Source: Zooshikella harenae (lineage in GTDB: Bacteria; Pseudomonadota; Gammaproteobacteria; Pseudomonadales; Zooshikellaceae). Taken from it: a stretch of DNA of 64,000 nucleotides. Below, piece after piece: positions 1 through 64,000 of the stretch. Each line of letters opens with the position of its first letter. Within the stretch, counting starts at the first letter, position 1. Location of the stretch: contig NZ_JAGSOY010000005.1 in the NCBI RefSeq assembly GCF_018837975.1, positions 62,001-126,000 of the forward strand, given 5' to 3'. A program made the position numbers and the translations under genes. The notes beneath the pieces were generated by a model. The model did not search any database. It was not told where the DNA came from and saw only the letters and a program-made list of their open reading frames with translations.

Positions 1-1877
1 TATCTGAGCAGTTTAAAACAGCGAAGAGCTGGGATATAACGACTCATGATGAAGGTTCTAACTGGTTTTCTTTTGCATTAGATATTGATATTGATGGTAC
101 TAAAGTTGCGGCGTTACCCCTTATTATCCAGTGGTTAACATCTGCTTCGGGAGATAAAATAGCACGTGCAGAAAAACCTGTTTGCTTAGCGTGTGAGGGC
201 ATTGGGTGGATTGTAGTGCCTGCAGAAACTATTAATTCTATCTTGGATATCTTGGTTGAGCTTTATGATCGTCCAACGTTATCTGAAGATGGTAAATTAA
301 AAGTAAATAATGCTAGTGCTGTTAGACTAGAAGCGCTTGCTGAAGCATTACAACAGGTGAGGTGGTTCGGTGATAAGTCAATAAAAAAACTTGGTAAGGA
401 ATTGGTTAACTTTAAAGGAATAAAAAAACTTAAACCGCCAAGGGGCTTAAAAGCAACACTTCGCGACTATCAACAAGAAGGAGTTGAGTGGTTGCAGTTT
501 TTGAGAAAGTACAGGTTTGGTGGTGTGCTTGCGGACGATATGGGGTTAGGCAAAACGATCCAAATTTTGTCACACATTCAGTTAGAAAAAGAGCGGGGTC
601 GGTTAAAACAACCCGTTATGGTAGTAGTGCCGACCAGTGTTCTAGGAAACTGGCAAAAGGAAGCGGCTAAGTTTACCCCTGGCTTGAATACCTTTGTCTG
701 GTATGGGACTAATCGTAATGAATATTTTGAGCAACTGCCAGAAAACCAGTTAATCATTACCAGTTATGGCACCTTTCAGCGTGATGCTGAGCGACTAGCT
801 GAATATGAGTATCACATGCTTATATTAGATGAAGCTCAGTATATAAAAAATAGTAAATCAAAAATATCAGTATCTGTTAGGTTGATTAAAGCGAACCATC
901 ATCTCTGTATGACCGGCACTCCGCTTGAAAACCACCTTGGTGAGCTATGGAGTTTATATGACTTTTTAATGCCAGGTTTTTTGGGTAATGAGCGTAGTTT
1001 TAATCGTTTATTTCGTAAACCGATTGAAATTGAGGGGCATCAGCAGCGACATCAAGCATTGTCACAGCAGGTTGGACCTTTTTTACTAAGAAGGACAAAA
1101 GACGCTGTTGCTGATGAATTGCCTGAAAAGACAGAAATGATACGAAGTGTAGAGTTAAGTGCTGGTCAGCAGAAACTGTATGAAAGTATTCGCCTCAGCA
1201 TGGAAAAGAAAGTTCGGAGTTTGCTTAAAACCAAAGGCTTAAACCGGAGCCGAATAGAAATTCTTGATGCATTAATGAAGCTACGCCAAGCTTGTTGTGA
1301 TCCAAGACTTGTTAAATTGGACAAAGCGAAAAAAGTAAAGCAATCTGCTAAGTTAACTTTACTAAAAGAACTGTTGGTAGAGTTGTTAGATGAAAACAGA
1401 AAAATCTTACTCTTTTCTCAGTTTACCAGTATGTTGACCCTTATCGAAAAAGAAATAAATGAGTTGAAAATTCCCTATGTTAAGCTAACAGGACAAACTC
1501 GTAAGCGAGAAGAAGTTATCAGTAAGTTTCAAAGTGGTGATGTACCACTATTTTTAATTAGTTTAAAAGCTGGTGGCGTTGGACTGAATTTAACTCAAGC
1601 AGACACGGTGATTCACTATGATCCTTGGTGGAACCCCGCAGTTGAACAGCAAGCTACTGACCGTGCTTATCGCATAGGACAGGATAAACCCGTATTTGTT
1701 TATCGATTAATTTGTACAGGAACAGTTGAAGAAAAAATCTTAGCGATGCAGGAAAGGAAACAGTCGTTAGCGGATGGTATTTATAATAATAAAGCAGGTG
1801 AACAACTCGCATTAACAAGTGAGGAAATATTAGACTTCTTTACACCTGGGGGGGAAACTAAAAATGATATTTTCTAG
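1..1877 (+). CDS. SNF2-family DEAD/DEAH-box helicase, C-terminal part (5' truncated by window)
   Basis: The frame is open from base 3 to the stop at 1875-1877 with no stop codon upstream, so the gene begins before the window; a GTG at 216 is internal and not a credible start. It encodes the two-lobed SNF2 ATPase core: Walker A DDMGLGKT (about 534-557), the DEAQ box at 828-839, motif III MTGTPLENH (about 909-935), and the C-terminal lobe with GGVGLNLT, DPWWNPAVEQQATDRAYRIGQ-type motif VI near 1575-1680. Family members translocate on double-stranded DNA using ATP and remodel protein-DNA complexes; in bacteria many act with RNA polymerase or in repair or defence. The missing N-terminus usually carries a SWIM zinc finger or helicase-associated domain, which cannot be judged here. 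A short hairpin follows the stop. Confidence 0.9.
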   Translation, partial: SEQFKTAKSWDITTHDEGSNWFSFALDIDIDGTKVAALPLIIQWLTSASGDKIARAEKPVCLACEGIGWIVVPAETINSILDILVELYDRPTLSEDGKLKVNNASAVRLEALAEALQQVRWFGDKSIKKLGKELVNFKGIKKLKPPRGLKATLRDYQQEGVEWLQFLRKYRFGGVLADDMGLGKTIQILSHIQLEKERGRLKQPVMVVVPTSVLGNWQKEAAKFTPGLNTFVWYGTNRNEYFEQLPENQLIITSYGTFQRDAERLAEYEYHMLILDEAQYIKNSKSKISVSVRLIKANHHLCMTGTPLENHLGELWSLYDFLMPGFLGNERSFNRLFRKPIEIEGHQQRHQALSQQVGPFLLRRTKDAVADELPEKTEMIRSVELSAGQQKLYESIRLSMEKKVRSLLKTKGLNRSRIEILDALMKLRQACCDPRLVKLDKAKKVKQSAKLTLLKELLVELLDENRKILLFSQFTSMLTLIEKEINELKIPYVKLTGQTRKREEVISKFQSGDVPLFLISLKAGGVGLNLTQADTVIHYDPWWNPAVEQQATDRAYRIGQDKPVFVYRLICTGTVEEKILAMQERKQSLADGIYNNKAGEQLALTSEEILDFFTPGGETKNDIF

Positions 1878-1879
1878 GA

Positions 1880-1908
1880 AAGAGCGGTCATACTCGCTCT
1901 TGTTTGTA
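1880..1908 (+). terminator. Putative terminator of the SNF2 gene
   Basis: Arms AAGAGCG (1880-1886) and CGCTCTT (1895-1901) form a 7-bp stem with an 8-nt loop directly after the stop codon, followed by GTTTG. The T tract is short, so this is only a moderate candidate. Confidence 0.5.
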
Positions 1909-2015
1909 AAGCTATAAATGCAACCACTAATTTGTGTCTAGCTTGTACAGATGGTTTTTAGGATATGCCATTGTAAAGGGTATATTTACTAAGAGTTGTT
2001 AGTTAGGTATATACA

Positions 2016-2426
2016 ATGTCATCAGGATTCATGATAGAAATTATGGGCAAGCCGGTCAAAATAGAATACTCAGAAGGTGATATTCATGTGATTGGCTTGA
2101 TGGATATGCCTTTTGAGTGGATCAAGCAAGGCTTAAAGTCTGTCGAGATACGGGCTAATAGTGATGTCCGACCATTTGATTATAGTGTCATTAAACCTGG
2201 ACATACTTTACGATTGATTAATGAACAAACTGGAGAATCGTTAGAACGACGCGTTATTCGAGTTGATCATTACCAGACAGTAAAAGAACTGCTTAATACA
2301 GAGGGGATGGAAAACACGTTACCCACTTTAGGGGCTGTTGCGGATGCTATTGAGTTGATACATAGTTTTCCGGGCTATAAGCAGGGTATAGCAAAATATG
2401 GTGTCTACGCGATAGAAATTCAGTAA
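2016..2426 (+). CDS. ASCH-domain protein
   Basis: A 136-residue soluble protein. Residues 39-46 read GLKSVEIR, an exact match to the GxKxxExR signature of ASCH (ASC-1 homology) domains, which adopt a PUA-like beta barrel and bind RNA or modified nucleosides; a relative, YqfB, is an N4-acetylcytidine amidohydrolase. The helix ahead of the signature (FEWIKQ) and the late strand (YGVYAIEI) also fit. No signal peptide or membrane segment. It sits alone, 138 bp after the SNF2 gene on the same strand, with its own gap and a weak AGG ribosome site. Substrate unknown: an RNA-binding role or amidohydrolase activity are both possible. Confidence 0.75.
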   Translation: MSSGFMIEIMGKPVKIEYSEGDIHVIGLMDMPFEWIKQGLKSVEIRANSDVRPFDYSVIKPGHTLRLINEQTGESLERRVIRVDHYQTVKELLNTEGMENTLPTLGAVADAIELIHSFPGYKQGIAKYGVYAIEIQ

Positions 2427-2799
2427 AAAATTTAACGACAGTTTTAAGCTTTCTAATCTAAAATTATACCAATATTAATATTGGTATTTTTATAGTGTTT
2501 ATTTCATATTTGGTTTTAAACAGGGCAATCACATATAATTTTACCTTTACAAAAGCTATTTTTTTAAGCACCTTTGCCCAACGACTGCATAACGCTCGTT
2601 GAACACGCGGTGAATCCGTCCCTGGATGCTTATTTGCCGCAAACAGTCCCACATGAGCTATTCATGTATTGCATTGGCATGATGTGTTGTGATTAATAGA
2701 CTTGACCCTTTTACCCTGTTTGATGAGGAATGGCTAGTTTAAAAGGCACAATCTATATTCATCACGAAATTTTTATCTGCAAATGAGTAATAAATAAGA
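2427..2799. other. Intergenic region with palindrome and possible repeat element
   Basis: This gap of about 370 bp separates convergent genes. It holds a perfect 20-bp AT-rich palindrome (2467-2486) and a more GC-rich stretch (about 2565-2650) whose minus-strand reading begins MGLFAANKHPG. That reading lacks a convincing ribosome site and looks like the chance translation of an intergenic repeat, not a gene. Nothing recognised from 2660 to 2799. Confidence 0.4.
2467..2486. repeat. Perfect 20-bp palindrome, possible bidirectional terminator
   Basis: TACCAATATTAATATTGGTA reads the same on both strands and is followed by TTTTTA on the plus strand. It lies 40 bp after the ASCH gene. It could act as a weak rho-independent terminator for that gene; a regulator site is the alternative. 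Confidence 0.45.
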
Positions 2800-4092
2800 T
2801 TACTCTTGTAGTTCTTTTAACGCTAATTGTTTTTCTAATTCTGCAGGAGATAGTGACGTATTTACTGTAATGCTTGTCAGTTGTTGAAATAATGGATGCT
2901 GTTGAAGCTCACTCAATGGTAATGAAGGGAAATGATTATCACGCAAACAATGTATTAATTTAAGTGTTTTAAACCCATCAAACCAGTGGTGAAAATGTTC
3001 TTTTAGTTTTTTACCTGTTAATTTTTGTTGAGTAATATGTTTTTCAAACTGGTGAATTTTTAAAGTAGAAAGAGTATCAATTATATACTGGGGTAAGTGA
3101 TCAAACTGCTTTTTTAGTGATTCTGATGTCAATGTGTTTTCTGTCTTAAAGACAGATAATAATTTTTTTAGGGCATTAAAACATTCTGGGTTATAGTATA
3201 AGTAATCTGTTTTTGGTTCGTTTAGCGTTGAAATGGACTGTAACGCAGGACCTGTTCCAAAAGGTACGCGGTCAGATAAGCGCGCATCAATGATAATAGG
3301 TTGGCCTTTGAGTGAAATGATTTGGCCCACTTTGGTCAGCTTATTCAAACAGTAGAAATCTTCACCAGCATTCCGGCAAGGAAACCCTCTGACTTTTGCA
3401 TAGGCTTCAGAATGAATAGCTAATAAGCTACCTATTGTATGAAAGGCATAAGGTGAGCCAGCCCAACGTAAACCCAATACATAATAACGAAGTCGAATAT
3501 CATACAGTTGTTGGCTAACAGTTAAGCTGCAGGTATCTGCCTGGTGTTGATAATTATAAATAAAGGCACTGCAGTTATTTGATGCTAATGGATACTCTAT
3601 GACTTGCTTTAAATAGTTACCAGGTAATACTGCATCCATATCCGTTGAGAAAATCCAGGGTAATTGAACAATGCCTTGATGTATCAGATGGCAGGCAATA
3701 TCGGCGCCTATTTTTCTAGCGAGGCCAACGCCGGCTTTTACTGGAATAAGGTTGGATTCCGCTGAGCGGTTAATGACATAAAGCCAATAATTTTTAAAAG
3801 GTACTAAGCTATTCTGGTTCGTTTTATGATCAATATTGAGCTGGTTTAAGAGTTTATGGTTGTTATTCAACTGGGTAGAGGAAACATTACTGGGAGCGTT
3901 AATAACAAGTACTATTAGCCAGTTGTCTTCAATATGGAGTGGTTGCAGAAGACGTTCTAGTAATTGTAAAGGCTCATTAAAGCAGGGCACTACCAGCACA
4001 CTATTAAACTGTCTTGTTTGTATTGTTGGTTGAATTTGTTGGGCCTCAGTTTCGGCATACTTCTGTAAGTACTGTTGAACTAATGATGACAT
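2800..4092 (-). CDS. Family-2-like glycosyltransferase (GT-A fold)
   Basis: A 430-residue cytosolic protein without membrane segments. The N-terminal nucleotide-sugar-binding strand and loop are at VVPCFNE (residues 34-40), the metal-binding DxD is DMD at 151-153 within FSTDMDAVLPGNY, and a GED motif at 243-245 fits the catalytic acidic position of inverting GT2 enzymes. The remaining C-terminal 150 residues are helical and unrecognised. The family transfers sugars from nucleotide donors to lipids, glycans or small molecules; here neither donor nor acceptor can be inferred because there are no sugar genes next to it. It is an orphan, flanked by long gaps on both sides. Confidence is good for the fold and low for the pathway. 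Confidence 0.75.
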   Translation of the reverse strand: MSSLVQQYLQKYAETEAQQIQPTIQTRQFNSVLVVPCFNEPLQLLERLLQPLHIEDNWLIVLVINAPSNVSSTQLNNNHKLLNQLNIDHKTNQNSLVPFKNYWLYVINRSAESNLIPVKAGVGLARKIGADIACHLIHQGIVQLPWIFSTDMDAVLPGNYLKQVIEYPLASNNCSAFIYNYQHQADTCSLTVSQQLYDIRLRYYVLGLRWAGSPYAFHTIGSLLAIHSEAYAKVRGFPCRNAGEDFYCLNKLTKVGQIISLKGQPIIIDARLSDRVPFGTGPALQSISTLNEPKTDYLYYNPECFNALKKLLSVFKTENTLTSESLKKQFDHLPQYIIDTLSTLKIHQFEKHITQQKLTGKKLKEHFHHWFDGFKTLKLIHCLRDNHFPSLPLSELQQHPLFQQLTSITVNTSLSPAELEKQLALKELQE

Positions 4093-4748
4093 AGTAGTGA
4101 TTGGGTTAAACCTTCAACGCTGAAAGATATACTTTTCCAAGAGAACATATACCCGTCGCATTGGATATAGCTGGGTAAAGCTTGGACATTTTAGAAAAAG
4201 ATGAGTTTAGGCTCAAATGTCTGTTATTAAAACTGTTTTAGTGCTTGATATGTGTATTGTTTTTCCTATAAAGCGGTATTCCGAGAATAGTTGAGTGCAC
4301 ACTAGTTTTATTGCGAGTTTGTTGCCAGCTGCTTATGGGGTAGTATCAGCAGAGGCAAGTGCGCTTAGTGTAATAAATAGCGAACTGGAGGCTTCATCTT
4401 ACCTCATAAGTAGTAAAACAGAATATAGACAGTTTGAAGAATTAGTACATAAGAAAACTACAGGTGATCTGAGTTAGTTAAATCAGCTTGCTTGGGTTGT
4501 CAGTCATACAATAAACTAGAAAAAGTTAACACGCAGACCTTTACTCCTCAACAAAAGGCTTTACAGGTTTTATGAAAAGTAAGTAGAACCAGTTACACTT
4601 TTATAAGGTTGCATTTAAGATGCATAGCATCCACGGTATCTTATATTTACGCTAAATGTTAGGCATGAACTGGGATATCCATGTTTTGTAGTGGCGCACT
4701 AAGTTAAGCCACTTAATCAGTGTTGTTTGTCGTGAGGAGTAGAGTGTA
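4093..4748. other. Long intergenic region with possible decayed reading frame
   Basis: About 650 bp lie between divergent genes. The only coding-like trace is a 60-codon frame from a GTG at 4295 to 4477, continuing past its stop in the same frame for some 15 plausible codons (LNQLAWVVSHT) before another stop. No Shine-Dalgarno precedes it. It may be a remnant of a small helical protein or chance. I recognise no RNA gene or mobile element. Confidence 0.3.
4295..4516 (+). pseudogene. Possible remnant of a small protein gene
   Basis: A GTG-started frame has a hydrophobic, signal-like start (TSFIASLLPAAYG) and a helical tail (EYRQFEELV), is interrupted by TAG at 4475-4477, then continues in frame with LNQLAWVVSHTIN to another TAG near 4514. 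The continuity of amphipathic sequence across the stop is the only support. It could equally be noncoding. Confidence 0.2.
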
Positions 4749-5627
4749 ATGCTTTTGTTGCATAAACCAGTGAAAGTGATCACTACAATGATCTTTTTAT
4801 TCCTGGTGTTGCAGGTTGGGCAGAGTTTAGCTGCTGAAAAGCCCTCCCCTGAAACGGAAGATAAACCCGGTATTTTAGAACGTCCACTCATGGAACGATA
4901 TGTATTGGATGAGTTAAAATCGTTACGTCAAGATCTCCTTTTGCTCAAAAATGATGTCACACGCGATTTAGCAAATACGCAATTACAAACAGCGGATAGA
5001 TCCCTTGAGTATACAACTGATACGGTCAATAACATTTTTTTTATTATCACGGCTGCAACCTCAATACTGATCATTGCGGGCTGGAGTTCTTTGCGTGATG
5101 TAAAAAGTAAAGTAGATGAGCTGGTTGACTCAAGGGTACGTTTGATTTCTCAAGGTTATGAAAAACGACTTGCAGAGCTTGAGAAGAAGCTTCGACAGCG
5201 TACGGATCAAATTATTCAAGCACAGGAAGAAATAGCGCTCACTAACAATATTCACTCGTTATGGATGCGTTCTGGCTTAGAATCAACGCCTCAATCTAAG
5301 ATAAAAATATATGACCAAGTTTTAAGTTTAAACCCTGAAGATGTAGAGGCTTTAACGTATAAAGCTGACGCAGCGTTAGAGCTTGAAGAGCCCCAGTGGG
5401 CTTTGAGCTTGTGTAATAAAGCATTGGAAATTTCATCAGAATACCCTTATGCCTATTATCAGCGTGCATGTGCTCATGCAACGTTAGGCTTGGATGATCA
5501 GGCGGTGGATGACCTTACCAAAGCTCTTGAGTTATCAAGTACCTATGTTGATGAAATGAAGGAAGAACCTTCGTTTAAATCATTATCTGAAAATGAGCGC
5601 TTCTTAGCATTGACTTCTCATCATTAG
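4749..5627 (+). CDS. Membrane-anchored coiled-coil/TPR protein
   Basis: A 292-residue protein starting at an ATG nine bases after GAGGAG. Residues 1-29 form a signal peptide ending in SLAAE. A second hydrophobic segment at about 97-112 (IFFIITAATSILIIAGW) should anchor it in the inner membrane, followed by a coiled coil (about 115-165, rich in E, K, Q and L heptads) and two to three tetratricopeptide-like repeats (about 178-275; NPEDVEALTYKADAALELEE and the next unit). TPRs bind partner proteins, so an envelope scaffolding role is plausible, but the family is not recognised and no operon partner is evident; the next gene begins 158 bp downstream. Confidence 0.7.
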   Translation: MLLLHKPVKVITTMIFLFLVLQVGQSLAAEKPSPETEDKPGILERPLMERYVLDELKSLRQDLLLLKNDVTRDLANTQLQTADRSLEYTTDTVNNIFFIITAATSILIIAGWSSLRDVKSKVDELVDSRVRLISQGYEKRLAELEKKLRQRTDQIIQAQEEIALTNNIHSLWMRSGLESTPQSKIKIYDQVLSLNPEDVEALTYKADAALELEEPQWALSLCNKALEISSEYPYAYYQRACAHATLGLDDQAVDDLTKALELSSTYVDEMKEEPSFKSLSENERFLALTSHH

Positions 5628-5785
5628 CGCTTGTGTGGGGATTTTCAGTATATTTAAAAGTAGACATGATCCAAATACGCCATCATTGATATTTATGTGT
5701 ATATTGCTGGATTGTCAGAGATAATGGTAACGGCCAAAGCTTTGACCTACACTTCGGTGTGATGTTTATCCAGTGAGGCATTTTG

Positions 5786-6052
5786 ATGGAGCTCATTCAA
5801 CTGATCTTCATGCTGTCAATATTGATATTGGCTGGTGTGCTAACAGTAGTAAAGACCAAAGGGGACAAAACATTCATGCGCGTTTTAAAGTTCCTTGGGA
5901 TCTTTATTTCAAGCGTTCCTATTATTGGTATAATTCAGGGTTTTATTGTTAGAAAACGTTCTCCTTTATACTCAGATGCTTGCTTTATCCAGGCTATTTT
6001 TTGTGGCATTGGATATATCATTGTCACTCAGGTATTGCCCAAATATGTATGA
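5786..6052 (+). CDS. Small inner-membrane protein, unknown function
   Basis: The protein has 88 residues. ATG 5786 is preferred over a TTG at 5783 because GAGG (5775-5778) lies seven bases before it. Three hydrophobic segments can be seen: residues 3-22, 36-53 (separated by a basic loop KTKGDKTFMR) and 67-82. There are no motifs I recognise. It stands alone between the TPR protein and the oppositely transcribed efflux operon. Confidence 0.55.
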   Translation: MELIQLIFMLSILILAGVLTVVKTKGDKTFMRVLKFLGIFISSVPIIGIIQGFIVRKRSPLYSDACFIQAIFCGIGYIIVTQVLPKYV

Positions 6053-6172
6053 AAGTAGCACGTGAGTACTGAATTATCATAGTGGCATGCTTAGTTTATT
6101 TTAATAAGCATTCAGTGTGGAAGCTAAATGCCATGAGTATAGAGGTAAACAGGTTTATAAGTAACTGCTTGC

Positions 6173-9100
6173 TTAGCCTTGTTTTTTTAAGCGTTCTCTT
6201 AAGTGTTGTATGATGGCATAAAATACGGGTACTAGAAGAGTTCCCACAATGCCTGCCGCCAACATCCCCCCAAAAACACTGTAACCAATTGAGTGTCGGC
6301 TGGCTGCTCCTGCACCTGTGGCAATAACAAGTGGAACAACCCCGAGAATAAATGAAAAAGCAGTCATGAGGACAGCTCTGAAGCGTAATGTAGCAGCAGT
6401 TATTGCGGCATCCTGTATGGATAAACCTTCGACTTCGTGTTTTTCTTTGGCAAACTCGACAATCAGAATTGCATTTTTACTGGCAAGTCCAATTAGTAGC
6501 ACCAAACCAATTTGGGTATATAAATTCACATCTGATTGTGCAATCCATACATTTAAAAAAGCGCCCAAAATAGCGATAGGAACTGCGAGTATAACTGCCC
6601 AGGGTATAAGCCAGCTTTCGTATTGTGCAACCAAAAACAAATATACAAATATCAAGGCAAGAGAAAACAGTAGAGGTGCCAGGTTACCTGCTGCAAGCTC
6701 TTGATAAGTCATTCCAGTCCACTCAAAACTGTAACCATTAGGCAGTGATGCTTTGGCAGCTTGTTCCATTGCGGTGACCGCTTGTCCGGAACTATGACCT
6801 GCTGCAGGCTGACCATTGATGGTAACACTGGTAAAAAGGTTATAGCGATTTATTACATCTGGGCCAAGCAGTGGCGTGACCGAAATGAGTGTACTTAGGG
6901 GAACTATTTCTCCTGAGGCACTGCGAACATAAAATCGCTTTAAGTCATTTTCGTCATTACGAAACTCTGGTTCAGCTTGTAGTAACACTTTATAAGTTTT
7001 GCCAAACTTATTGAAATCATTAACGTACAGTGAGCCGAGCTGTGTTTGTAGTGTGCCAAAAATATCAGAAAGAGGTACACCTAAGTTTTTGACCTTTTCG
7101 CGCTCAACATCAATGAACATTTGTGGCACGTTTGCACGAAATGTACTAAATGCAACTCCGATTTCTTTCGTTGCGTTGGCAGCCAAAAGTAAACCACCCA
7201 TAACCTGTGCTATTTCTCTTGGGTCCCGACCAAGCTGATCTGTTAGGACGAACTCAAACCCACCCGTGGTTCCAAGTCCAGGGATAGCTGGGGTGCTGAA
7301 TGCTGCTGCTTTGGCACGGGCAATGGTTGAAAGTTTTGCCTGTACCTGTTGGATAATGGCGGATTGATATAACTCTGGTTCTTCCCGCTCATCCCAAGGA
7401 TTTAGTACGGCAATTGCTAAGCCTGCATTGGATGACATTGCGCCATTAAGAATACTGTATCCGGCTACAATCATTACATCAGAAACACCTGATACGGTTT
7501 TTACCATATCTGTTACTTGATGCATTACTTCAGCAGTTCTATTTAGAGATGCGCCATCAGGGAGTTGCACATCTATCATAAAAAAACCTTGGTCCTCTTC
7601 AGGTATAAAACCTGTTGGGAGCTGTTTAGCAAATACAAGTAAAATAGCGATTAACGCTAAAAAAAGTAGGCTTACGATGAATAATTTGCGAACCAAAGAA
7701 GTTACTGCACGTTGATATTTGCCAGTAAGCTTGTCAAAGCCCTGATTAAACCACCTTAAAATAAAAAAGGAAGGTGCTGCTGAAGGTTTAAGGAGTGTGG
7801 CACACAGTGCCGGGCTTAAGGTTAGCGCATTAATAGAAGAAATAATTACAGAAACAGAAATGGTGATGGCAAACTGAGCGTACATTTGTCCAGTAATACC
7901 AGGCATTAGCGCAACAGGTGTAAAAACAGCAAGTAATACCAAGGTTGTGGCAATAATGGGACCGCTTACCTGTTGCATTGCTTTTACCGTAGCTTCGACA
8001 GGAGATAACTTTTCTTCTTCCATTAAACGCTGGACATTTTCAATAACAACAATCGCGTCATCTACTACTACGCCAATGGCTAAAATTAGGGCGAACAGTG
8101 AAATAGTGTTTATTGAAAAACCAATAGCGAGTAGAACGGCAAATGTGCCAATCAGGGAAACTGGAATTGCGATAGAGGGGATTAATGTTGATCGCCAATC
8201 TTGCAAGAATATAAAAACGACGAGTATGACCAGTAAAACGGCAACGATAAGGGTTTCAACTACTTCTGCAATTGAGGTTTCAATAAAGCGTGTTGTGTCG
8301 TATAAAATTTCAAAACTAATATCATTAGGAAACTGTTTAGCAAGCTGTTGCATTTCTTTTTTAACTTGCTGTGCAACCTCCAAGGCATTGGCATCAGGTA
8401 ATTGGTAGACGGCGAGAATAACACTGGGGCTATTATTGAGCTCACCAAACCAGCCATAAGAGGCAGAACCAAGCTCGATTCGGGCAACATCCTTTAAATA
8501 GATTGATGACCCATCGTTACGAGATTTTAGTATGATTTGCTCAAATTCTTCAGGTGATGAAAGTCGTCCTTTAGCTTGTAAAGCGTACTGAAATTGCTGG
8601 GTTGGTAGTGACGGGGCTGCACCAATTTGACCAGCGGGTACCTGAACGTTTTGTTCGTTGATGGCATTGTCAATGTCTTGAGTGGTAATGCCATAAGTGG
8701 ACATTTTTGCAGGGTCAAGCCAGATTCTCATACCGTAATCTTGAGCCCCTAAAATTTGGGCATCACTGACCCCTGATACTCTTGCTAAAGTATCTTTTAT
8801 ATTGATACTGGCATAGTTTGATAAAAAGAGTCCGTCATAAGAGTTATTGGGTGAAATCAAATTAACAATTAACAGCATGTCAGATGATTTTTTATCAACG
8901 GCTACGCCTTGTCGTGTGACTTCAGCAGGAAGCTGAGGATTGGCCAAAGCGACACGGTTTTGTACATTAATTTGCGCCATGTTTGGGTCAGTGCCGATGG
9001 CAAAGGTAACTGATAATCGGTAGCTGCCATCATTAGCGCTTTTAGACGACATATAAATCATATCTTCAACCCCGTTGACTTGAGATTCAATGGGGTTAGC

Positions 9101-9286
9101 AACGGTATCCTGAACAACCTTTGCACTAGCGCCAGGAAAGTTCGCTGTGACCTCAATAACAGGGGGAGTGATAGGGGGAAATTGGGCAACAGGTAATACT
9201 GGAATAGCAAGAAATCCTGCCAGTGTAATGATAATTGAAATGACAAACGCAAACTTAGGACGATAAATAAAAAACTGACTGATCAT
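6173..9286 (-). CDS. RND-family multidrug efflux permease (HAE1, AcrB/MexB-like)
   Basis: At 1037 residues this has the normal length of hydrophobe/amphiphile efflux pumps. The N-terminus ([18 protein letters not shown]) is typical, twelve membrane segments are arranged as TM1, a large periplasmic loop, TM2-7, a second loop and TM8-12, and the proton-relay acidic pair is present at D409-D410 ([13 protein letters not shown]) with the partner lysine in [15 protein letters not shown]. The trimer exports drugs, bile-like amphiphiles or metabolites from periplasm and membrane to the outside using proton influx. Its gene follows the adaptor gene by 14 bp on the same strand, so they form an operon. 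No outer-membrane channel gene (TolC/OprM) is beside it; a channel encoded elsewhere must be used. Substrates cannot be deduced. Confidence 0.95.
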
Positions 9287-9300
9287 AGTGTGACTCCCAA

Positions 9301-10476
9301 TCAGCTTGCGCTTGTTTCATTAAAAGGTGCTACCTGTTGTTCAGTCGGCTTGACTTTTCCTCCAATTTTAACTTTTTGAATACCTTCTGTAATAATCACT
9401 TCACCAGGTTTTAATCCATCGATAACCTCCCAGCGAGTTTTAATTCGTTGTCCTAATTTCACTGGGCGAGCTTCAACAACTTTTTCATTATTAACAACCA
9501 GAACGAATTTACCTTGTTGATTTTCTTGAACAGATGCTTGAGGAACCAATAATGCTTGTTGCGGTGTTTTTTGGCGTAAAATAAGGGTGACGTACTGGCC
9601 AGGAAGCAGTATTTTATTATCGTTGGGAAATACAGCGCGTACCTTTATTGTCCCAGTGGCCTGGTCAACCCTATTATCCATAAAGTCTAATTTGCCATCA
9701 TGAGGGTACATTTTATCATTTGATAGTCGTAATTGGGGGACTACAGATGGTTTTTCCTGGCCCGCAGAAATACGCTTTCTGGCTTCCTCTTGGAAGTCCA
9801 CAAATGCTTTTTCATTAACCTGAAAGTTTACATAGATTGGGTCAAGCTTAACGATAGTTGCTAGAGTATCCTGATTTGGGGTGACCAGATCTCCTAAGCT
9901 TAATAATGATTTTCCTATACGGCCTGAAAGTGGCGCTGTAACTTTGGTATAGCTTAAATTTAGTGAAGATTTTTCGAGCTGGGCTTGAGCTCCCTTAAGT
10001 GCTGATTCAGCTTGGATTTTTTTACTGGTGAGTTCATCCATTTGGGATTGGCTGATAGTCCCTTTTTTTACAAGACGTTCACCTCGATCGAAGTTTATCG
10101 TTGCTTCATCTAAAATAGCTTGTAATCGCTCAATTTCAGACTGGCTTTGGTCAACAACAGCTTGGTAAGGGGCAGGATCTAAAGTAAATAATAACTGATC
10201 TTTTGTAACCTCATCTCCTTCATTAAAGTGTCTTTCCAGTAATGTACCTTCGACACGGGATCGAATATTTACATCTTCACTTGCTTCAGTTCGGCCGACT
10301 AAGTCGATGGAATGGAATATTTTGTCTTCTTTAACTGTGGTTACAATGACTGCAGGAGGTTCTTGAACGATGGGTTCTTTTTCACAACTGACTATGCTTA
10401 TTCCTAGAAAAGCAATTATTATTACAGTACTGATGAGCCTGATTGGTTGATCCTTTTTATAGCATGCGAACGACAT
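9301..10476 (-). CDS. RND efflux periplasmic adaptor lipoprotein (AcrA/MexA-like)
   Basis: A 391-residue membrane fusion protein. The N-terminal hydrophobic stretch ends in ISIVSCEK, a lipobox-like site, so the mature protein is probably lipid-anchored to the inner membrane. Domains follow family order: lipoyl half (about 80-110), alpha-helical hairpin (about 110-170, rich in Q, E, K), second lipoyl half ([15 protein letters not shown]), beta barrel (about 210-300) and membrane-proximal domain ([16 protein letters not shown]). It bridges the RND permease to the outer-membrane channel. First gene of the operon. The divergent upstream gap has repeated half-sites (10608-10635) that may bind a repressor, although no TetR gene is adjacent. 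Confidence 0.95.
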
Positions 10477-10870
10477 CCCTGTGCTCCTTAAGGCATTGCT
10501 TACTTCAAGTATTAATAATAAGTACGTATTTGTTTGTTCATCTTTGTGATTTTAGTGTTTTATGGTTAAAGCAATGGTGGGCAGGTCCCTTGGTATTTAG
10601 CATATAGATAATAGTTATAACTGCATAATAGTTATGATTAACTAACATGAATATAAAAATGTAACTTAAGTATCTTAATTAATAGAGATGAAAAAAGTAT
10701 TGAAAGAGCATAGTGGTCTAAGTGGCCGAGTGATATTACATTATAGTTAGCTTTAGAAATGTAATTATTGACATAAAAAATAAAGTTTTGTTGATTTTTT
10801 TAATCTTTTTCATTAGGTAGCCGATATAAGAAGTATGTGATGCTAAAAGAGATGTACCAGGAGGTGTGAG
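10477..10870. other. Divergent intergenic region upstream of the efflux operon
   Basis: About 390 bp, AT-rich, serving as promoter region for both the efflux operon and the gene at 10871. It contains the repeated half-sites listed separately and a TTGACA at 10768-10773 that could be a -35 box for the rightward gene, but the expected -10 is poor (TTGATT). No RNA gene recognised. Confidence 0.5.
10608..10635. promoter_or_regulatory. Candidate operator: direct and inverted repeats before the efflux operon
   Basis: ATAATAGTTAT occurs twice, at 10608-10618 and 10625-10635 (period 17 bp). The same bases give an inverted repeat ATAACT (10617-10622), 7-bp spacer, AGTTAT (10630-10635). The position, about 140-170 bp before the adaptor start on the minus strand, suits a TetR- or MarR-type repressor. 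The regulator itself is not in the window. Confidence 0.35.
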
Positions 10871-11368
10871 ATGAACAATCAAGTGATCAACCTCCTTCAT
10901 AAAGTGGTTCCTGCTACGTTGTCATATTTGAATGTAAATTCTCCTGTGGCAGCCTGCTTAATGGTTACAACAGCCTATGCAGAAAGTAGTCTTGCCACAC
11001 ATCAATATGATGGTAATGAGGGGTTAGGGGTCTATCATATTTCAGCTGCAAGTCATCGCTATTTATGGGATGCGTACTTAGCACAGCATCCTGATTTAGC
11101 CAGTAAAGTTCGAGGCTTGGCATCCCAACAGTTATTTTTAATTCAACCAGAGTTAGAACTCTTAAGTAATCTTTCATATGCAACAGCAATTGCCTGGCAA
11201 CTTTATCTCCAATCGGGAGTTGCATTACCTGCGACTGCAGATCCATATCAATTGGCGCATTTTTGGTTAGAGCATTTTGATAATGGATCGGAAGGTAAAA
11301 CGGTTAATGTGTTTATGCAGTCATGGAAGTTATTACGGGATTGTCATTCGATGTTATTGGTGGCTTGA
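10871..11368 (+). CDS. Hypothetical protein, possible lysozyme-like fold
   Basis: A 165-residue soluble protein with no signal peptide, started at an ATG preceded by AGGAGG. Residues 35-60 (TTAYAESSL, then GLGVYHIS) resemble the catalytic-Glu helix and following Gly-rich strand of transglycosylase/lysozyme domains, where a conserved E is followed by a GLxQ/Y-I motif; the helical remainder is compatible. That likeness rests on motif shape only. If real, it would be cytosolic or exported by an unusual route. It is a single gene followed by a clear terminator. An ordinary unrelated helical protein is equally possible. Confidence 0.5.
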   Translation: MNNQVINLLHKVVPATLSYLNVNSPVAACLMVTTAYAESSLATHQYDGNEGLGVYHISAASHRYLWDAYLAQHPDLASKVRGLASQQLFLIQPELELLSNLSYATAIAWQLYLQSGVALPATADPYQLAHFWLEHFDNGSEGKTVNVFMQSWKLLRDCHSMLLVA

Positions 11369-11469
11369 AGAAAAGTAGGTGATAGTCGGCCATAGTTGAG
11401 TGCTGGTTTCATAAGAAAGCTAAGAGTGTATATTTTTACAATTTTTTTTCAGATACCTATTCCTTTAAG

Positions 11470-11499
11470 AAAAAGCATTATTTATATAATGCTTTTTTT
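11470..11499 (+). terminator. Rho-independent terminator
   Basis: Arms AAAAAGCATTAT (11470-11481) and ATAATGCTTTTTT (from 11486) form a perfect 12-bp stem with a TTAT loop, ending in seven T. It closes the gene ending at 11368 and can also work leftward because of its A-rich arm. The rest of the 318-bp gap up to 11686 shows nothing recognisable. Confidence 0.8.
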
Positions 11500-11686
11500 A
11501 TATTCATTAGCTAACCAAACAGTCACTAAAGCATTGCTAGTGCAATATAAGTAGATGAGGACATTAACTTAGTATAACGGCGACATCACGTTGGCTCTAG
11601 AAAAACAAAGGTTTGTGAGTGTAATAAAGGTAATGAGCGTAAGTCGAATCTACACTAAATAAGTCAGGTTAAAAATTAAGATAACA

Positions 11687-12430
11687 ATGGTGAATATTTG
11701 GCGTGCCACTTTGTGGCTGATATTGCTCTTATCTAGTAATAGTTATGGGCGTGACTTATTGGTGTCAGGTCATCCAAGCTATCCTCCTGTATCGCAGGCT
11801 GAAGGAGATTTAATTACAGGTGTTGCAGCAAAAGTAACAAGTGCAATTGCAGATAAACTTGGTATTCCATATAAACTTGTCTCGTCAGGGCCCTGGAAAC
11901 GAGTGCACTTAGCTGCAAAGAAAGGGAAGATTGATATTATTGCAGGTGTATATTTGAATGAACATAGGAAAACATATTTGGATTATGCTGAGTGGTTTAT
12001 GACTGATCCAGTTGTAATTTTTGTTAAGACAGGTAATACATTTCCTTATCGACAATGGAAAGACCTAATTGGCAAGAAAGGTTCCACAAATTTAGGGGAA
12101 AGCTATGGCGAAGCATTTGATCTTTTTATTCAAAAGTACCTTTATATGGAGTGGGAACATGAGTCTGTAGCTAATTTCCGTAAGCTTGCACATAACAGAA
12201 TTGATTATTTTCTATATGGACTTTATCCAGCAACAGTTCAGCTAAAAGCGTATGGTTATGAAGGAGACTTTGAAGTACTTTCTCCCCCTGTTGTTGAAGA
12301 AAAGTTCTACTTTGCCTTTTCTAAACGCTCAAAATTTCGCTACTTAAAACCCAAAATGAATGCAGTCATCGTTGAGTTAAGAGAGTCGGGTATTATTCAA
12401 CGATGGATTGATGAGTTCTTCCGGCATTGA
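11687..12430 (+). CDS. Periplasmic substrate-binding protein, family 3 (SBP_bac_3)
   Basis: The 247-residue product has a signal peptide (residues 1-22, cleavage near SYG-RD) and the bilobed pattern of extracellular solute-binding proteins family 3: opening strand LLVSGHPSYPPVSQ, the ligand-loop GVAAKVTSAIADKLG, hinge region DYAEWFMTDPVVIFVK, and the second-lobe GKKGSTNLGESYGEAFD. Family members deliver polar amino acids or related small molecules to ABC importers or sense them. No permease or ATPase gene is adjacent, a common state for the short orphan members in marine gammaproteobacteria, so a sensing or unknown role is possible. Flanked by non-coding gaps; ligand unknown. Confidence 0.8.
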   Translation: MVNIWRATLWLILLLSSNSYGRDLLVSGHPSYPPVSQAEGDLITGVAAKVTSAIADKLGIPYKLVSSGPWKRVHLAAKKGKIDIIAGVYLNEHRKTYLDYAEWFMTDPVVIFVKTGNTFPYRQWKDLIGKKGSTNLGESYGEAFDLFIQKYLYMEWEHESVANFRKLAHNRIDYFLYGLYPATVQLKAYGYEGDFEVLSPPVVEEKFYFAFSKRSKFRYLKPKMNAVIVELRESGIIQRWIDEFFRH

Positions 12431-12576
12431 TGTTTAAAGTCATTCATTTTAGAAGCGTTCATTATAAATACGCAAGTTTTAGACTATGAGTTCCTAAGAA
12501 AATAGTATTTAAATAGCGTTGTGTTGAAAGATTCTCCTTATCCTTTATCAGATAGTCTTTAGTTAAAACGGAATTT

Positions 12577-13194
12577 TTATTGTAGTGACAACCGAATATT
12601 ATCAATAAAAAAGTGTTCACTATGAGGTCCAAAAATCATAATATCCAGATTTTTAATATTTAATTGTGTGGGCGCTGTGATATAGCCTGTAACAGGCCAC
12701 CACTGCTGAGTAGGTACTTTACCAAGAAAGATGTCTTGTATTTTTAGGCCTTCATTACTATCAATAAAGAGGTGAACACAAACATTATCACTATATTGCC
12801 GTTGATTTGGAATATTAATTTCAAAGCTTAATTGATACTGATGTCCTGCAAGTAGTAACCTGTTGACTGGAAGCTTGGCGGCTGAAAACCATTTATGGCG
12901 ATTAAAAACATGTAAAACGCCACCCTGTTCAGATTGGGTATAACTTTGCTCGACTTGAGCACCAAACATTCCCTGCCAGTTTTGTGTCCCATACTCAAAA
13001 TTAAAATGTAGGCTTGGTAAAGTATTCTGAGGGTATGAAGAGGTATGATTATACGTCGTGTGAAGTTTTTCTGTGTGTGGTTGTAGGTGGTTAGCATCTG
13101 CTTGTTGGATAAGGCAAATGAAGCTGATTATCCCCCATAACAATTGGTGGCGATAAACACGGGTGGTTTTTGGCTCCTTGCTGGGGTTGAGCAT
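12577..13194 (-). CDS. Secreted protein with carbohydrate-binding-like jelly-roll domain
   Basis: ATG 13194 is chosen because AAGGAG lies seven bases upstream, although the frame extends 24 codons further. The 205-residue product has a signal peptide (basic RVYRHQLL, hydrophobic WGIISFICLIQ, cleavage near ADA-N). The mature part from about residue 60 resembles galactose-binding-like/CBM4-9 beta sandwiches: an opening FNFEYGTQNWQG with the usual W, a central HQYQLSFEINI strand, and the closing FFIDNIRLSL. Such domains bind glycans at the surface or outside the cell. No catalytic domain is attached and no polysaccharide gene is nearby, so the ligand is unknown. Confidence 0.65.
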   Translation of the reverse strand: MLNPSKEPKTTRVYRHQLLWGIISFICLIQQADANHLQPHTEKLHTTYNHTSSYPQNTLPSLHFNFEYGTQNWQGMFGAQVEQSYTQSEQGGVLHVFNRHKWFSAAKLPVNRLLLAGHQYQLSFEINIPNQRQYSDNVCVHLFIDSNEGLKIQDIFLGKVPTQQWWPVTGYITAPTQLNIKNLDIMIFGPHSEHFFIDNIRLSLQ

Positions 13195-13548
13195 ACCTTT
13201 CTCCTTATAGGTAGACTTTTTTATAGTTTTTTCGTTGTGACTATTTGACTCATGCGTAATACGCAAAAGAGCAAACGTTTATGCTTCTAATGATAAAGCC
13301 GTTATGAGTTAGAGTGAGTGATGCACTAGAGCTTTGCTTAAATATCATTGAGTAAGTCTTATAAATCTTAATATCGGGTAAAAAAGGCTAATCTAGAATG
13401 TAAGGCACAAGGCGGGTTTTGCAAAGGTGTGAAGTAGTCTAATAGTTTATTATGTGATCTAATTCAATTATAAGTGTCTGCTTATATCTGTAGCTCAATG
13501 GACTCAACTAGCCAAGTATACTGTAAGTTGAAAGGGTGATTTGTCATT
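13195..13548. other. Divergent intergenic region
   Basis: About 350 bp between the secreted jelly-roll protein and DUF2835. It must contain both promoters, but I could not place convincing -35/-10 pairs. No repeat or RNA gene seen. Confidence 0.4.
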
Positions 13549-13773
13549 ATGCCGAGTGTGACAGTTACATTGAATATCTCTCCAGAAGAGTACTTGCGGT
13601 ATTATAAAGGCTCAGCAAAACAAGTGTTAGCGCACACATTTGATGGTCGATCAGTTAGTTTTCCTGCTAATATTTTACAGCGTTTTCTTACTCATGAAGG
13701 AATACAGGGACAGTTTGTTATTGAGTTTGATAGTGAAGGGCACTTTAAGTCTGTTAAAGCTATTTCTCGTTAA
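13549..13773 (+). CDS. DUF2835 family protein
   Basis: A 74-residue protein with the layout of DUF2835 found across marine gammaproteobacteria and pseudomonads: VTLNISPEEYLRYYKGSA near the start, the central FDGRSVSFPANILQRF and the end IEFDSEGHFKSV. It is small, soluble and probably beta-rich; its function is unknown. The ATG follows AAGGGTGA. Single gene, convergent with the pilin gene 21 bp downstream. Confidence 0.8.
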   Translation: MPSVTVTLNISPEEYLRYYKGSAKQVLAHTFDGRSVSFPANILQRFLTHEGIQGQFVIEFDSEGHFKSVKAISR

Positions 13774-13794
13774 CATACTGTGGACTATGTGGCG

Positions 13795-14427
13795 TTAGCC
13801 AGAGCACTGAATATCTTTGCCTTGTCTTGTTTCAATAATTCCATCACCATCAATGTCTGCAGCATGCTGTGTTCGTCCTGTAAAGCTGACAATAAGTTGC
13901 CTAGCATGATGATTATTGTTGTTGGAGGGGCAAATGGTTAATGTGCCTGCTGTACCTGAAATGATTCCATCAGGTTTAAAACGTAGGTAACTTCTTCCTG
14001 CTGATAAACGACTTGATAGTTTGATTTTATTGTTTATATCGAGTATTTGATAAAGCGTTTCCTCATCATCAAGCTGTTTGTTTTTATTCGGATCGCTAAA
14101 AACAATGATATGTTGGTGCCATTCAGACTGACAGGAAATACCATCAGCAGAAGGGCAGAGGGTAACAGTTGTTTTATGTACTACGGCTTGAGTGCGTGCT
14201 GTAGTAATAGCATTATGCAGGGTGTTGATACTGGTTCGTGTTGAGCAACTTTGTATAAATTGATTGAGTGCAGGTATGCCATAACCAACAAGCATTATAA
14301 GAATGCTGCAAGTCACCAATAATTCGACTAGGGTAAATCCTTGAGAATTAAAGTGAGAGCCAGTGCTATGAAATGATGATTTTTTTTTGACTTGAGTAAA
14401 ATCACGATGAGTAGCAGATGATTGCAT
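13795..14427 (-). CDS. Type IV pilin-like protein, FimT/GspH family
   Basis: A 210-residue prepilin. The class III signal is visible: a basic leader of 30 residues ending SQG, processing between G30 and F31, then FTLVELL with Glu at +5 and a hydrophobic helix (TCSILIMLVGYGIPAL). The C-terminal half has the GspH/FimT signature, including CPSADGISC, DPNKNKQLDDEE and LRFKPDGIISG. FimT-like minor pilins are linked to pilus assembly and, in some species, DNA binding during transformation. The leader is long for the family; the ATG is nevertheless supported by AAGGAGG four bases before it. No other minor pilin genes follow, but pilR-pilS lie just upstream on the same strand. Confidence 0.88.
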   Translation of the reverse strand: MQSSATHRDFTQVKKKSSFHSTGSHFNSQGFTLVELLVTCSILIMLVGYGIPALNQFIQSCSTRTSINTLHNAITTARTQAVVHKTTVTLCPSADGISCQSEWHQHIIVFSDPNKNKQLDDEETLYQILDINNKIKLSSRLSAGRSYLRFKPDGIISGTAGTLTICPSNNNNHHARQLIVSFTGRTQHAADIDGDGIIETRQGKDIQCSG

Positions 14428-14836
14428 GTTCCCTCCTTGGTCTAATGGTATATCTATACTGTGTAAACTGATTTTCCTGCAGGCTAAAAGTAAAAGGTGT
14501 ATAAAAAATAATCATATTGTTTGGGGCGAGAAATTCTGTTAATTCTTCAGCAACTTTTTTGTTTCTGTAAATAATCTCTAAACTCACTTGACTTGGCTCA
14601 GTATTAACTCATTACGAATTATTTTTTACACATTTCCTAAAGCTTATTTCTACACATCAGCAAAGCTGTTCTAGCATACATTACGGGTCAATCAGAAGTT
14701 GCTATCATGGTTAGTAGATATGCAGTTAATTAAGGAGTGTTACTAACAACCTTCACACCAGCTGTTAATTGACTTGGTCTGTGGGGTCATTTAAAAAAAT
14801 ATAAAAAATGCTTTCGGTTTTTACGTAAATTAATGC
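14428..14836. other. Intergenic region between pilR and the FimT-like gene
   Basis: About 410 bp. It contains the promoter region of the FimT-like gene on the minus strand and the end of the pilR transcript. I found no good sigma-54 site (GG-N10-GC) and no terminator. A 61-codon minus-strand frame here lacks a ribosome site and is not accepted. Confidence 0.4.
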
Positions 14837-16219
14837 CTAATCTAGGCCTAATTTTTTGAGGCGATAGCGGAGAGCACGGAAAGTGATTCCTAACTTTTTG
14901 GCTGCAGCCGTTTTGTTCCACCTGGACTCTTCTAGTGCTTGAACAATGGCTTTACGTTCCAGCTCTGCTAAGTAGTCCTCAAGAGATTGGCTGCCATCTA
15001 GTGGAATCGGTGACGCCGCTGTAATAGTTTGTTGTTCTGAATCTGAGGTTACACTGACAGAGGGTGTTGTACTCTCGGCGTTCAATTTTAAATCGTTCGC
15101 CGATATTTCATCTGCTTCGCAAAGGGTAAAGGCGCGCTCTAAAATATTTTCTAACTCTCGAACATTTCCTGGGAAACTGTAAGCAAGTAAGGCCTTTTCA
15201 GCTTCAGGTGTAAGGTGGGGTGGCTCTACTTCGCATGGCTCTGCAAGTTGTTTTAAAAAGAAATTAGCAAGAAGCAAAATATCTTCCTGTCGTTCACGAA
15301 GAGGGGGGACATTAAGTTCAATAACATTAATGCGATAAAATAGATCTTGTCTAAATTGTCCATTGGCAACCATGTCAGCAAGATCTTTGTGTGTAGCACT
15401 AAGAATACGAGTATTTATTTTTATTTCTTGTTGGCTGCCAACTGGGCGAATCGCTTTTTCTTGAATGGCGCGTAACAGTTTTACTTGCATGGGCGCTGGT
15501 AGGTCAGCCACTTCATCTAAAAACAGAGTGCCTCCATCAGCAGACTGAAAAAGACCTTCCTTATCACTGGTGGCTCCCGTGAAACTGCCTTTTTTGTGGC
15601 CAAAAAATTCGCTTTCCATAAGTTCAGAAGGAATTGCGCCACAGTTGACTGGAATAAAGGGATGATTGGCTCGAGGTCCTTGCTCATGAATTAAGCGAGC
15701 TACCATTTCTTTGCCTGTGCCTGATTCACCACTAATGTATACAGGGGCCTGGCTTCTAGCTAGCTTGATGATTTGCTTGCCTAGCTTGGCCATGACTGCT
15801 GATTGGCCCAATAGCTGAGTTTGTTTGATAACGGTGTTATCTGTTATTGGGGTAGCAAGTTGCAAGGCATTGTTGATAAGCTCTCTGAGTCGTTGTAAAT
15901 CAATAGGCTTGCTAACGAAGTCAAATGCACCTGCTTTTAAAGCTTCAATCGCGGTATCCATGCTGCCGTAGGCCGTAATCATGGCGACCGGCATATCATT
16001 GTAGAATTGATTGATATGTTTAACCAGTTCAATACCATTTCCATCTGGCAGATTCATATCAGTAAGACATAGATTGTAAGTATTATCCGCTAGAGCAGAC
16101 TTCGCACTCATTATTCCATCCACTGCCAGTGTGTTCAGGCGCATTCGGCCCAGGGTGATTTCGAGCAATTCTCGAATATCAGGCTCGTCATCAACAATTA
16201 AAACGTTGGGCTTATTCAT
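14837..16219 (-). CDS. pilR: Sigma-54-dependent response regulator PilR
   Basis: A 460-residue NtrC-class regulator. The receiver domain has [10 protein letters not shown] with the acidic pair and the phospho-acceptor in [11 protein letters not shown]; the AAA+ domain has Walker A GESGTGKE, the sigma-54 contact loop as GSFTGA (Ser for Ala, seen in this subfamily) and Walker [10 protein letters not shown]; the Fis-type helix-turn-helix ends the protein ([20 protein letters not shown]). PilR with PilS activates the major pilin gene from sigma-54 promoters. I prefer ATG 16219 over GTG 16225 because [14 protein letters not shown] fits family N-termini; it overlaps the pilS stop (ATGAATAA), indicating translational coupling. 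The FimT-like pilin gene downstream supports the assignment. Confidence 0.92.
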
Positions 16220-17822
16220 GGGCACTGTTTAAATGCATGCTTTCATGTTGACCATGCGTAAATGTAATCCTAAAGGTACAGCCTGACTCATAACGCACTA
16301 GCTCAAGAGATGCTTGGTTAGCTTCACATAACTCTTTTGATATATACAATCCTAGTCCTGTTCCTCTGGGCTCAGTGGTATAAAAAGGCTCAAATAAGTG
16401 GTTTCTTACCTCTGGCTTCATACCTGGTCCATTATCAATGATTTCAAGATAAGGTAGCCCGTTATCGTCTCGTAACCCTGTATGTAATTGTAGCGTGGCT
16501 TGTTGATTCTTTTTAAAGCTATACCGTAAAGCATTTTGGCAAAGGTTCGTGACAACTTGAGTGAGCTGATCAGGGTCAGCCATGATCAGGATAGGTGTAG
16601 GGTAGGGGGTGAAGCTAATAACTGGGTTGCTAAAGCCTGGAAAGGGTTCTTCAGTCAAAAATTGTTTAAGCCAGTCACTTAATATAAGGGAGTGAGGATT
16701 ACTGGTTTTGCGCCGGGTGAGTTGTAATACATTTTCAATAATGATGTTCATGCGTCGCGAGTGATTTTGAATGATTTCAATCAGTCGTTGATCTGCACCA
16801 CTTAACTGGTCAGATTCATTGAGTAATTGGGCTGCATGACTAATAGCACCTAATGGGTTTCTAATCTCATGTGCAATTGCAGCAGTTAGTTTGCCTAACG
16901 ATGCTAACTTGAGTTGCTGTGCTTGTTGATTTAATGCCGTTAGGTCGTCAAGAAAAATAATAACTTTGCTAGATTCATTATCGTATATTTGGGTGAAACT
17001 TGACTGGACTTTAGGGCGGTCTGGACTTGTTTGAAATGGTTTGGGGGGAGACTCAGGATGTGCTTTCCATTGTTGGAAGCAAGCATGTAGGTCGGGGGCT
17101 GCCTGTAATAGTGTGGGTGTTTGTTCTGGACTGTTTAAAAAAAAATGACTGGCTTGATTCATCATAATAATACGCTCATGGTTATCAATAACCAGAATTC
17201 CAGTACGCATACGTTGGATAATCAGCTGATTTAATTTTTGAAGGTTATAGTATTCAGTGCTGCGCTGTCTGGCAATTTCTTCACTACGGCGGATCCGGTC
17301 AGATAGGCTTTGCACAAAAATAGCTGTGGCAAAGATAATTGCACCTAACAAACCGGCATTAATAGATTTACTTTGTTCGTCAGGAACCAGTGTTTGATAA
17401 ATACTCAGCGCTATAATGCATAAGGTTGCCAATGCCGCAATGGCAATACCCGTTCGCCCTTTTAATAATATATTGCCAGCTGCAACAGCAACAATTAACA
17501 GGTTGCCCAGGCCGGTGGCTTGCTTTCGGCTTAAATAAAACAGCACACTAAGTAAAACGATATCCAAGCAGACAATAGTGAAAATTTGTACGGTATTAGG
17601 TGGCTTGCTACTAAAGACAATGATAAGCACATTGATGCCAAGATAAATAAATGCAAATACTTTGAAGTGAAGTGATGTATCTGGTGTGATTAGTTCTTGA
17701 CCAATAGGGCTGAATGCGGCTGCTAAGAATAGTAGACCTAAAATAGCACGATAAAGGTTATATACCCTCAGCGCATGAAATCGTCGATTAGATAATTCGT
17801 TGTTGTAAACAGTGATTGGCAT
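16212..17822 (-). CDS. pilS: Sensor histidine kinase PilS
   Basis: A 536-residue membrane kinase. Six hydrophobic segments occupy about residues 20-175 with short loops, as in PilS; a PAS-like section follows (about 205-300); the phospho-acceptor histidine lies in IAHEIRNPLGAISHAAQLL; the ATPase domain has N (LCQNALRYS), DNGPGM and GTGLGLYISKE boxes. In Pseudomonas PilS senses pilin levels through its membrane region and controls PilR. It is the first gene of the pilSR operon. The ATG at 17822 lacks a strong Shine-Dalgarno. The 246-bp gap to nadE is divergent. Confidence 0.92.
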   Translation of the reverse strand: MPITVYNNELSNRRFHALRVYNLYRAILGLLFLAAAFSPIGQELITPDTSLHFKVFAFIYLGINVLIIVFSSKPPNTVQIFTIVCLDIVLLSVLFYLSRKQATGLGNLLIVAVAAGNILLKGRTGIAIAALATLCIIALSIYQTLVPDEQSKSINAGLLGAIIFATAIFVQSLSDRIRRSEEIARQRSTEYYNLQKLNQLIIQRMRTGILVIDNHERIIMMNQASHFFLNSPEQTPTLLQAAPDLHACFQQWKAHPESPPKPFQTSPDRPKVQSSFTQIYDNESSKVIIFLDDLTALNQQAQQLKLASLGKLTAAIAHEIRNPLGAISHAAQLLNESDQLSGADQRLIEIIQNHSRRMNIIIENVLQLTRRKTSNPHSLILSDWLKQFLTEEPFPGFSNPVISFTPYPTPILIMADPDQLTQVVTNLCQNALRYSFKKNQQATLQLHTGLRDDNGLPYLEIIDNGPGMKPEVRNHLFEPFYTTEPRGTGLGLYISKELCEANQASLELVRYESGCTFRITFTHGQHESMHLNSAHE

Positions 17823-18068
17823 ATGGGAATAAATAACGCTTTATTAGGATTATTAAAGCCGGTGGTTAGTTAGCCTTTTGTTTTGAGGCTTTTCGTCTGA
17901 GTTCAGTGTAGCAAATGAATGTTTGTTCAAGGTGGCAGCTCTGTGAGGAGAGATAGCAAGTCACAATACTAAAAATAACTTTGATGACTGGATCTACGAA
18001 GCTATTTTACAGGGAGCATTCTTTCCCCCAAAATAGCGTAATTTGTTCAATTGACCACTAGGGTTCTT

Positions 18069-19679
18069 ATGTCAGCGAAGCTTTCGATTGTCATGGCCCA
18101 ACTGAATTTTTTAGTTGGGGATATTCAGGGGAATGCGAAAAAAATTATTGTGGCTGTAGAGCAGGCAAAGCAGTTATATCAGGCAGATATTATTGTTTTT
18201 TCTGAGCTAAGCTTGTGTGGCTACCCACCGGAAGATTTGCTTTTACGGGACAGTATGCAATTGAGGGTTGAGCAGGCATTAACCCAGCTAAGTCATGTTG
18301 ATGGTATTGATATTGTTATCGGCTTGCCTTTCGCAGGACAAAACCAAGCTTTAGTTATGCGTGACGGGAAAATTAAAGCTCGTTATGCCAAGCAACTGCT
18401 ACCTAATTATCAAGTCTTTGATGAAAAGCGCTACTTTGCTCCTGGCCATGAAACTACTGTGTATGACCATGATGGTATTAAGATTGGGCTTTGTATTTGT
18501 GAGGATATCTGGGAGCCAGGCCCTGCAAAGGCAGCTACGCAGGCTGGTGCTGAGCTGTTGCTCTGCTTAAATGCATCTCCTTACCATATGGATAAAGTGG
18601 CTGAACGCCAACATGTTGCTAGGCAGCGCTGTCTTGAGAATCAAATTCCTATGATTTATGTAAATCAAGTGGGGGGGCAAGATGAGCTGGTGTTTGATGG
18701 TGGTTCCTTTGCTATGAATGCTGATGGCGTAATTGCCGTAGGTGGTAACTACTATCAGGAAGGGCTTTATCCTCTTTCTTTTGACTTAGCATCAAAGTCG
18801 ATAGTGACTGGTGCACAAGTTCACCCGCCAGAAGAAATGCAAAGTATTTATCAGGCTTTGGTGTTAGGTGTAAGAGATTATGTGGAAAAAAATGGCTTCA
18901 AAGGCGTTATTTTAGGTCTATCAGGGGGGATTGACTCTGCACTGACCTTAGCAGTTGCTGTTGATGCACTGGGTCAAGAGCGGGTTTCTGCTGTAATGAT
19001 GCCTTATCACTATACCTCTTCTATGAGCTTGGAAGATGCTGAGGCTGAAGCAAAAGCATTGCAGGTAGACTATAAGGTGCTACCAATTGAGCCAATGTTT
19101 GATGCATTTATGTCTACCTTATCAGATGAGTTTAAAGGTACTGGTCGTGATACCACAGAAGAAAATCTTCAGGCGCGTTGCCGAGGTGTGTTGCTTATGG
19201 CACTCTCAAATAAAAAGCGCTATCTGGTACTGACAACAGGCAATAAAAGTGAAATGGCTGTTGGCTACGCAACTTTGTATGGTGATATGGCAGGTGGTTT
19301 TGATGTGCTAAAAGATGTACCAAAAACATTGGTTTTTGAGTTGGCCTGGTATCGAAATACAATTTCACCTGTTATTCCTGAACGAGTTATTACTCGACCT
19401 CCATCAGCTGAGCTGGCACCAGGGCAAGTGGATGAAGATAGTCTGCCAAGCTATGATGTGCTGGATGCTATTTTAGCTAATTATATTGAGCACGATTTAA
19501 GCGCTGATGCTATTGTTGCAAAGGGTTTTGCAAAAGAAGACGTTTATCGTGTGTTGCGTTTGGTTGATATTAATGAGTATAAGCGACGCCAGGCTGCTAT
19601 TGGGGTAAGAATCACACGTCGTGGATTTGGTCGAGATAGACGTTACCCTGTGACTAATGGTTGGCAGTTGGGTGAGTAA
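18069..19679 (+). CDS. nadE: Glutamine-dependent NAD+ synthase
   Basis: ATG 18069 (MSAKLSIVMAQLN) is chosen over an upstream TTG; AGGG lies five bases before it. The 536-residue enzyme has an N-terminal nitrilase-type glutaminase with the Glu-Lys-Cys triad (FSELSLCGYPPEDLL, AKQLLPNY, GLCICEDIW) and a C-terminal synthetase with the PP-loop LGLSGGIDSALTLA and the later TTGNKSEMAVGYATLYGDMAGGF. It amidates deamido-NAD with ammonia channelled from glutamine, the last step of NAD biosynthesis. Single gene ending in a strong terminator shared with bamD. Confidence 0.96.
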   Translation: MSAKLSIVMAQLNFLVGDIQGNAKKIIVAVEQAKQLYQADIIVFSELSLCGYPPEDLLLRDSMQLRVEQALTQLSHVDGIDIVIGLPFAGQNQALVMRDGKIKARYAKQLLPNYQVFDEKRYFAPGHETTVYDHDGIKIGLCICEDIWEPGPAKAATQAGAELLLCLNASPYHMDKVAERQHVARQRCLENQIPMIYVNQVGGQDELVFDGGSFAMNADGVIAVGGNYYQEGLYPLSFDLASKSIVTGAQVHPPEEMQSIYQALVLGVRDYVEKNGFKGVILGLSGGIDSALTLAVAVDALGQERVSAVMMPYHYTSSMSLEDAEAEAKALQVDYKVLPIEPMFDAFMSTLSDEFKGTGRDTTEENLQARCRGVLLMALSNKKRYLVLTTGNKSEMAVGYATLYGDMAGGFDVLKDVPKTLVFELAWYRNTISPVIPERVITRPPSAELAPGQVDEDSLPSYDVLDAILANYIEHDLSADAIVAKGFAKEDVYRVLRLVDINEYKRRQAAIGVRITRRGFGRDRRYPVTNGWQLGE

Positions 19680-19724
19680 ACTTTGTATTCAGTTGGATGA
19701 ATACAGTACTTTTTAGTGGATATT

Positions 19725-19753
19725 AAAAAACGGGACATTTGCCCCGTTTTTTT
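19725..19753. terminator. Bidirectional rho-independent terminator (nadE / bamD)
   Basis: AAAAAACGGG (19725-19734) pairs with CCCGTTTTTT (19743-19752) around an 8-nt loop. A-rich and T-rich flanks allow termination in both directions between these convergent genes. Confidence 0.88.
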
Positions 19754-19776
19754 CAAAAGCTTATTGATAACTAAGC

Positions 19777-20805
19777 TTACTCTTCCCGCTGCAGGATTTC
19801 CTCTGCTGTTTCTGTTTTACCTGTTTTGGGAGTATCTGTATCTTCTTCATCATCACCAAGCAATCCAAAACTAATAACGTTTAGCCAGGAGCGCTCATGA
19901 CCTACTTCTGCTTCTAGCTCAAGCTGATCACGACTTTTGCGACGAGAAGGCGGTTCGATATCTTCTGGAGCATCAAGCAACCCAAAACTCATAATGTTCC
20001 ATATTGAAGGATCAACGTCGTGGTAAACCTTGTAATTGACAAAGTTGCCATTTTTATCCAGCGACTTGTGTTTAGGTGCATTTAAACGAAGTGCTTCAAG
20101 CGCATTGTCAGCAGCAGTTGACAGACCCAAGTGTTGGTAAGCTTCTACCATTATTGCAAGCGCATCAGGCACAGATGGGGTTTCTTGTAGGTTTTCAACC
20201 ACATATTTACCACGGTTAGCTGCAGCGACATAGGCTTTACGCTTCATGTAGTAGTTTGCTACATGTACTTCGTAAGCCGCTAATTGATTACGTAGAAATA
20301 TCATCCGTTTTCGAGCATCAGGGGCATACCGGCTGTTAGGAAAACGGCGTAATAATTCAGCAAATTCATTAAATGAATCACGTGCCTGGCCTGGGTCACG
20401 CTTGCTCATATCAATCTCAACATAGCGCTCTACTATACCGACATCAGCGGTATATGAGGATAAGCCTTTCAGATAGTAGGCATAGTCAACATTTTCATGG
20501 TTGGGGTGCAAACGAATAAATCGGTCAGCTGCCGCGATAGCCGATTCTTGCTCCTGATTTTTGTAATAAGCGAAGATTAAATCCAGCTGAGCTTGTTCTG
20601 CATAGGAGCCAAAGGGAAAACGGGCTTCCAGTGCTTTTAACTTATCAATTGCATCGTTGTAATTACTGGTATCAAGTGCCACTTGTGCCTGCTCGTATAG
20701 CTCTGACTCAGTCAGGCTTTCATCAATCTCTTTTTTCGAGTCTGAGGCACATGCTACTAACAAGCTAATTAAGCTGAGAATGATTAAGTGTTTAGCAATA
20801 CGCAT
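19777..20805 (-). CDS. bamD: Outer membrane assembly lipoprotein BamD
   Basis: A 342-residue lipoprotein with lipobox LLVAC (Cys19). Residues 30-245 hold five TPR-like repeats of BamD, including [55 protein letters not shown] and [15 protein letters not shown]. BamD is an essential part of the BAM complex that inserts beta-barrel proteins into the outer membrane. The protein is about 100 residues longer than the E. coli one; the acidic, basic-rich tail carries two copies of a short motif, [12 protein letters not shown] (267-278) and [12 protein letters not shown] (306-317). The gene is divergent from rluD, the same arrangement as in E. coli. Confidence 0.95.
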
Positions 20806-21176
20806 GTTGTGTGCTTATCCCTATTAATACTTAACGTGTAGGCCAACAGGTTAAGTGAATTGATTCGTGCTTTAACAGCAATCAGTGAACCATTTATCTT
20901 GTAATTTTCTGCTTAAGTGTTCAATAGGATCAGTGAAATGAGGTTAGAACCAGTCCAAGTTTTTTCTAAAAATCTTGTTTGCTGGCAGATCCTCTAGATG
21001 ATGCACTAAGTTTGACAAGGCTATGATAGACTTACTGCCAGCAACGCTGGGGTTAGCCTTGTCGGTCAGGCATTTCTTGCTCAATGACCCACAATAGCGT
21101 TATTTAACCACAGCAACCTATTGAATCCAAAGCATAAAAGCTACCTATTACGGTTTTGCGACATGACAGCAGGTTT
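20806..21176. other. bamD-rluD divergent promoter region
   Basis: About 370 bp. It should hold promoters for bamD (minus) and rluD (plus). A TTGACA lies near 21013 but has no acceptable -10 at 16-18 bp. No hairpin or RNA gene recognised. Confidence 0.4.
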
Positions 21177-22139
21177 ATGACTGAACATACACAGCAAGAT
21201 AAACAGATAGTATTAGAAGCAGTAGTGCCCATGACCATGAGTGGACAGCGTCTTGATCAAGTCGCAGCACACTGCTTCAGTGAGTATTCTAGATCAAGAT
21301 TACAGGCTTGGATTAAGTCTGGGCAACTGATGGTAGATCAGCGGCAGGCGAAACCTAAAGATAAGCTGCTTGGTGGTGAAACTTTAACGGTGCAGGCAGA
21401 GTTGCAAGCTGAAGAGCGCTGGGTTGCAGAAGAGATTCCATTGGATATTGTTTTTGAAGATGATGATCTCATTGTGCTGAATAAACCTGCAGGGCTTGTC
21501 GTTCACCCTGCTGCAGGGCATGCCCAGGGAACGCTATTGAATGCCCTATTGTATCATTGCCCTGAACTTGCCACTGTTCCTAGAGCTGGAATTGTTCATC
21601 GCTTAGATAAAGATACGACTGGTCTGATGGTTGTGGCTAAAAATTTACCAGCTCACTGTGATTTAGTTGAGCAGCTTCAGGCCAGAACGGTGAGCCGTGA
21701 GTATGAAGCGTTAGTATATGGCATGATGACCGCGGGTGGGACTGTCGAGCAACCCATAGGTCGCCATTTCCATGATCGTAAGAAAATGGCAGTAGTGGAA
21801 ACGGGTAAGCCAGCCGTAAGCCATTATCGGGTCATACAGCGATTTGAATCAGCTACGTTAGTAAAAGTGAAGCTGGAAACTGGGCGCACCCACCAGATTC
21901 GCGTACATATGAGCTATTTGCACTATCCTTTAGTGGGAGACATGCTTTATGGTGGCCGTTTACGTCTGCCAAAAGGCGCCTCACCTCATTTACAGTCTGT
22001 CTTGCAAGGGTTTTCTCGACAAGCGCTTCATGCAAGACGTTTGGGGTTAATTCACCCAAGTCGAGAGGAATACTGTGAATGGCAGGTTGATCGTCCTGCT
22101 GATTTTCAGCAGCTGATCAGTGCATTTGAACAAGGTTAA
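21177..22139 (+). CDS. rluD: 23S rRNA pseudouridine synthase RluD
   Basis: ATG 21177 is preferred to an in-frame TTG at 21156. The 320-residue protein has an N-terminal S4 RNA-binding domain (RLDQVAAHCFSEYSRSRLQAWI) and a RluA-type synthase domain with the catalytic aspartate D144 in HRLDKDTTG; LNKPAGLVVHP and TGRTHQIRVHM are further family motifs. It makes pseudouridines in helix 69 of 23S rRNA (positions 1911, 1915 and 1917 in E. coli), important for late ribosome assembly and release. It starts the rluD-pgeF pair ahead of clpB. Confidence 0.94.
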   Translation: MTEHTQQDKQIVLEAVVPMTMSGQRLDQVAAHCFSEYSRSRLQAWIKSGQLMVDQRQAKPKDKLLGGETLTVQAELQAEERWVAEEIPLDIVFEDDDLIVLNKPAGLVVHPAAGHAQGTLLNALLYHCPELATVPRAGIVHRLDKDTTGLMVVAKNLPAHCDLVEQLQARTVSREYEALVYGMMTAGGTVEQPIGRHFHDRKKMAVVETGKPAVSHYRVIQRFESATLVKVKLETGRTHQIRVHMSYLHYPLVGDMLYGGRLRLPKGASPHLQSVLQGFSRQALHARRLGLIHPSREEYCEWQVDRPADFQQLISAFEQG

Positions 22140-22171
22140 GTGCAACACCTATCACACGAAGAGGAATTGGA

Positions 22172-22936
22172 ATGAAGTTGGAAACCAAAGCAGAAAAACT
22201 TCGCAAGCATCGTTATTTGCTTGCGGAGTGGCCAGCCCCCGCTAATGTTCATGCTTTGGTGACCACTCGCGTATCAGGAAACAGTTTACCCCCTTATGGT
22301 TACTTTAACCTGGCTCTTCATGTTGGAGATAATGAAGACCGTGTTGCCGAAAACCGTAAACTCTTGATGGAAGATTGGGGGCTTTCACAATCGATTCAAT
22401 GGTTGAATCAAGAACATGGTGCAGAAGTTATTAATGCCAGTAATGACGGTAAAGAGCGTACTGCTGATGCGGTCATTGTAACGGAGCCTAACCTGGCGGG
22501 TGCAGTATTAACCGCCGATTGTTTGCCTGTTTTCGTCACTGATATGAGTGGTAGTAAAGTGGCTGTAATTCATGCTGGTTGGCGAGGGATGGCTGAAGGT
22601 GTAATTGAAAACACTGTTCATATTTTAGAAGAAGCACCAGAGCAGCTAATGGTCTGGCTGGGACCAGCTATAAGTCAGCAAGCATACGAAGTTGGGGAAG
22701 AGGTCATGGAGTCTTTTGCAGGACACCAAGATGCGAACCACTGCTTTCAACCAAGTGAGCGTAAAGGCCACTGGTATGCTGATTTGTATGAGCTAGCGCG
22801 ACTACGTTTATATTCTCTGGGTATTGAAGCTGTCTATGGTGGTAATTTGTGCACATTTAACCAGCCAGAATATTTTTATTCTTATCGGCGAGAAAACAAA
22901 ACAGGCCGAATGGCAAGTGTTATTTGGTTTTCTTAG
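22172..22936 (+). CDS. pgeF: Purine nucleoside phosphorylase / laccase-domain protein YfiH
   Basis: A 254-residue member of the YfiH/DUF152 family, once annotated as polyphenol oxidase. Key elements are QEHGAEV with the zinc-binding His, TADCLPV with the Cys, and HAGWRGMAEGVIE with the second His; the end reads YRRENKTGRMASVIW. Family enzymes act on adenosine and inosine with phosphate, and the E. coli protein also helps keep peptidoglycan precursors correct (PgeF). It lies 32 bp after rluD on the same strand, so the two are co-transcribed, and precedes clpB as in E. coli. Confidence 0.9.
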   Translation: MKLETKAEKLRKHRYLLAEWPAPANVHALVTTRVSGNSLPPYGYFNLALHVGDNEDRVAENRKLLMEDWGLSQSIQWLNQEHGAEVINASNDGKERTADAVIVTEPNLAGAVLTADCLPVFVTDMSGSKVAVIHAGWRGMAEGVIENTVHILEEAPEQLMVWLGPAISQQAYEVGEEVMESFAGHQDANHCFQPSERKGHWYADLYELARLRLYSLGIEAVYGGNLCTFNQPEYFYSYRRENKTGRMASVIWFS

Positions 22937-23309
22937 CCTGACTTAATTTTCCCTAACCCTGCAGTTACTTTTCAAGTTCATAGTATTACTGGGTTAACTG
23001 CAGAGCATGCTGAGAGGAGCTATCAGTATGCTATGCATTTATTTTCCTTTCCGTAAATTCACATCTGAAGTCATTGAAGTCAACTTTTTGACCTTGAATC
23101 CCTTTCTCAGGCCTCCATATTAATAAACAAGTTAATTCTTTCTGGAGAAGAAGGGCAGTACTGAGCAGTTGATAGCTTCTCCCGTCAGAGTCCCAACGCC
23201 AAGTGCATAAATGGGCTGACTTCTAAAATGTTTGCTAAGAGAATTCAGAGCATACTCATCGTAGCTTGGTAGGTTTAACAACAGTTTGCTGAAGACAGGG
23301 TGAACAAAG
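22937..23309. other. pgeF-clpB intergenic region with heat-shock promoter
   Basis: About 370 bp. It includes the sigma-32-type promoter at 23092-23120 and then a leader of roughly 180 nt before clpB. The leader has no clear hairpin with a ribosome-site block that I could find by eye; nothing else recognised. Confidence 0.5.
23092..23120 (+). promoter_or_regulatory. Sigma-32 (RpoH) heat-shock promoter of clpB
   Basis: CCTTGAA (23092-23098) and CTCCATAT (23113-23120) are separated by 14 bp. This closely matches the RpoH consensus CTTGAA, 13-15 bp, CCCCATNT, and lies upstream of clpB, a canonical heat-shock gene. Start of transcription is expected near 23127. Confidence 0.75.
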
Positions 23310-25883
23310 ATGAGAATTGACCGACTGACTGCAAAACTACAAGAAGCGATTGCTGATGCTCAGTCTCTAGCAGTAGGTAAAGACCATAACTACATAGAAC
23401 CATTACATCTTATGGTTGCCCTGCTTGAGCAACAGGGTGGCTCAGTAAAACCATTGTTAATGCAGGTAGGGTTTAACCTTCAACAGTTACGCCAGGACTT
23501 AGACTTAGCATTAAGCCGCTTACCTACCTTGAAGACGCCTGATGGTAATGTACAAATGTCACCAGAGCTGGGACGTTTGTTAAATATGGCTGATAAGCAG
23601 GCACAGCAACAAGGCGATCAATTTATTTCCAGTGAAACCTTACTGCTAGCCGCTATGGAAGATAAAGGGGCTCTGGGTGATATTTTGCGCCGGCAGGGGA
23701 TCAGTAAACAGGCATTGCAAAATGCTATTACCAATCTTCGTGGTGGAGAAGCCATTAATGACCCTAATGCTGAAGAGCATCGTCAGGCGTTAGATAAATA
23801 CACAATTGACTTAACAGCACGAGCAGAGAAGAGCCAGCTTGATCCTGTTATTGGTCGAGATGATGAAATTCGGCGCACAATACAGGTTTTACAGCGTAGG
23901 ACTAAAAATAACCCTGTGCTGATTGGTGAACCTGGGGTTGGTAAAACGGCAATCGTTGAAGGCTTGGCACAGCGCATTATTAATGGTGAAGTACCCGATG
24001 GTTTAAAGGATAAGCGAATATTAGCCTTGGATATGGGGTCATTGATTGCGGGTGCAAAATTCCGTGGAGATTTTGAAGAACGCTTAAAAGCAGTACTTAA
24101 CGAGCTGTCTAAGCAAGAAGGGCGTATCATCCTTTTTATTGATGAACTACATACCATGGTGGGCGCAGGAAAAGCTGAAGGAGCCATGGATGCTGGTAAT
24201 ATGTTGAAGCCTGCGCTTGCTCGAGGTGAACTGCATTGTGTAGGCGCGACAACACTTGATGAGTATCGTCAGTATATCGAAAAGGATGCTGCTTTAGAGC
24301 GACGTTTTCAGAAAGTATTGGTTGATGAGCCTAGTGAAGAAGACACCATTGCTATTTTACGTGGCTTAAAAGAGCGTTACGAAGTGCACCATGGGGTCAA
24401 TATTACTGACTCAGCAATTATTGCTGCTGCTAAGTTATCTCACCGTTATATCACAGATCGCCAGTTACCTGATAAAGCCATCGACCTGATTGATGAGGCT
24501 GCCAGTCGCATCCGGATGGAAATGGACTCTAAACCTGAATCTATGGATAGGCTTGAGCGCCGCTTAATTCAGTTGAAAATTGAGCAAGAAGCACTGAAAA
24601 AAGAAGAGGACCAGGCTTCTCGCAAACGACTGGAAAAGCTGGAAGGTGATATCGATAAACTTGAGCGAGAGTTTGCTGATCTTGAAGAAGTCTGGAAGGC
24701 GGAAAAAGCTGCGTTGCAGGGCTCACAGAAGGTTAAAGAAGAATTGGAGCGTGCTCGGACAGAGCTAGAGGCAGCACGTCGAAGTGGGGATTTAACCCGG
24801 ATGTCTGAGTTACAGTACGGGCGAATTCCTGAGCTGGAGAAGAAGCTTGATTTGGCGGGTCAGGCTGAAATGAGCTCGATGAAATTACTCCGTAATAAGG
24901 TCAGTGAAGAGGAAATCGCTGAAGTAGTTTCCAAGTGGACTGGCATCCCTGTGACAAAAATGCTGGAAGGTGAGCGAGATAAACTGTTACGCATGGAGTC
25001 AGCTTTACATCATCGTGTAGTCGGACAGGAGGAAGCTGTACGAGCAGTGTCCAATGCTGTTCGACGTTCACGGGCTGGGTTGGCTGATCCTAACCGGCCT
25101 AATGGTTCATTTATGTTTCTTGGGCCAACGGGGGTAGGTAAGACAGAATTGTGTAAGGCTTTAGCTGAGTTTTTGTTTGATACAGAGGAAGCCATGGTGC
25201 GCATTGATATGTCAGAGTTTATGGAAAAACACTCTGTAGCGCGTTTGGTTGGTGCACCTCCAGGTTATATTGGTTATGAAGAAGGGGGCTATCTTACGGA
25301 AGCAGTCCGAAGAAAGCCTTACTCGCTGATACTGTTGGATGAGGTGGAAAAGGCGCACCCTGATGTATTTAACATATTGCTTCAGGTACTGGAGGATGGT
25401 CGTTTAACTGATAGCCATGGACGAACTGTTGATTTCAAAAATACGGTGATAGTCATGACTTCCAACTTAGGCTCTGATGTACTGCAGCGTATGGATGAGC
25501 ATGACTTTAAGAAGGTTAAAAATACCTTGATGGATATTGTAGCGACTCACTTTAGGCCTGAGTTTGTTAACCGGGTTGATGAACTGGTAGTTTTCCACCC
25601 ATTGGCCGCAGAGCAAATAAAAGGGATTGCAGAAATTCAGTTAAATCTCTTGAAGCGTCGTCTGGCTGATTTGGATTTAAACATTCAGGTACATAGTGAT
25701 GTGATGGATAAGTTGGTTGAGGTTGGCTTTGATCCTGTTTATGGTGCACGTCCTTTGAAACGAGCTATACAACGCTGGTTGGAGAACCCATTAGCCCAAT
25801 ATATTTTGGGGGGGCAGTTTGCGCCAGGAAGTACGATTGTTGCTTATTTAGCTGATGATGAGATTAGCTTCCGCCAGGGATAA
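23310..25883 (+). CDS. clpB: ATP-dependent disaggregase ClpB
   Basis: An 857-residue AAA+ chaperone of normal length. Order of parts: Clp N-domain (1-145), first AAA+ module with Walker A GEPGVGKT and Walker B ILFIDELH, the long M-domain coiled coil (about 410-525, rich in E, K, L, R) that marks ClpB among Clp proteins, second AAA+ module with [14 protein letters not shown] and [15 protein letters not shown], and the D2-small domain ending near [18 protein letters not shown]. It threads aggregated proteins through a hexamer and works with DnaK. Single gene, monocistronic under the heat-shock promoter. Confidence 0.97.
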
Positions 25884-25931
25884 GCGGATTAAGCTATAAC
25901 CTAGCAAGCTAAGTCAGGGAGTAACCTGGTA

Positions 25932-26297
25932 TTAGCTGTTGGACTCACTGGCTTGATAGTCTTGGCTGAGAGCATCAATAAACTGCTCCAAAGCACTTTG
26001 AGCTTGTTTACTAATATCAATGATATGAAACCCCGCCCAAAACAGGGTGGGGGCATTGCTAGGTGTAGCCCATAAGCATTCAGCCCCTAAATTAAGTGTG
26101 CGTTCTTCCTTAGGTACATCCGTTAAATGTATGCGGCATTGGAATATTCGGTTAGGTGATATTGGCTGAGAGGTGAGTAGCATAAATCCGTTGTACGACA
26201 GGTCGACTAGTGAGCCTAGTTTATGCTCAGTGTGAACATCGTACACCTCAAGTGGTTGGGCAATGGTAATACGTTGTTCTTTGCGCCGGTCATTCAT
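25932..26297 (-). CDS. PilZ-domain protein
   Basis: A 121-residue single-domain protein. The c-di-GMP-binding signature is intact: RRKEQR (RxxxR) at residues 4-9 and DLSYNG (D/NxSxxG) at about 32-37. PilZ proteins change partner behaviour on binding cyclic di-GMP, controlling motility, pili or polysaccharide. It starts 15 bp after the DUF1631 gene on the same strand, so the two are probably one operon and may share a pathway. It is convergent with clpB. Confidence 0.88.
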   Translation of the reverse strand: MNDRRKEQRITIAQPLEVYDVHTEHKLGSLVDLSYNGFMLLTSQPISPNRIFQCRIHLTDVPKEERTLNLGAECLWATPSNAPTLFWAGFHIIDISKQAQSALEQFIDALSQDYQASESNS

Positions 26298-26312
26298 ACC
26301 CTAAACCTTTAT

Positions 26313-28832
26313 TCATTTAGACTTTTTAGTACGGGAAAACCGCTTTAAAAAAGAGTGGACCTTTTCTAGTGCACGATCCATTAGCGGGACTTTGGTAGGG
26401 AGTGTATAAAAGTCTGCTTTATTGTTCTGAAAGTCTTCAACCAGTTCACTTAAGGTTTTGACCATAGTCTTGTGGCCCGAGCTGTCTACAAACATATAGT
26501 GGAAGGTTGTATTGCTATACCAGGATAGTTTTAATTTAATCCAATCGTCTTTCACCTTAAATGAAAACCAAGTTCCGTAGTCAATGTTGCTAAGCTTTTG
26601 TTTAAGTGACAACGACTGTTCTAGCGCTTCAACAGCTTCTGGGTCAGCAATGGCATCTGATGTTTTTTGAGGCTCAGCTGAAGGTTGATCTATTGCTTCG
26701 GGTTTTTCATCAAGAAGGGGTTCTTGAGCTGATTGAGGTTTTATCTCAACTGAAGGGGGCGATTGAGGAATCACCTCCTCTTCAATTGCATTCAGCGCAG
26801 CACGCTGGCAACTGACAAGTGGACGCATAGCTTCTTTGATGTAGCTTTCTTGGTGCCCGCCCAGAGTAAGAATAAACTGGCGTAATTCGTTAATCAGGTG
26901 GGGTTGAGACTGCCTGAGTAAGCTTTTGTCTCCAGGTGTTAACTTGGGTGATATACTCCACAAAAGTTCATGCGCCAGATCTTGAGCTTTTTGCCACTCA
27001 CTGTGTTTGTCATCTTTTCTTAAGTAATGAAAAACTAATACTTCATGCCAAAGTGAGAATAAAAAGTGGTGAATGGGCTGAGGCACTTTATATTTGAAGC
27101 CAGCAATGGCCTGTTCAATAACTTGCTTTGCTTCTTCTTTCGCTGCTTGCAGCCGGTCATGTCCTTTTTCTGCTTCCACAGTTCGACGTTCGATGATTTC
27201 TGCCTGGCGTTCCAGTTGCCTGATAAACTGATCAAACTCCTGAAAAAGTAACTCGAAAAACTCGATGTCAGAATTGAACTCGTTAAGTATTGTGCGGACG
27301 GTAAACTGAATTTTGTCGATAACCCCATGACAGTCCTCATTGTTTTCTACCCAGTCAATAGCTGATTGAGCCATCGTGTTGAGCAGTCGTCTTGCAGGAT
27401 GAGTGTGCTGGGTAAACAGCGCTTTATCTATTAAAGCAAGCTTAAGATAAGGGGTATGTAGGTGGCTAAGAATCACTTTAGCTTTATCTGGAAGGGTTTG
27501 CTCATCAAGGATAAAGTCAAAGAGCATGCCTACCAGGTCAATAATATCGGCATCTTTGGATGCGATAGGCTGAGCGTGTTCATGACCCAGATTTAATGTA
27601 GCAATAAGTTCTTCTTTTAACTCATTAACCACTTGCTCTTTTGGAAATGGCTCAGTAAGTGGAAGTTGGGCATGATTTTGAAGTGTATTAAGTGCACCGA
27701 CTACATCTTCTGTAGTGTAGTTTGGAGCATTCTTTTCAGCGGTGGCATTAATTTGATGAATACTGCGAAAAGGACGGTTTGCTGAGGACGTTTGAGCACT
27801 ACCCTCATTTTTACTTGCTGATATTGAGCTTGGTGTGGGCTGTTGGGAGTCTGCTCCCTCGACAGGATGAGAAGTGTCACTGAAAATCTCTCGATAGTCA
27901 GCTAAAAGGTCATGAATAGCATTGAATAGTGTTGTTGTTCTCTGACTGGGATCCCCCATGCAATCCGTAAATGTCGAGGGACTTTCGGTTGTTGGGTGTT
28001 GGTTTTTTGCTGTTGATGTTTTTGCCGTAGCTGAAGTCTGTTCGGAAGCAAAGGGGGGGGCAGTTGCTTTATTATTTTGTTGCTGATCAGAACTTTGGCC
28101 GCGAGAAGTAATGGTAGATTTTACTTTAGTATAGCGAATGTTTGGTAATATGTCTGCTTCTATAAGCCGGTCATTAAGCGCCTCATAAACGGTAGCCAAC
28201 TCATTCATTACGTATAACTCAAACAGTTCAAATAATGCTTTTTTTATACGCTTATTAAGTTCTATGGCGTTGATGGCTTTAGCAAAACATTCTGCAATGC
28301 TAATGGGAGCAAATGGGATCTGCTCTATAGGCAGTCGCTCTGCTTTAAGGAGTAAAGCAAAGCGTTGGCTAAGGCTATACAGTGCTTCGTTATTATTGGC
28401 AACAGCTCTACTGGCAATACTTGTCAGTAACACCGTTTGCTCAAATTCTTCTTGTTGAACAAGGTTTAACTGATCGGCAGTGATATCTTCAAGCTCACTG
28501 TTTTTTTTATCTTGATACCCATAAAGGTGGTGATCAAAGTGTTGTGCTAAGTGTTGATGAAAAGCACGCTCAATAGAAGCACGTTGCATGCGCAGTTCAC
28601 GCATGGCATCAAAGAAGATGGTTTGGATGCTGTTTGTTTCTGCTTGGTCAGCAGCTGCAAAGAAAGCATCATCAACGTTATTAAACAGGTTGGTCAGCAT
28701 TTCTGCTGTATGATTCATCGTGATTTGACGACAACTTTGCAGTAGTTTTTCAAACCTAGGCTCTATCTGCTTGCGAGGGCCTTTTTGTTTTGAGGCTAAA
28801 TCGACGATCTTGCTATTCTCAGGCTTTGTCAT
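26313..28832 (-). CDS. DUF1631 family protein
   Basis: An 839-residue, largely helical cytosolic protein. The N-terminus (FEKLLQSCRQITMNH, NNVDDAFFAAADQAETNS, FDAMRELRMQRASIERAFHQHL) is typical of DUF1631. A low-complexity Ser/Thr/Gln-rich linker spans about 240-360, the conserved helical core follows (about 385-680), and the last 100 residues (GTWFSFKVKDDWIKLKLSWYS onward) look like a PilZ-type beta barrel lacking the RxxxR signature. The function is unknown; pseudomonad relatives are sometimes mislabelled thymidine phosphorylase. Its partner gene is a true PilZ protein 15 bp downstream, suggesting a c-di-GMP-related role. Confidence 0.85.
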   Translation of the reverse strand: MTKPENSKIVDLASKQKGPRKQIEPRFEKLLQSCRQITMNHTAEMLTNLFNNVDDAFFAAADQAETNSIQTIFFDAMRELRMQRASIERAFHQHLAQHFDHHLYGYQDKKNSELEDITADQLNLVQQEEFEQTVLLTSIASRAVANNNEALYSLSQRFALLLKAERLPIEQIPFAPISIAECFAKAINAIELNKRIKKALFELFELYVMNELATVYEALNDRLIEADILPNIRYTKVKSTITSRGQSSDQQQNNKATAPPFASEQTSATAKTSTAKNQHPTTESPSTFTDCMGDPSQRTTTLFNAIHDLLADYREIFSDTSHPVEGADSQQPTPSSISASKNEGSAQTSSANRPFRSIHQINATAEKNAPNYTTEDVVGALNTLQNHAQLPLTEPFPKEQVVNELKEELIATLNLGHEHAQPIASKDADIIDLVGMLFDFILDEQTLPDKAKVILSHLHTPYLKLALIDKALFTQHTHPARRLLNTMAQSAIDWVENNEDCHGVIDKIQFTVRTILNEFNSDIEFFELLFQEFDQFIRQLERQAEIIERRTVEAEKGHDRLQAAKEEAKQVIEQAIAGFKYKVPQPIHHFLFSLWHEVLVFHYLRKDDKHSEWQKAQDLAHELLWSISPKLTPGDKSLLRQSQPHLINELRQFILTLGGHQESYIKEAMRPLVSCQRAALNAIEEEVIPQSPPSVEIKPQSAQEPLLDEKPEAIDQPSAEPQKTSDAIADPEAVEALEQSLSLKQKLSNIDYGTWFSFKVKDDWIKLKLSWYSNTTFHYMFVDSSGHKTMVKTLSELVEDFQNNKADFYTLPTKVPLMDRALEKVHSFLKRFSRTKKSK

Positions 28833-29169
28833 ATCTGTCCTTGCGCTCTGGGAATCCCGAAAACATGGACAACAGGCGGTATAGTCCTGCTAGAAAAAGG
28901 GCTTACTTTGTTCTGATGAGAGTAGATCACGGGTAATCTGCTCGATAGTGGTTTGATGAATAAACCAGCTCATCTGCGTTGGTTATTGAACACATTATCT
29001 TGAGTATAGTTGGCAAACTGTTATTGGGAATGGATAGATATGCTGCTTTACTTAACTCAAAGACAAGCAACGCTGTTTGGAGCTGGTATTGCTTAGGAGC
29101 GCGTTTATACGAAATTGCTTAAAATATGTCTACCTACAAAAGAGTTCGCTAATTTTACCACAAAAGGGG
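28833..29169. other. Intergenic region before the tRNA cluster
   Basis: About 340 bp upstream of the tRNA promoter and of the DUF1631 gene on the opposite strand. It presumably holds the latter's promoter; no confident boxes, hairpins or genes were seen. Confidence 0.4.
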
Positions 29170-29197
29170 TTGACAGTTTCTACCAGTACGGTATCAT
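29170..29197 (+). promoter_or_regulatory. Sigma-70 promoter of the tRNA operon, with GC-rich discriminator
   Basis: TTGACA (29170-29175), 16-bp spacer, TATCAT (29192-29197), followed by GCGCGCC. A consensus -35 and a GC-rich discriminator are typical of stable-RNA promoters under stringent control. The first tRNA starts 50 bp further on. Confidence 0.75.
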
Positions 29198-29247
29198 GCG
29201 CGCCACCAACGTTGAGGGAGACAGTAAAAACCTCAGCGCTGAGTCGG

Positions 29248-29323
29248 TCCCCGATAGCTCAGTTGGTAGAGCAAATGACTGTTAATCATTGGGTCGCTGG
29301 TTCGAGTCCAGCTCGGGGAGCCA
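29248..29323 (+). tRNA. tRNA-Asn (anticodon GTT)
   Basis: A 76-nt cloverleaf with encoded CCA. The acceptor TCCCCGA pairs with TCGGGGA plus discriminator G; the T arm is CTGGTTCGAGTCCAG; the anticodon loop is CTGTTAA. Confidence 0.95.
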
Positions 29324-29328
29324 AATCA

Positions 29329-29405
29329 CGGGGTATAGCGCAGTCTGGTAGCGCGCCTGCTTTGGGAGCAGGATGTCGGGAGTTCGAATCTCTCTACCCC
29401 GACCA
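29329..29405 (+). tRNA. tRNA-Pro (anticodon TGG)
   Basis: A 77-nt cloverleaf with encoded CCA. The acceptor CGGGGTA pairs with TACCCCG and discriminator A; anticodon loop TTTGGGA with TGG at 29363-29365. It starts five bases after tRNA-Asn. Confidence 0.95.
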
Positions 29406-29410
29406 TTTTT

Positions 29411-29486
29411 GGGTCGTTAGCTCAGTCGGTAGAGCAGTTGGCTTTTAACCAATTGGTCGCAGGTTCGAATCCTGCACGACCCACCA
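29411..29486 (+). tRNA. tRNA-Lys (anticodon TTT)
   Basis: A 76-nt cloverleaf with encoded CCA. The acceptor GGGTCGT pairs with ACGACCC and discriminator A; anticodon loop CTTTTAA with TTT at 29444-29446. Last of three tightly spaced tRNAs; no clear terminator follows, only T-rich sequence. Confidence 0.95.
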
Positions 29487-29582
29487 TCATTAAATACCTT
29501 CCGCTTATTATCTAAATCAAAAAGTACTGTTTTATTCTTTATAAAAAAGTATTGTCTTATTATTCCGGTTACTTTTTTGATA

Positions 29583-29819
29583 CTACCCTCCAAATAGTTG
29601 GCTTAAGAAATAATTGCCTAACTCACGACTGATGACACCTAGTCCAATAATAATTAGCAAGAGCCAGCCAAGTAGTTTTAGTGGTTTAAATGGCGCGCGT
29701 TCGATTTGATTAGTGGGAGAGCTTAAATAGTGGTTTACACGCGCTTGGTCTTCTGTAGAAAGTGATTTTGGGGTGTGCGACGGGTTGTGTGTGTTTTTAT
29801 TAGGGGTTGTTGCTGACAT
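29583..29819 (-). CDS. DUF3094 family small membrane protein
   Basis: A 78-residue protein. The N-terminal part is polar and the conserved LSTEDQARVNHYLSSP ... IERAPFKPLKLL block precedes one membrane helix (WLLLIIIGLGVIS). This is the DUF3094 pattern seen in pseudomonads and relatives, function unknown. It lies 121 bp after the thiolase gene on the same strand, with a hairpin in between, so it may have its own promoter. Confidence 0.75.
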   Translation of the reverse strand: MSATTPNKNTHNPSHTPKSLSTEDQARVNHYLSSPTNQIERAPFKPLKLLGWLLLIIIGLGVISRELGNYFLSQLFGG

Positions 29820-29878
29820 ATCCTTATTTCACTCCACGCGTTTTATTGTCCACTATGTATAGCATTTGGATAATAACC

Positions 29879-29908
29879 TGAAGCCTGTTTTTCCTTGCCC
29901 AGGCTTCA
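29879..29908 (-). terminator. Putative terminator after the thiolase gene
   Basis: TGAAGCCTG (29879-29887) and CAGGCTTCA (29900-29908) form a perfect 9-bp stem with a 12-nt loop, 33 bp beyond the thiolase stop. Read on the minus strand the tail is GGTTATTAT, so the T tract is poor. Confidence 0.45.
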
Positions 29909-29940
29909 AGTACGTATTGGTTGTTTGTGATCGTTTGATG

Positions 29941-31128
29941 TTACGAAATACGCTCAATGGCCACTGCTGTTGCCTCCCCTCCACCAATACATAGGGAAGC
30001 AATACCGCGTTGAAGGTTATAATGTTCAAGCGCATACATGAGTGTTATTAATATTCGAGAGCCTGTTGAGCCAACAGGATGACCTTGGGCACATGCACCA
30101 CCATGGACATTTACTTTCTCATGGGGTAGATCTAAGGACTGCATGGCAATCATTGTAACCATGGCAAAAGCTTCATTAATCTCAAATAAATCAACATCGT
30201 CTTTTTGCCACTGCGCTTTATCAAGTACTTTTTTTATGGCACTAACGGGTGCTGTAGTAAAGGTAGATGGATGCTGAGAGTGAGTACTGTGGGCAACGAT
30301 GCGTGCTTTTGGCTTGAATCCACGCTGGATTGCTTCTGACTCAGACATTAGCACGAGTGCTGATGCACCATCCGAGATTGAGCTGGAATTTGCAGCAGTA
30401 ATAGTACCATGTTGGGCAAATGCAGGTTTCAGTGAGGGGATTTTCTCAATGTTCGCCTGACCTGGCTGCTCATCAGTTTGGATAAGCGTTGTTTGTTTTC
30501 GTGTTTGTACTGGAACAGGGACGATTTCAGCAGAGAGCTTATTGGTTTGGATGGCATCATTGGCTCGTTGTAACGATGTAATCGCAAACTGATCCATTGC
30601 TTCTCGGCTTAATTCATGTTCATCTGCTGTATGCTGTGCAAACCAACCCATGAGCTTACCTGTCTCTGCATCCTCAAGGCCATCAGTAAACATGTGGTCT
30701 AATACTTGCTGATGGCCCATGCGATAGCCTTGTCTCGCTTTTTCAAGTAGGAAAGGAGCATTGCTCATACTTTCCATACCACCTGCAAGCATGATGGTAT
30801 TTGTGCCTGCGCTAATCAAATCATGGGCTAACATGACGGCTTTCATGCCAGAACCGCATAGTTTATTGATGGTTGTACAGCCTGTACTTGCAGGAATACC
30901 AGCCTGTAGACTGGCTTGGCGAGCTGGGCCTTGCTTCAGACCTGCCGGTAGCACACAGCCCATAATGACCTCTTGTATATCATCGGGAGATAACGCACTT
31001 CGTTGAATGGCTTCTTTGACTGCAATAGCCGCTAATTCGACAGCAGTTACTGATTTAAATACGCCTTGAAAACTACCCATAGGAGTTCGGGCACCATCAA
31101 CCAGAACAACAGCATCCTTATTTTGCAT
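29941..31128 (-). CDS. Acetyl-CoA C-acetyltransferase (thiolase)
   Basis: A 395-residue type II thiolase. The nucleophile Cys91 lies in NKLCGSGMKAVM, the second motif is NEAFAMV, and the C-terminal active-site stretches are GGACAQGHPVGSTGSR (His) and LCIGGGEATAVAIE (second Cys). It condenses two acetyl-CoA to acetoacetyl-CoA or runs in reverse in fatty-acid or polyhydroxybutyrate metabolism. No phaB/phaC or fadB neighbour identifies the direction; an acyl-CoA ligase gene is divergent, 420 bp away, which suggests fatty-acid use. Start has AGGTAA before it. Confidence 0.92.
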   Translation of the reverse strand: MQNKDAVVLVDGARTPMGSFQGVFKSVTAVELAAIAVKEAIQRSALSPDDIQEVIMGCVLPAGLKQGPARQASLQAGIPASTGCTTINKLCGSGMKAVMLAHDLISAGTNTIMLAGGMESMSNAPFLLEKARQGYRMGHQQVLDHMFTDGLEDAETGKLMGWFAQHTADEHELSREAMDQFAITSLQRANDAIQTNKLSAEIVPVPVQTRKQTTLIQTDEQPGQANIEKIPSLKPAFAQHGTITAANSSSISDGASALVLMSESEAIQRGFKPKARIVAHSTHSQHPSTFTTAPVSAIKKVLDKAQWQKDDVDLFEINEAFAMVTMIAMQSLDLPHEKVNVHGGACAQGHPVGSTGSRILITLMYALEHYNLQRGIASLCIGGGEATAVAIERIS

Positions 31129-31548
31129 GAGCTTACCTGTTCACGTTTGAATATATGTTATTAGATTTATTATGGTGAAATACCCTTGGTTGTGGGTATG
31201 GTGATGACTATTACGTTTTAAAGCAAGATTTTAACTGTTTTTGACGTGGAAATATCATGTAATAACTGACTGATAAGTCTGTTCAGTGTTAATTATTTTT
31301 TTGCCTTATAAGGTTCTTTTTACGTTTAGCCGTACAGAGGATTAATGTCGTATATTTAGTCTGCTAAGGGTATAAACAATATCTTAATGCACATAATATT
31401 GTGCCAATAGTGCATTACGTTGATAACTCGACGGTCAGTTTATGTGCATTTACGCTTTACTAATAAGCTTTACAATTTCATGATCTCAGTGTCGAAGACT
31501 TTATGACGTGTTTTAGTCGCTAATATGACTCGTTAAGGATGACAGTTC
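31129..31548. other. Divergent thiolase / acyl-CoA ligase control region
   Basis: About 420 bp. It contains the inverted repeat at 31385-31417 and another GTGCATTTA near 31443. No confident promoter boxes were assigned, and no RNA gene was found. Confidence 0.45.
31385..31417. promoter_or_regulatory. Candidate operator, 8-bp inverted repeat
   Basis: TAATGCAC (31385-31392) and GTGCATTA (31410-31417) are perfect inverted arms 17 bp apart, with a third related GTGCATTTA about 30 bp downstream. The spacing fits a dimeric regulator touching two turns of DNA, located between two lipid-metabolism genes. Confidence 0.35.
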
Positions 31549-33195
31549 ATGCTAAAAACAAAAATTATTAAACCTACAACCAGTGCGTATGAATATCCTT
31601 TATTAATTAAACAGATTTTATTATCTGGTCCACGTTATGAGCCCCAGCAGGAAATAGTTTATCGAGACCTTTTTCGTTATACCTATTGTGAACTTTATGA
31701 ACGTATCTGCCGTTTAGCGAATGCTTTAACCAAAGCAGGTGTAAAGCCTGGAGATACCGTAGCGGTTTTGGAGTGGGATTCACATCGTTACCTGGAGTGT
31801 ATGTTTGCCATTCCCATGATAGGTGCAATTATCCATACTGTTAATATTCGCTTATCGCCAGAGCAGATTTTATACACAATGAACCATGCTGATGATAAGT
31901 TGGTGTTAGTTCATTCTGACTTTGTACCATTAATGGCTCAAATAAAAGATAAATTAAATACTGTGGAGGGATACTGGCTATTAACGGATAATCCATCTGA
32001 TGATTTGCCAAACAGTTTATCTTTCCAAGGAGAGTATGAAGCGCTGTTAGCTGAAAGTGCAACAACTTATGATTTTCCTGATTTTGATGAGAATTCAGTA
32101 GCCACTACTTTTTATACGACAGGTACAACAGGAAATCCTAAAGGGGTTTATTTTACTCACCGACAAATAGTTCTGCATACATTAGTGATTTCTTTATCGC
32201 TAGGTAGTTTGGCTGGTCAGCCATTGATGAACTCTGATGACATTTACATGCCAATAACACCTATGTTTCATGTGCATGCTTGGGGGGTTCCCTATGCTGC
32301 AACAATGATGGGTGCTAAACAGGTTTATCCTGGACGTTATGAACCTGATTTGCTGATTAAATTACAGCAAAAAGAAAAGGTCAGTTTTTCTCATTGTGTG
32401 CCGACCATAGTAAATATGTTATTAAACTCAGAGGCTGCAAAGCAGGCTGACTTATCGGGTTGGCGTATTTTAATTGGTGGCTCAGCTTTAAATAAGGGAT
32501 TAGCTGTTGCTGCTAGAGAAAAAGGTGTTATTTTAACAGGTGCTTATGGCTTATCTGAAACCTGTCCGTTATTGTCTGTTGCTTATCTTAATGAAAAACT
32601 CAGGGATTTATCAGAGGATGAGCAAATTGATTTTCGAATTAAAACAGGGATACCTGCACCTTTAGTTGATTTGGCGATTATTGATGAAGAAGGTAATCAT
32701 TTAGCTCAAGATGGTCTTCAGGTTGGTGAAATTGTTTGTCGAGCACCTTGGCTCACACAAGGTTATTTGAAAGAAGAAAAAGGCAGCGAAGAATTATGGC
32801 GTAGTGGTTGGCTTCACACCGGCGATGTGGCGACTATTGATACCCTAGGCTTTATTCAAATTACTGACCGCATTAAAGATGTTATAAAAACAGGCGGTGA
32901 GTGGATTTCCTCACTTACTTTAGAAAACTTAATTAGCCAACATCCTGGGGTGTCTGAAGTAGCTGTTATTGGGGTACCTCATCCTGAGTGGGGTGAAAGA
33001 CCTTGCGCTTTGGTTGTATTGAAAGATAAACAAATTCAGGATAAAGACATACAAGTACATTTACAGCAGTTTGTGACGCAAGGGAAAATTCATAAATGGG
33101 CTATTCCAGAAGTTATCGAGTTTGTTGATAGTATTCCTAAAACCAGTGTCGGAAAAATTGATAAGAAAAAGATACGTGCAAAAAAAGCACACTAG
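31549..33195 (+). CDS. AMP-forming acyl-CoA synthetase (AlkK-like medium/long-chain fatty acid ligase)
   Basis: The 548-residue enzyme belongs to the ANL superfamily. The AMP-binding P-loop TTGTTGNPKG is at 190-199, the A5 motif is GAYGLSETCP, the A7 motif HTGDVATID, the hinge RIKDVIKTGGEWIS and the catalytic Lys is in SVGKIDKKKI near the C-terminus. It activates a carboxylic acid with ATP and CoA; similarity in style to AlkK points to medium-chain fatty acids. Divergent from the thiolase, so the two may work together. It is followed by an apparently unrelated gene 44 bp downstream. Confidence 0.9.
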   Translation: MLKTKIIKPTTSAYEYPLLIKQILLSGPRYEPQQEIVYRDLFRYTYCELYERICRLANALTKAGVKPGDTVAVLEWDSHRYLECMFAIPMIGAIIHTVNIRLSPEQILYTMNHADDKLVLVHSDFVPLMAQIKDKLNTVEGYWLLTDNPSDDLPNSLSFQGEYEALLAESATTYDFPDFDENSVATTFYTTGTTGNPKGVYFTHRQIVLHTLVISLSLGSLAGQPLMNSDDIYMPITPMFHVHAWGVPYAATMMGAKQVYPGRYEPDLLIKLQQKEKVSFSHCVPTIVNMLLNSEAAKQADLSGWRILIGGSALNKGLAVAAREKGVILTGAYGLSETCPLLSVAYLNEKLRDLSEDEQIDFRIKTGIPAPLVDLAIIDEEGNHLAQDGLQVGEIVCRAPWLTQGYLKEEKGSEELWRSGWLHTGDVATIDTLGFIQITDRIKDVIKTGGEWISSLTLENLISQHPGVSEVAVIGVPHPEWGERPCALVVLKDKQIQDKDIQVHLQQFVTQGKIHKWAIPEVIEFVDSIPKTSVGKIDKKKIRAKKAH

Positions 33196-33239
33196 AAGTT
33201 GTCTTTCACTCTTCAGCTCAATAGCACAAGGAGTGTGCT

Positions 33240-34418
33240 ATGCACTTAGAGTACAAAGTAGCTGTTTTTGACGAGACGCCAGCAACACAGTGGGCTGGGA
33301 GGGTTGGGCGTTTTTTTCGTGTGATTAAGCTTAATTCTGTCGCGGAAATGCAACAAGCCGCAAGCGATGAGTCAGTGAAGCTAATTGTTATTTTTCCCGT
33401 TGAGTCGATGGTGACCGCGTTATCTATGTGTCAGCATTTATATGAAAATGGCTTGACTGAGGGAACTTCAATTGTATTAGTGGCTTACAAAAAAGACCTT
33501 GAATTTCGGATGCACGCTTATGAAATGGGGTGTAATGATGTTATTCATGTTGCAATGGGGGACACAGAACTTCATGCCAGGCTCACCAAAGAAATCTATC
33601 ATACGATAGCTAATCAGCAACTGAAAAAACGTCTTTCATTAAGACAACAGTTAACCTGTATCGATAATTTACCTCAAGGTGTGTCCTATGACTTTGTTCA
33701 GGATTGTTTTAGTAGTGAAAACCTTGATCAGCTCGGGCAATGTATACTTACCCAGTTAGAGAGCTTTGATATCGCGGCGAGTGTTCAACTGCGCGCTCAG
33801 TTTGGTAAAAAAACCATGGAAGCTCATGGCATGACCAAAGCATTTGAAACAAACTTGCTGGATAAATTGCATAAGGAAGGTACGTGGCATGTATTTGGTA
33901 AGCGTTGCATATTTAACAGTGAACGTGTATCCCTCCTGCTAAAAAAATTACCTGACTTTTCTGGAAAGGAGGTTGACGTTTTTAAACAATGGTTAAGTGT
34001 TCATGTTGCTATTGTGGAGCAGAAAATTCTGCAACTGGATATGGGGGCAGCATTACAAGCTGAGCGGGCATTTATGAATATTTTCATTGCCAAGGTGCAA
34101 CGTTTTATTCAAAAAGTGGAGGATGGCTATCAAGCCTCTCTTCGAGAGGTCGCTGATTTATTTGATAACCTCTCGTCACAACTTGGCGATGTGGTGCCTG
34201 ATAAACCTTATCCCGCAACGCCAGAGAAAATAGATCAAGTATGGGCTGAGACTAATAAGCAACTGCAGAATGTCTTTCAACAAAGTATATACATCGAAAA
34301 CGAGTTCGAGCGTTTAGTTTATAAGTTGAATTCTGTTATTAATGGGCAAGAGTATGAAGGTCGTGCTAATTTACTGAAAGATATTATTGATACTGAATTG
34401 AAACACCAAAGTAATTAA
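33240..34418 (+). CDS. Degenerate receiver-domain protein of unknown function
   Basis: A 392-residue soluble protein with AAGGAG before its ATG. Residues 5-125 follow the alternating beta/alpha pattern of response-regulator receivers: an acidic pair in VFDET, the fourth strand SIVLVAYKKD with the conserved Lys position, and MHAYEMGCNDVI for the final helix/strand. The third strand ends IVIFPVES, so the phospho-acceptor Asp is absent. The remaining 260 residues are helical with Gln/Glu-rich stretches and are unrecognised. It may be a phosphorylation-independent signalling adaptor. The OmpA-like lipoprotein gene follows about 100 bp downstream on the same strand. Confidence 0.65.
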   Translation: MHLEYKVAVFDETPATQWAGRVGRFFRVIKLNSVAEMQQAASDESVKLIVIFPVESMVTALSMCQHLYENGLTEGTSIVLVAYKKDLEFRMHAYEMGCNDVIHVAMGDTELHARLTKEIYHTIANQQLKKRLSLRQQLTCIDNLPQGVSYDFVQDCFSSENLDQLGQCILTQLESFDIAASVQLRAQFGKKTMEAHGMTKAFETNLLDKLHKEGTWHVFGKRCIFNSERVSLLLKKLPDFSGKEVDVFKQWLSVHVAIVEQKILQLDMGAALQAERAFMNIFIAKVQRFIQKVEDGYQASLREVADLFDNLSSQLGDVVPDKPYPATPEKIDQVWAETNKQLQNVFQQSIYIENEFERLVYKLNSVINGQEYEGRANLLKDIIDTELKHQSN

Positions 34419-34521
34419 TTATAAATTTTGTAATTAGACGCATAGAACTAATAAAAATGACCTTAAAATAATTGGTGAAGGATATAGAAAGCCAAGAATA
34501 TTTAATTAGGTGGGGGAAATA

Positions 34522-35118
34522 ATGAAGCAGTTACAGGGATTTGTTCAAGTAGGGGGTGCCATTATTTTTTTGGGAATAGGTCTTGTTGGATGTCAAAAGC
34601 TTGTTGATGGTGATTGGCTTAAGGAGCCATTAACCAGTCAAAATACTATGGAGAAAACCGACCAGTCCTATTCTGCAAATTCTACCTTCTATATTGACCG
34701 TCAAGAAGAGTCTTTTCGTCAGGCATTAGGCAAGACAAAGGTAAGTGTTACACGTGAATTAGACCATTTAATGTTAGTGATGCCAGAGGATGCCAGTTTT
34801 GCTGTTAACTCAGCGCATATTCGAGATGAGTTTGGTAAAGTGCTAGATGCAATAGCGGATGTTCTAGCAGAGTTTAATCAAAATACTGTTGAAATTGTTG
34901 GACATACTGACAATACGGGGGATTATCAATTTAATCAACGACTATCCCGTGAAAGAGCGAGAGAAGTAGCATACCATCTTACTCAGAGGGGCATAAGGTC
35001 ATCTCGTGTGACGTTTTATGGTATGGGGCCAGATAATCCTATAGCCAGTAATGATACATTATCGGGTCGTATGATGAATCGGCGAGTTGAAATTAATATT
35101 AAGCCTCCTTCTCCTTAA
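34522..35118 (+). CDS. OmpA-family lipoprotein
   Basis: ATG 34522 follows GGTGGGGG by six bases and is preferred to a GTG 12 bases earlier. The 198-residue product has a lipobox GLVGC in its first 25 residues and a C-terminal OmpA/MotB peptidoglycan-binding domain (about 85-195): FAVNSAHIRDEFGKVLDAIA, VEIVGHTDNTGDYQFN, LSRERAREVAYHL and the closing NRRVEINI. Such proteins tie the outer membrane to peptidoglycan through diaminopimelate. It differs from Pal in lacking tol neighbours. It may be linked to the preceding receiver-like gene. Confidence 0.85.
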   Translation: MKQLQGFVQVGGAIIFLGIGLVGCQKLVDGDWLKEPLTSQNTMEKTDQSYSANSTFYIDRQEESFRQALGKTKVSVTRELDHLMLVMPEDASFAVNSAHIRDEFGKVLDAIADVLAEFNQNTVEIVGHTDNTGDYQFNQRLSRERAREVAYHLTQRGIRSSRVTFYGMGPDNPIASNDTLSGRMMNRRVEINIKPPSP

Positions 35119-35124
35119 ATACAG

Positions 35125-35149
35125 TTTAGCTGCCTAATTGGCAGCTAAA
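35125..35149. terminator. Hairpin between convergent genes
   Basis: TTTAGCTGCC (35125-35134) and GGCAGCTAAA (35140-35149) form a perfect 10-bp stem with a TAATT loop directly after the OmpA-like gene. There is no long T run in either direction, but position and strength suggest a bidirectional terminator. Confidence 0.6.
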
Positions 35150-35175
35150 ATCATACACTTAGTAAAGTCTGAATT

Positions 35176-36096
35176 TTAAGACTTTGTGTGTGCTTTCTGA
35201 TGATACTGGTGATGAATATCCGTCAGTAGTTGGTCTTTCTTTTGCCAAAGCTCACTTACCCATAATTGGAATTGCTCCCGAAACTCTTGATCGTTGGTAT
35301 AATCTTTATTTTTTAACTCGGTAGGAATTTCAACTTGTTCTATTTTGATGACAACATTACGAAACTTGCCACATAAAAAGTCCCAGTAAGAGCGGTACTT
35401 TGATGGATAATAAATCGTAATATTTAACATGCTCTTTAGTTGATCGCCCATTGCACCAAGTACAAAACCAATCCCTCCAGCTTTGGGCTTTAGTAGAAAC
35501 TGATAAGGAGACTGTTGGTCTCGATGTTTCTGTGGTGTAAAGCGAGTACCTTCTAAAAAATTAAAAATAGCAACAGGTGTGTTGCGGAATTTCTTGCAGG
35601 CTTTTCTTGTTGTTTCTAAGTCTTTGCCTTTCTTTTCTGGGTGTTTGTCTAGGTATTCCCTGCTATAGCGTTTCATAAAAGGAAAGTCTAAAGCCCACCA
35701 ACATAGTCCAATAAAAGGTACCCATATCAACTCTTGCTTAAGAAAAAACTTAAGCATAGGAATACGACCGTTAAGTGTATGTTGTAAAATTGTAATATCG
35801 GCCCAAGATTGGTGATTGCTTGTCACTAAATACCAACCATCCTTTTGTAGTTGCTCAAGTCCCTCAATATGCCACTTGGGTTTTTGGGTGAGGTGAATCC
35901 AACCGCTATTAAGTGTCATCCATAGTTCGGCAATTCGAATAGATATTTGGGCACACCATGCTCTCCAGCGTTGGATTGGCACAATCAGTTTTAGTAGAGT
36001 GATAAAAAATAATGGCCAACATAAGGTCAGCGTATTAAGCACCAGCAGTAATCCTGCTACGCAACCACGAATTGTTGATGGTAAAAAATACAGCAT
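35176..36096 (-). CDS. 1-acylglycerol-3-phosphate-type acyltransferase (YihG-like)
   Basis: The 306-residue membrane protein has an N-terminal hydrophobic pair (GCVAGLLLVLNTLTLCWPLFFITLL) and the PlsC acyltransferase motifs: NHQSWAD (HX4D, about 94-100), the substrate-binding FLEGTRFTP block and a third region near KAGGIGFVLGA. Length and sequence style match the YihG branch, which acylates lysophosphatidic acid or alters acyl composition of phospholipids. Single gene convergent with the OmpA-like lipoprotein; the 276-bp gap upstream separates it from pta. Confidence 0.85.
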   Translation of the reverse strand: MLYFLPSTIRGCVAGLLLVLNTLTLCWPLFFITLLKLIVPIQRWRAWCAQISIRIAELWMTLNSGWIHLTQKPKWHIEGLEQLQKDGWYLVTSNHQSWADITILQHTLNGRIPMLKFFLKQELIWVPFIGLCWWALDFPFMKRYSREYLDKHPEKKGKDLETTRKACKKFRNTPVAIFNFLEGTRFTPQKHRDQQSPYQFLLKPKAGGIGFVLGAMGDQLKSMLNITIYYPSKYRSYWDFLCGKFRNVVIKIEQVEIPTELKNKDYTNDQEFREQFQLWVSELWQKKDQLLTDIHHQYHQKAHTKS

Positions 36097-36337
36097 GTGT
36101 TTTTCGTCTCTTTTTACTTATGATTTCCTTCGCGACGGGTTTTTAGTGTTAGTTATTTGCTTGATCCAAAGCCATGACTGATTTTTATCACTAAAAACAA
36201 CTACGCTTTATTTATTGATGAATTTTAATAAAAATGCAACATAAGGGCGATGAGTAACGCGGAGTTTGACAGGATTAGGGTAGGATTTCACTTGGTTTGC
36301 GCTAATGTGGAGGGGAAATATGAGAGAATATTAAGAC

Positions 36338-36362
36338 GCGTATGCCTTAATTAGGCATACGC
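36338..36362 (-). terminator. Hairpin terminator after ackA-pta
   Basis: GCGTATGCCT (36338-36347) and AGGCATACGC (36353-36362) form a perfect 10-bp stem with a TAATT loop, 11 bp beyond the pta stop. On the minus strand the tail is GTCTTAATATT, only moderately T-rich. Confidence 0.65.
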
Positions 36363-36372
36363 TGTAAGTAGT

Positions 36373-38505
36373 CTAATGATTTTCTGCTTTTCTTGCCGCA
36401 GCTTCACGTTGAACTTGATCAGCTTGAATAGCCGTCAAGGCGATAGTAAAGACAATATCATCAACCAGAGCACCACGAGATAAATCGTTTACAGGTTTAT
36501 TTAACCCCTGAAGCATTGGGCCCACACTGATAACATCTGCACTACGTTGCACGGCTTTATAGGTTGTATTCCCAGTATTAAGGTCGGGGAAGATAAAGAC
36601 GGTTGCCTTACCAGCTACTGGGCTATTAGGGGCTTTTTTGCTGGCAACACTCTCGATAGCGGCAGCGTCATACTGCAAGGGGCCATCAATCAACAGGTTA
36701 GGACGTTTGCTACGTGCTATCTCTGTTGCTTTTCTTACTTTTTCAACTTCATTGCCAGACCCTGAAGATCCTGTGCTATAGCTGATCATCGCAACTCTTG
36801 GCTCAATACCAAATACTTTTGCTGATTCAGCACTCTGAATGGCAATATCGGCCAGATCTTCTGCAGTTGGCTCTGGGTTAACAGCGCAGTCTCCATATAC
36901 CAATACCTGGTCAGGTAATAACATAAAGAAAACAGAAGATACTAATTTAGCCTCAGGCTTAGTTTTAACCAACTGGAAAGCTGGGCGAATGGTATTCGCG
37001 GTTGTATGTATTGCACCTGAAACTAATCCATCAACCTCATCCATAGCCAACATCATTGTGCCTAATACAACATTATCTTCTAGTTGCGCTTCAGCCATAG
37101 GTGCATTAAGGCCTTTGTGTTTACGTAGCTCAACCATGGGTTGTATATAGCGCCCTCTGACGGCTTCAGGGTCCATAATAATCACTGTTTCAGGTAGTTC
37201 AACACCGTGATTAGCGGCTACCTGATAGATTTCTTCCCGGTTGCCCAGCAGGATACACTGTGCAATACCTCGATCATGACAAATTGCGGCTGCCTGAATA
37301 GTTCTGGGCTCATTGCCTTCTGGCAGAACAACTCTTTTCTTCGCTTCATTAGCGCGTTTGGTGAGCTGATAACGAAATGCAGCAGGAGACATGCGCGTTT
37401 CAATAGCGGTACCACAACGTTCTTTCAGCCACTCTGCATTTAGGTGGTCTGCCACAAAATTCATAACCTGTTCCATGCGGTCATAATCATCAAGTGGTAC
37501 TTCTGTATTCATTTGTGTCAGTGCAGCTGCAGTATTGAAAGAGTCTAAGCCGGTAAGTAGTACAGGTAATCGACTTTCATGAATTGCTTTTTTACACAGC
37601 TCAAAAATCCGTGGATCGATTTCGATACCATTAGTGAGCATTAATCCTGCAAGGGGTACACCATTAGATGCAGCCATGCTTGACGCTAAAATCACATCAT
37701 CCCGGTCACCAGGAGTAATAATCAATTTACCAGGTTTGAGATGATGACTCATATTGGCAGCAGTGCGCGCGCATAACACTTTTGACGTAACACGTCGCGA
37801 CGTAATATCACCTTCGTAGATAATCTTAGTATCCAGTAGTTCGGCAATATCTTTGGTGCGGGGGGAAGATAATGCTTCATCCCAGGGAACGGCGCCAATA
37901 GGTGCAAAATCTTTGCGGTTAAAGGCAGCAAGTTTTCGTAGTTCTATAGGTTTGCCAGGACAGATTTTTTTGTAGTCAGTGTTTGGCACTTTGTTAAGAA
38001 TGTAGCCTAGTAGTTTGCTGTTACCAATTCCTCCATAATTTTCAGCAGCGATCTCTAACCGATTTGCGGTTTCTTCCAACGTGCTTTCATTACATGAAGC
38101 AACAAGAATGACTTCTGAACCAATCGCTTTTGCTATTTCACGATTTAAATGAGTGACATAAGGAGCACTCCGGGTAGGAACTAGCCCTTCTATGACTACT
38201 ACATCAGCATCTTTAGCACTTTGATCAAAAAGCTCAATGATGCGGTCCAGTAACTTATCTTTTTGGTTGTCACCCAGCAAATCTTCCACTTCACTCAAGG
38301 AGATCGGAGTGGGAGCGTTAAGTCCCATATGCTGTTGAATAATATGTGTTGAACGTTCAGGGCCCCGATCAGAAATGTGAAGCTGACCAATGGGCTTAAA
38401 AAAATGAACCCGAAGGCCGACATTATCAAAGGCGCGAACCAGCCCCATAGATACTGATGTCAGTCCAACTCCGGAATTTGTGGGGGCAAGAAAAAAAGTA
38501 TGCAT
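36373..38505 (-). CDS. pta: Phosphate acetyltransferase (long form)
   Basis: A 710-residue long-type Pta. It has an N-terminal P-loop domain related to dethiobiotin synthetases (APTNSGVGLTSVSMGLV), a middle DRTGG domain (about 210-330; ITPGDRDDVILAS), and the catalytic PTA domain from about 385 (RVVLPEGNEPRTIQAA, DGLVSGAIHTTANTIRPAFQ, STGSSGSGNEVEKV). It interconverts acetyl-CoA and acetyl phosphate; the N-terminal domains sense metabolites. It follows ackA by 108 bp on the same strand, forming the acetate overflow/assimilation operon. Confidence 0.96.
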   Translation of the reverse strand: MHTFFLAPTNSGVGLTSVSMGLVRAFDNVGLRVHFFKPIGQLHISDRGPERSTHIIQQHMGLNAPTPISLSEVEDLLGDNQKDKLLDRIIELFDQSAKDADVVVIEGLVPTRSAPYVTHLNREIAKAIGSEVILVASCNESTLEETANRLEIAAENYGGIGNSKLLGYILNKVPNTDYKKICPGKPIELRKLAAFNRKDFAPIGAVPWDEALSSPRTKDIAELLDTKIIYEGDITSRRVTSKVLCARTAANMSHHLKPGKLIITPGDRDDVILASSMAASNGVPLAGLMLTNGIEIDPRIFELCKKAIHESRLPVLLTGLDSFNTAAALTQMNTEVPLDDYDRMEQVMNFVADHLNAEWLKERCGTAIETRMSPAAFRYQLTKRANEAKKRVVLPEGNEPRTIQAAAICHDRGIAQCILLGNREEIYQVAANHGVELPETVIIMDPEAVRGRYIQPMVELRKHKGLNAPMAEAQLEDNVVLGTMMLAMDEVDGLVSGAIHTTANTIRPAFQLVKTKPEAKLVSSVFFMLLPDQVLVYGDCAVNPEPTAEDLADIAIQSAESAKVFGIEPRVAMISYSTGSSGSGNEVEKVRKATEIARSKRPNLLIDGPLQYDAAAIESVASKKAPNSPVAGKATVFIFPDLNTGNTTYKAVQRSADVISVGPMLQGLNKPVNDLSRGALVDDIVFTIALTAIQADQVQREAAARKAENH

Positions 38506-38613
38506 ACAGTTAATCCTTCTACAGCAACTGTATAGACCCTCAGCAACCCCATTTTGAGCATAGCAAAGAATAATGTATGGCTATCATGGGTTTGCTGTGG
38601 CTATATCTTCAAA

Positions 38614-39804
38614 TTAACAGCCTGCAAGTTGAGCTGCGTCGCGAGCAATCATGAGCTCTTCATTGGTATTGATGACCATAGCAACAGGGCCATTAGCAGT
38701 GGTAAAAACGCCGTTATTGTTTTTACCATTGTTGGCATTGGCATCAGCATCAAGTTGAAAACCAAAAATACGTAGCTGTTGTAAAACCTTAGCACGTATT
38801 ACTCGTGAGTTTTCGCCAATACCACCAGTGAAGACGAGAGCATCAATACGGTCCAGTGCACAGGCAAGACCACTTAATGATTTTGCTAACACATAACTGA
38901 ATACATCGATTGCCAGCGTTGCTTGTTCATGACCTTGTTCCATGGCTTCTTCAAGTGTACGGCAATCATTGCTTAGCTCAGAAAGGCCTAATAAACCACT
39001 TTCTTTGTTAAGCAGTGTGGTAATACGGTCAATATCATAACCAAGCTGTTTATGCAGGAAGTTGAAGATATTGGCATCAATATTTCCACAGCGAGTGCCC
39101 ATGACCAGTCCTTCCAATGGTGTTAAACCCATTGTTGTATCTACAGATTGACCGTGATAGATGGCAGCAGCACTACACCCATTACCCAAATGTGCACACA
39201 AAATGTTGCTTTCATTTACTGGAATATTAAGGCGCTGACAGGCTTCTCCTGTAACAAAGCGGTAACTGGTGCCATGTGCACCGTAACGGCGCACATGATG
39301 ATCACGATACAGAGTGTGAGGGATAGCATATAGATAAGCTTTAGAAGGCATTGTCTGGTGGAATGAAGTGTCAAATACAGCCGCTTGAGGCAAGTTAGGA
39401 AAATACTTTTGGGTAATGCGAATACCCAGCAAGTGTGCAGGGTTATGTAAGGGGGCAAGACCTATACAGTCTTCTATAGCTTGAACTACTTCATCATTAA
39501 TCAGGGTAGAAGCCTTGAAGAGCTCACCACCATGAACAACACGATGCCCAATGGCTGCAAGCGTATCAGTAAGTTGTTGTTCTTCCAGTAAGTGTAAAAT
39601 TTTCTGGAAGACGATGTCGTGGTCTGCATTGGGCATGTCATAAATGGTTTTTTCACCATCTTGCTTCCAAATAATTCGCGCTTCTGGTTGGCTTAAACGT
39701 TCAGCGAGACCACTGACATATTCATGTTCATTTTGGGGGTTGATGACTGCAAACTTTATCGAGGAACTGCCTGAATTAATGACAAGAATATTTTGCTTAC
39801 TCAT
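38614..39804 (-). CDS. ackA: Acetate kinase
   Basis: Start is ATG 39804 (MSKQNILVINSGSSS), preceded by AAGG; an upstream in-frame ATG would add 16 unlikely residues. The 396-residue kinase has the ASKHA signatures: NSGSSSIKF (phosphate 1), AHLGNGCSAAAI, DTTMGLTPLEGLVMGTRCG and FTGGIGENS (adenosine). It makes ATP and acetate from acetyl phosphate. First gene of ackA-pta. Confidence 0.96.
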   Translation of the reverse strand: MSKQNILVINSGSSSIKFAVINPQNEHEYVSGLAERLSQPEARIIWKQDGEKTIYDMPNADHDIVFQKILHLLEEQQLTDTLAAIGHRVVHGGELFKASTLINDEVVQAIEDCIGLAPLHNPAHLLGIRITQKYFPNLPQAAVFDTSFHQTMPSKAYLYAIPHTLYRDHHVRRYGAHGTSYRFVTGEACQRLNIPVNESNILCAHLGNGCSAAAIYHGQSVDTTMGLTPLEGLVMGTRCGNIDANIFNFLHKQLGYDIDRITTLLNKESGLLGLSELSNDCRTLEEAMEQGHEQATLAIDVFSYVLAKSLSGLACALDRIDALVFTGGIGENSRVIRAKVLQQLRIFGFQLDADANANNGKNNNGVFTTANGPVAMVINTNEELMIARDAAQLAGC

Positions 39805-40377
39805 AGTTACCTTCACAACTGCTAAAGCTAGAGTTTGACAGGCCTTACACACTGACTATGTCGTCTATGCCTGCGGTGTCAGAGGCCGAAGGCTGTAGGG
39901 GACGATCATTTACACGAGTCCGGAAATATACCGGTATGTTTTCTTAAACGCGTGGTGTCAGACGCTGCTGTTTGATCACCCATATCATTCTGTCCCAAGT
40001 CAGTATAGTGCTGAAAATGGGTTAATGACGGGTGATTATGGACTTGTAGCGATTATGCAGGGAAGTGTAACCGGAAAAGTAGTGCAGGGTATACGTAAAG
40101 CTACGGAAAAACACGTATTAATTGATCTGAGTAGGAGGTTGTTGAACAGATTGAAATAGCTGCATGTTTTGGAAAATGATTCACTTGCTTTATAAGCTTT
40201 TCATACGTACAAATTTGTTAAAATTACTACAATAAGGCTGCCATTTTGTAAGATTTTTATTGCTGGTTACACAAAAAAGTTGTCAGAGTTGTACACTTTA
40301 AATGCCTATGCTGCACATTCAGTTAAGCAGGAAGATGGTGGAGCGCACATATGCTAATACATTGTTTTGATATGGCT
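39805..40377. other. Intergenic region upstream of ackA
   Basis: About 570 bp between ackA and tesA, both leftward. It must contain the ackA promoter. I saw a short inverted repeat CCGG-N7-CCGG near 39920 but no confident promoter, RNA gene or coding frame; tesA has no clear terminator here. Confidence 0.4.
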
Positions 40378-41058
40378 TTATGAACGCTTCACTGCAGAGT
40401 GCTCACTCTTTTCAATAAGCATTTGCTGTTTAATGATAGGCTCTAGAACGGGCCATACATTTTTTAAAATAATAGGCTGAGCGGCTTGGTTGGGATGTAA
40501 GCCATCAGCTTGGATAAAGTCTGGGTTGCCAGCAACACCTTTAAGGAAGAAAGGCATAAGTGGTATGTTTTCGTCTTGACTAATTGTCGTAAAAAGCTCG
40601 TTAAAAGCATCCGTATAGCGTTTGCCATAATTGGGTGGAATATGCATTGTAAATAGCACAGGTAAGGCATTTTGCTGCTTACATAGCTGGATCATTTTTC
40701 GAAGATTTTGCTCAAGTAGTTTTAAGGGAAGACCTTGTAGTCCATCATTTGCACCAAGTTCAATCAATACAATAGAAGGTGTATATTTGTTGAGTGCTGT
40801 GGGTAAACGGCGTAAGGCTCCTGCAGAGGTTTCCCCGCTTATGCTGATATTAGCGATGGTTAAAGGGATACTTTCCTCCTTGAGCCGCGTAGCCAATTGA
40901 CTAACCCAGCCAACAGATGGATCAATACCATAGCCAGCACTAAGGCTATCACCCACGACTAAAAGGGTTTTCGCAAATACATTTTGCGTTAAGCTGAGAG
41001 TCAATATCATCAGAATAACTCGAACAGTCTGTTGCCAATACGAAAGAAGGATTTCCAT
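40378..41058 (-). CDS. tesA: Multifunctional acyl-CoA thioesterase I / lysophospholipase L1
   Basis: A 226-residue periplasmic SGNH hydrolase beginning at ATG 41058; the open frame upstream of it is only antisense to the ABC gene. Residues 1-29 are a signal peptide (VRVILMILTLSLTQNVFA). Block I GDSLSAGYG places the nucleophile at Ser38, block II has Gly in SISGETSAG, block III GANDGLQG, and block V DGLHPNQAA contains the catalytic Asp and His. It hydrolyses acyl thioesters and lysophospholipids. Its start codon overlaps that of the divergent ABC gene within a CATG, and has no good Shine-Dalgarno. Confidence 0.9.
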   Translation of the reverse strand: MEILLSYWQQTVRVILMILTLSLTQNVFAKTLLVVGDSLSAGYGIDPSVGWVSQLATRLKEESIPLTIANISISGETSAGALRRLPTALNKYTPSIVLIELGANDGLQGLPLKLLEQNLRKMIQLCKQQNALPVLFTMHIPPNYGKRYTDAFNELFTTISQDENIPLMPFFLKGVAGNPDFIQADGLHPNQAAQPIILKNVWPVLEPIIKQQMLIEKSEHSAVKRS

Positions 41059-41737
41059 GTCGATACCCAGTGCTGTAGCGGCGAAAAATATCGGAAAACA
41101 TGTCACAACCCCCAATGGAGTGCTCACTATATTGGAGGGGATTAGCTTTGAGATCAAGCAGGGGGAATCTGTTGCTGTAGTAGGTGCTTCTGGTTCAGGG
41201 AAGTCCACCCTGTTAGGGCTATTAGCGGGTTTGGATACCCCCAGCCAGGGGGAAGTCATGCTAAATGGAAAGGTCATTAGCGTCTTAGATGAAGATGAAC
41301 GGGCTAAACTGCGAGGTGAAAAAGTTGGCTTTGTCTTTCAGGCATTTCACCTAATTCCTGCACTGACTGCTCTCGAAAATGTAATGTTGCCATTGGAGCT
41401 TGCAGGACATCCTTCACCTGAAGCTGAAGCCAAGTCACTTATGACCCGTGTAGGGTTAGCTCACCGTTTGCAGCATTATCCAAAACAACTTTCTGGTGGT
41501 GAGCAACAGCGTGTCGCGATTGCACGAGCCTTTGTCTGTCGTCCTCCTATTTTATTTGCGGATGAGCCAACAGGTAATTTAGATACTCATACAGGCGAGC
41601 GTATTATTGAATTGCTGTTTCAGTTAAATGAAGAGGAGAATACGACACTTATTCTGGTTACTCATGACATGCAACTAGCAAATGCATGTCAACGACAACT
41701 TCATATTGATGCTGGACAGCTGGTAACGTCATCATGA
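41057..41737 (+). CDS. ybbA: ABC transporter ATP-binding protein (YbbA/LolD-like)
   Basis: A 226-residue ATPase with Walker [11 protein letters not shown] loop [16 protein letters not shown], signature LSGGEQQR, Walker [13 protein letters not shown] and switch His VTHD. It belongs to the LolD/MacB/FtsE group that powers extracytoplasmic-acting FtsX-type permeases. AAGGA six bases before the ATG supports the start. It overlaps the permease gene by 4 bp (ATGA), a translational coupling. Divergence from tesA matches the E. coli ybbA-ybbP locus. Confidence 0.92.
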
Positions 41738-44229
41738 AACAAGTGCTGTTAAGTTTACGCCTGTTATTACGTGATATTCGTTCAGGAGAGCTCAATGTCA
41801 TTATTGCAGCATTGTTAGTGGCAATTGCTACAGTCGTTGCAATAAACAGCATTACAGAGCGTTTGGAAAAAGTGATGAGCCGCCAGGCGACTGAGCTATT
41901 GGGGGCTGATTTGGTGTTACGGAGTGCCTATCCGGCAAAAGACTCGCTATTGGCTTTAGCAAAGGATTTGCCGTTAAAGCGAGCAGAAACAGTTACTTTT
42001 CCAAGTGTTGTCGTGGTTAATGATAACTTTCAACTGGCTGCCGTTAAGGCGGTGAGCGAGGGGTACCCATTACGTGGTGAGTTAAGAGTTGGGCAACAGG
42101 TTTATGGTCCTGGTAAGAAGACTCAAACCATTCCTGCTGAGGGTGAAGTATGGCTAGAACCTCGACTATTTGGGTTACTCAATATCAAGCTTGGAGACAC
42201 TTTATCGATTGGTGATGCTAACTTCAAAGTGACGAAGGTGCTTACTTATGAGTCAGACCGAAGTGGCGATTTTTACACATTATCTCCTCGTGTGCTTTTT
42301 AATCTTAAGTTTTTGCCTGAGACTAAAGTCATACAACCGGGTAGCCGGGTAGCCTACTTTTATTTATTCAGTGGCTCACCTGAACATATCGAGCAACTTA
42401 AAGAACGACTCACACCCAAGTTACAACCCAGTCAGCGCTTGTTAGATGTAAAAGCCAGTCGACCAGGATTAAGGAATGCGTTGGAACGAGCAGAGCGCTA
42501 TTTGAGGTTGGCAGGTTTAATTGCATTAGCGCTGGCTGGCGTGGCAATTGCGGTTGGCGTGCAACGTTATGCTCAGCGACACTATGATGCTGTTGCGATT
42601 ATGCGGGCCTTGGGTTACACCCAAGCTGCAGTGTTGCAATTGCACATGCTACAACTGGTGTTCTTGGTTTGTGGGGCATGGTTTATTGGCTCAATTTTGG
42701 GTCTAGTGATTCACCAAGGAGTTATTTTAATTCTGGGGGAGCTTCTACCTCCGTCTCTTCCTCCTGTTGGTTGGCAGCCATGGGGTATTGGCTTGTTTGC
42801 TGGGTTAGGCGTCATGTTAGGGTTTGCATTGCCAAGCTTGTTACAGCTCAAACAAGTTCCTCCGTTAAGAGTGCTGCGCAGAGATTTATTACCCCCTTCA
42901 ATCCGCAGCCAATTGTGGTACAGCGTTGCTTTGATCACCTTGGGACTGTTGATGTGGTGGATAACTCAGGACTGGGTTTTGGCCGTTGCAGTTCTGCTGG
43001 GTATGCTGGGTTCTGGGTTTGTATTAAGCATGTTGTTGCTGATTGCGATCAGGCTTTTACTACAGCGCCTGCAGCAGCAGAAACTACCTCTTTTGTTGCG
43101 CTTTGCGAGCCGCCGTCTATTACGTCATCTTCGGTTTGTGGTAGGGCAAGTCCTTGCGCTTGGTTTAACGCTGATGGTGATGGCATTAATTTTTTTATTA
43201 CGGACGGACTTACTGAGCGATTGGCAGAAGCAGTTACCCATCGAGGCACCTAATTATTTTGCATTGAATATAATGTCTGACCAGGTCCCTGAGCTTTTAC
43301 AGCAGTTGACGCAGGGACAAATCAACCGGTCAGCAGTCTACCCGATCATTCGTGGCAGGCTGCAAGCGCTTAATGAAGTGCCTATTAAACAGGCTGTGAC
43401 TAAAGAGGCACAAGATAATAATGCCCTTCGGCGAGAACTTAATTTTACTTGGTCTGATGAGTTGCCTGCTGATAATAAACTGGTTGCAGGGCGGTGGTGG
43501 TCCAAGGGGGCTAACTCCTCAGAGGTGTCAATAGAGTCGCAATTGGCTAAAAAGTTGGGCATAACCCTTGGTGATCAATTGATGTTCAATATCACGGGGC
43601 AGGCATTTACGGTAAAAGTCACCAGCATTCGTGAAGTAACCTGGGAGTCATTTAAGCCAAACTTTTATTTTATATTTCCTAAAAAAGTGTTGGATGAATA
43701 TGCGGCAACTAATTTATTGAGTTTTTATCTGCCACCAGGTCAGGAGCGCTTTATAATTGATTTAATTAAGCGTTTTCCTAGTGTGACTTTGTTGGATATT
43801 GACTTAGTTATACGACAAGTCCGACAGATTTTGGCGCAAGTCACTTTAGCTATTGAATGTGTGTTGGGGTTTGTGTTGGCGGCTGCATTGGCTGTATTGG
43901 CTGCGGCTATTGCATCAAGTCGCGATGAACGACTTCAAGAGGCGGTGATTCTTAGAGCGCTAGGTGCTGAGACAGTACGCATCCGACGAACCATTATTAC
44001 TGAGTTTGCTTTATTGGGCGCCTTAGCGGGTGTACTTGGTGTGGTTGGACTTGAGTTAATTACCTGGTTCTTATATGAGCAGGTATTTAACCTGGTTTTT
44101 AGTTTGCATATTCAGTACTGGTTTATATTACCTATAAGTGGAACATGTTTGATTGGTGCCATAGGCTGGTTAACAACTCGACAGGTAACCACAGTTTCAC
44201 CAATGAAGCTTTTAACAAGCAGTGGTTAG
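41734..44229 (+). CDS. ybbP: FtsX-domain ABC permease (YbbP-like)
   Basis: An 831-residue inner-membrane protein. One N-terminal transmembrane helix (LNVIIAALLVAIATVVAI) is followed by a MacB-type periplasmic domain (about 45-245), then FtsX blocks: three helices about 250-365, four-helix stretch about 385-480, a second periplasmic part (about 485-695) and final FtsX helices to 825. The family works by mechanotransmission, often moving lipophilic molecules or lipoproteins in the periplasm. With YbbA and TesA it forms a conserved neighbourhood whose substrate is unknown. Confidence 0.9.
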   Translation: MKQVLLSLRLLLRDIRSGELNVIIAALLVAIATVVAINSITERLEKVMSRQATELLGADLVLRSAYPAKDSLLALAKDLPLKRAETVTFPSVVVVNDNFQLAAVKAVSEGYPLRGELRVGQQVYGPGKKTQTIPAEGEVWLEPRLFGLLNIKLGDTLSIGDANFKVTKVLTYESDRSGDFYTLSPRVLFNLKFLPETKVIQPGSRVAYFYLFSGSPEHIEQLKERLTPKLQPSQRLLDVKASRPGLRNALERAERYLRLAGLIALALAGVAIAVGVQRYAQRHYDAVAIMRALGYTQAAVLQLHMLQLVFLVCGAWFIGSILGLVIHQGVILILGELLPPSLPPVGWQPWGIGLFAGLGVMLGFALPSLLQLKQVPPLRVLRRDLLPPSIRSQLWYSVALITLGLLMWWITQDWVLAVAVLLGMLGSGFVLSMLLLIAIRLLLQRLQQQKLPLLLRFASRRLLRHLRFVVGQVLALGLTLMVMALIFLLRTDLLSDWQKQLPIEAPNYFALNIMSDQVPELLQQLTQGQINRSAVYPIIRGRLQALNEVPIKQAVTKEAQDNNALRRELNFTWSDELPADNKLVAGRWWSKGANSSEVSIESQLAKKLGITLGDQLMFNITGQAFTVKVTSIREVTWESFKPNFYFIFPKKVLDEYAATNLLSFYLPPGQERFIIDLIKRFPSVTLLDIDLVIRQVRQILAQVTLAIECVLGFVLAAALAVLAAAIASSRDERLQEAVILRALGAETVRIRRTIITEFALLGALAGVLGVVGLELITWFLYEQVFNLVFSLHIQYWFILPISGTCLIGAIGWLTTRQVTTVSPMKLLTSSG

Positions 44230-44280
44230 TGATTGGTTTTGCTAGAAATTTTGAGCATGTTAAAAAGTGTGTACCATCGA

Positions 44281-44303
44281 ATGGGCCTATATTGTAGGCC
44301 CAT
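44281..44303 (+). terminator. Putative terminator after ybbP
   Basis: ATGGGCCTA (44281-44289) pairs with TAGGCCCAT (44295-44303) around a 5-nt loop. A strong GC-rich stem 50 bp after the stop, but without a T tract. Confidence 0.5.
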
Positions 44304-44619
44304 AATGCACTTGTTTGCTGTTGTATTCTTTACCGCACATTGACTAACGGTTATGGTTTAATATCCACTAGTAAGTATAAATTTTCCTTTCTTTAAATGT
44401 TTGTGATAAAGCACTATTCGATAATTGTCATGTGTAGTACTTATCATACCTCCAACCCAGGCACAAAAAGCTGCTATAAAACCAATAATAAAGACGATAG
44501 GAACCTGTTGGCTTCGGGACTAAAAACGGTAACGCTCCATTACCTGTGTCAAGCCCATTAAGTAAGTCACACTGGTCGCAGTGAATTATTGTCAAACTCT
44601 TGCCAAAAGTTTACTGCGA

Positions 44620-44663
44620 TTAAGCGGGAGAAACTTAAGCGGGAGAAACTTAAGCGGGAGAAA
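44620..44663. repeat. 15-bp tandem repeat, three copies
   Basis: TTAAGCGGGAGAAAC is repeated at 44620-44634, 44635-44649 and 44650-44663 (last copy 14 bases, then diverging). Copies are identical. It lies 85 bp before the Yip1 gene, likely in its promoter or leader, and is a candidate variable-number repeat. Confidence 0.9.
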
Positions 44664-44747
44664 ATGTAGAAGAAAGTGATCTTTATGTGCTACATGGATT
44701 GTGCTTTTAGTGCTATAGATTAAGCAAATGTAAGGGAGAGATCGGCG

Positions 44748-45350
44748 ATGGTACTTAATCATGTATGGGGGCTTTTTACTCATCCCCGCGAAGAATGGGT
44801 GGATATTCGCAAAGAAACGCTGGTAAATAAAAACCGCTATTTATCTCATGTTTTGATTCTGGCTGCTGTGCCTGCCATTAGTTCTTATATTGGCGCGACA
44901 TGGACAGGGTGGTCTGTAGGTCAACTGGATGCGGCCAAACTTACAGCCACAAGTGCCTTGACAATGTCCCTCCTGTCTTATTTAGCGATTATTGGGGCGG
45001 TGTTTATAATGGGAGGCTTCATTCATTGGATGGCAAAAACCTACGGAACTAACCCTAGCTTACTAAAGTGTATTATTTTTACGGCTTATGTTGGTACCCC
45101 ACTGTACTTGGTGGGTATTGTAGGTATTTACCCATCCATTCCAATCACAATGACCGCAATTATATTAGCCATCGGGTATACTGCTTATTTGTTGTATATT
45201 GGAATTCCTCGTGTAATGGAAATACCGCCTGAGCGAGGCTTTTTATTTTCTACTTCAGTGGTGTGTGTTGGTCTTGTTTTATTAGTATCGATGAAAGTAG
45301 TGACCGCAATTTTCTGGGGAATTGGTATAGGCCCCGTCTATAGCTTTTAA
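44748..45350 (+). CDS. Yip1-family inner-membrane protein
   Basis: A 200-residue protein with the Yip1 domain pattern: an N-terminal amphipathic block (VWGLFTHPREEWVDIRKE), then five membrane helices (about 33-50, 73-97, 107-130, 136-157, 168-195). The P-x-E-W motif in the N-terminal block is typical of bacterial Yip1 proteins. Function unknown in bacteria. AGGGAGAG precedes the start. Convergent with the glycosyltransferase gene, 12 bp away. Confidence 0.8.
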   Translation: MVLNHVWGLFTHPREEWVDIRKETLVNKNRYLSHVLILAAVPAISSYIGATWTGWSVGQLDAAKLTATSALTMSLLSYLAIIGAVFIMGGFIHWMAKTYGTNPSLLKCIIFTAYVGTPLYLVGIVGIYPSIPITMTAIILAIGYTAYLLYIGIPRVMEIPPERGFLFSTSVVCVGLVLLVSMKVVTAIFWGIGIGPVYSF

Positions 45351-45362
45351 TACAACTATTTA

Positions 45363-46538
45363 TTAATGAGAAGGTTGTTGAATTTGTTTTTTGGGAGTAT
45401 GTGGTGCAGGAGAGAGCATTAAGTGGATAAACTGTTGAGTAACATACTGCCAATCCTGACGTAATGCCGTATAGCGGGCATTACGTTTTATTGAGGCAAT
45501 TTTGTCTGGGCGATCGCACAATGCTAATACCCGGTCAATAAAGGTTTCACCATCAACCCAGCCACCGTTTAAAGGAATGGATAGCCCTGATACATGGTTT
45601 TGTATATGTTGAGCTACAGCTCCTCGTTGAAATCCAACCACAACAACACCACTAGCCATAGCCTCTATTATATTATTTCCGAGTAACCCTTGTTTATTCG
45701 GTTGTAATAATATATCGGCTGAAGCATATATTTCTGGTAACTGACTGGTAGGGGCATGGCTTATATAGAAGATGCCTGGGAATTTGTGCTTTAAATTCTC
45801 TGCATTTTTGCCATCGCCAATACATACCATTTTATGTTTTTTATTAGGGAAGTGTTCTCTTATAATCCGAAATGTACGTAAAGCGAGCTCAACATTATGG
45901 TACTGGTCTAAAGGGCCTGTATATAAAAAAACTAAATCATGGCGGTCTGCTTGCCACTGTTGGCGGAGTTCATTACTTCGGTAACATGGGGCAAAACGTT
46001 TACTATCAACACCATGACTAAGAATGGCTAAACGTTTTAAGCGTAGAGATTTAAACTGCTTAGCGTGGTGGATTGAGTTGACCAGAGTATATTTGCTTTT
46101 GCTGTTAAACCATGGCAGCACTAAATGATTGATTAAGTGCTGAACACAATGAAAGGGTGAGGCCATTGTGTAACTAAAGAGGCCAGTTACAGTTTGGATG
46201 TTTAACCTGTTAGCTAAGCGAGCTACCTGCCAGCCGATTAAACTTGGCGAAGCGATATATACGGCATCAGGAGGGTGTTGTAACCAGTAGTCCGTAAGCC
46301 ATGATATAGACGACAGCTGTGGTAATTTGGTGCTTGTTGTTATGTGTGAAGGTGCTAGGCAGGTTAAGGCTGGGTGATAACGGTGATCTTCGTCTCGGAT
46401 ATGAGGAGATATTAACTGTACTTGTAAACCAAGATGGAGCATACCATCCATCAAATGGCACAGCATAGTATTGTGCGCCTGATCGAGAGGCACAGGTGTA
46501 TTGGTGACGATAGCGATAGTGTTTGGTTTGGGGGTCAT
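45363..46538 (-). CDS. Glycosyltransferase, GT4-like (GT-B fold)
   Basis: A 391-residue cytosolic protein. The N-terminal Rossmann half starts IAIVTNTPVPLDQAHNTMLCHLMDGM; the C-terminal half has FLYTGPLDQYHNVELALRTFRII and VCIGDGKNAENL, then SADILLQPNKQGLLGNNIIEAMASG. In the usual EX7E motif only the second Glu (EAMA) is obvious; the first is replaced, so activity should be checked. Family 4 enzymes are retaining and build lipopolysaccharide, glycolipids or exopolysaccharide. It is an orphan between Yip1 and CysZ, with no cluster pointing to an acceptor. Confidence 0.8.
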   Translation of the reverse strand: MTPKPNTIAIVTNTPVPLDQAHNTMLCHLMDGMLHLGLQVQLISPHIRDEDHRYHPALTCLAPSHITTSTKLPQLSSISWLTDYWLQHPPDAVYIASPSLIGWQVARLANRLNIQTVTGLFSYTMASPFHCVQHLINHLVLPWFNSKSKYTLVNSIHHAKQFKSLRLKRLAILSHGVDSKRFAPCYRSNELRQQWQADRHDLVFLYTGPLDQYHNVELALRTFRIIREHFPNKKHKMVCIGDGKNAENLKHKFPGIFYISHAPTSQLPEIYASADILLQPNKQGLLGNNIIEAMASGVVVVGFQRGAVAQHIQNHVSGLSIPLNGGWVDGETFIDRVLALCDRPDKIASIKRNARYTALRQDWQYVTQQFIHLMLSPAPHTPKKQIQQPSH

Positions 46539-46616
46539 AGGGAAGCTACTAGTCAGATTATCAGAGACTATGCAACTTCACTATGACGACTGTATGAAAA
46601 AAATATGATGTTAATA

Positions 46617-47372
46617 TTATTGGTCGTAGAGCTTTTCGTTTACCCAAAGAATCGTTCCACCGGCTACGGCTGCAGGAATAACCAGTAAATTGACAAAAGG
46701 GATAAGTGTCATCAGGTACACGAGTCCACCAAAGCTGTACGTCATACTTTTACGCTGTTTTAGTTTAGAAATAAGCGCAGGAAACGGTACTTTGTTATTA
46801 TCGGCAGGAAAGTCAGCATATTGAACTGCCATCATCCATGCTCCCCATATTATCCATACAACAGGGGCAATAAAGTTAATCACTGGAACAAATGTCAATA
46901 TCACTAACAATAGCCAACGGGGAAGAATGTAACCTAACTTGCGTAGCTCACGGCTTAGTGTTCTGGGGATGAGCAAAGAAAGCTCTTTCCAGTCTAAAGG
47001 AGTTTCTGATACTGACAGGCCTAATTGTTGACGGGTATGTTTTTCAACAGCTTCAGATAAAAAACCATTAAATGGGGCAGCAATAAAGTTGGCTACCAGG
47101 GAAAAAGAGAAAAACACCAGTAAGCACATTAGGATTAAGGCTATAGGCCAAATCAGCCAACTGAGGAAGCTCAGAAATTCTGGTAGCCAAGCAGTAAAGT
47201 TGTTGATTTGTGTGTCAATGAAACCAATGGAGTAGTAAATCATCACAGAGAACAGGATGATATTGATTGCTAATGGAATGAATACAAATCGACGCATCCC
47301 TGGTTGGAAAATAAGTTGTAAGCCTGCAAAAAAGTAGTGGGTCGAATGATTGGATTGCTGCATAGTCGCCAT
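46617..47372 (-). CDS. cysZ: Sulfate transporter CysZ
   Basis: A 251-residue inner-membrane protein of the CysZ/EI24 family. The start (HYFFAGLQLIFQPGMRRFVFIPLAINIILF), the central FSLVANFIAAPFNGFLSEAVE and the late SFGGLVYLMTLIPFVNLLVIPAAVAGGTILW match the family closely. CysZ supplies sulfate for cysteine synthesis. Single gene, divergent from trxB. Confidence 0.9.
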   Translation of the reverse strand: MATMQQSNHSTHYFFAGLQLIFQPGMRRFVFIPLAINIILFSVMIYYSIGFIDTQINNFTAWLPEFLSFLSWLIWPIALILMCLLVFFSFSLVANFIAAPFNGFLSEAVEKHTRQQLGLSVSETPLDWKELSLLIPRTLSRELRKLGYILPRWLLLVILTFVPVINFIAPVVWIIWGAWMMAVQYADFPADNNKVPFPALISKLKQRKSMTYSFGGLVYLMTLIPFVNLLVIPAAVAGGTILWVNEKLYDQ

Positions 47373-48765
<1,393 letters not shown>

Positions 48766-48795
48766 AACATTAAAGACTTTACATGTGAACGATTT

Positions 48796-48818
48796 AGCCG
48801 GCACTGCCGGCTTTTTTT
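48796..48818 (+). terminator. Rho-independent terminator of trxB
   Basis: AGCCGGC (48796-48802) and GCCGGCT (48806-48812) form a tight stem with an ACT loop followed by seven T. Confidence 0.92.
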
Positions 48819-48984
48819 GTTGTGAATAATTTGCTTCTAATAAAAAAGACATGTGATGATAAATTGTTGACAAGGTTATTTAATTTTTAAAGTAGAAGAC
48901 TTTATGTGCTACTTTAAAAATATTGATAATAAAAAATGAGCAATATACTCTGTTTTGTATTAAATATCGCAAGGACTGCGAGCC

Positions 48985-49767
48985 ATGGATAATCAAGTAC
49001 CGTTAAAAAACAGTCATACTTTGCAGCCGATGACATCGGTAGATGATGAAATTTCTTTGACTGATATTGTTAAAGTATTAGTAATCCATTGGCGTTGGCT
49101 ATGTGGAATTACCTCTACAATTATTGCTGCAACATTAATAGTGGCTTTAATGAAACCCGATACATACAACTTTGTCAGTATTTATCAGTTAGCGAAACGG
49201 AGCTGGAGTGACTTCATTGAGCCTCCTGAAGCGCTTGTTCAGAAAGCAAATAGAGTTTACTACCCACAAGTATCTCGTGAGTTTACGCAACAATATCAAT
49301 TAACAGATTTACCCTTTAAGGTGTCTTTTCAGGCGTTAAAAGACACAGGCTTAATTATGATATCCAGTGATGCACGCCTAAGTGAGAAAGATAAAGTAAG
49401 GGCGTTTCATAAGATCATCGTTGACAAGATTCATGTTTCACAAACTGAAATGGTTGAACAGGCATCAAGGAGCATGAGACAACAAATATTGTCTGGGCAG
49501 AAAATGCTAGAGCAAGTTGAAGGTAATTCACAGTCGGCTAAGACAATGGAATTACTAATGAGAGTTTCTTCGCTAGAAAATCAGCTTAATGAATTACAAC
49601 CAGGTGCAATTATTGAGACAGCAACACAAAGTTTGAAGCCAAAGGGTATAAGTAAAATTGTTTTGATTATTATTGGTTGTTTGCTAGCGATTATGTTTGG
49701 AATGTTTGGGGCCTTTATTGTTGAGCTAGTTAATCGGGTACGTTTTAATTTATCTATGTCTACGTAG
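48985..49767 (+). CDS. Wzz-like chain-length determinant protein (orphan)
   Basis: A 260-residue polysaccharide co-polymerase-type protein. After a polar N-terminus, the Wzz domain begins at EISLTDIVKVLVIHWRW with TM1 (LCGITSTIIAATLIVALM), a periplasmic helical part with a coiled coil near 145-205, and TM2 (IVLIIIGCLLAIMFGMFGAFIVELV) with the short cytoplasmic end. The Pro-rich stretch usual before TM2 is short (KPKGISK). Wzz sets O-antigen length; this copy is distant from any O-antigen cluster, shorter than most, and stands alone between trxB and the gshB-like gene. Confidence 0.75.
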   Translation: MDNQVPLKNSHTLQPMTSVDDEISLTDIVKVLVIHWRWLCGITSTIIAATLIVALMKPDTYNFVSIYQLAKRSWSDFIEPPEALVQKANRVYYPQVSREFTQQYQLTDLPFKVSFQALKDTGLIMISSDARLSEKDKVRAFHKIIVDKIHVSQTEMVEQASRSMRQQILSGQKMLEQVEGNSQSAKTMELLMRVSSLENQLNELQPGAIIETATQSLKPKGISKIVLIIIGCLLAIMFGMFGAFIVELVNRVRFNLSMST

Positions 49768-50061
49768 ACAGTTATTCATAATAATAATGAAATTAACCAG
49801 CCTATCAACTAGAGGTAAAAAGAGTAAAACTTTGTGTTAAACCATGGCATAAGATTGGGTCTTTGGGTGGTTATGGATAGGTGTAAAAATCTTTACCAAT
49901 AAACAAGATAAAAAGATTGTTTTTCTACCCTATTCAGTATAAAAAGACTCCTAAGTTACGCTGATTTTCTCTTCCTACTGCTGATACTCCCTGTATCTCT
50001 TCCACAGTTTGGCGTAGCTATCATTTAATCTGTGCCAGTCCGGCCTTTGGAGTGTAATTAA

Positions 50062-51096
50062 GTGAAAATTTGTTTTCTTATGTATCCTTGGGAGCGTATT
50101 TCTCCTGAGACGGATACAACTCTGCGCTTGATACACGAAACAGTTAGTCGTGGTCACACGGTGGCCCTGACAACACCCAATAGTTTAACCATTCGTGATA
50201 ATACGGCGCATGCGTTTTGTAATGTATTTAAGAAAACGACAAAACTAACTGCAAATATTCCCAACTTTTATAAAACAGCAGACTTTAAACGGTCTAAATT
50301 ACCCTTAGCGGGTTTTGATGCCATTATTATGCGGGCAAATCCACCATTGGATACGGTAGCGTTAAACTTTTTAGATTCTGTTCGTGACGATACATTCATT
50401 ATGAATGATATTGATGGTCTGCGTATTGCTAATAATAAGCTGTATACAGCTTCTTTTAGTGGTGAGGCGCAAAAGTATATTCCTGTTACACATGTATCAA
50501 AGAGCCGAGAGTACTTAGAGCGTGTGTTGATGGAAAATGAAGCAGACCGAATGATTCTTAAACCACTCAATGGTTTTGGTGGCCAGGGTGTTATTGTAAT
50601 TGAAAAAAGGGCGCGGCAAAGCTTTCGCTCACTTTTGGATTTTTATATTGGCAGTGGTGATAAAAGCAATTATGTCATTCTGCAAGAGTTTGTAGAGGGT
50701 GCTGAAAACGGTGATGTGCGTATCCTAATGTTGAATGGTGAGCCTATAGGAGCCATGCGTCGTCGACCTGCAGAAAATGATGTGCGTTCAAATATACATG
50801 CGGGTGGTACTGAAATTAAACACGTTCTGAGCAAAGAAGAAAAAGCGTTATGTCTGGCAATAGGACCTAAACTGGCGCGTGATGGATTATTCTTTGCCGG
50901 GCTTGATGTCATCCATGGTAAGTTGATTGAGGTAAATGTATTAAGTCCTGGTGGAATTACACGTATTAATCGCCTTAATAGAACGAAGTTACAGAAGAAG
51001 GTAATCGACTTTGTGGAAAATGTGGTTTCTGCTAAAGAAATGATAGCACAGCGAAAAACTGAGTTTCGCAAGGTAATTGAAGATGCAGAAGCGTAG
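50062..51096 (+). CDS. GshB-like ATP-grasp ligase (glutathione-synthetase family)
   Basis: A 344-residue protein starting at GTG 50062, nine bases after GGAG. The C-terminal ATP-grasp fold is clear: KPLNGFGGQGVIVIEK (Gly-rich loop), VILQEFVEGAENGDVRILMLNGEPIGAMRR, the HAGGTEI loop and the metal-binding GLDVIHGKLIEVNVLSPGG. This mirrors GshB, which joins gamma-Glu-Cys to Gly, but it is about 30 residues longer and its gene overlaps the FGase-like/DUF1704 gene by 14 bp. It may therefore be a GshB paralogue ligating another peptide or amino acid. If the genome has no other gshB, it is the glutathione synthetase. Confidence 0.82.
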   Translation: MKICFLMYPWERISPETDTTLRLIHETVSRGHTVALTTPNSLTIRDNTAHAFCNVFKKTTKLTANIPNFYKTADFKRSKLPLAGFDAIIMRANPPLDTVALNFLDSVRDDTFIMNDIDGLRIANNKLYTASFSGEAQKYIPVTHVSKSREYLERVLMENEADRMILKPLNGFGGQGVIVIEKRARQSFRSLLDFYIGSGDKSNYVILQEFVEGAENGDVRILMLNGEPIGAMRRRPAENDVRSNIHAGGTEIKHVLSKEEKALCLAIGPKLARDGLFFAGLDVIHGKLIEVNVLSPGGITRINRLNRTKLQKKVIDFVENVVSAKEMIAQRKTEFRKVIEDAEA

Positions 51097-53146
51097 TGAA
51101 GCTGACATTATCAAGGCGATTAACGCAGGAGAACCCTTTGAGTGCAGTATTGAAGATGGCTCTTTTCTTATTAAAGTAGAGGATTATATCCCCTTTATTT
51201 GTACTGCAATTCATAACGGTTGTCAGCTACGTTCAGAGCTAGTAAACCGTTGCCTGCTGGATGAGGGGCAGCGTTATTTTGAGGAAGATCCCTATACAGG
51301 AGAGTTAATTCGGTCTTTGCCAATAACATTGGTGGCTTGTGACTCTCGTTATGAATACGACTTAAACCGTCCATTAGCGCAATGTGTCTATAAACGGGCA
51401 TGGGGATTAAAGGTTTGGCGTTCGCCATTAACGGATAAGCAGTGGCATCGAAGCACGGAAAAACACCGCCAATTTTATCGCATACTTGATGTATTAGTAG
51501 CAGCACTGGAACAACGTTTTGGTGCCTGTCTTGTATTTGATATTCACTCTTATAACAAAGGGCGACAACCTGATGATGCTCCAGTATTTAACTTGGGATT
51601 GGAGCAAGTGGATATGGATCGTTGGATGCCTGTTATAGAGCGTTATCAAAATAGTTTGCAAGCTTTGCAGTTACCTAACGTGAAGACAAGTGTCGAAATT
51701 AATCGGGTATTTTATGGGCGAGGATATATGATCGCCCATGTAAATAGCCGCTTTGAAAATACCTTGGTTATCCCTACTGAAATCAAAAAGGTATTTATGG
51801 ATGAAAAAAGTGGTGAGCTTTACCCATTAGTATTGCAGAGTTTAAGTGAAGGAATGAAGCATACTGTAGTTGATACGGCAGCATTTTTTTCGCGACGTTT
51901 TACACAAAAAAAACAAGCTAAGCGTAAGCATATGCTGGCAAGTTTAGTTGACCCTGCGATTAAGCGAGTTGATCGAGCGCTGCATCAGTTAGCTAAAGGG
52001 GTTAGCACTTTACATTATGTAAACCCCATTAACATTTCTCATGAAATGAAGCGATTTTTTTCGCATCGAACAAACTATCAACCTGATTTTACCTATCGGC
52101 AGCTGGCGATGGATCCTTACTTGCTAAGAGAAAAATTATATCGCTTACCTGTTGATGAAATTCGAGATGCTGGCATTCAACAACTGTATCGTGAGGTCAT
52201 TGATACCATTTCTATGAAGGTTGATCTGCTAGTAAGCATTGGTAGTGAACGTTTTATTTATAACTCTTTGCGTTACTATGGCGAGCCAGGTAAGCAGGAT
52301 ATTGATAATGCACGCTTTTTGCTTTATGCCCCTGCAATTGCTGAGCAGGAGGAGAATCTTGCTTATGAGGCTGAGCAGATGCGTGACATTTTGCAGGAAA
52401 AGGCTGCTGCTTGGGGGTTGAACTGTAAAGTTGAAACCAGCTCTCGCTTAGTGGCTGCGGCTATGGTGAGTAATGGGCGTCGTGCTTTACTGGTTCGTAA
52501 GGATGCTAGGGTAACGGCAACAGAATTACAGGCGTTAGCACATCATGAGTTGGGTGTTCATATGGTGACCACCTTGAATGCCAGTTTACAGCCATTAAAG
52601 GTGTTTTCACTGGGGCTTCCAGATAACACATTAACTCAAGAAGGGTTGGCGATTTTGAGTGAGCATTTATCAGGGAATTTAACTTTAAAACGTCTGAAGA
52701 TGCTTGCGCTTCGTGTGCTTGCTGTTGAGCAAATGCTACTTTACCGGGATTTTCGTCATACTTGGCTGTATTTGACTGAAGAGCATCATATGAAGCCTGA
52801 TGAGGCATTTCGTTTAACGACCCGTGTTCATCGTGGCGGAGGCTTTACTAAAGATTATTTGTATTTACAAGGTCTTTGTCAGGCTTTGCAACTCCATAAA
52901 AAGCAACCTATTCGTAACTTATTTATTGGTAAAACAGGTTTTCGTTTCTTACCCATTATCAATGAAATGATAGAGCGGGGTATGGCTAAAAAGCCGGAGT
53001 GGTTACCTGAGTTTCTCTCTAGTCCTGTGGAAGCAGGTCCTGTAATGGACTACCTATTGCAGTCCATTCAGCCTTTTGATGTCAACAGGCATCAAGCAAC
53101 AATGATGATGCCAAAAGTAACAAGTGAGATCAGACAAGCTATTTAG
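51083..53146 (+). CDS. FGase-like / DUF1704 (QEGLA) fusion protein, putative metallocarboxypeptidase
   Basis: ATG 51083 is favoured over a TTG at 51077. The 687-residue protein has two parts. Residues 1-270 resemble N-formylglutamate amidohydrolases (DSRYEYDLNRP, LVFDIHSYN). Residues about 300-680 are DUF1704, the flavohemoglobin-expression-modulating QEGLA family: HHELGVH gives an HEXXXH zinc motif (H488, E489, H493) and TQEGLA supplies Glu520 as the likely third ligand. Eukaryotic relatives with the same HEXXXH motif (MATCAP) remove C-terminal tyrosine from tubulin, which suggests carboxypeptidase activity here. The ATP-grasp ligase upstream overlaps it, so one enzyme may attach what the other removes. 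No signal peptide. Confidence 0.85.
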   Translation: MQKRSEADIIKAINAGEPFECSIEDGSFLIKVEDYIPFICTAIHNGCQLRSELVNRCLLDEGQRYFEEDPYTGELIRSLPITLVACDSRYEYDLNRPLAQCVYKRAWGLKVWRSPLTDKQWHRSTEKHRQFYRILDVLVAALEQRFGACLVFDIHSYNKGRQPDDAPVFNLGLEQVDMDRWMPVIERYQNSLQALQLPNVKTSVEINRVFYGRGYMIAHVNSRFENTLVIPTEIKKVFMDEKSGELYPLVLQSLSEGMKHTVVDTAAFFSRRFTQKKQAKRKHMLASLVDPAIKRVDRALHQLAKGVSTLHYVNPINISHEMKRFFSHRTNYQPDFTYRQLAMDPYLLREKLYRLPVDEIRDAGIQQLYREVIDTISMKVDLLVSIGSERFIYNSLRYYGEPGKQDIDNARFLLYAPAIAEQEENLAYEAEQMRDILQEKAAAWGLNCKVETSSRLVAAAMVSNGRRALLVRKDARVTATELQALAHHELGVHMVTTLNASLQPLKVFSLGLPDNTLTQEGLAILSEHLSGNLTLKRLKMLALRVLAVEQMLLYRDFRHTWLYLTEEHHMKPDEAFRLTTRVHRGGGFTKDYLYLQGLCQALQLHKKQPIRNLFIGKTGFRFLPIINEMIERGMAKKPEWLPEFLSSPVEAGPVMDYLLQSIQPFDVNRHQATMMMPKVTSEIRQAI

Positions 53147-53612
53147 CTGGCTGTGGTTGTATTGGTTGTTGTAAGCCAAACTCCTCTGACAACGTCCCTT
53201 TTTCATCGGGTGTTGATTTAGGGGCATAGTCTTTGGGAGGCGTTAATAAGGTATCGTCACTCTTTTCACGACTCTCAGGCTCAGGAGATAAAGTTTGGCT
53301 GGCTAATAATGTATCAGTAAGCTGGTGAGATGCTGTTGGATCTTGACTCAGTGTAGCTGCACTATTTGCCATATGTGCTTGTAAGTCTTTATAAGCATCT
53401 GTGACACGATTAAATAGTTGTGCTGTTTGATTGAAATGCTCATCTAGTTCTTGTTGGTGTTTTTGCATTTGCTTTTCCATGGCGGATAGCTTTGCTTCTA
53501 GCTGGCTCCGCTCTCCGCCGCCAGTTGAGGCTCGATACAGCCAAGCACCAATAATCGAGCCTATGACAAAGCTAATACAGCTGGCAAGCCAAAGATTCTC
53601 TGTCAGTTCCAT
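53139..53612 (-). CDS. zapG: Cell-division/envelope protein ZapG (YhcB, DUF1043)
   Basis: Start ATG 53612 follows GAGAGGGG; the frame could extend six codons to a GTG. The 157-residue protein has one N-terminal membrane helix (LWLASCISFVIGSIIGAWLY), a coiled coil (about 35-85; QLEAKLSAMEKQMQKHQQEL, then NRVTDAYKDLQAHM) and a disordered polar tail, the DUF1043 pattern. YhcB/ZapG links the divisome and peptidoglycan synthesis in enterobacteria. It overlaps the convergent DUF1704 gene by 8 bp and is divergent from zapE, an arrangement conserved across gammaproteobacteria. Confidence 0.88.
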   Translation of the reverse strand: MELTENLWLASCISFVIGSIIGAWLYRASTGGGERSQLEAKLSAMEKQMQKHQQELDEHFNQTAQLFNRVTDAYKDLQAHMANSAATLSQDPTASHQLTDTLLASQTLSPEPESREKSDDTLLTPPKDYAPKSTPDEKGTLSEEFGLQQPIQPQPAK

Positions 53613-53906
53613 GTTGTTTTCCCCTCTCACTTGATACTGAAGTTAAATTTATTCAAGCAAGATTTGTGCAGATTTAGTGTTAATTGTGTTTCAGGTATTA
53701 TGACATTGTAGTGACCAACCCAGGTTTCATCGAGTTTTCACTAAGTTGCCATTTATGGGTTTGGCCATTAAAGTTTCCTATCTTACAGCGACATTAAACA
53801 CATAAAGGGGGGTATATCGCAAGCCTCCGTAATATTCGCTGACAGTATTTGAGTACAACTGATTGTGCCATTTACTTAGAAGTAGAAAAAACTAAGAGAA
53901 TTTATC

Positions 53907-55007
53907 ATGAGCCCTATCGAGCGTTACCAGCAGGATTTACAACGAGAGGAGTTTTTATATGATGCGGCACAGGAAAATGCAGTAAAACATCTTCAGCGAT
54001 TATATCTAGCGCTTCAATCAGCACCTGATAGATCAACTAAGCGTTCATGGCTCTTTTTTCGTTCAAAAAAAGCAGAAGCACCAATTAAAGGCCTCTATTT
54101 TTGGGGGGGGGTTGGCAGAGGTAAGACCTACTTGGTAGACACTTTTTTTGAAAGTTTGAAAACGCCAAAAAAATGGCGTACGCATTTTCACCGTTTTATG
54201 ATGCGTGTTCATCAAGAATTAAAAGCTATTCCAGGAGAAAAAAATCCATTGGAGCTAGTGGCTAATAAATTATCCACTGACTTTCGTATTATTTGTCTTG
54301 ATGAGTTTTTTGTTACAGATATAACGGATGCCATGATTCTGGCTGGATTGTTAGAGCAGCTTTTTGCTAAGGGAGTAACACTGGTTGCAACGTCTAATAT
54401 TGTTCCAGATGATTTATATAAAGACGGTTTACAGAGGCAACGATTTTTACCCGCGATTGATCTGCTCAAGACTTATACAGAAATCGTTAATGTCGATAGC
54501 GGTGTTGATTATCGACTAAGAGTTTTAGAACAAGCAGAGATTTATCACTATCCCTTGGACAATCAAGCCAGTCAGCAGCTAACTGAAAACTTTAAGAGTT
54601 TATCTGCGTTAGGCGAGGGGAATATAGTTGAAGATTCAAGCATAGAAATTCTGGGCAGAGACATTCCCTTTAAGAAGTTGTGTGATGGTATTGCCTGGTT
54701 TTCATTCGCTCAGCTCTGTGATGGGCCGCGTAGTCAAAATGACTATATTGAAATCAGTCGGCAGTTTCATACAGTTTTGCTGGGTGAGATCCCTCAGCTT
54801 ACCGCAAAAGATGATGATTTAGCCCGACGTTTTATTAACTTGATTGATGAGTTTTATGATCGCAATGTGAATGTGATTATGTCAGCAGCAGTGGCGGTTA
54901 ATGAACTTTATCTAGGACAGAATCTAAGCTTTCCATTTAAGCGAACAGTCAGCCGCTTACAAGAAATGCAGTCTCATGAATATTTGGCGCGTGCTCATCA
55001 ACCATAA
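53907..55007 (+). CDS. zapE: Cell division ATPase ZapE (AFG1-like)
   Basis: The 366-residue AFG1-family ATPase has Walker A GGVGRGKTYLVD, Walker B IICLDEFFVTD, sensor ATSNIVPDDLYKDGLQR and the late IEISRQFHTVLL block. In E. coli ZapE (YhcM) contacts FtsZ and is needed under anaerobic or heat stress; mitochondrial AFG1 handles respiratory-complex proteins. It is a single gene next to zapG, and the rplM-rpsI-petABC block follows as in related genomes, interrupted only by an aldo/keto reductase gene. Confidence 0.93.
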   Translation: MSPIERYQQDLQREEFLYDAAQENAVKHLQRLYLALQSAPDRSTKRSWLFFRSKKAEAPIKGLYFWGGVGRGKTYLVDTFFESLKTPKKWRTHFHRFMMRVHQELKAIPGEKNPLELVANKLSTDFRIICLDEFFVTDITDAMILAGLLEQLFAKGVTLVATSNIVPDDLYKDGLQRQRFLPAIDLLKTYTEIVNVDSGVDYRLRVLEQAEIYHYPLDNQASQQLTENFKSLSALGEGNIVEDSSIEILGRDIPFKKLCDGIAWFSFAQLCDGPRSQNDYIEISRQFHTVLLGEIPQLTAKDDDLARRFINLIDEFYDRNVNVIMSAAVAVNELYLGQNLSFPFKRTVSRLQEMQSHEYLARAHQP

Positions 55008-55109
55008 ATTTTGCAAGGGCTCTAACTCTTCTTGCCTTTGGATACCTGATGAGTTGAGCCTATTATTATAAAACGCTTGCTGCCAAGTTGTTTGTCAATT
55101 GAGTAAATA

Positions 55110-56153
55110 TTATGGGGCAGGGTTTGAATATTGTTGGTGGATCCGTTCAATGGCGTTAAGCACTTCATCATTTAGTGTTACATCCCAGCTTGCAATATCA
55201 GTTTTTAACTGCTCAATAGTTGTTGTACCCATTATGGTACTTGTGGTGAATGGGCGGCTACTGACAAACGCTAGTGCCATTTGCGCTGGATCAAGTCCAT
55301 ATTGCTCGGCTAGTTGAACGTAGGCCTCAGTGGCTTTTTGAGCATAGGGGTTAGTGTAACGACTAAAGCGGCTAAAGAGTGTTAGACGGGCTCCAGCAGG
55401 TTTAGCGCCATACAGGTACTTTCCAGACAGAACACCAAACGCAAGCGGTGAGTAAGCGAGTAAACCCACATGCTCTCGTTGAGCAAACTCGGCCAGGCCA
55501 ATTTCATACGTCCTGTTCAACAAGTTATAAGGATTTTGAATACTGACTAATTTAGGCCAGTCATGCTTATCCGCAAGCTGTAGGTACTGGCTGACGCCCC
55601 AAGGTGTTTCATTAGATACGCCTATATATCGTACCTTGCCACTTTTCACTAGCTCGTTCAGGGAAGAAAGTGTTTCTTCTATGGAAGCGATATTGGGTTT
55701 ATCTTCAGCAAACTGATAACCCAGTTGACCAAAAAAGTTTGTGCTGCGAGCGGGCCAGTGGATTTGGTAAAGATCAATATAGTCAGTGTTTAAACGTTTT
55801 AATGAGCCTTCTACAGCCCGCATAATATCAGAGCGCTTTAAGGTTGGCCCCGTTTCATTGATATAACTGACCCAGTCGCCTGGACCTGCAGCTTTAGTCG
55901 CGATAATGAGATCGTTTCGGTGTTTGTGAAGGGTTAACCACTTGCCAAGAATTTTCTCAGTGGTTGTGTAGGTATTGGCTTTTGGCGGAACTGGATAGAG
56001 TTCTGCTGTATCAATAAAATTAACACCAAGGCTGGTCGCGTAGTCAAGCTGTTGAAAAGCTTCAGCTTTATTATTTTGCTCTCCCCAGGTCATGGTGCCT
56101 AAACACAGTCGGCTCACATTTAGCGAAGTGTTTGCTAATGGTCTATAGTCCAT
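55110..56153 (-). CDS. tas: NADP(H)-dependent aldo/keto reductase (Tas-like)
   Basis: The 347-residue TIM-barrel enzyme opens with YRPLANTSLNVSRLCLGTMTWGEQN, close to E. coli Tas. The catalytic tetrad can be placed at Asp and Tyr in NFIDTAELYPVPP, Lys in LIIATKAAGPG and His in YIDLYQIHWPAR. The NADP site near the C-terminus includes TSTIMGTTTIEQL. It reduces carbonyl compounds; the physiological substrate is unknown. It faces the opposite way inside an otherwise conserved zapE-rplM block, so it was probably inserted in this lineage. Confidence 0.9.
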   Translation of the reverse strand: MDYRPLANTSLNVSRLCLGTMTWGEQNNKAEAFQQLDYATSLGVNFIDTAELYPVPPKANTYTTTEKILGKWLTLHKHRNDLIIATKAAGPGDWVSYINETGPTLKRSDIMRAVEGSLKRLNTDYIDLYQIHWPARSTNFFGQLGYQFAEDKPNIASIEETLSSLNELVKSGKVRYIGVSNETPWGVSQYLQLADKHDWPKLVSIQNPYNLLNRTYEIGLAEFAQREHVGLLAYSPLAFGVLSGKYLYGAKPAGARLTLFSRFSRYTNPYAQKATEAYVQLAEQYGLDPAQMALAFVSSRPFTTSTIMGTTTIEQLKTDIASWDVTLNDEVLNAIERIHQQYSNPAP

Positions 56154-56567
56154 GAGAAAAGTCCTTGCTGTTCATGGGTAAAGGAATGAGTTGTAGCCTG
56201 TTAAAGTGCAGTATGGTGTGTTTTTGGAGGCACATTTGGCGTTACTCAATGATAGGCTTTTTCATAAGGCTGAAACGGTTGAAGGTTTGCAGACTTTGCT
56301 TGGATGGAATGTATACAGACCCAGTCTACATAGCTTTGCAGGCCATTCTGACCTAATTATATTGTGGAGTTTTGTCAGTTTTCGGTCGTTAAAGTGGCAT
56401 TCAAGCTGCTTAGGACTTTTAAAATTTACCTCGATGCGTATAATTGCGCATTCGTTTCCCAACGTCTAATGCCCCTTAAACGCAAACATCACTTTACATC
56501 TCATGCCAAGGTGATTGGGGTGTTTGGTTTTGCCGGTAATTATTTCGGTCAATGAGGCAATTGTTTA
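56154..56567. other. rplM leader and promoter region
   Basis: About 410 bp between the divergent aldo/keto reductase and rplM. Small frames here overlap each other in several phases and lack ribosome sites, so they are not genes. It holds the promoter candidate at 56439 and a leader of about 115 nt in which r-protein autoregulation could act, although I could not draw a known L13 leader fold. Confidence 0.45.
56439..56444 (+). promoter_or_regulatory. Candidate -10 box of the rplM-rpsI promoter
   Basis: A consensus TATAAT is followed by TGCGCA, a GC-rich discriminator as at stringent r-protein promoters. The -35 is weak (CTTTTA at 17 bp). Position about 125 bp before rplM is sensible. Confidence 0.4.
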
Positions 56568-56996
56568 ATGAAAACGTTTAGTGCTAAACCAGAAACAGTT
56601 AAGCGCGACTGGTACATTGTAGACGCAGCAGATAAGACCCTTGGTCGTCTTGCTACTGAACTTGCTCGTCGGTTACGTGGCAAGCATAAGCCAGAGTATA
56701 CTCCTCACGTTGATACTGGTGACTACATTGTTGTTATCAATGCGGAAAAAGTCCGGGTAACCGGTAACAAGAGCAAAGATAAAATGTATCACAGCCATAC
56801 TGGGTTCCCAGGTGGATTGCGTAGCATCAACTTTGAAGGCCTGATCAATAAAGCACCTGAGCGTGTTATTGAATCCGCAGTTAAAGGCATGCTGCCTAAG
56901 AATACACTTGGTCGTGCGATGTATCGCAAGCTAAAAGTGTATGCTGGCACTGAGCATCCTCATACTGCGCAACAACCACAGGTTCTGGAAATTTAA
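56568..56996 (+). CDS. rplM: 50S ribosomal protein L13
   Basis: A 142-residue protein of exact family length. Signature blocks: [58 protein letters not shown], and the [20 protein letters not shown] signature. L13 binds 23S rRNA early in large-subunit assembly. GAGG lies ten bases before the start. First gene of rplM-rpsI; rpsI follows 14 bp downstream. Confidence 0.98.
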
Positions 56997-57010
56997 GATA
57001 AGGTCTGGCT

Positions 57011-57403
57011 ATGTCTGCTACTCAATACTATGGAACAGGTCGTCGTAAGTCTTCGACTGCTCGTGTCTTCCTAAAATCAGGTTCTGGTGCAATTACTGTT
57101 AATGGTCGTGAGCTTGACCAATATTTTGGTCGTGAAACTGCTCGCATGGTCGTTCGTCAGCCTCTTGAGCTGGTCGAATTGACTGACAAGTTTGATATAA
57201 AAATCACTGTGACTGGTGGTGGTGCTGCTGGTCAAGCTGGTGCGATTCGTCATGGTATTACTCGTGCCTTGATGGATTTCGACAATAATCTTCGTCCTTC
57301 ATTGCGTAAAGCGGGTTATGTAACTCGTGATGCTCGTGAGGTTGAACGTAAGAAAGTCGGGTTGCGTAAAGCGCGTAAGCGTCCTCAGTACTCTAAGCGT
57401 TAA
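57011..57403 (+). CDS. rpsI: 30S ribosomal protein S9
   Basis: A 130-residue protein: [19 protein letters not shown] at the start, [19 protein letters not shown] in the middle and the basic tail ending in [11 protein letters not shown], whose final Arg contacts the P-site tRNA. Followed by a strong terminator that separates it from petABC. Confidence 0.98.
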
Positions 57404-57440
57404 TTTACGTACTTGCACTGTTTTGCCCATTGTGGCTATA

Positions 57441-57470
57441 AAATACCCGGCATCGACCGGGTATTTTTTT
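57441..57470 (+). terminator. Rho-independent terminator of rplM-rpsI
   Basis: AAATACCCGG (57441-57450) pairs with CCGGGTATTT (57457-57466), loop CATCGA, followed by more T. The downstream 180 bp before petA should hold the petABC promoter, not resolved by eye. Confidence 0.92.
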
Positions 57471-57653
57471 GTTTAATCGTTAAGCGTTTCCACTATTTAA
57501 GTCTTACAAAATACCCTTAAGGTTGCTAGGTGAAGGGATTTTCTTTAACATTCGCAAAATTTTAATCATTTTTATAAGTCTGACGCTTTATATCTGTTCT
57601 GATTCTTCAGCTGCAAATTCGACGGGTCATGTCTCTGATGGGGAGAATAATTA

Positions 57654-58247
57654 ATGACGAATGACGGCGTGAATAAAACCCGGCGTCGCTTTCTTGTGGG
57701 CGCTACATCAGTAGTCGGGGCTGTTGGTACAGTGGGAGTCGCCATCCCATTTGTTAAATCCTGGAACCCAAGTGCTAAGGCTAAAGCCGCGGGAGCCCCA
57801 GTTAAAGTGAACATCGCCAAGGTAGAGCCAGGTCAGCAAATTGTTGCTGAATGGCGTGGTAAACCTGTATTTGTTGTCCGGCGTACGGAAGAAATATTAG
57901 CCAACATTAAGAAAATGGATAAGCGTGTTGTTGATCCCAGCTCAAGTGAGGCACAGCAACCAGCTTACGCAAAAAATGAGTATCGTTCGCGTAAGCCAGA
58001 GTTTTTGGTGCTGATTGGTTTGTGTACACACTTGGGTTGTTCACCAAAATATCACCCTGAAGTTAAGGCCATGGACTTCGACGAAAAATGGTTGGGTGGT
58101 TTTCACTGTCCCTGTCATGGTTCCAAGTTTGATCTTGCTGGCAGGGTTTTTAAAGGCGTACCTGCACCACTGAACCTAGAGGTACCCCCTTATTCATTCG
58201 AGGATGAAAATACCCTAGTCATCGGGATTGATGAGGAGAACGCTTAA
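57654..58247 (+). CDS. petA: Ubiquinol-cytochrome c reductase iron-sulfur (Rieske) subunit
   Basis: A 197-residue protein with a twin-arginine signal-anchor (TRRRFLVGATSVVGAVGTVGVAIPF). The [2Fe-2S] cluster motifs are CTHLGCSPKY and CPCHGSKFD, each giving a Cys and a His, with the disulfide Cys in place. It moves electrons from ubiquinol to cytochrome c1 in complex III. First gene of petABC; petB begins one base after its stop. Confidence 0.96.
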   Translation: MTNDGVNKTRRRFLVGATSVVGAVGTVGVAIPFVKSWNPSAKAKAAGAPVKVNIAKVEPGQQIVAEWRGKPVFVVRRTEEILANIKKMDKRVVDPSSSEAQQPAYAKNEYRSRKPEFLVLIGLCTHLGCSPKYHPEVKAMDFDEKWLGGFHCPCHGSKFDLAGRVFKGVPAPLNLEVPPYSFEDENTLVIGIDEENA

Positions 58248-58248
58248 T

Positions 58249-59469
58249 ATGAGCACAATGCAAAGATTCATGGCCTGGGTCGATGCGCGTTTTCCCGCCA
58301 CAAAGATGTGGGAAGAACATTTAAGTAAGTACTACGCGCCGAAAAACTTTAACTTTTGGTATTTTTTTGGCTCTTTGGCCTTGCTCGTACTCGTTAACCA
58401 GTTATTGACGGGTATTTGGCTGACTATGAGCTATAAGCCCTCTGCTGCAGAGGCATTTGCTTCCGTCGAATATATAATGCGAGATGTTGAGTGGGGATGG
58501 TTGATCCGCTATTTACACTCAACTGGAGCCTCTGCATTTTTTGTTGTTGTTTATTTACACATGTTTCGTGGTATTTTATACGGATCATACCGTACACCCC
58601 GTGAGTTAGTGTGGATTTTTGGCATGGCCATTTATTTGCTCTTAATGGCTGAGGCATTTATGGGGTATTTATTACCCTGGGGGCAAATGTCGTATTGGGG
58701 GGCTCAGGTAATTATCTCCCTGTTTGGAGCCATACCTGTCATTGGGGCTGATCTGCAGCAGTGGATCAGAGGCGATTACTTGATCTCTGATATTACCCTG
58801 AACCGCTTCTTTGCATTACACGTAATAGCTTTACCTTTAGTACTAGTAGGTCTGGTTGTTCTGCATATTTTAGCGCTTCATGAAGTTGGCTCTAATAACC
58901 CTGATGGTATTGAGATTAAGAAGAAAAAAGATGCCAATGGTGTACCTTTAGATGGTATTCCTTTTCATCCTTACTACACCGTGAAAGATATTGTCGGTGT
59001 TGTTGTTTTCTTATTTGTTTTTTGTATTGTCGTTTTCTTTTTCCCTGAAATGGGGGGATTTTTCTTAGAAAAACCTAACTTTGAGCAAGCAAATAGTCTG
59101 AAAACGCCTGATCATATTGCACCTGTTTGGTATTTTACGCCTTTTTATGCCATTTTACGGGCAATTCCTGATAAACTAATGGGCGTTATCGCTATGGGTG
59201 CGGCGATTGCCATTTTGTTTGTTTTGCCCTGGTTAGATCGCAGTCCAGTAAAATCAATTCGTTATAAAGGTTGGATGAGCAAAGTAGCCATCGTGCTGTT
59301 TGCTATTAGCTTTTTATGGCTTGGTTATCTGGGTGCTATGCCTGCCACTGATACTCGAACTTTTTGGGCCCAAGTATGTACGGTTATCTACTTTTTATTT
59401 TTTCTGTTGATGCCATGGTATACGCGGGTTGAGAAGACTAAACCAGTTCCAGATAGGGTGACAGGCTAA
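58249..59469 (+). CDS. petB: Ubiquinol-cytochrome c reductase cytochrome b subunit
   Basis: Start ATG 58249, with GAGGAG nine bases before it; an in-frame TTG at 58228 overlaps petA and is less likely. The 406-residue membrane protein has eight helices and the four haem-ligating histidines: HSTGASAFFVVVYLHMFRG and FFALHVIALPLVLVGLVVLHILALH, and the Qo-site PEW-like region appears as APVWYF. It houses both quinone sites of the bc1 complex. Overlaps petC by one base. Confidence 0.96.
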   Translation: MSTMQRFMAWVDARFPATKMWEEHLSKYYAPKNFNFWYFFGSLALLVLVNQLLTGIWLTMSYKPSAAEAFASVEYIMRDVEWGWLIRYLHSTGASAFFVVVYLHMFRGILYGSYRTPRELVWIFGMAIYLLLMAEAFMGYLLPWGQMSYWGAQVIISLFGAIPVIGADLQQWIRGDYLISDITLNRFFALHVIALPLVLVGLVVLHILALHEVGSNNPDGIEIKKKKDANGVPLDGIPFHPYYTVKDIVGVVVFLFVFCIVVFFFPEMGGFFLEKPNFEQANSLKTPDHIAPVWYFTPFYAILRAIPDKLMGVIAMGAAIAILFVLPWLDRSPVKSIRYKGWMSKVAIVLFAISFLWLGYLGAMPATDTRTFWAQVCTVIYFLFFLLMPWYTRVEKTKPVPDRVTG

Positions 59470-60224
59470 TGAAAAAACAACTGATTGCGCTGTTATTAGC
59501 ATGGTTACCAGTTGCCTTGATGGCTGCTGGTGGAGCTGGTTATCCATTAACTCATGTTAATATTGACTTGGAAGATAAAGCCGCTTTGCAAGAAGGGGCC
59601 AAGCTTTATATAAACTACTGTATGGGATGCCACAGTACTGAGTTTCAGCGCTATGAGCGAGTAGCGGATGACTTAGGTATTCCTCATGAGTTGTTTATGG
59701 AAAACTTAATCTTTGATGACGCAAAAATTGGCAACCTGATGGAAAATGCCATGCGTGGTGAAGAGGCTAAACGTTGGTTTGGTGCTGCACCACCCGATTT
59801 GACGCTTGTGGCAAGGGTGCGAGGTTCAGATTGGTTATACACTTATCTGAATACCTTTTATGTTGACTCCAAGCGTCCCTGGGGAGTCAACAACAAAGTA
59901 TTTCCTGATGTGGCTATGCCACATGTATTGGCCGAGCTACAAGGTTTGCAGGAAGATACCTGTGGTGATACTGATCCATCTAAGCGTGATACTTTAACTG
60001 GTGAACGTTTATGTGGATTTAAGCCTATTACAGGTAAAGAAGGGTCAATGTCAGAGCAAGAGTATAAAGAAGCGACCAAAAACTTAGTGACTTTCTTAGC
60101 TTATGCAGGGGAGCCTGTTCAGCTAGAGCGGAAACGAGTTGGCGTCTATGTGCTATTGTTTTTGGCAGTATTCTTTGTTTTTGCATACTTGCTGAAGCGA
60201 GAGTTCTGGAAAGACGTACATTAA
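59469..60224 (+). CDS. petC: Ubiquinol-cytochrome c reductase cytochrome c1 subunit
   Basis: A 251-residue c-type cytochrome. A signal peptide (residues 1-19), haem-binding CMGCH at 51-55, the distal Met in FPDVAMPHVL, and a C-terminal membrane anchor (VYVLLFLAVFFVFAYLLKREFW). It accepts electrons from the Rieske centre and passes them to soluble cytochrome c. ATG overlaps the petB stop (TAATG). Confidence 0.95.
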   Translation: MKKQLIALLLAWLPVALMAAGGAGYPLTHVNIDLEDKAALQEGAKLYINYCMGCHSTEFQRYERVADDLGIPHELFMENLIFDDAKIGNLMENAMRGEEAKRWFGAAPPDLTLVARVRGSDWLYTYLNTFYVDSKRPWGVNNKVFPDVAMPHVLAELQGLQEDTCGDTDPSKRDTLTGERLCGFKPITGKEGSMSEQEYKEATKNLVTFLAYAGEPVQLERKRVGVYVLLFLAVFFVFAYLLKREFWKDVH

Positions 60225-60332
60225 GCGATTATTGCTTGATACAATGGCTATTTAGCCACGGTTAACAGCGTGTACTCCTAAAGGGTACGCGCATTGTTTG
60301 TTTTTTGGATCAGTCAAAATGTGGGGTTAAAC

Positions 60333-60962
60333 ATGGGCGTAGTCGCCAAACGTTCCTCAATGACTTTTTACTCCGATCCCAAGGATCATTATTGTCATCG
60401 CGTGAGAATTGTTCTTGCTGAGAAAGGTGTAGCTGTTGATATTCAGGATGTAGATCCTGAAAACAAGCCTGCTGAACTCGCAGATCTTAATCCATACAAT
60501 AGTCTGCCAACACTGTTGGATCGAGACCTAATTTTGTATGAAGCCAATGTGATGATGGAGTATCTCGATGAGCGCTTCCCCCATCCACCGCTGTTGCCTG
60601 TCTACCCTGTAGCTCGGGCACAAAGTCGTTTGTGGATGCACCGAATTGCCAAGGACTGGGCCATGAAGGTAGATACACTATTGGATGCCAAAACTAAAGA
60701 GACGACAGCCAATAGGGTACGTAAAGAACTTAGGGAAAGCTTGGTATCAACCACGCCTATTTTTATGGAGAAACCTTTCTTCATGAGCGAAGAGTTTACT
60801 TTGGTTGACTGTTGTGTTGCTCCAATCTTGTGGCGGTTGCCAGTAATGGGTATTGAGCTGCCAAAACAGGCTCGACCTTTGGTTGAATATTCTGAGAGGC
60901 TATTCGCAAGGGAGTCGTTTAAAGAAAGTCTGTCAGAAGCAGAAAAGGAAATGCGTATCTAA
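60333..60962 (+). CDS. sspA: Stringent starvation protein A
   Basis: ATG 60333 follows GTGGGG and matches the family start ([13 protein letters not shown]); an in-frame TTG at 60294 is rejected. The 209-residue protein has the glutathione-transferase fold: thioredoxin-like N-half ([46 protein letters not shown], with PHPPLLP) and an all-helical C-half. SspA binds RNA polymerase and regulates stress and virulence genes rather than conjugating glutathione. It lies downstream of petC, in the order petABC-sspAB common in gammaproteobacteria. Confidence 0.93.
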
Positions 60963-61000
60963 GCAGGGCATATGCCGTGCCGTGTTTTTCTCTATGCGAT

Positions 61001-61022
61001 GAGAGGGCTAACTAGCCCTCTC
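61001..61022 (+). terminator. Hairpin in the sspA-sspB spacer
   Basis: GAGAGGGCT (61001-61009) pairs with AGCCCTCTC (61014-61022) around AACT. There is no T tract, so it may be a partial terminator or a processing/stability element that makes sspB expression differ from sspA. Confidence 0.55.
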
Positions 61023-61067
61023 ATTTGCCGTGAAATAAGATACCCGCCAAAGTAAAGGAGACAATTG

Positions 61068-61481
61068 ATGTCAATGAGCAGTAGCCGCCCATATATCATG
61101 AGAGCGTTATATGAGTGGATAGTCGACAACAACTGTACCCCTTATGTATTAGTTAATACTGCACAAGCTGGTGTAGTGGTACCACAAGAATACATTAAGG
61201 ATGATCAGATCGTACTCAATATTTCTCCAGTCGCTGTGCGGGACTTGTTGATGAGTAATGAGCAAATTGAATTTAATGGGCGATTTGGTGGATCCCCCAT
61301 GCATGTCTATGTTCCAACTGGTGCGGTAATGGCTATCTATGCTAAGGAAAATGGACAAGGTATGGTATTTGAGGTTGAGCAGACACCTACTGATCCAGAG
61401 CCAACACCAACCTCCCCTAGTACTGACGGACAATCTGGCGCCCGTCCTAGTGGTAAACCAAGCTTGAAAGTGGTTAAGTAA
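61068..61481 (+). CDS. sspB: ClpXP protease specificity-enhancing factor SspB
   Basis: ATG 61068 has AAGGAG seven bases upstream. The 137-residue adaptor opens with SSRPYIMRALYEWIVDNN, typical for SspB; the substrate-binding groove domain (residues 8-112) includes VLNISPVAVRDL and FNGRFGGSPMHVYVP, then a flexible Pro/Ser/Gly-rich linker ends with LKVVK, the XB motif that docks on ClpX. It brings ssrA-tagged peptides to ClpXP. Followed by a bidirectional terminator. Confidence 0.95.
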   Translation: MSMSSSRPYIMRALYEWIVDNNCTPYVLVNTAQAGVVVPQEYIKDDQIVLNISPVAVRDLLMSNEQIEFNGRFGGSPMHVYVPTGAVMAIYAKENGQGMVFEVEQTPTDPEPTPTSPSTDGQSGARPSGKPSLKVVK

Positions 61482-61502
61482 AGGTTGGTGATGAGATAGT
61501 GC

Positions 61503-61532
61503 AAAATAGCAAGCAGAAGCTTGCTATTTTTT
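61503..61532. terminator. Bidirectional terminator (sspB / dolP)
   Basis: AAAATAGCAAGC (61503-61514) and GCTTGCTATTTT (61519-61530) form a 12-bp stem with an AGAA loop and T/A-rich flanks, between convergent genes. It touches the dolP stop codon. Confidence 0.9.
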
Positions 61533-62106
61533 AATCAGTGTAATCGAAAATCTTAACTATTTTTTGTACGCCATAAGCTGTACGGCTAATGTCTACTGCA
61601 TGGCGAGCCACAGACTGACTGACTTTTCCCATTAGGTAAACAATACCATTTTCTGTCACGATTTTTATTTTGCCTGCTGGAAAGTTCTTTTCAGCAAGCA
61701 TTTTGGTTTTGATTTTTGAGGTTAGCCAGCTGTCATTACTGCGAATTAAAAATGTAGTAGCTGGGCCAATTTCTAGCTCATTGTAGACACGTCGTACTTT
61801 TTTCACATTACGAGCAACATCACCCGTGAGGCTACGGAGTCGTTCATTCGCGACTTGCCCTGTTAATAAGACAATACCGTCATAACTGGTTACTACAATA
61901 TGCGAGTGTTCCAGTGCTGGATCAGCTTTGGCAATATTGACCTGGGTAACCGTTTCAATGGTGTTGTCATCGACCCAATCACCCATTGTGCGCGTGCTTT
62001 TGTCTTGCTGAATGGGACCATCATTGGTTGCTTTTAGAATTGGGGTACATGCTGTAGAGAAAGTAATCAGGTTGATTAAAAGGAACCATAAGATAGGATT
62101 TTTCAT
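61531..62106 (-). CDS. dolP: BON-domain outer-membrane lipoprotein DolP (YraP)
   Basis: Start ATG 62106 with GGAG upstream; an in-frame start six codons earlier is less likely. The 191-residue lipoprotein has lipobox FSTAC and two BON domains (about 45-115, ...HIVVTSYDGIVLLTGQV; and about 122-190, KIVTENGIVYLMGKV). DolP supports outer-membrane integrity and BAM function by binding anionic lipids. Its gene follows diaA by 20 bp, as in the E. coli yraMNOP order. Confidence 0.92.
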   Translation of the reverse strand: MKNPILWFLLINLITFSTACTPILKATNDGPIQQDKSTRTMGDWVDDNTIETVTQVNIAKADPALEHSHIVVTSYDGIVLLTGQVANERLRSLTGDVARNVKKVRRVYNELEIGPATTFLIRSNDSWLTSKIKTKMLAEKNFPAGKIKIVTENGIVYLMGKVSQSVARHAVDISRTAYGVQKIVKIFDYTD

Positions 62107-62126
62107 TTCGTTAAGCTCCACCAAAG

Positions 62127-62714
<588 letters not shown>

Positions 62715-62965
62715 TTAAACAGCCTTTCATTGTTTTATTGCTGAGGATAAAGACAGCAGTTGAAGAAATAAAGTGGTTGCAGCAAACGATAAATACGGCG
62801 TGCTAATAAACTATCATTTTGACAGTTTGGCAACAGTGTTACGCTTGGCTGATGGTTGTTGAAGACGCTATTGTAACCTGAATCAATAATATCAGGACAG
62901 GGATGATGACAGATAAAAAACAAAAATACAGCAGTTAAGATCTTCGATAAATTGAGTGAACAGGG

Positions 62966-63340
62966 TTAATAATCTAGTTGGATTATATTTTTAAGCCAAT
63001 CTATTTGTTCACTGGATGTCTGTCCTGTTATTGCTAGCAGATCAAAACGACAGGCTGGATTGTGCTTTGCCTGTGTGAGTAGAAAATGCTTAGCTGTGTT
63101 TATGAGCTTACGCTGTTTACTTTTGGTTAAGGATTCAGTCGCTGCACCAAAAGTAGCGTTTTTTCGGTAGCGAACCTCAATAAAAACAAGGGTAGTTTTA
63201 TCGAGCATGATGAGATCTATTTCACCGCCTTTCCATGCGTAATTCCGTTGTACCAGTGTTAATCCTTGTCGTTTTAGGAAAGCCAGCGCTAGGTCTTCGT
63301 GCTGGCTTCCACGGTGCCGATGGGAAAGGCGCCAAAACAT
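62966..63340 (-). CDS. yraN: UPF0102 family protein YraN (endonuclease-like)
   Basis: A 124-residue protein with the Holliday-junction-resolvase-like core: GSQHEDLALAFLKRQGLTLVQRNY, GGEIDLIMLDKTTLVFIEVRYR (the E...D...ExK-like pattern, here ending in R) and FGAATESLTKSKQRKLINTAKHFL. Biochemical role unknown. Eight bases separate it from lpoA upstream, so they are co-transcribed. Confidence 0.92.
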   Translation of the reverse strand: MFWRLSHRHRGSQHEDLALAFLKRQGLTLVQRNYAWKGGEIDLIMLDKTTLVFIEVRYRKNATFGAATESLTKSKQRKLINTAKHFLLTQAKHNPACRFDLLAITGQTSSEQIDWLKNIIQLDY

Positions 63341-63348
63341 ACTTAAAT

Positions 63349-64000
63349 TTACTGTGTATTGCGTTGGTTAAAGGTCATAGTGGGTAAGCGCTGGGGTGTA
63401 CCTGCTTTAAAAATATACCAAGGTTGAGTTCGCTCAATTTCTTGATACTGATTCATGGTCAGAGAGCCTGAAGCACCACTGATTTGAGTACCACTTAAAG
63501 AAGCAAGCTGGCTCAAGCGATCGTATAAGCGGAATGCATCAATACCTAATACATAGAGTTGGGCATATGAGGTACCATTTTCCTGACGTGCTTTGACAAT
63601 TTGGTCTTTTAATGGGTCATTGAAGTCGTCTTTAAGCCAGGGCATACCAGTAAAGCGAATATTGTTGAGGTCGTGGTCAATCTGAGGATTAACTATGCCT
63701 GAAAACACATTAGCTGTAGCATAAACGGGCAGATCTCCCGCAAAGTGGTAGGCCAGAAAAGGCTTAACCAGACGTGACTGAGTTGCACTAGCGGCTAAAA
63801 ATACAAAGTCGACATCCTGGCGCCGGCGTCCACTAAATTGAACGTCTTTTCCTGCAAGGCGTTGAATTTCTAATGCTCTTGCATTGCTTGCATTGACATT
63901 CATTAGACGGCCAATGACGGCTTTGTAATTATTGTTTGCTTCATTAAAGCGTCCAATGCCTACAACTTCACCACCAAGCGACTGTAGTTCTTGTTGAAAG
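63349..64000 (-). CDS. lpoA: Penicillin-binding protein activator LpoA, C-terminal part (truncated by window)
   Basis: The minus-strand frame is open to the window edge (reading QQELQSLGGEVVGIGRF at its start), so the ATG at 63903 is internal and the N-terminal lipobox and TPR domain lie outside. What is visible is the periplasmic-binding-protein-like C-domain: RRRQDVDFVFLAASATQSRLVKPFLAYHF, PVYATANVFSG and AQLYVLGIDAFRL, close to YraM. LpoA is an outer-membrane lipoprotein that activates PBP1A. First gene of lpoA-yraN-diaA-dolP. Confidence 0.9.
   Translation of the reverse strand, partial: FQQELQSLGGEVVGIGRFNEANNNYKAVIGRLMNVNASNARALEIQRLAGKDVQFSGRRRQDVDFVFLAASATQSRLVKPFLAYHFAGDLPVYATANVFSGIVNPQIDHDLNNIRFTGMPWLKDDFNDPLKDQIVKARQENGTSYAQLYVLGIDAFRLYDRLSQLASLSGTQISGASGSLTMNQYQEIERTQPWYIFKAGTPQRLPTMTFNQRNTQ

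Follow-up and report, generated by a model that had tools for sequence, protein, structure and literature searches.

The window, a stretch of 64,000 nucleotides from Zooshikella harenae, carries on its forward strand a gene for an ATP-grasp ligase, followed by a gene for a fusion protein in which an N-formylglutamate-amidohydrolase-like (FGase) domain is joined to a DUF1704 domain (Table 1). As the ligase gene ends at 51096 and the ATG of the fusion gene lies at 51083, the two genes overlap by 14 bp. The frame of the fusion protein is already open from a TTG at 51077, which would yield 689 aa, and starting from the ATG it comprises 687 aa up to the stop at 53146; homologues start at the equivalent ATG or close by. 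By eye, a candidate ribosome-binding sequence (GGAG) is seen nine bases 5' of the GTG of the ligase gene, and another (AAGG) lies 5' of the fusion ATG, within the ligase gene.

Table 1 Positions of the two genes and their features within the window
Feature	Position	Strand	Details
GshB/RimK-type ATP-grasp ligase, PRK12458/NF009110 subfamily	50062..51096	+	GTG start, 344 aa
FGase-DUF1704 fusion protein	51083..53146	+	ATG start, 687 aa
Gene overlap, 14 bp	51083..51096	+	ORF coordinates
FGase domain	51191..51787	+	Pfam residues 39-237 (689-aa frame) = 37-235 (687-aa form)
DUF1704/MATCAP domain	52049..53062	+	Pfam residues 325-662 (689-aa frame) = 323-660 (687-aa form)

This layout had been proposed in a preliminary description made from the sequence alone, and it was borne out by the analysis. 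The ORF coordinates agree with the overlap, and the ligase is of the glutathione-synthetase type (Pfam GSH-S_N, 86 bits; GSH-S_ATP, 179 bits). The fusion protein matched both Pfam FGase (PF05013; 62.6 bits, cut-off 28.9) and Pfam MATCAP (PF08014; 333.6 bits, cut-off 27). The residues H488, E489, H493 and E520 are also placed as described, with HELGVH beginning at residue 488 and QEGLA at residue 519 of the 687-aa form.

Two predicted carboxypeptidase-like domains in the fusion protein

The fusion protein also scored above the cut-off of TIGR02421 (391.6 bits; cut-off 338.65), and its relatives are annotated as 'flavohemoglobin expression-modulating QEGLA motif protein', a name that has its origin in Pseudomonas fhp work. 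In the AlphaFold2 model (pLDDT 92.6), the DUF1704 domain matched human MATCAP (7z5g; Z 26.3, rmsd 2.9, 299 aligned, 21% identity). Its four residues H488, E489, H493 and E520, which make up HExxxH and the downstream Glu in an E-G motif, were invariant in 69 of 69 aligned rows, and the loss of metal ligands for which the preliminary description had allowed was not seen. MATCAP/TMCP enzymes have been shown experimentally to take off C-terminal Tyr and Glu, the enzymes assayed in the accessible text being eukaryotic (PMC10499314). The literature searched yielded no carboxypeptidase assay of a bacterial DUF1704 protein, and searches for DUF1704/QEGLA returned nothing on the function of the bacterial protein.

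The FGase domain was structurally closest to members of the N-formylglutamate amidohydrolase family (2q7s, Z 25.4; 2odf, Z 22.1), with M14 carboxypeptidases following at Z about 10.5-12.3. Its conserved residues are H44, E68, R89, N95-R96, D153-x-H155, E233 and K236 (687-aa numbering), among which the predicted general base and metal ligands were assigned by analogy. By modelled fold, both domains are probably carboxypeptidase-like hydrolases. The FGase domain shares domain family and fold with HutG, the N-formylglutamate amidohydrolase of PF05013, but differs from it in being fused to DUF1704 and in its profile scores, as the HutG equivalog TIGR02017 gave no match to the window protein at E 0.1 and 19 bits at locus L035 (cut-off 278.75).

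The ligase shares the fold of glutathione synthetase but not its substrate loop

The ligase scored above the cut-off of the PRK12458/NF009110 profile (455.4 bits; cut-off 408), under which some ligases of a second gene arrangement described below fell (389 and 357 bits). Its AlphaFold2 model (pLDDT 90.3) matched E. coli glutathione synthetase best among solved structures (1gsa; Z 34.0, rmsd 2.2, 307 aligned), and the ATP-grasp residues K126, K167, D282, E290 and N292 were invariant in the 41 rows of the ligase alignment. Next after GshB came the RimK family (Z 25-26), described as glutamate ligases in the accessible text of PMC10092738, and the RimK profiles scored far under their cut-offs (PRK10446, 60.8 bits, cut-off 331; TIGR00768, 81.0 bits, cut-off 143.4). 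The greater structural nearness to GshB than to RimK favours a small peptide as acceptor. Published poly-glutamate contacts were also considered as a discriminator between RimK-like and GshB-like acceptors; in our alignment they map to R91, R220 and N292 of the window ligase, which are common to GshB, RimK and the pair ligases and do not discriminate between them.

The annotation would make the pair ligase an ordinary second glutathione synthetase accompanied by glutathione-degrading enzymes. NCBIfam indeed names the PRK12458 subfamily 'glutathione synthetase', and on the GshB equivalog PRK05246/NF003573 (cut-off 272) the window ligase reached 270.4 bits and the L035 orthologue 277.5. A transcriptome paper on Photobacterium damselae, in its accessible text, likewise takes the ligase for GshB and interprets its low-salt induction as glutathione metabolism (PMC10308900). 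However, the window ligase stayed well below the cut-off of the GshB equivalog TIGR01380 (225.9 bits; cut-off 299.05), and canonical gshB and gshA genes are present elsewhere in the Z. harenae genome, which rules out that the pair ligase is the only gshB, a possibility raised in the preliminary description. Moreover, in 24 of 42 tested genomes from the scan the pair ligase was present while canonical GshB and gshA of types 1 and 2, the two types covered by the search, were absent. The substrate loop also deviates: where five of six canonical GshB proteins have SPTC, 11 of the 12 window-type ligases and seven of the eight second-type ligases read SPGG. Behind the Mg-binding Glu/Asn, this loop carries T/M at window position 297 and R at position 300 in all six canonical GshB proteins; in the 20 pair ligases compared, position 297 is always G and position 300 is a residue other than R. 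The two groups form separate clades. Given the separate gshB and gshA, the 24 genomes and the deviating loop, the pair ligase is unlikely, on sequence grounds, to be a glutathione synthase, and the annotated role as a whole appears very improbable. What it shares with E. coli-type GshB are the fold and the ATP site.

The gene pair is conserved across phyla

In a scan of many genera, the ligase gene lay directly upstream of the fusion gene in 72 of 77 informative loci, which include, going by their record titles, Gammaproteobacteria, Bacteroidota, Clostridia, Planctomycetota, Verrucomicrobiota and Nitrospirota, and the genes overlapped in 59 of 70 measured loci. Both figures argue against a chance pairing. 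In a class survey, whose counts leave out a broken copy in genome G027, the ligase accompanied FGase-type DUF1704 proteins in 12 of 13 genomes and short DUF1704 in none of 25. The co-occurrence suggested as a check in the preliminary description is thus near-universal for FGase-type proteins. TIGR02421 'QEGLA' proteins without FGase share the DUF1704 domain with HExxxH and QEG, but are short frames, and the PRK12458 ligase was absent from all 25 of their genomes; no FGase match was found in the 21 loci opened, from 20 short-DUF1704 genomes.

In a second arrangement, which also occurs on rhizobial plasmids, the FGase, a DUF1704 protein with a degenerate FGase-like N-terminus and the ligase are encoded by three separate genes. 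A tblastn match lies on pSymB of the laboratory strain Sinorhizobium meliloti 2011, and in strain R14 and in Pararhizobium the three genes adjoin one another. Two genomes, G192 and G210, contain the ligase without any DUF1704. No cluster of a third conserved protein extended beyond 16 of 84 loci: the candidates were a LysR-type regulator (16 of 84) and DUF413/MaoP (12 of 84), both mainly from some gammaproteobacteria, and an aminotransferase (10). A role in anti-phage defence was rejected, as PADLOC returned no match at E 0.01.

FGase residues are often changed where the ligase is missing

The FGase residues were compared in an alignment of 67 of 80 loci together with the window and L035. Left out were presumed near-copies (L079, L081, L084, L085, L086, L093, L094 and L117), loci at contig ends (L124 and L145) and loci with inconsistent frames (L141, L147 and L149). 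Of 62 ligase-bearing rows, 61 retain the set H44/E68/H155/E233 and one has a conservative E233D, whereas the set is changed in three of five ligase-less rows (Fisher p 8e-4, with the four sites picked after inspection of the data). Vibrio sp. HDW18, a ligase-less case examined later, carries H155Y in the FGase domain and intact DUF1704 residues; with it, four of six ligase-less loci are changed (p 9e-5). The four residues are intact in the ligase-less loci L123 and L150, and the L123 genome contains another ligase, of the second type. Genome-wide searches found no pair-type ligase in the genomes of L090, L104, L142, L150 and L128, among which the FGase set is changed in three of five and kept in L128, nor in that of L145, whose row is outside the alignment. 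Locus L112 carries E233G at a contig edge, where visual inspection of the 176 bases upstream revealed no ligase frame; its genome has a ligase elsewhere, at a locus without detectable fusion gene.

Deviations in 48 conserved FGase columns numbered seven in L090, five in L104, none in L123 and seven each in L142 and L150 (p 0.002), and those in 62 DUF1704 columns two, three, one, one and three, respectively (p 0.007); both p values are nominal, as the conserved columns were set from ligase-bearing rows and a difference is favoured by construction. The frequent loss of FGase catalytic residues where the ligase is missing is a correlation that supports a dependence of the FGase domain, and not of DUF1704, on the ligase.

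A possible write/erase cycle at a carboxyl terminus

By computation we observe the folds, an intact set of conserved active-site residues, the conserved gene pairing and the non-GshB substrate loop. Whether ligase and fusion protein constitute a write/erase module that is complete in itself and acts on a carboxyl-terminal peptide bond is, in our judgement, an even call; the direction of the reaction, the use of glutamate and the cycle itself are what we infer. At the expense of ATP, the ligase would couple an amino acid to a carboxyl group of a peptide acceptor, which could be a small peptide or the tail of a protein; glutamate, as in RimK, is our guess for the added residue. The fusion protein would reverse the addition with two separate predicted metal centres: the FGase domain, with its M14-carboxypeptidase-like fold and N-R carboxylate-binding motif, would take off the group added by the ligase, and the MATCAP-type DUF1704 domain would trim the C-terminal residue before or after this step. 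Translational coupling may hold writer and eraser in step. The loss of FGase residues in ligase-less loci lends added support to such a ligase/hydrolase cycle, which is the best-supported reading of the pair. Of the reversible amino-acid addition suggested in the preliminary description, the 'small thiol' branch is weakened by the 24 genomes in which the pair ligase occurs although canonical GshB and gshA types 1/2 are both missing.

It is possible, if tentative, that the cycle concerns a small molecule instead. The product of the ligase would then be a soluble peptide of the N-acyl or gamma-glutamyl type (an osmolyte, a store or a non-glutathione thiol-like compound), and the fusion protein would provide the complete breakdown path, with FGase taking off the N-acyl or glutamyl group and DUF1704 the C-terminal residue. 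Relatives of the FGase, AstE and AspA kind work on N-acyl amino acids, the ligase is structurally closest to GshB, and the RimK clusters beside a few related loci include AstE_AspA, MscS, CorA or MgtE genes. The only physiological clue is the strong low-salinity induction in Photobacterium damselae, where, in the accessible text, the GshB-annotated RS17020 rises 38-fold and the QEGLA gene RS17025 27.5-fold at 1% compared to 3% NaCl (PMC10308900). This induction suits a small solute, but the joint rise of ligase and hydrolase is more readily explained by a cycle than by the mere removal of an osmolyte. In addition, no further gene is generally conserved beside the pair, so that the acceptor must be widely available. 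A one-way maturation, in which the hydrolases clip a precursor or protein tail first, with the ligase capping the new end a single time afterwards, would agree with the fixed pairing and coupling of the genes and with MATCAP-type enzymes laying bare new C-termini (accessible text of PMC10499314); nevertheless it seems improbable, since a make-and-break scheme accounts better for the presence of two distinct hydrolases and for FGase depending on the ligase.

Relation to RimK/RimB and to tubulin-tail enzymes

A write/erase module would resemble RimK/RimB, the glutamate ligase of ribosomal protein S6 and its retropepsin, in combining an ATP-grasp amino-acid ligase of related fold with a dedicated peptidase. 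It would differ in its ligase, which falls in the GshB branch, and in its erasers, which are two predicted metallo-hydrolases in place of a retropepsin. RimK genes adjoin a few related loci (L090, L104, L174, L058 and L059; a RimK-like gene in L109), and RimK orthologues (E 1e-40) were found in 9 of 43 tested genomes and absent from 34, including that of the window, which excludes RimK as obligate partner. With a RimB query (E 1e-5), matches in the searched loci were confined to L058, L059, L090 and L104, and L048, the 18-kb stretch of the window itself, gave none.

Three fold classes, ATP-grasp, M14-like and MATCAP, are common to the pair and the eukaryotic tubulin-tail enzymes TTL/TTLL, CCP (M14) and TMCP/MATCAP, with TTLL ligases having the ATP-grasp fold and the MATCAP domains corresponding at Z 26.3 and 21% identity. 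Unlike the eukaryotic enzymes, the bacterial system consists of two genes, one of them a fusion, and has no tubulin; the pair ligase is not a TTL, and FGase is a distant M14 relative. It might be speculated, though we consider it rather doubtful, that the pair is an undescribed, widespread bacterial system that writes and erases the C-terminal tail of a conserved protein upon osmotic change, as a prokaryotic counterpart of the tubulin code with an ATP-grasp writer and M14-fold and MATCAP-fold erasers in a two-gene operon. No description of the gene pair was among the literature matches listed, and Iyer et al. 2009 (amidoligases) could cover the neighbourhood.

Should the write/erase reading hold, the MATCAP-type carboxypeptidases that are known from eukaryotes as enzymes of tubulin tails would have bacterial relatives accompanied by a ligase of their own, and the role of bacterial DUF1704 could be tested in laboratory strains. 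The PRK12458 'glutathione synthetase' and the 'flavohemoglobin expression-modulating QEGLA motif protein', both family names being uninformative or misleading, are apparently the halves of one conserved multi-phylum system.

A ligase and an FGase-DUF1704 fusion protein form a conserved pair

The reading frames confirm the 14-bp overlap of the two genes reported in the preliminary description, and in the 687-aa form of the fusion protein the DUF1704 residues H488, E489, H493 and E520 lie where that description had placed them. Both GshB domains are present in the ligase. NCBIfam places it in subfamily PRK12458 (455.4 bits against a cut-off of 408), and it stays under the cut-off of the glutathione synthase equivalog TIGR01380 (225.9 vs 299 bits). 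The single DUF1704 match and the single FGase match of the Z. harenae genome are both the fusion protein; a DUF1704 protein also occurs in one other species of the genus.

Features of the gene pair and its surroundings
Feature	Position	Strand	Basis or remark
Ligase gene	50062-51096	+	ORF
Fusion gene	51083-53146	+	ORF
FGase domain, fusion protein	residues 39-237 of 689-aa frame		Pfam
MATCAP/DUF1704 domain, fusion protein	residues 325-662 of 689-aa frame		Pfam
ZapG-like gene	53139-53630	-	PF06295, 75.7 bits; convergent, overlaps last 8 bases of fusion gene
Wzz/chain-length-determinant-like protein	48985-49767	+	lone, 260 aa, shortly 5' of ligase gene; under Pfam cut-off (19 vs 25.5 bits)
tRNA cluster Asn-Pro-Lys	29248-29486	+	tightly spaced

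In a class survey of 274 genomes, DUF1704 was found in 39 and a PRK12458-like ligase (counted at E up to 1e-75) in 14. Thirteen of the 39 DUF1704 genomes were of the FGase-associated type; 12 of them carried the ligase, in all 12 as the adjoining gene. The exception, G105, is apparently identical to the Coxiellaceae bin G311 of locus L142 (identical match coordinates). None of the 25 genomes with short DUF1704 proteins had such a ligase, and no FGase match occurred in 21 short-DUF1704 loci from 20 of them, the remaining five being typed by frame length. G027, with a broken DUF1704 copy, was excluded from the counts; G192 and G210 have the ligase without DUF1704.

For a scan of GTDB genomes we used the best 80 of at least 593 matching stretches, that is, those closest to the window protein, so that the sample is not random. 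Among these, the ligase lay directly upstream of the fusion gene at 72 of 77 informative loci (three ended at contig ends), and the genes overlapped in 59 of 70 measured loci. The proposed co-occurrence of GshB-like ligases with DUF1704 thus holds for the FGase type. By record title, ligase-bearing loci come from Gammaproteobacteria, Bacteroidota, Clostridiales, Planctomycetota, Verrucomicrobiales, Nitrospirota and Bacteriovoracaceae, single placements being unsure because many records are metagenome bins. The pair is a robust, widely conserved and misannotated module that offers direct entry points for experiment.

The same parts occur in two gene layouts

In the window-type layout the ligase gene precedes the fusion gene. 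A second type, with closely spaced genes for FGase, DUF1704 protein and ligase, was found at nine class-survey loci (L038-L046; the FGase frame of L042 ends prematurely) and on rhizobial plasmids. Pfam recognises nothing in the N-terminal region of the DUF1704 protein of this second type. A profile comparison does match this region to FGase with 95% probability (E 2.9e-8, 141 columns), and the D-x-H motif is missing in all seven aligned rows: the region is a degenerate FGase. The three active parts are thus retained in both the fused and the separate arrangement. In a midpoint-rooted tree with unsettled bootstrap, the ligases fell into one group per layout (support 98/98 and 96/93), neither of them mixing with the group of six canonical GshB (100/100) or with that of five RimK or RimK-like proteins (100/100).

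Tandem ligase genes occur in the second-type loci L038:1835-3980 and L172:4886-6992. The second copy of L038 has lost several otherwise conserved ATP-grasp residues, which suggests a pseudo-enzyme partner. Sinorhizobium meliloti pSymB bears a second-type trio (L185:7893-11673), and 127 plasmid records, including 79 from Sinorhizobium, match the fusion protein.

Predicted structures and active-site residues

The ligase model (pLDDT 90.3) superimposed on 1gsa with Z 34.0 (rmsd 2.2, 307 aligned), on RimK with Z 25-26 and on ArgX/LysX with Z about 24. Modelled with pLDDT 92.6, the fusion protein had as its top matches human MATCAP (7z5g; Z 26.3, rmsd 2.9, 299 aligned) and, from the FGase family, structure 2q7s (Z 25.4, rmsd 2.3, 236 aligned). 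Lower-ranked matches were M14 carboxypeptidases for the FGase half and, for the DUF1704 half, DUF885 proteins and M32 carboxypeptidases. Based on these matches, both hydrolase halves are predicted to be carboxypeptidase-like in fold, and fold alone is no proof of function.

In an alignment of 69 fusion proteins, the four DUF1704 metal residues were invariant, as were FGase H44, E68, R89, N95, D153 and K236; FGase H155 was conserved in 68 and E233 in 65. By analogy with M14 enzymes, we take H44/E68/H155 to be putative metal ligands, N95-R96 a putative carboxylate-binding motif and E233 a putative general base. K126, K167, D282, E290 and N292 were invariant across 41 ligases of both layouts. The loop C-terminal to E290-x-N292 reads SPGG in 11/12 window-type and 7/8 second-type ligases and SPTC in 5/6 canonical GshB, where an R follows in all six, as against 0/20 pair ligases.

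Loss of the ligase often coincides with changes in the FGase half

The ligase is missing at five informative loci (L090, L104, L123, L142, L150). Three of these have a changed key FGase residue (E233V, E233A, H155R) and an intact DUF1704; a quick tree, poorly supported in places, puts the three on separate branches. Vibrio sp. HDW18 (L186:4530-6956), which came up after the idea of an FGase-ligase link had been formed, retains LysR, maoP and the fusion gene, has no ligase within the 11.95 kb read around it, and combines FGase H155Y and D69A with an intact DUF1704. Pooled, a key FGase residue is changed in 4/6 ligase-less loci versus 1/62 ligase-bearing ones (L109, E233D). On the other side, the ligase-less L123 and L150 retain all four key FGase residues (H44, E68, H155, E233), as does L128, for which no such ligase was found genome-wide, and a wider column count showed mild extra divergence of ligase-less loci in DUF1704 too. 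In our reading of these sequences, the FGase may act on the ligase product or within the ligase cycle, and DUF1704 may have a further, independent role, which fits the existence of DUF1704 proteins without FGase.

A possible write/erase cycle

Ligase and hydrolases together would form a cycle that writes and erases a carboxyl-terminal peptide bond, a reading to which we give even chances. Its main rival, a small-molecule version of the cycle, appears possible, if less likely. The pair is proposed to work similarly to RimK/RimB and to the eukaryotic TTLL/CCP/TMCP set, yet is a member of neither; MATCAP-type members of the latter take Tyr and Glu off tubulin tails (PMC10499314). A description of the pair was not found in the literature, larger result sets being covered in part; Iyer et al. 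2009 may contain one.

That the ligase simply makes glutathione is unlikely, although its score with the GshB model PRK05246 is at the border (270.4 bits, marginally under the cut-off of 272; 277.5 for L035). The search for another gshB, suggested earlier, found a canonical one elsewhere in the Z. harenae genome (323-aa frame, contig C1, 254.6 bits), and class-I gshA is also present. Class-I gshA was not found in 30 of 42 scan genomes, nor GCS2 in 27 of those 30; 24 of the 42 have the pair ligase and no detected class-I gshA, GCS2 or canonical GshB (E 1e-20), a count that rests on gshA types 1/2 only and on bins that may be incomplete, with G280, G311 and G301 left out as they have no pair ligase. 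The separate glutathione genes of Z. harenae and these 24 genomes disfavour a glutathione enzyme. In G280 (L090) and G311 (L142), canonical gshB was found and gshA of type 1 or 2 was not.

RimK neighbours and salt response

Of the 43 genomes tested, 34 yielded no RimK orthologue, and neither did the Z. harenae genome (E 1e-40), so its adjacency is not a rule; where it occurs, it hints at shared biology with the pair. RimB and RimK are adjacent at L090 and L104, which have the fusion without ligase, L090 reading MgtE, RimB, RimK and AstE/AspA beside the fusion gene. A lone PRK12458-type ligase is tightly rowed with CorA, an MscS-type channel, RimK and an AstE/AspA-like hydrolase (L174:5020-9991), FGase-less DUF1704 lies near RimK and RimB in L058 and L059, and L109 contains a RimK-like gene.

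In a study of Photobacterium damselae RM-71 at 1% vs 3% NaCl (PMC10308900), 'GshB' RS17020 was up 38.4-fold, the QEGLA protein RS17025 27.5-fold and RimK 52-fold. The consecutive tags and the layout of the type strain (L095) suggest that RS17020 is the pair ligase and not canonical gshB, which in the type strain (G281) lies on a different contig from the pair ligase.
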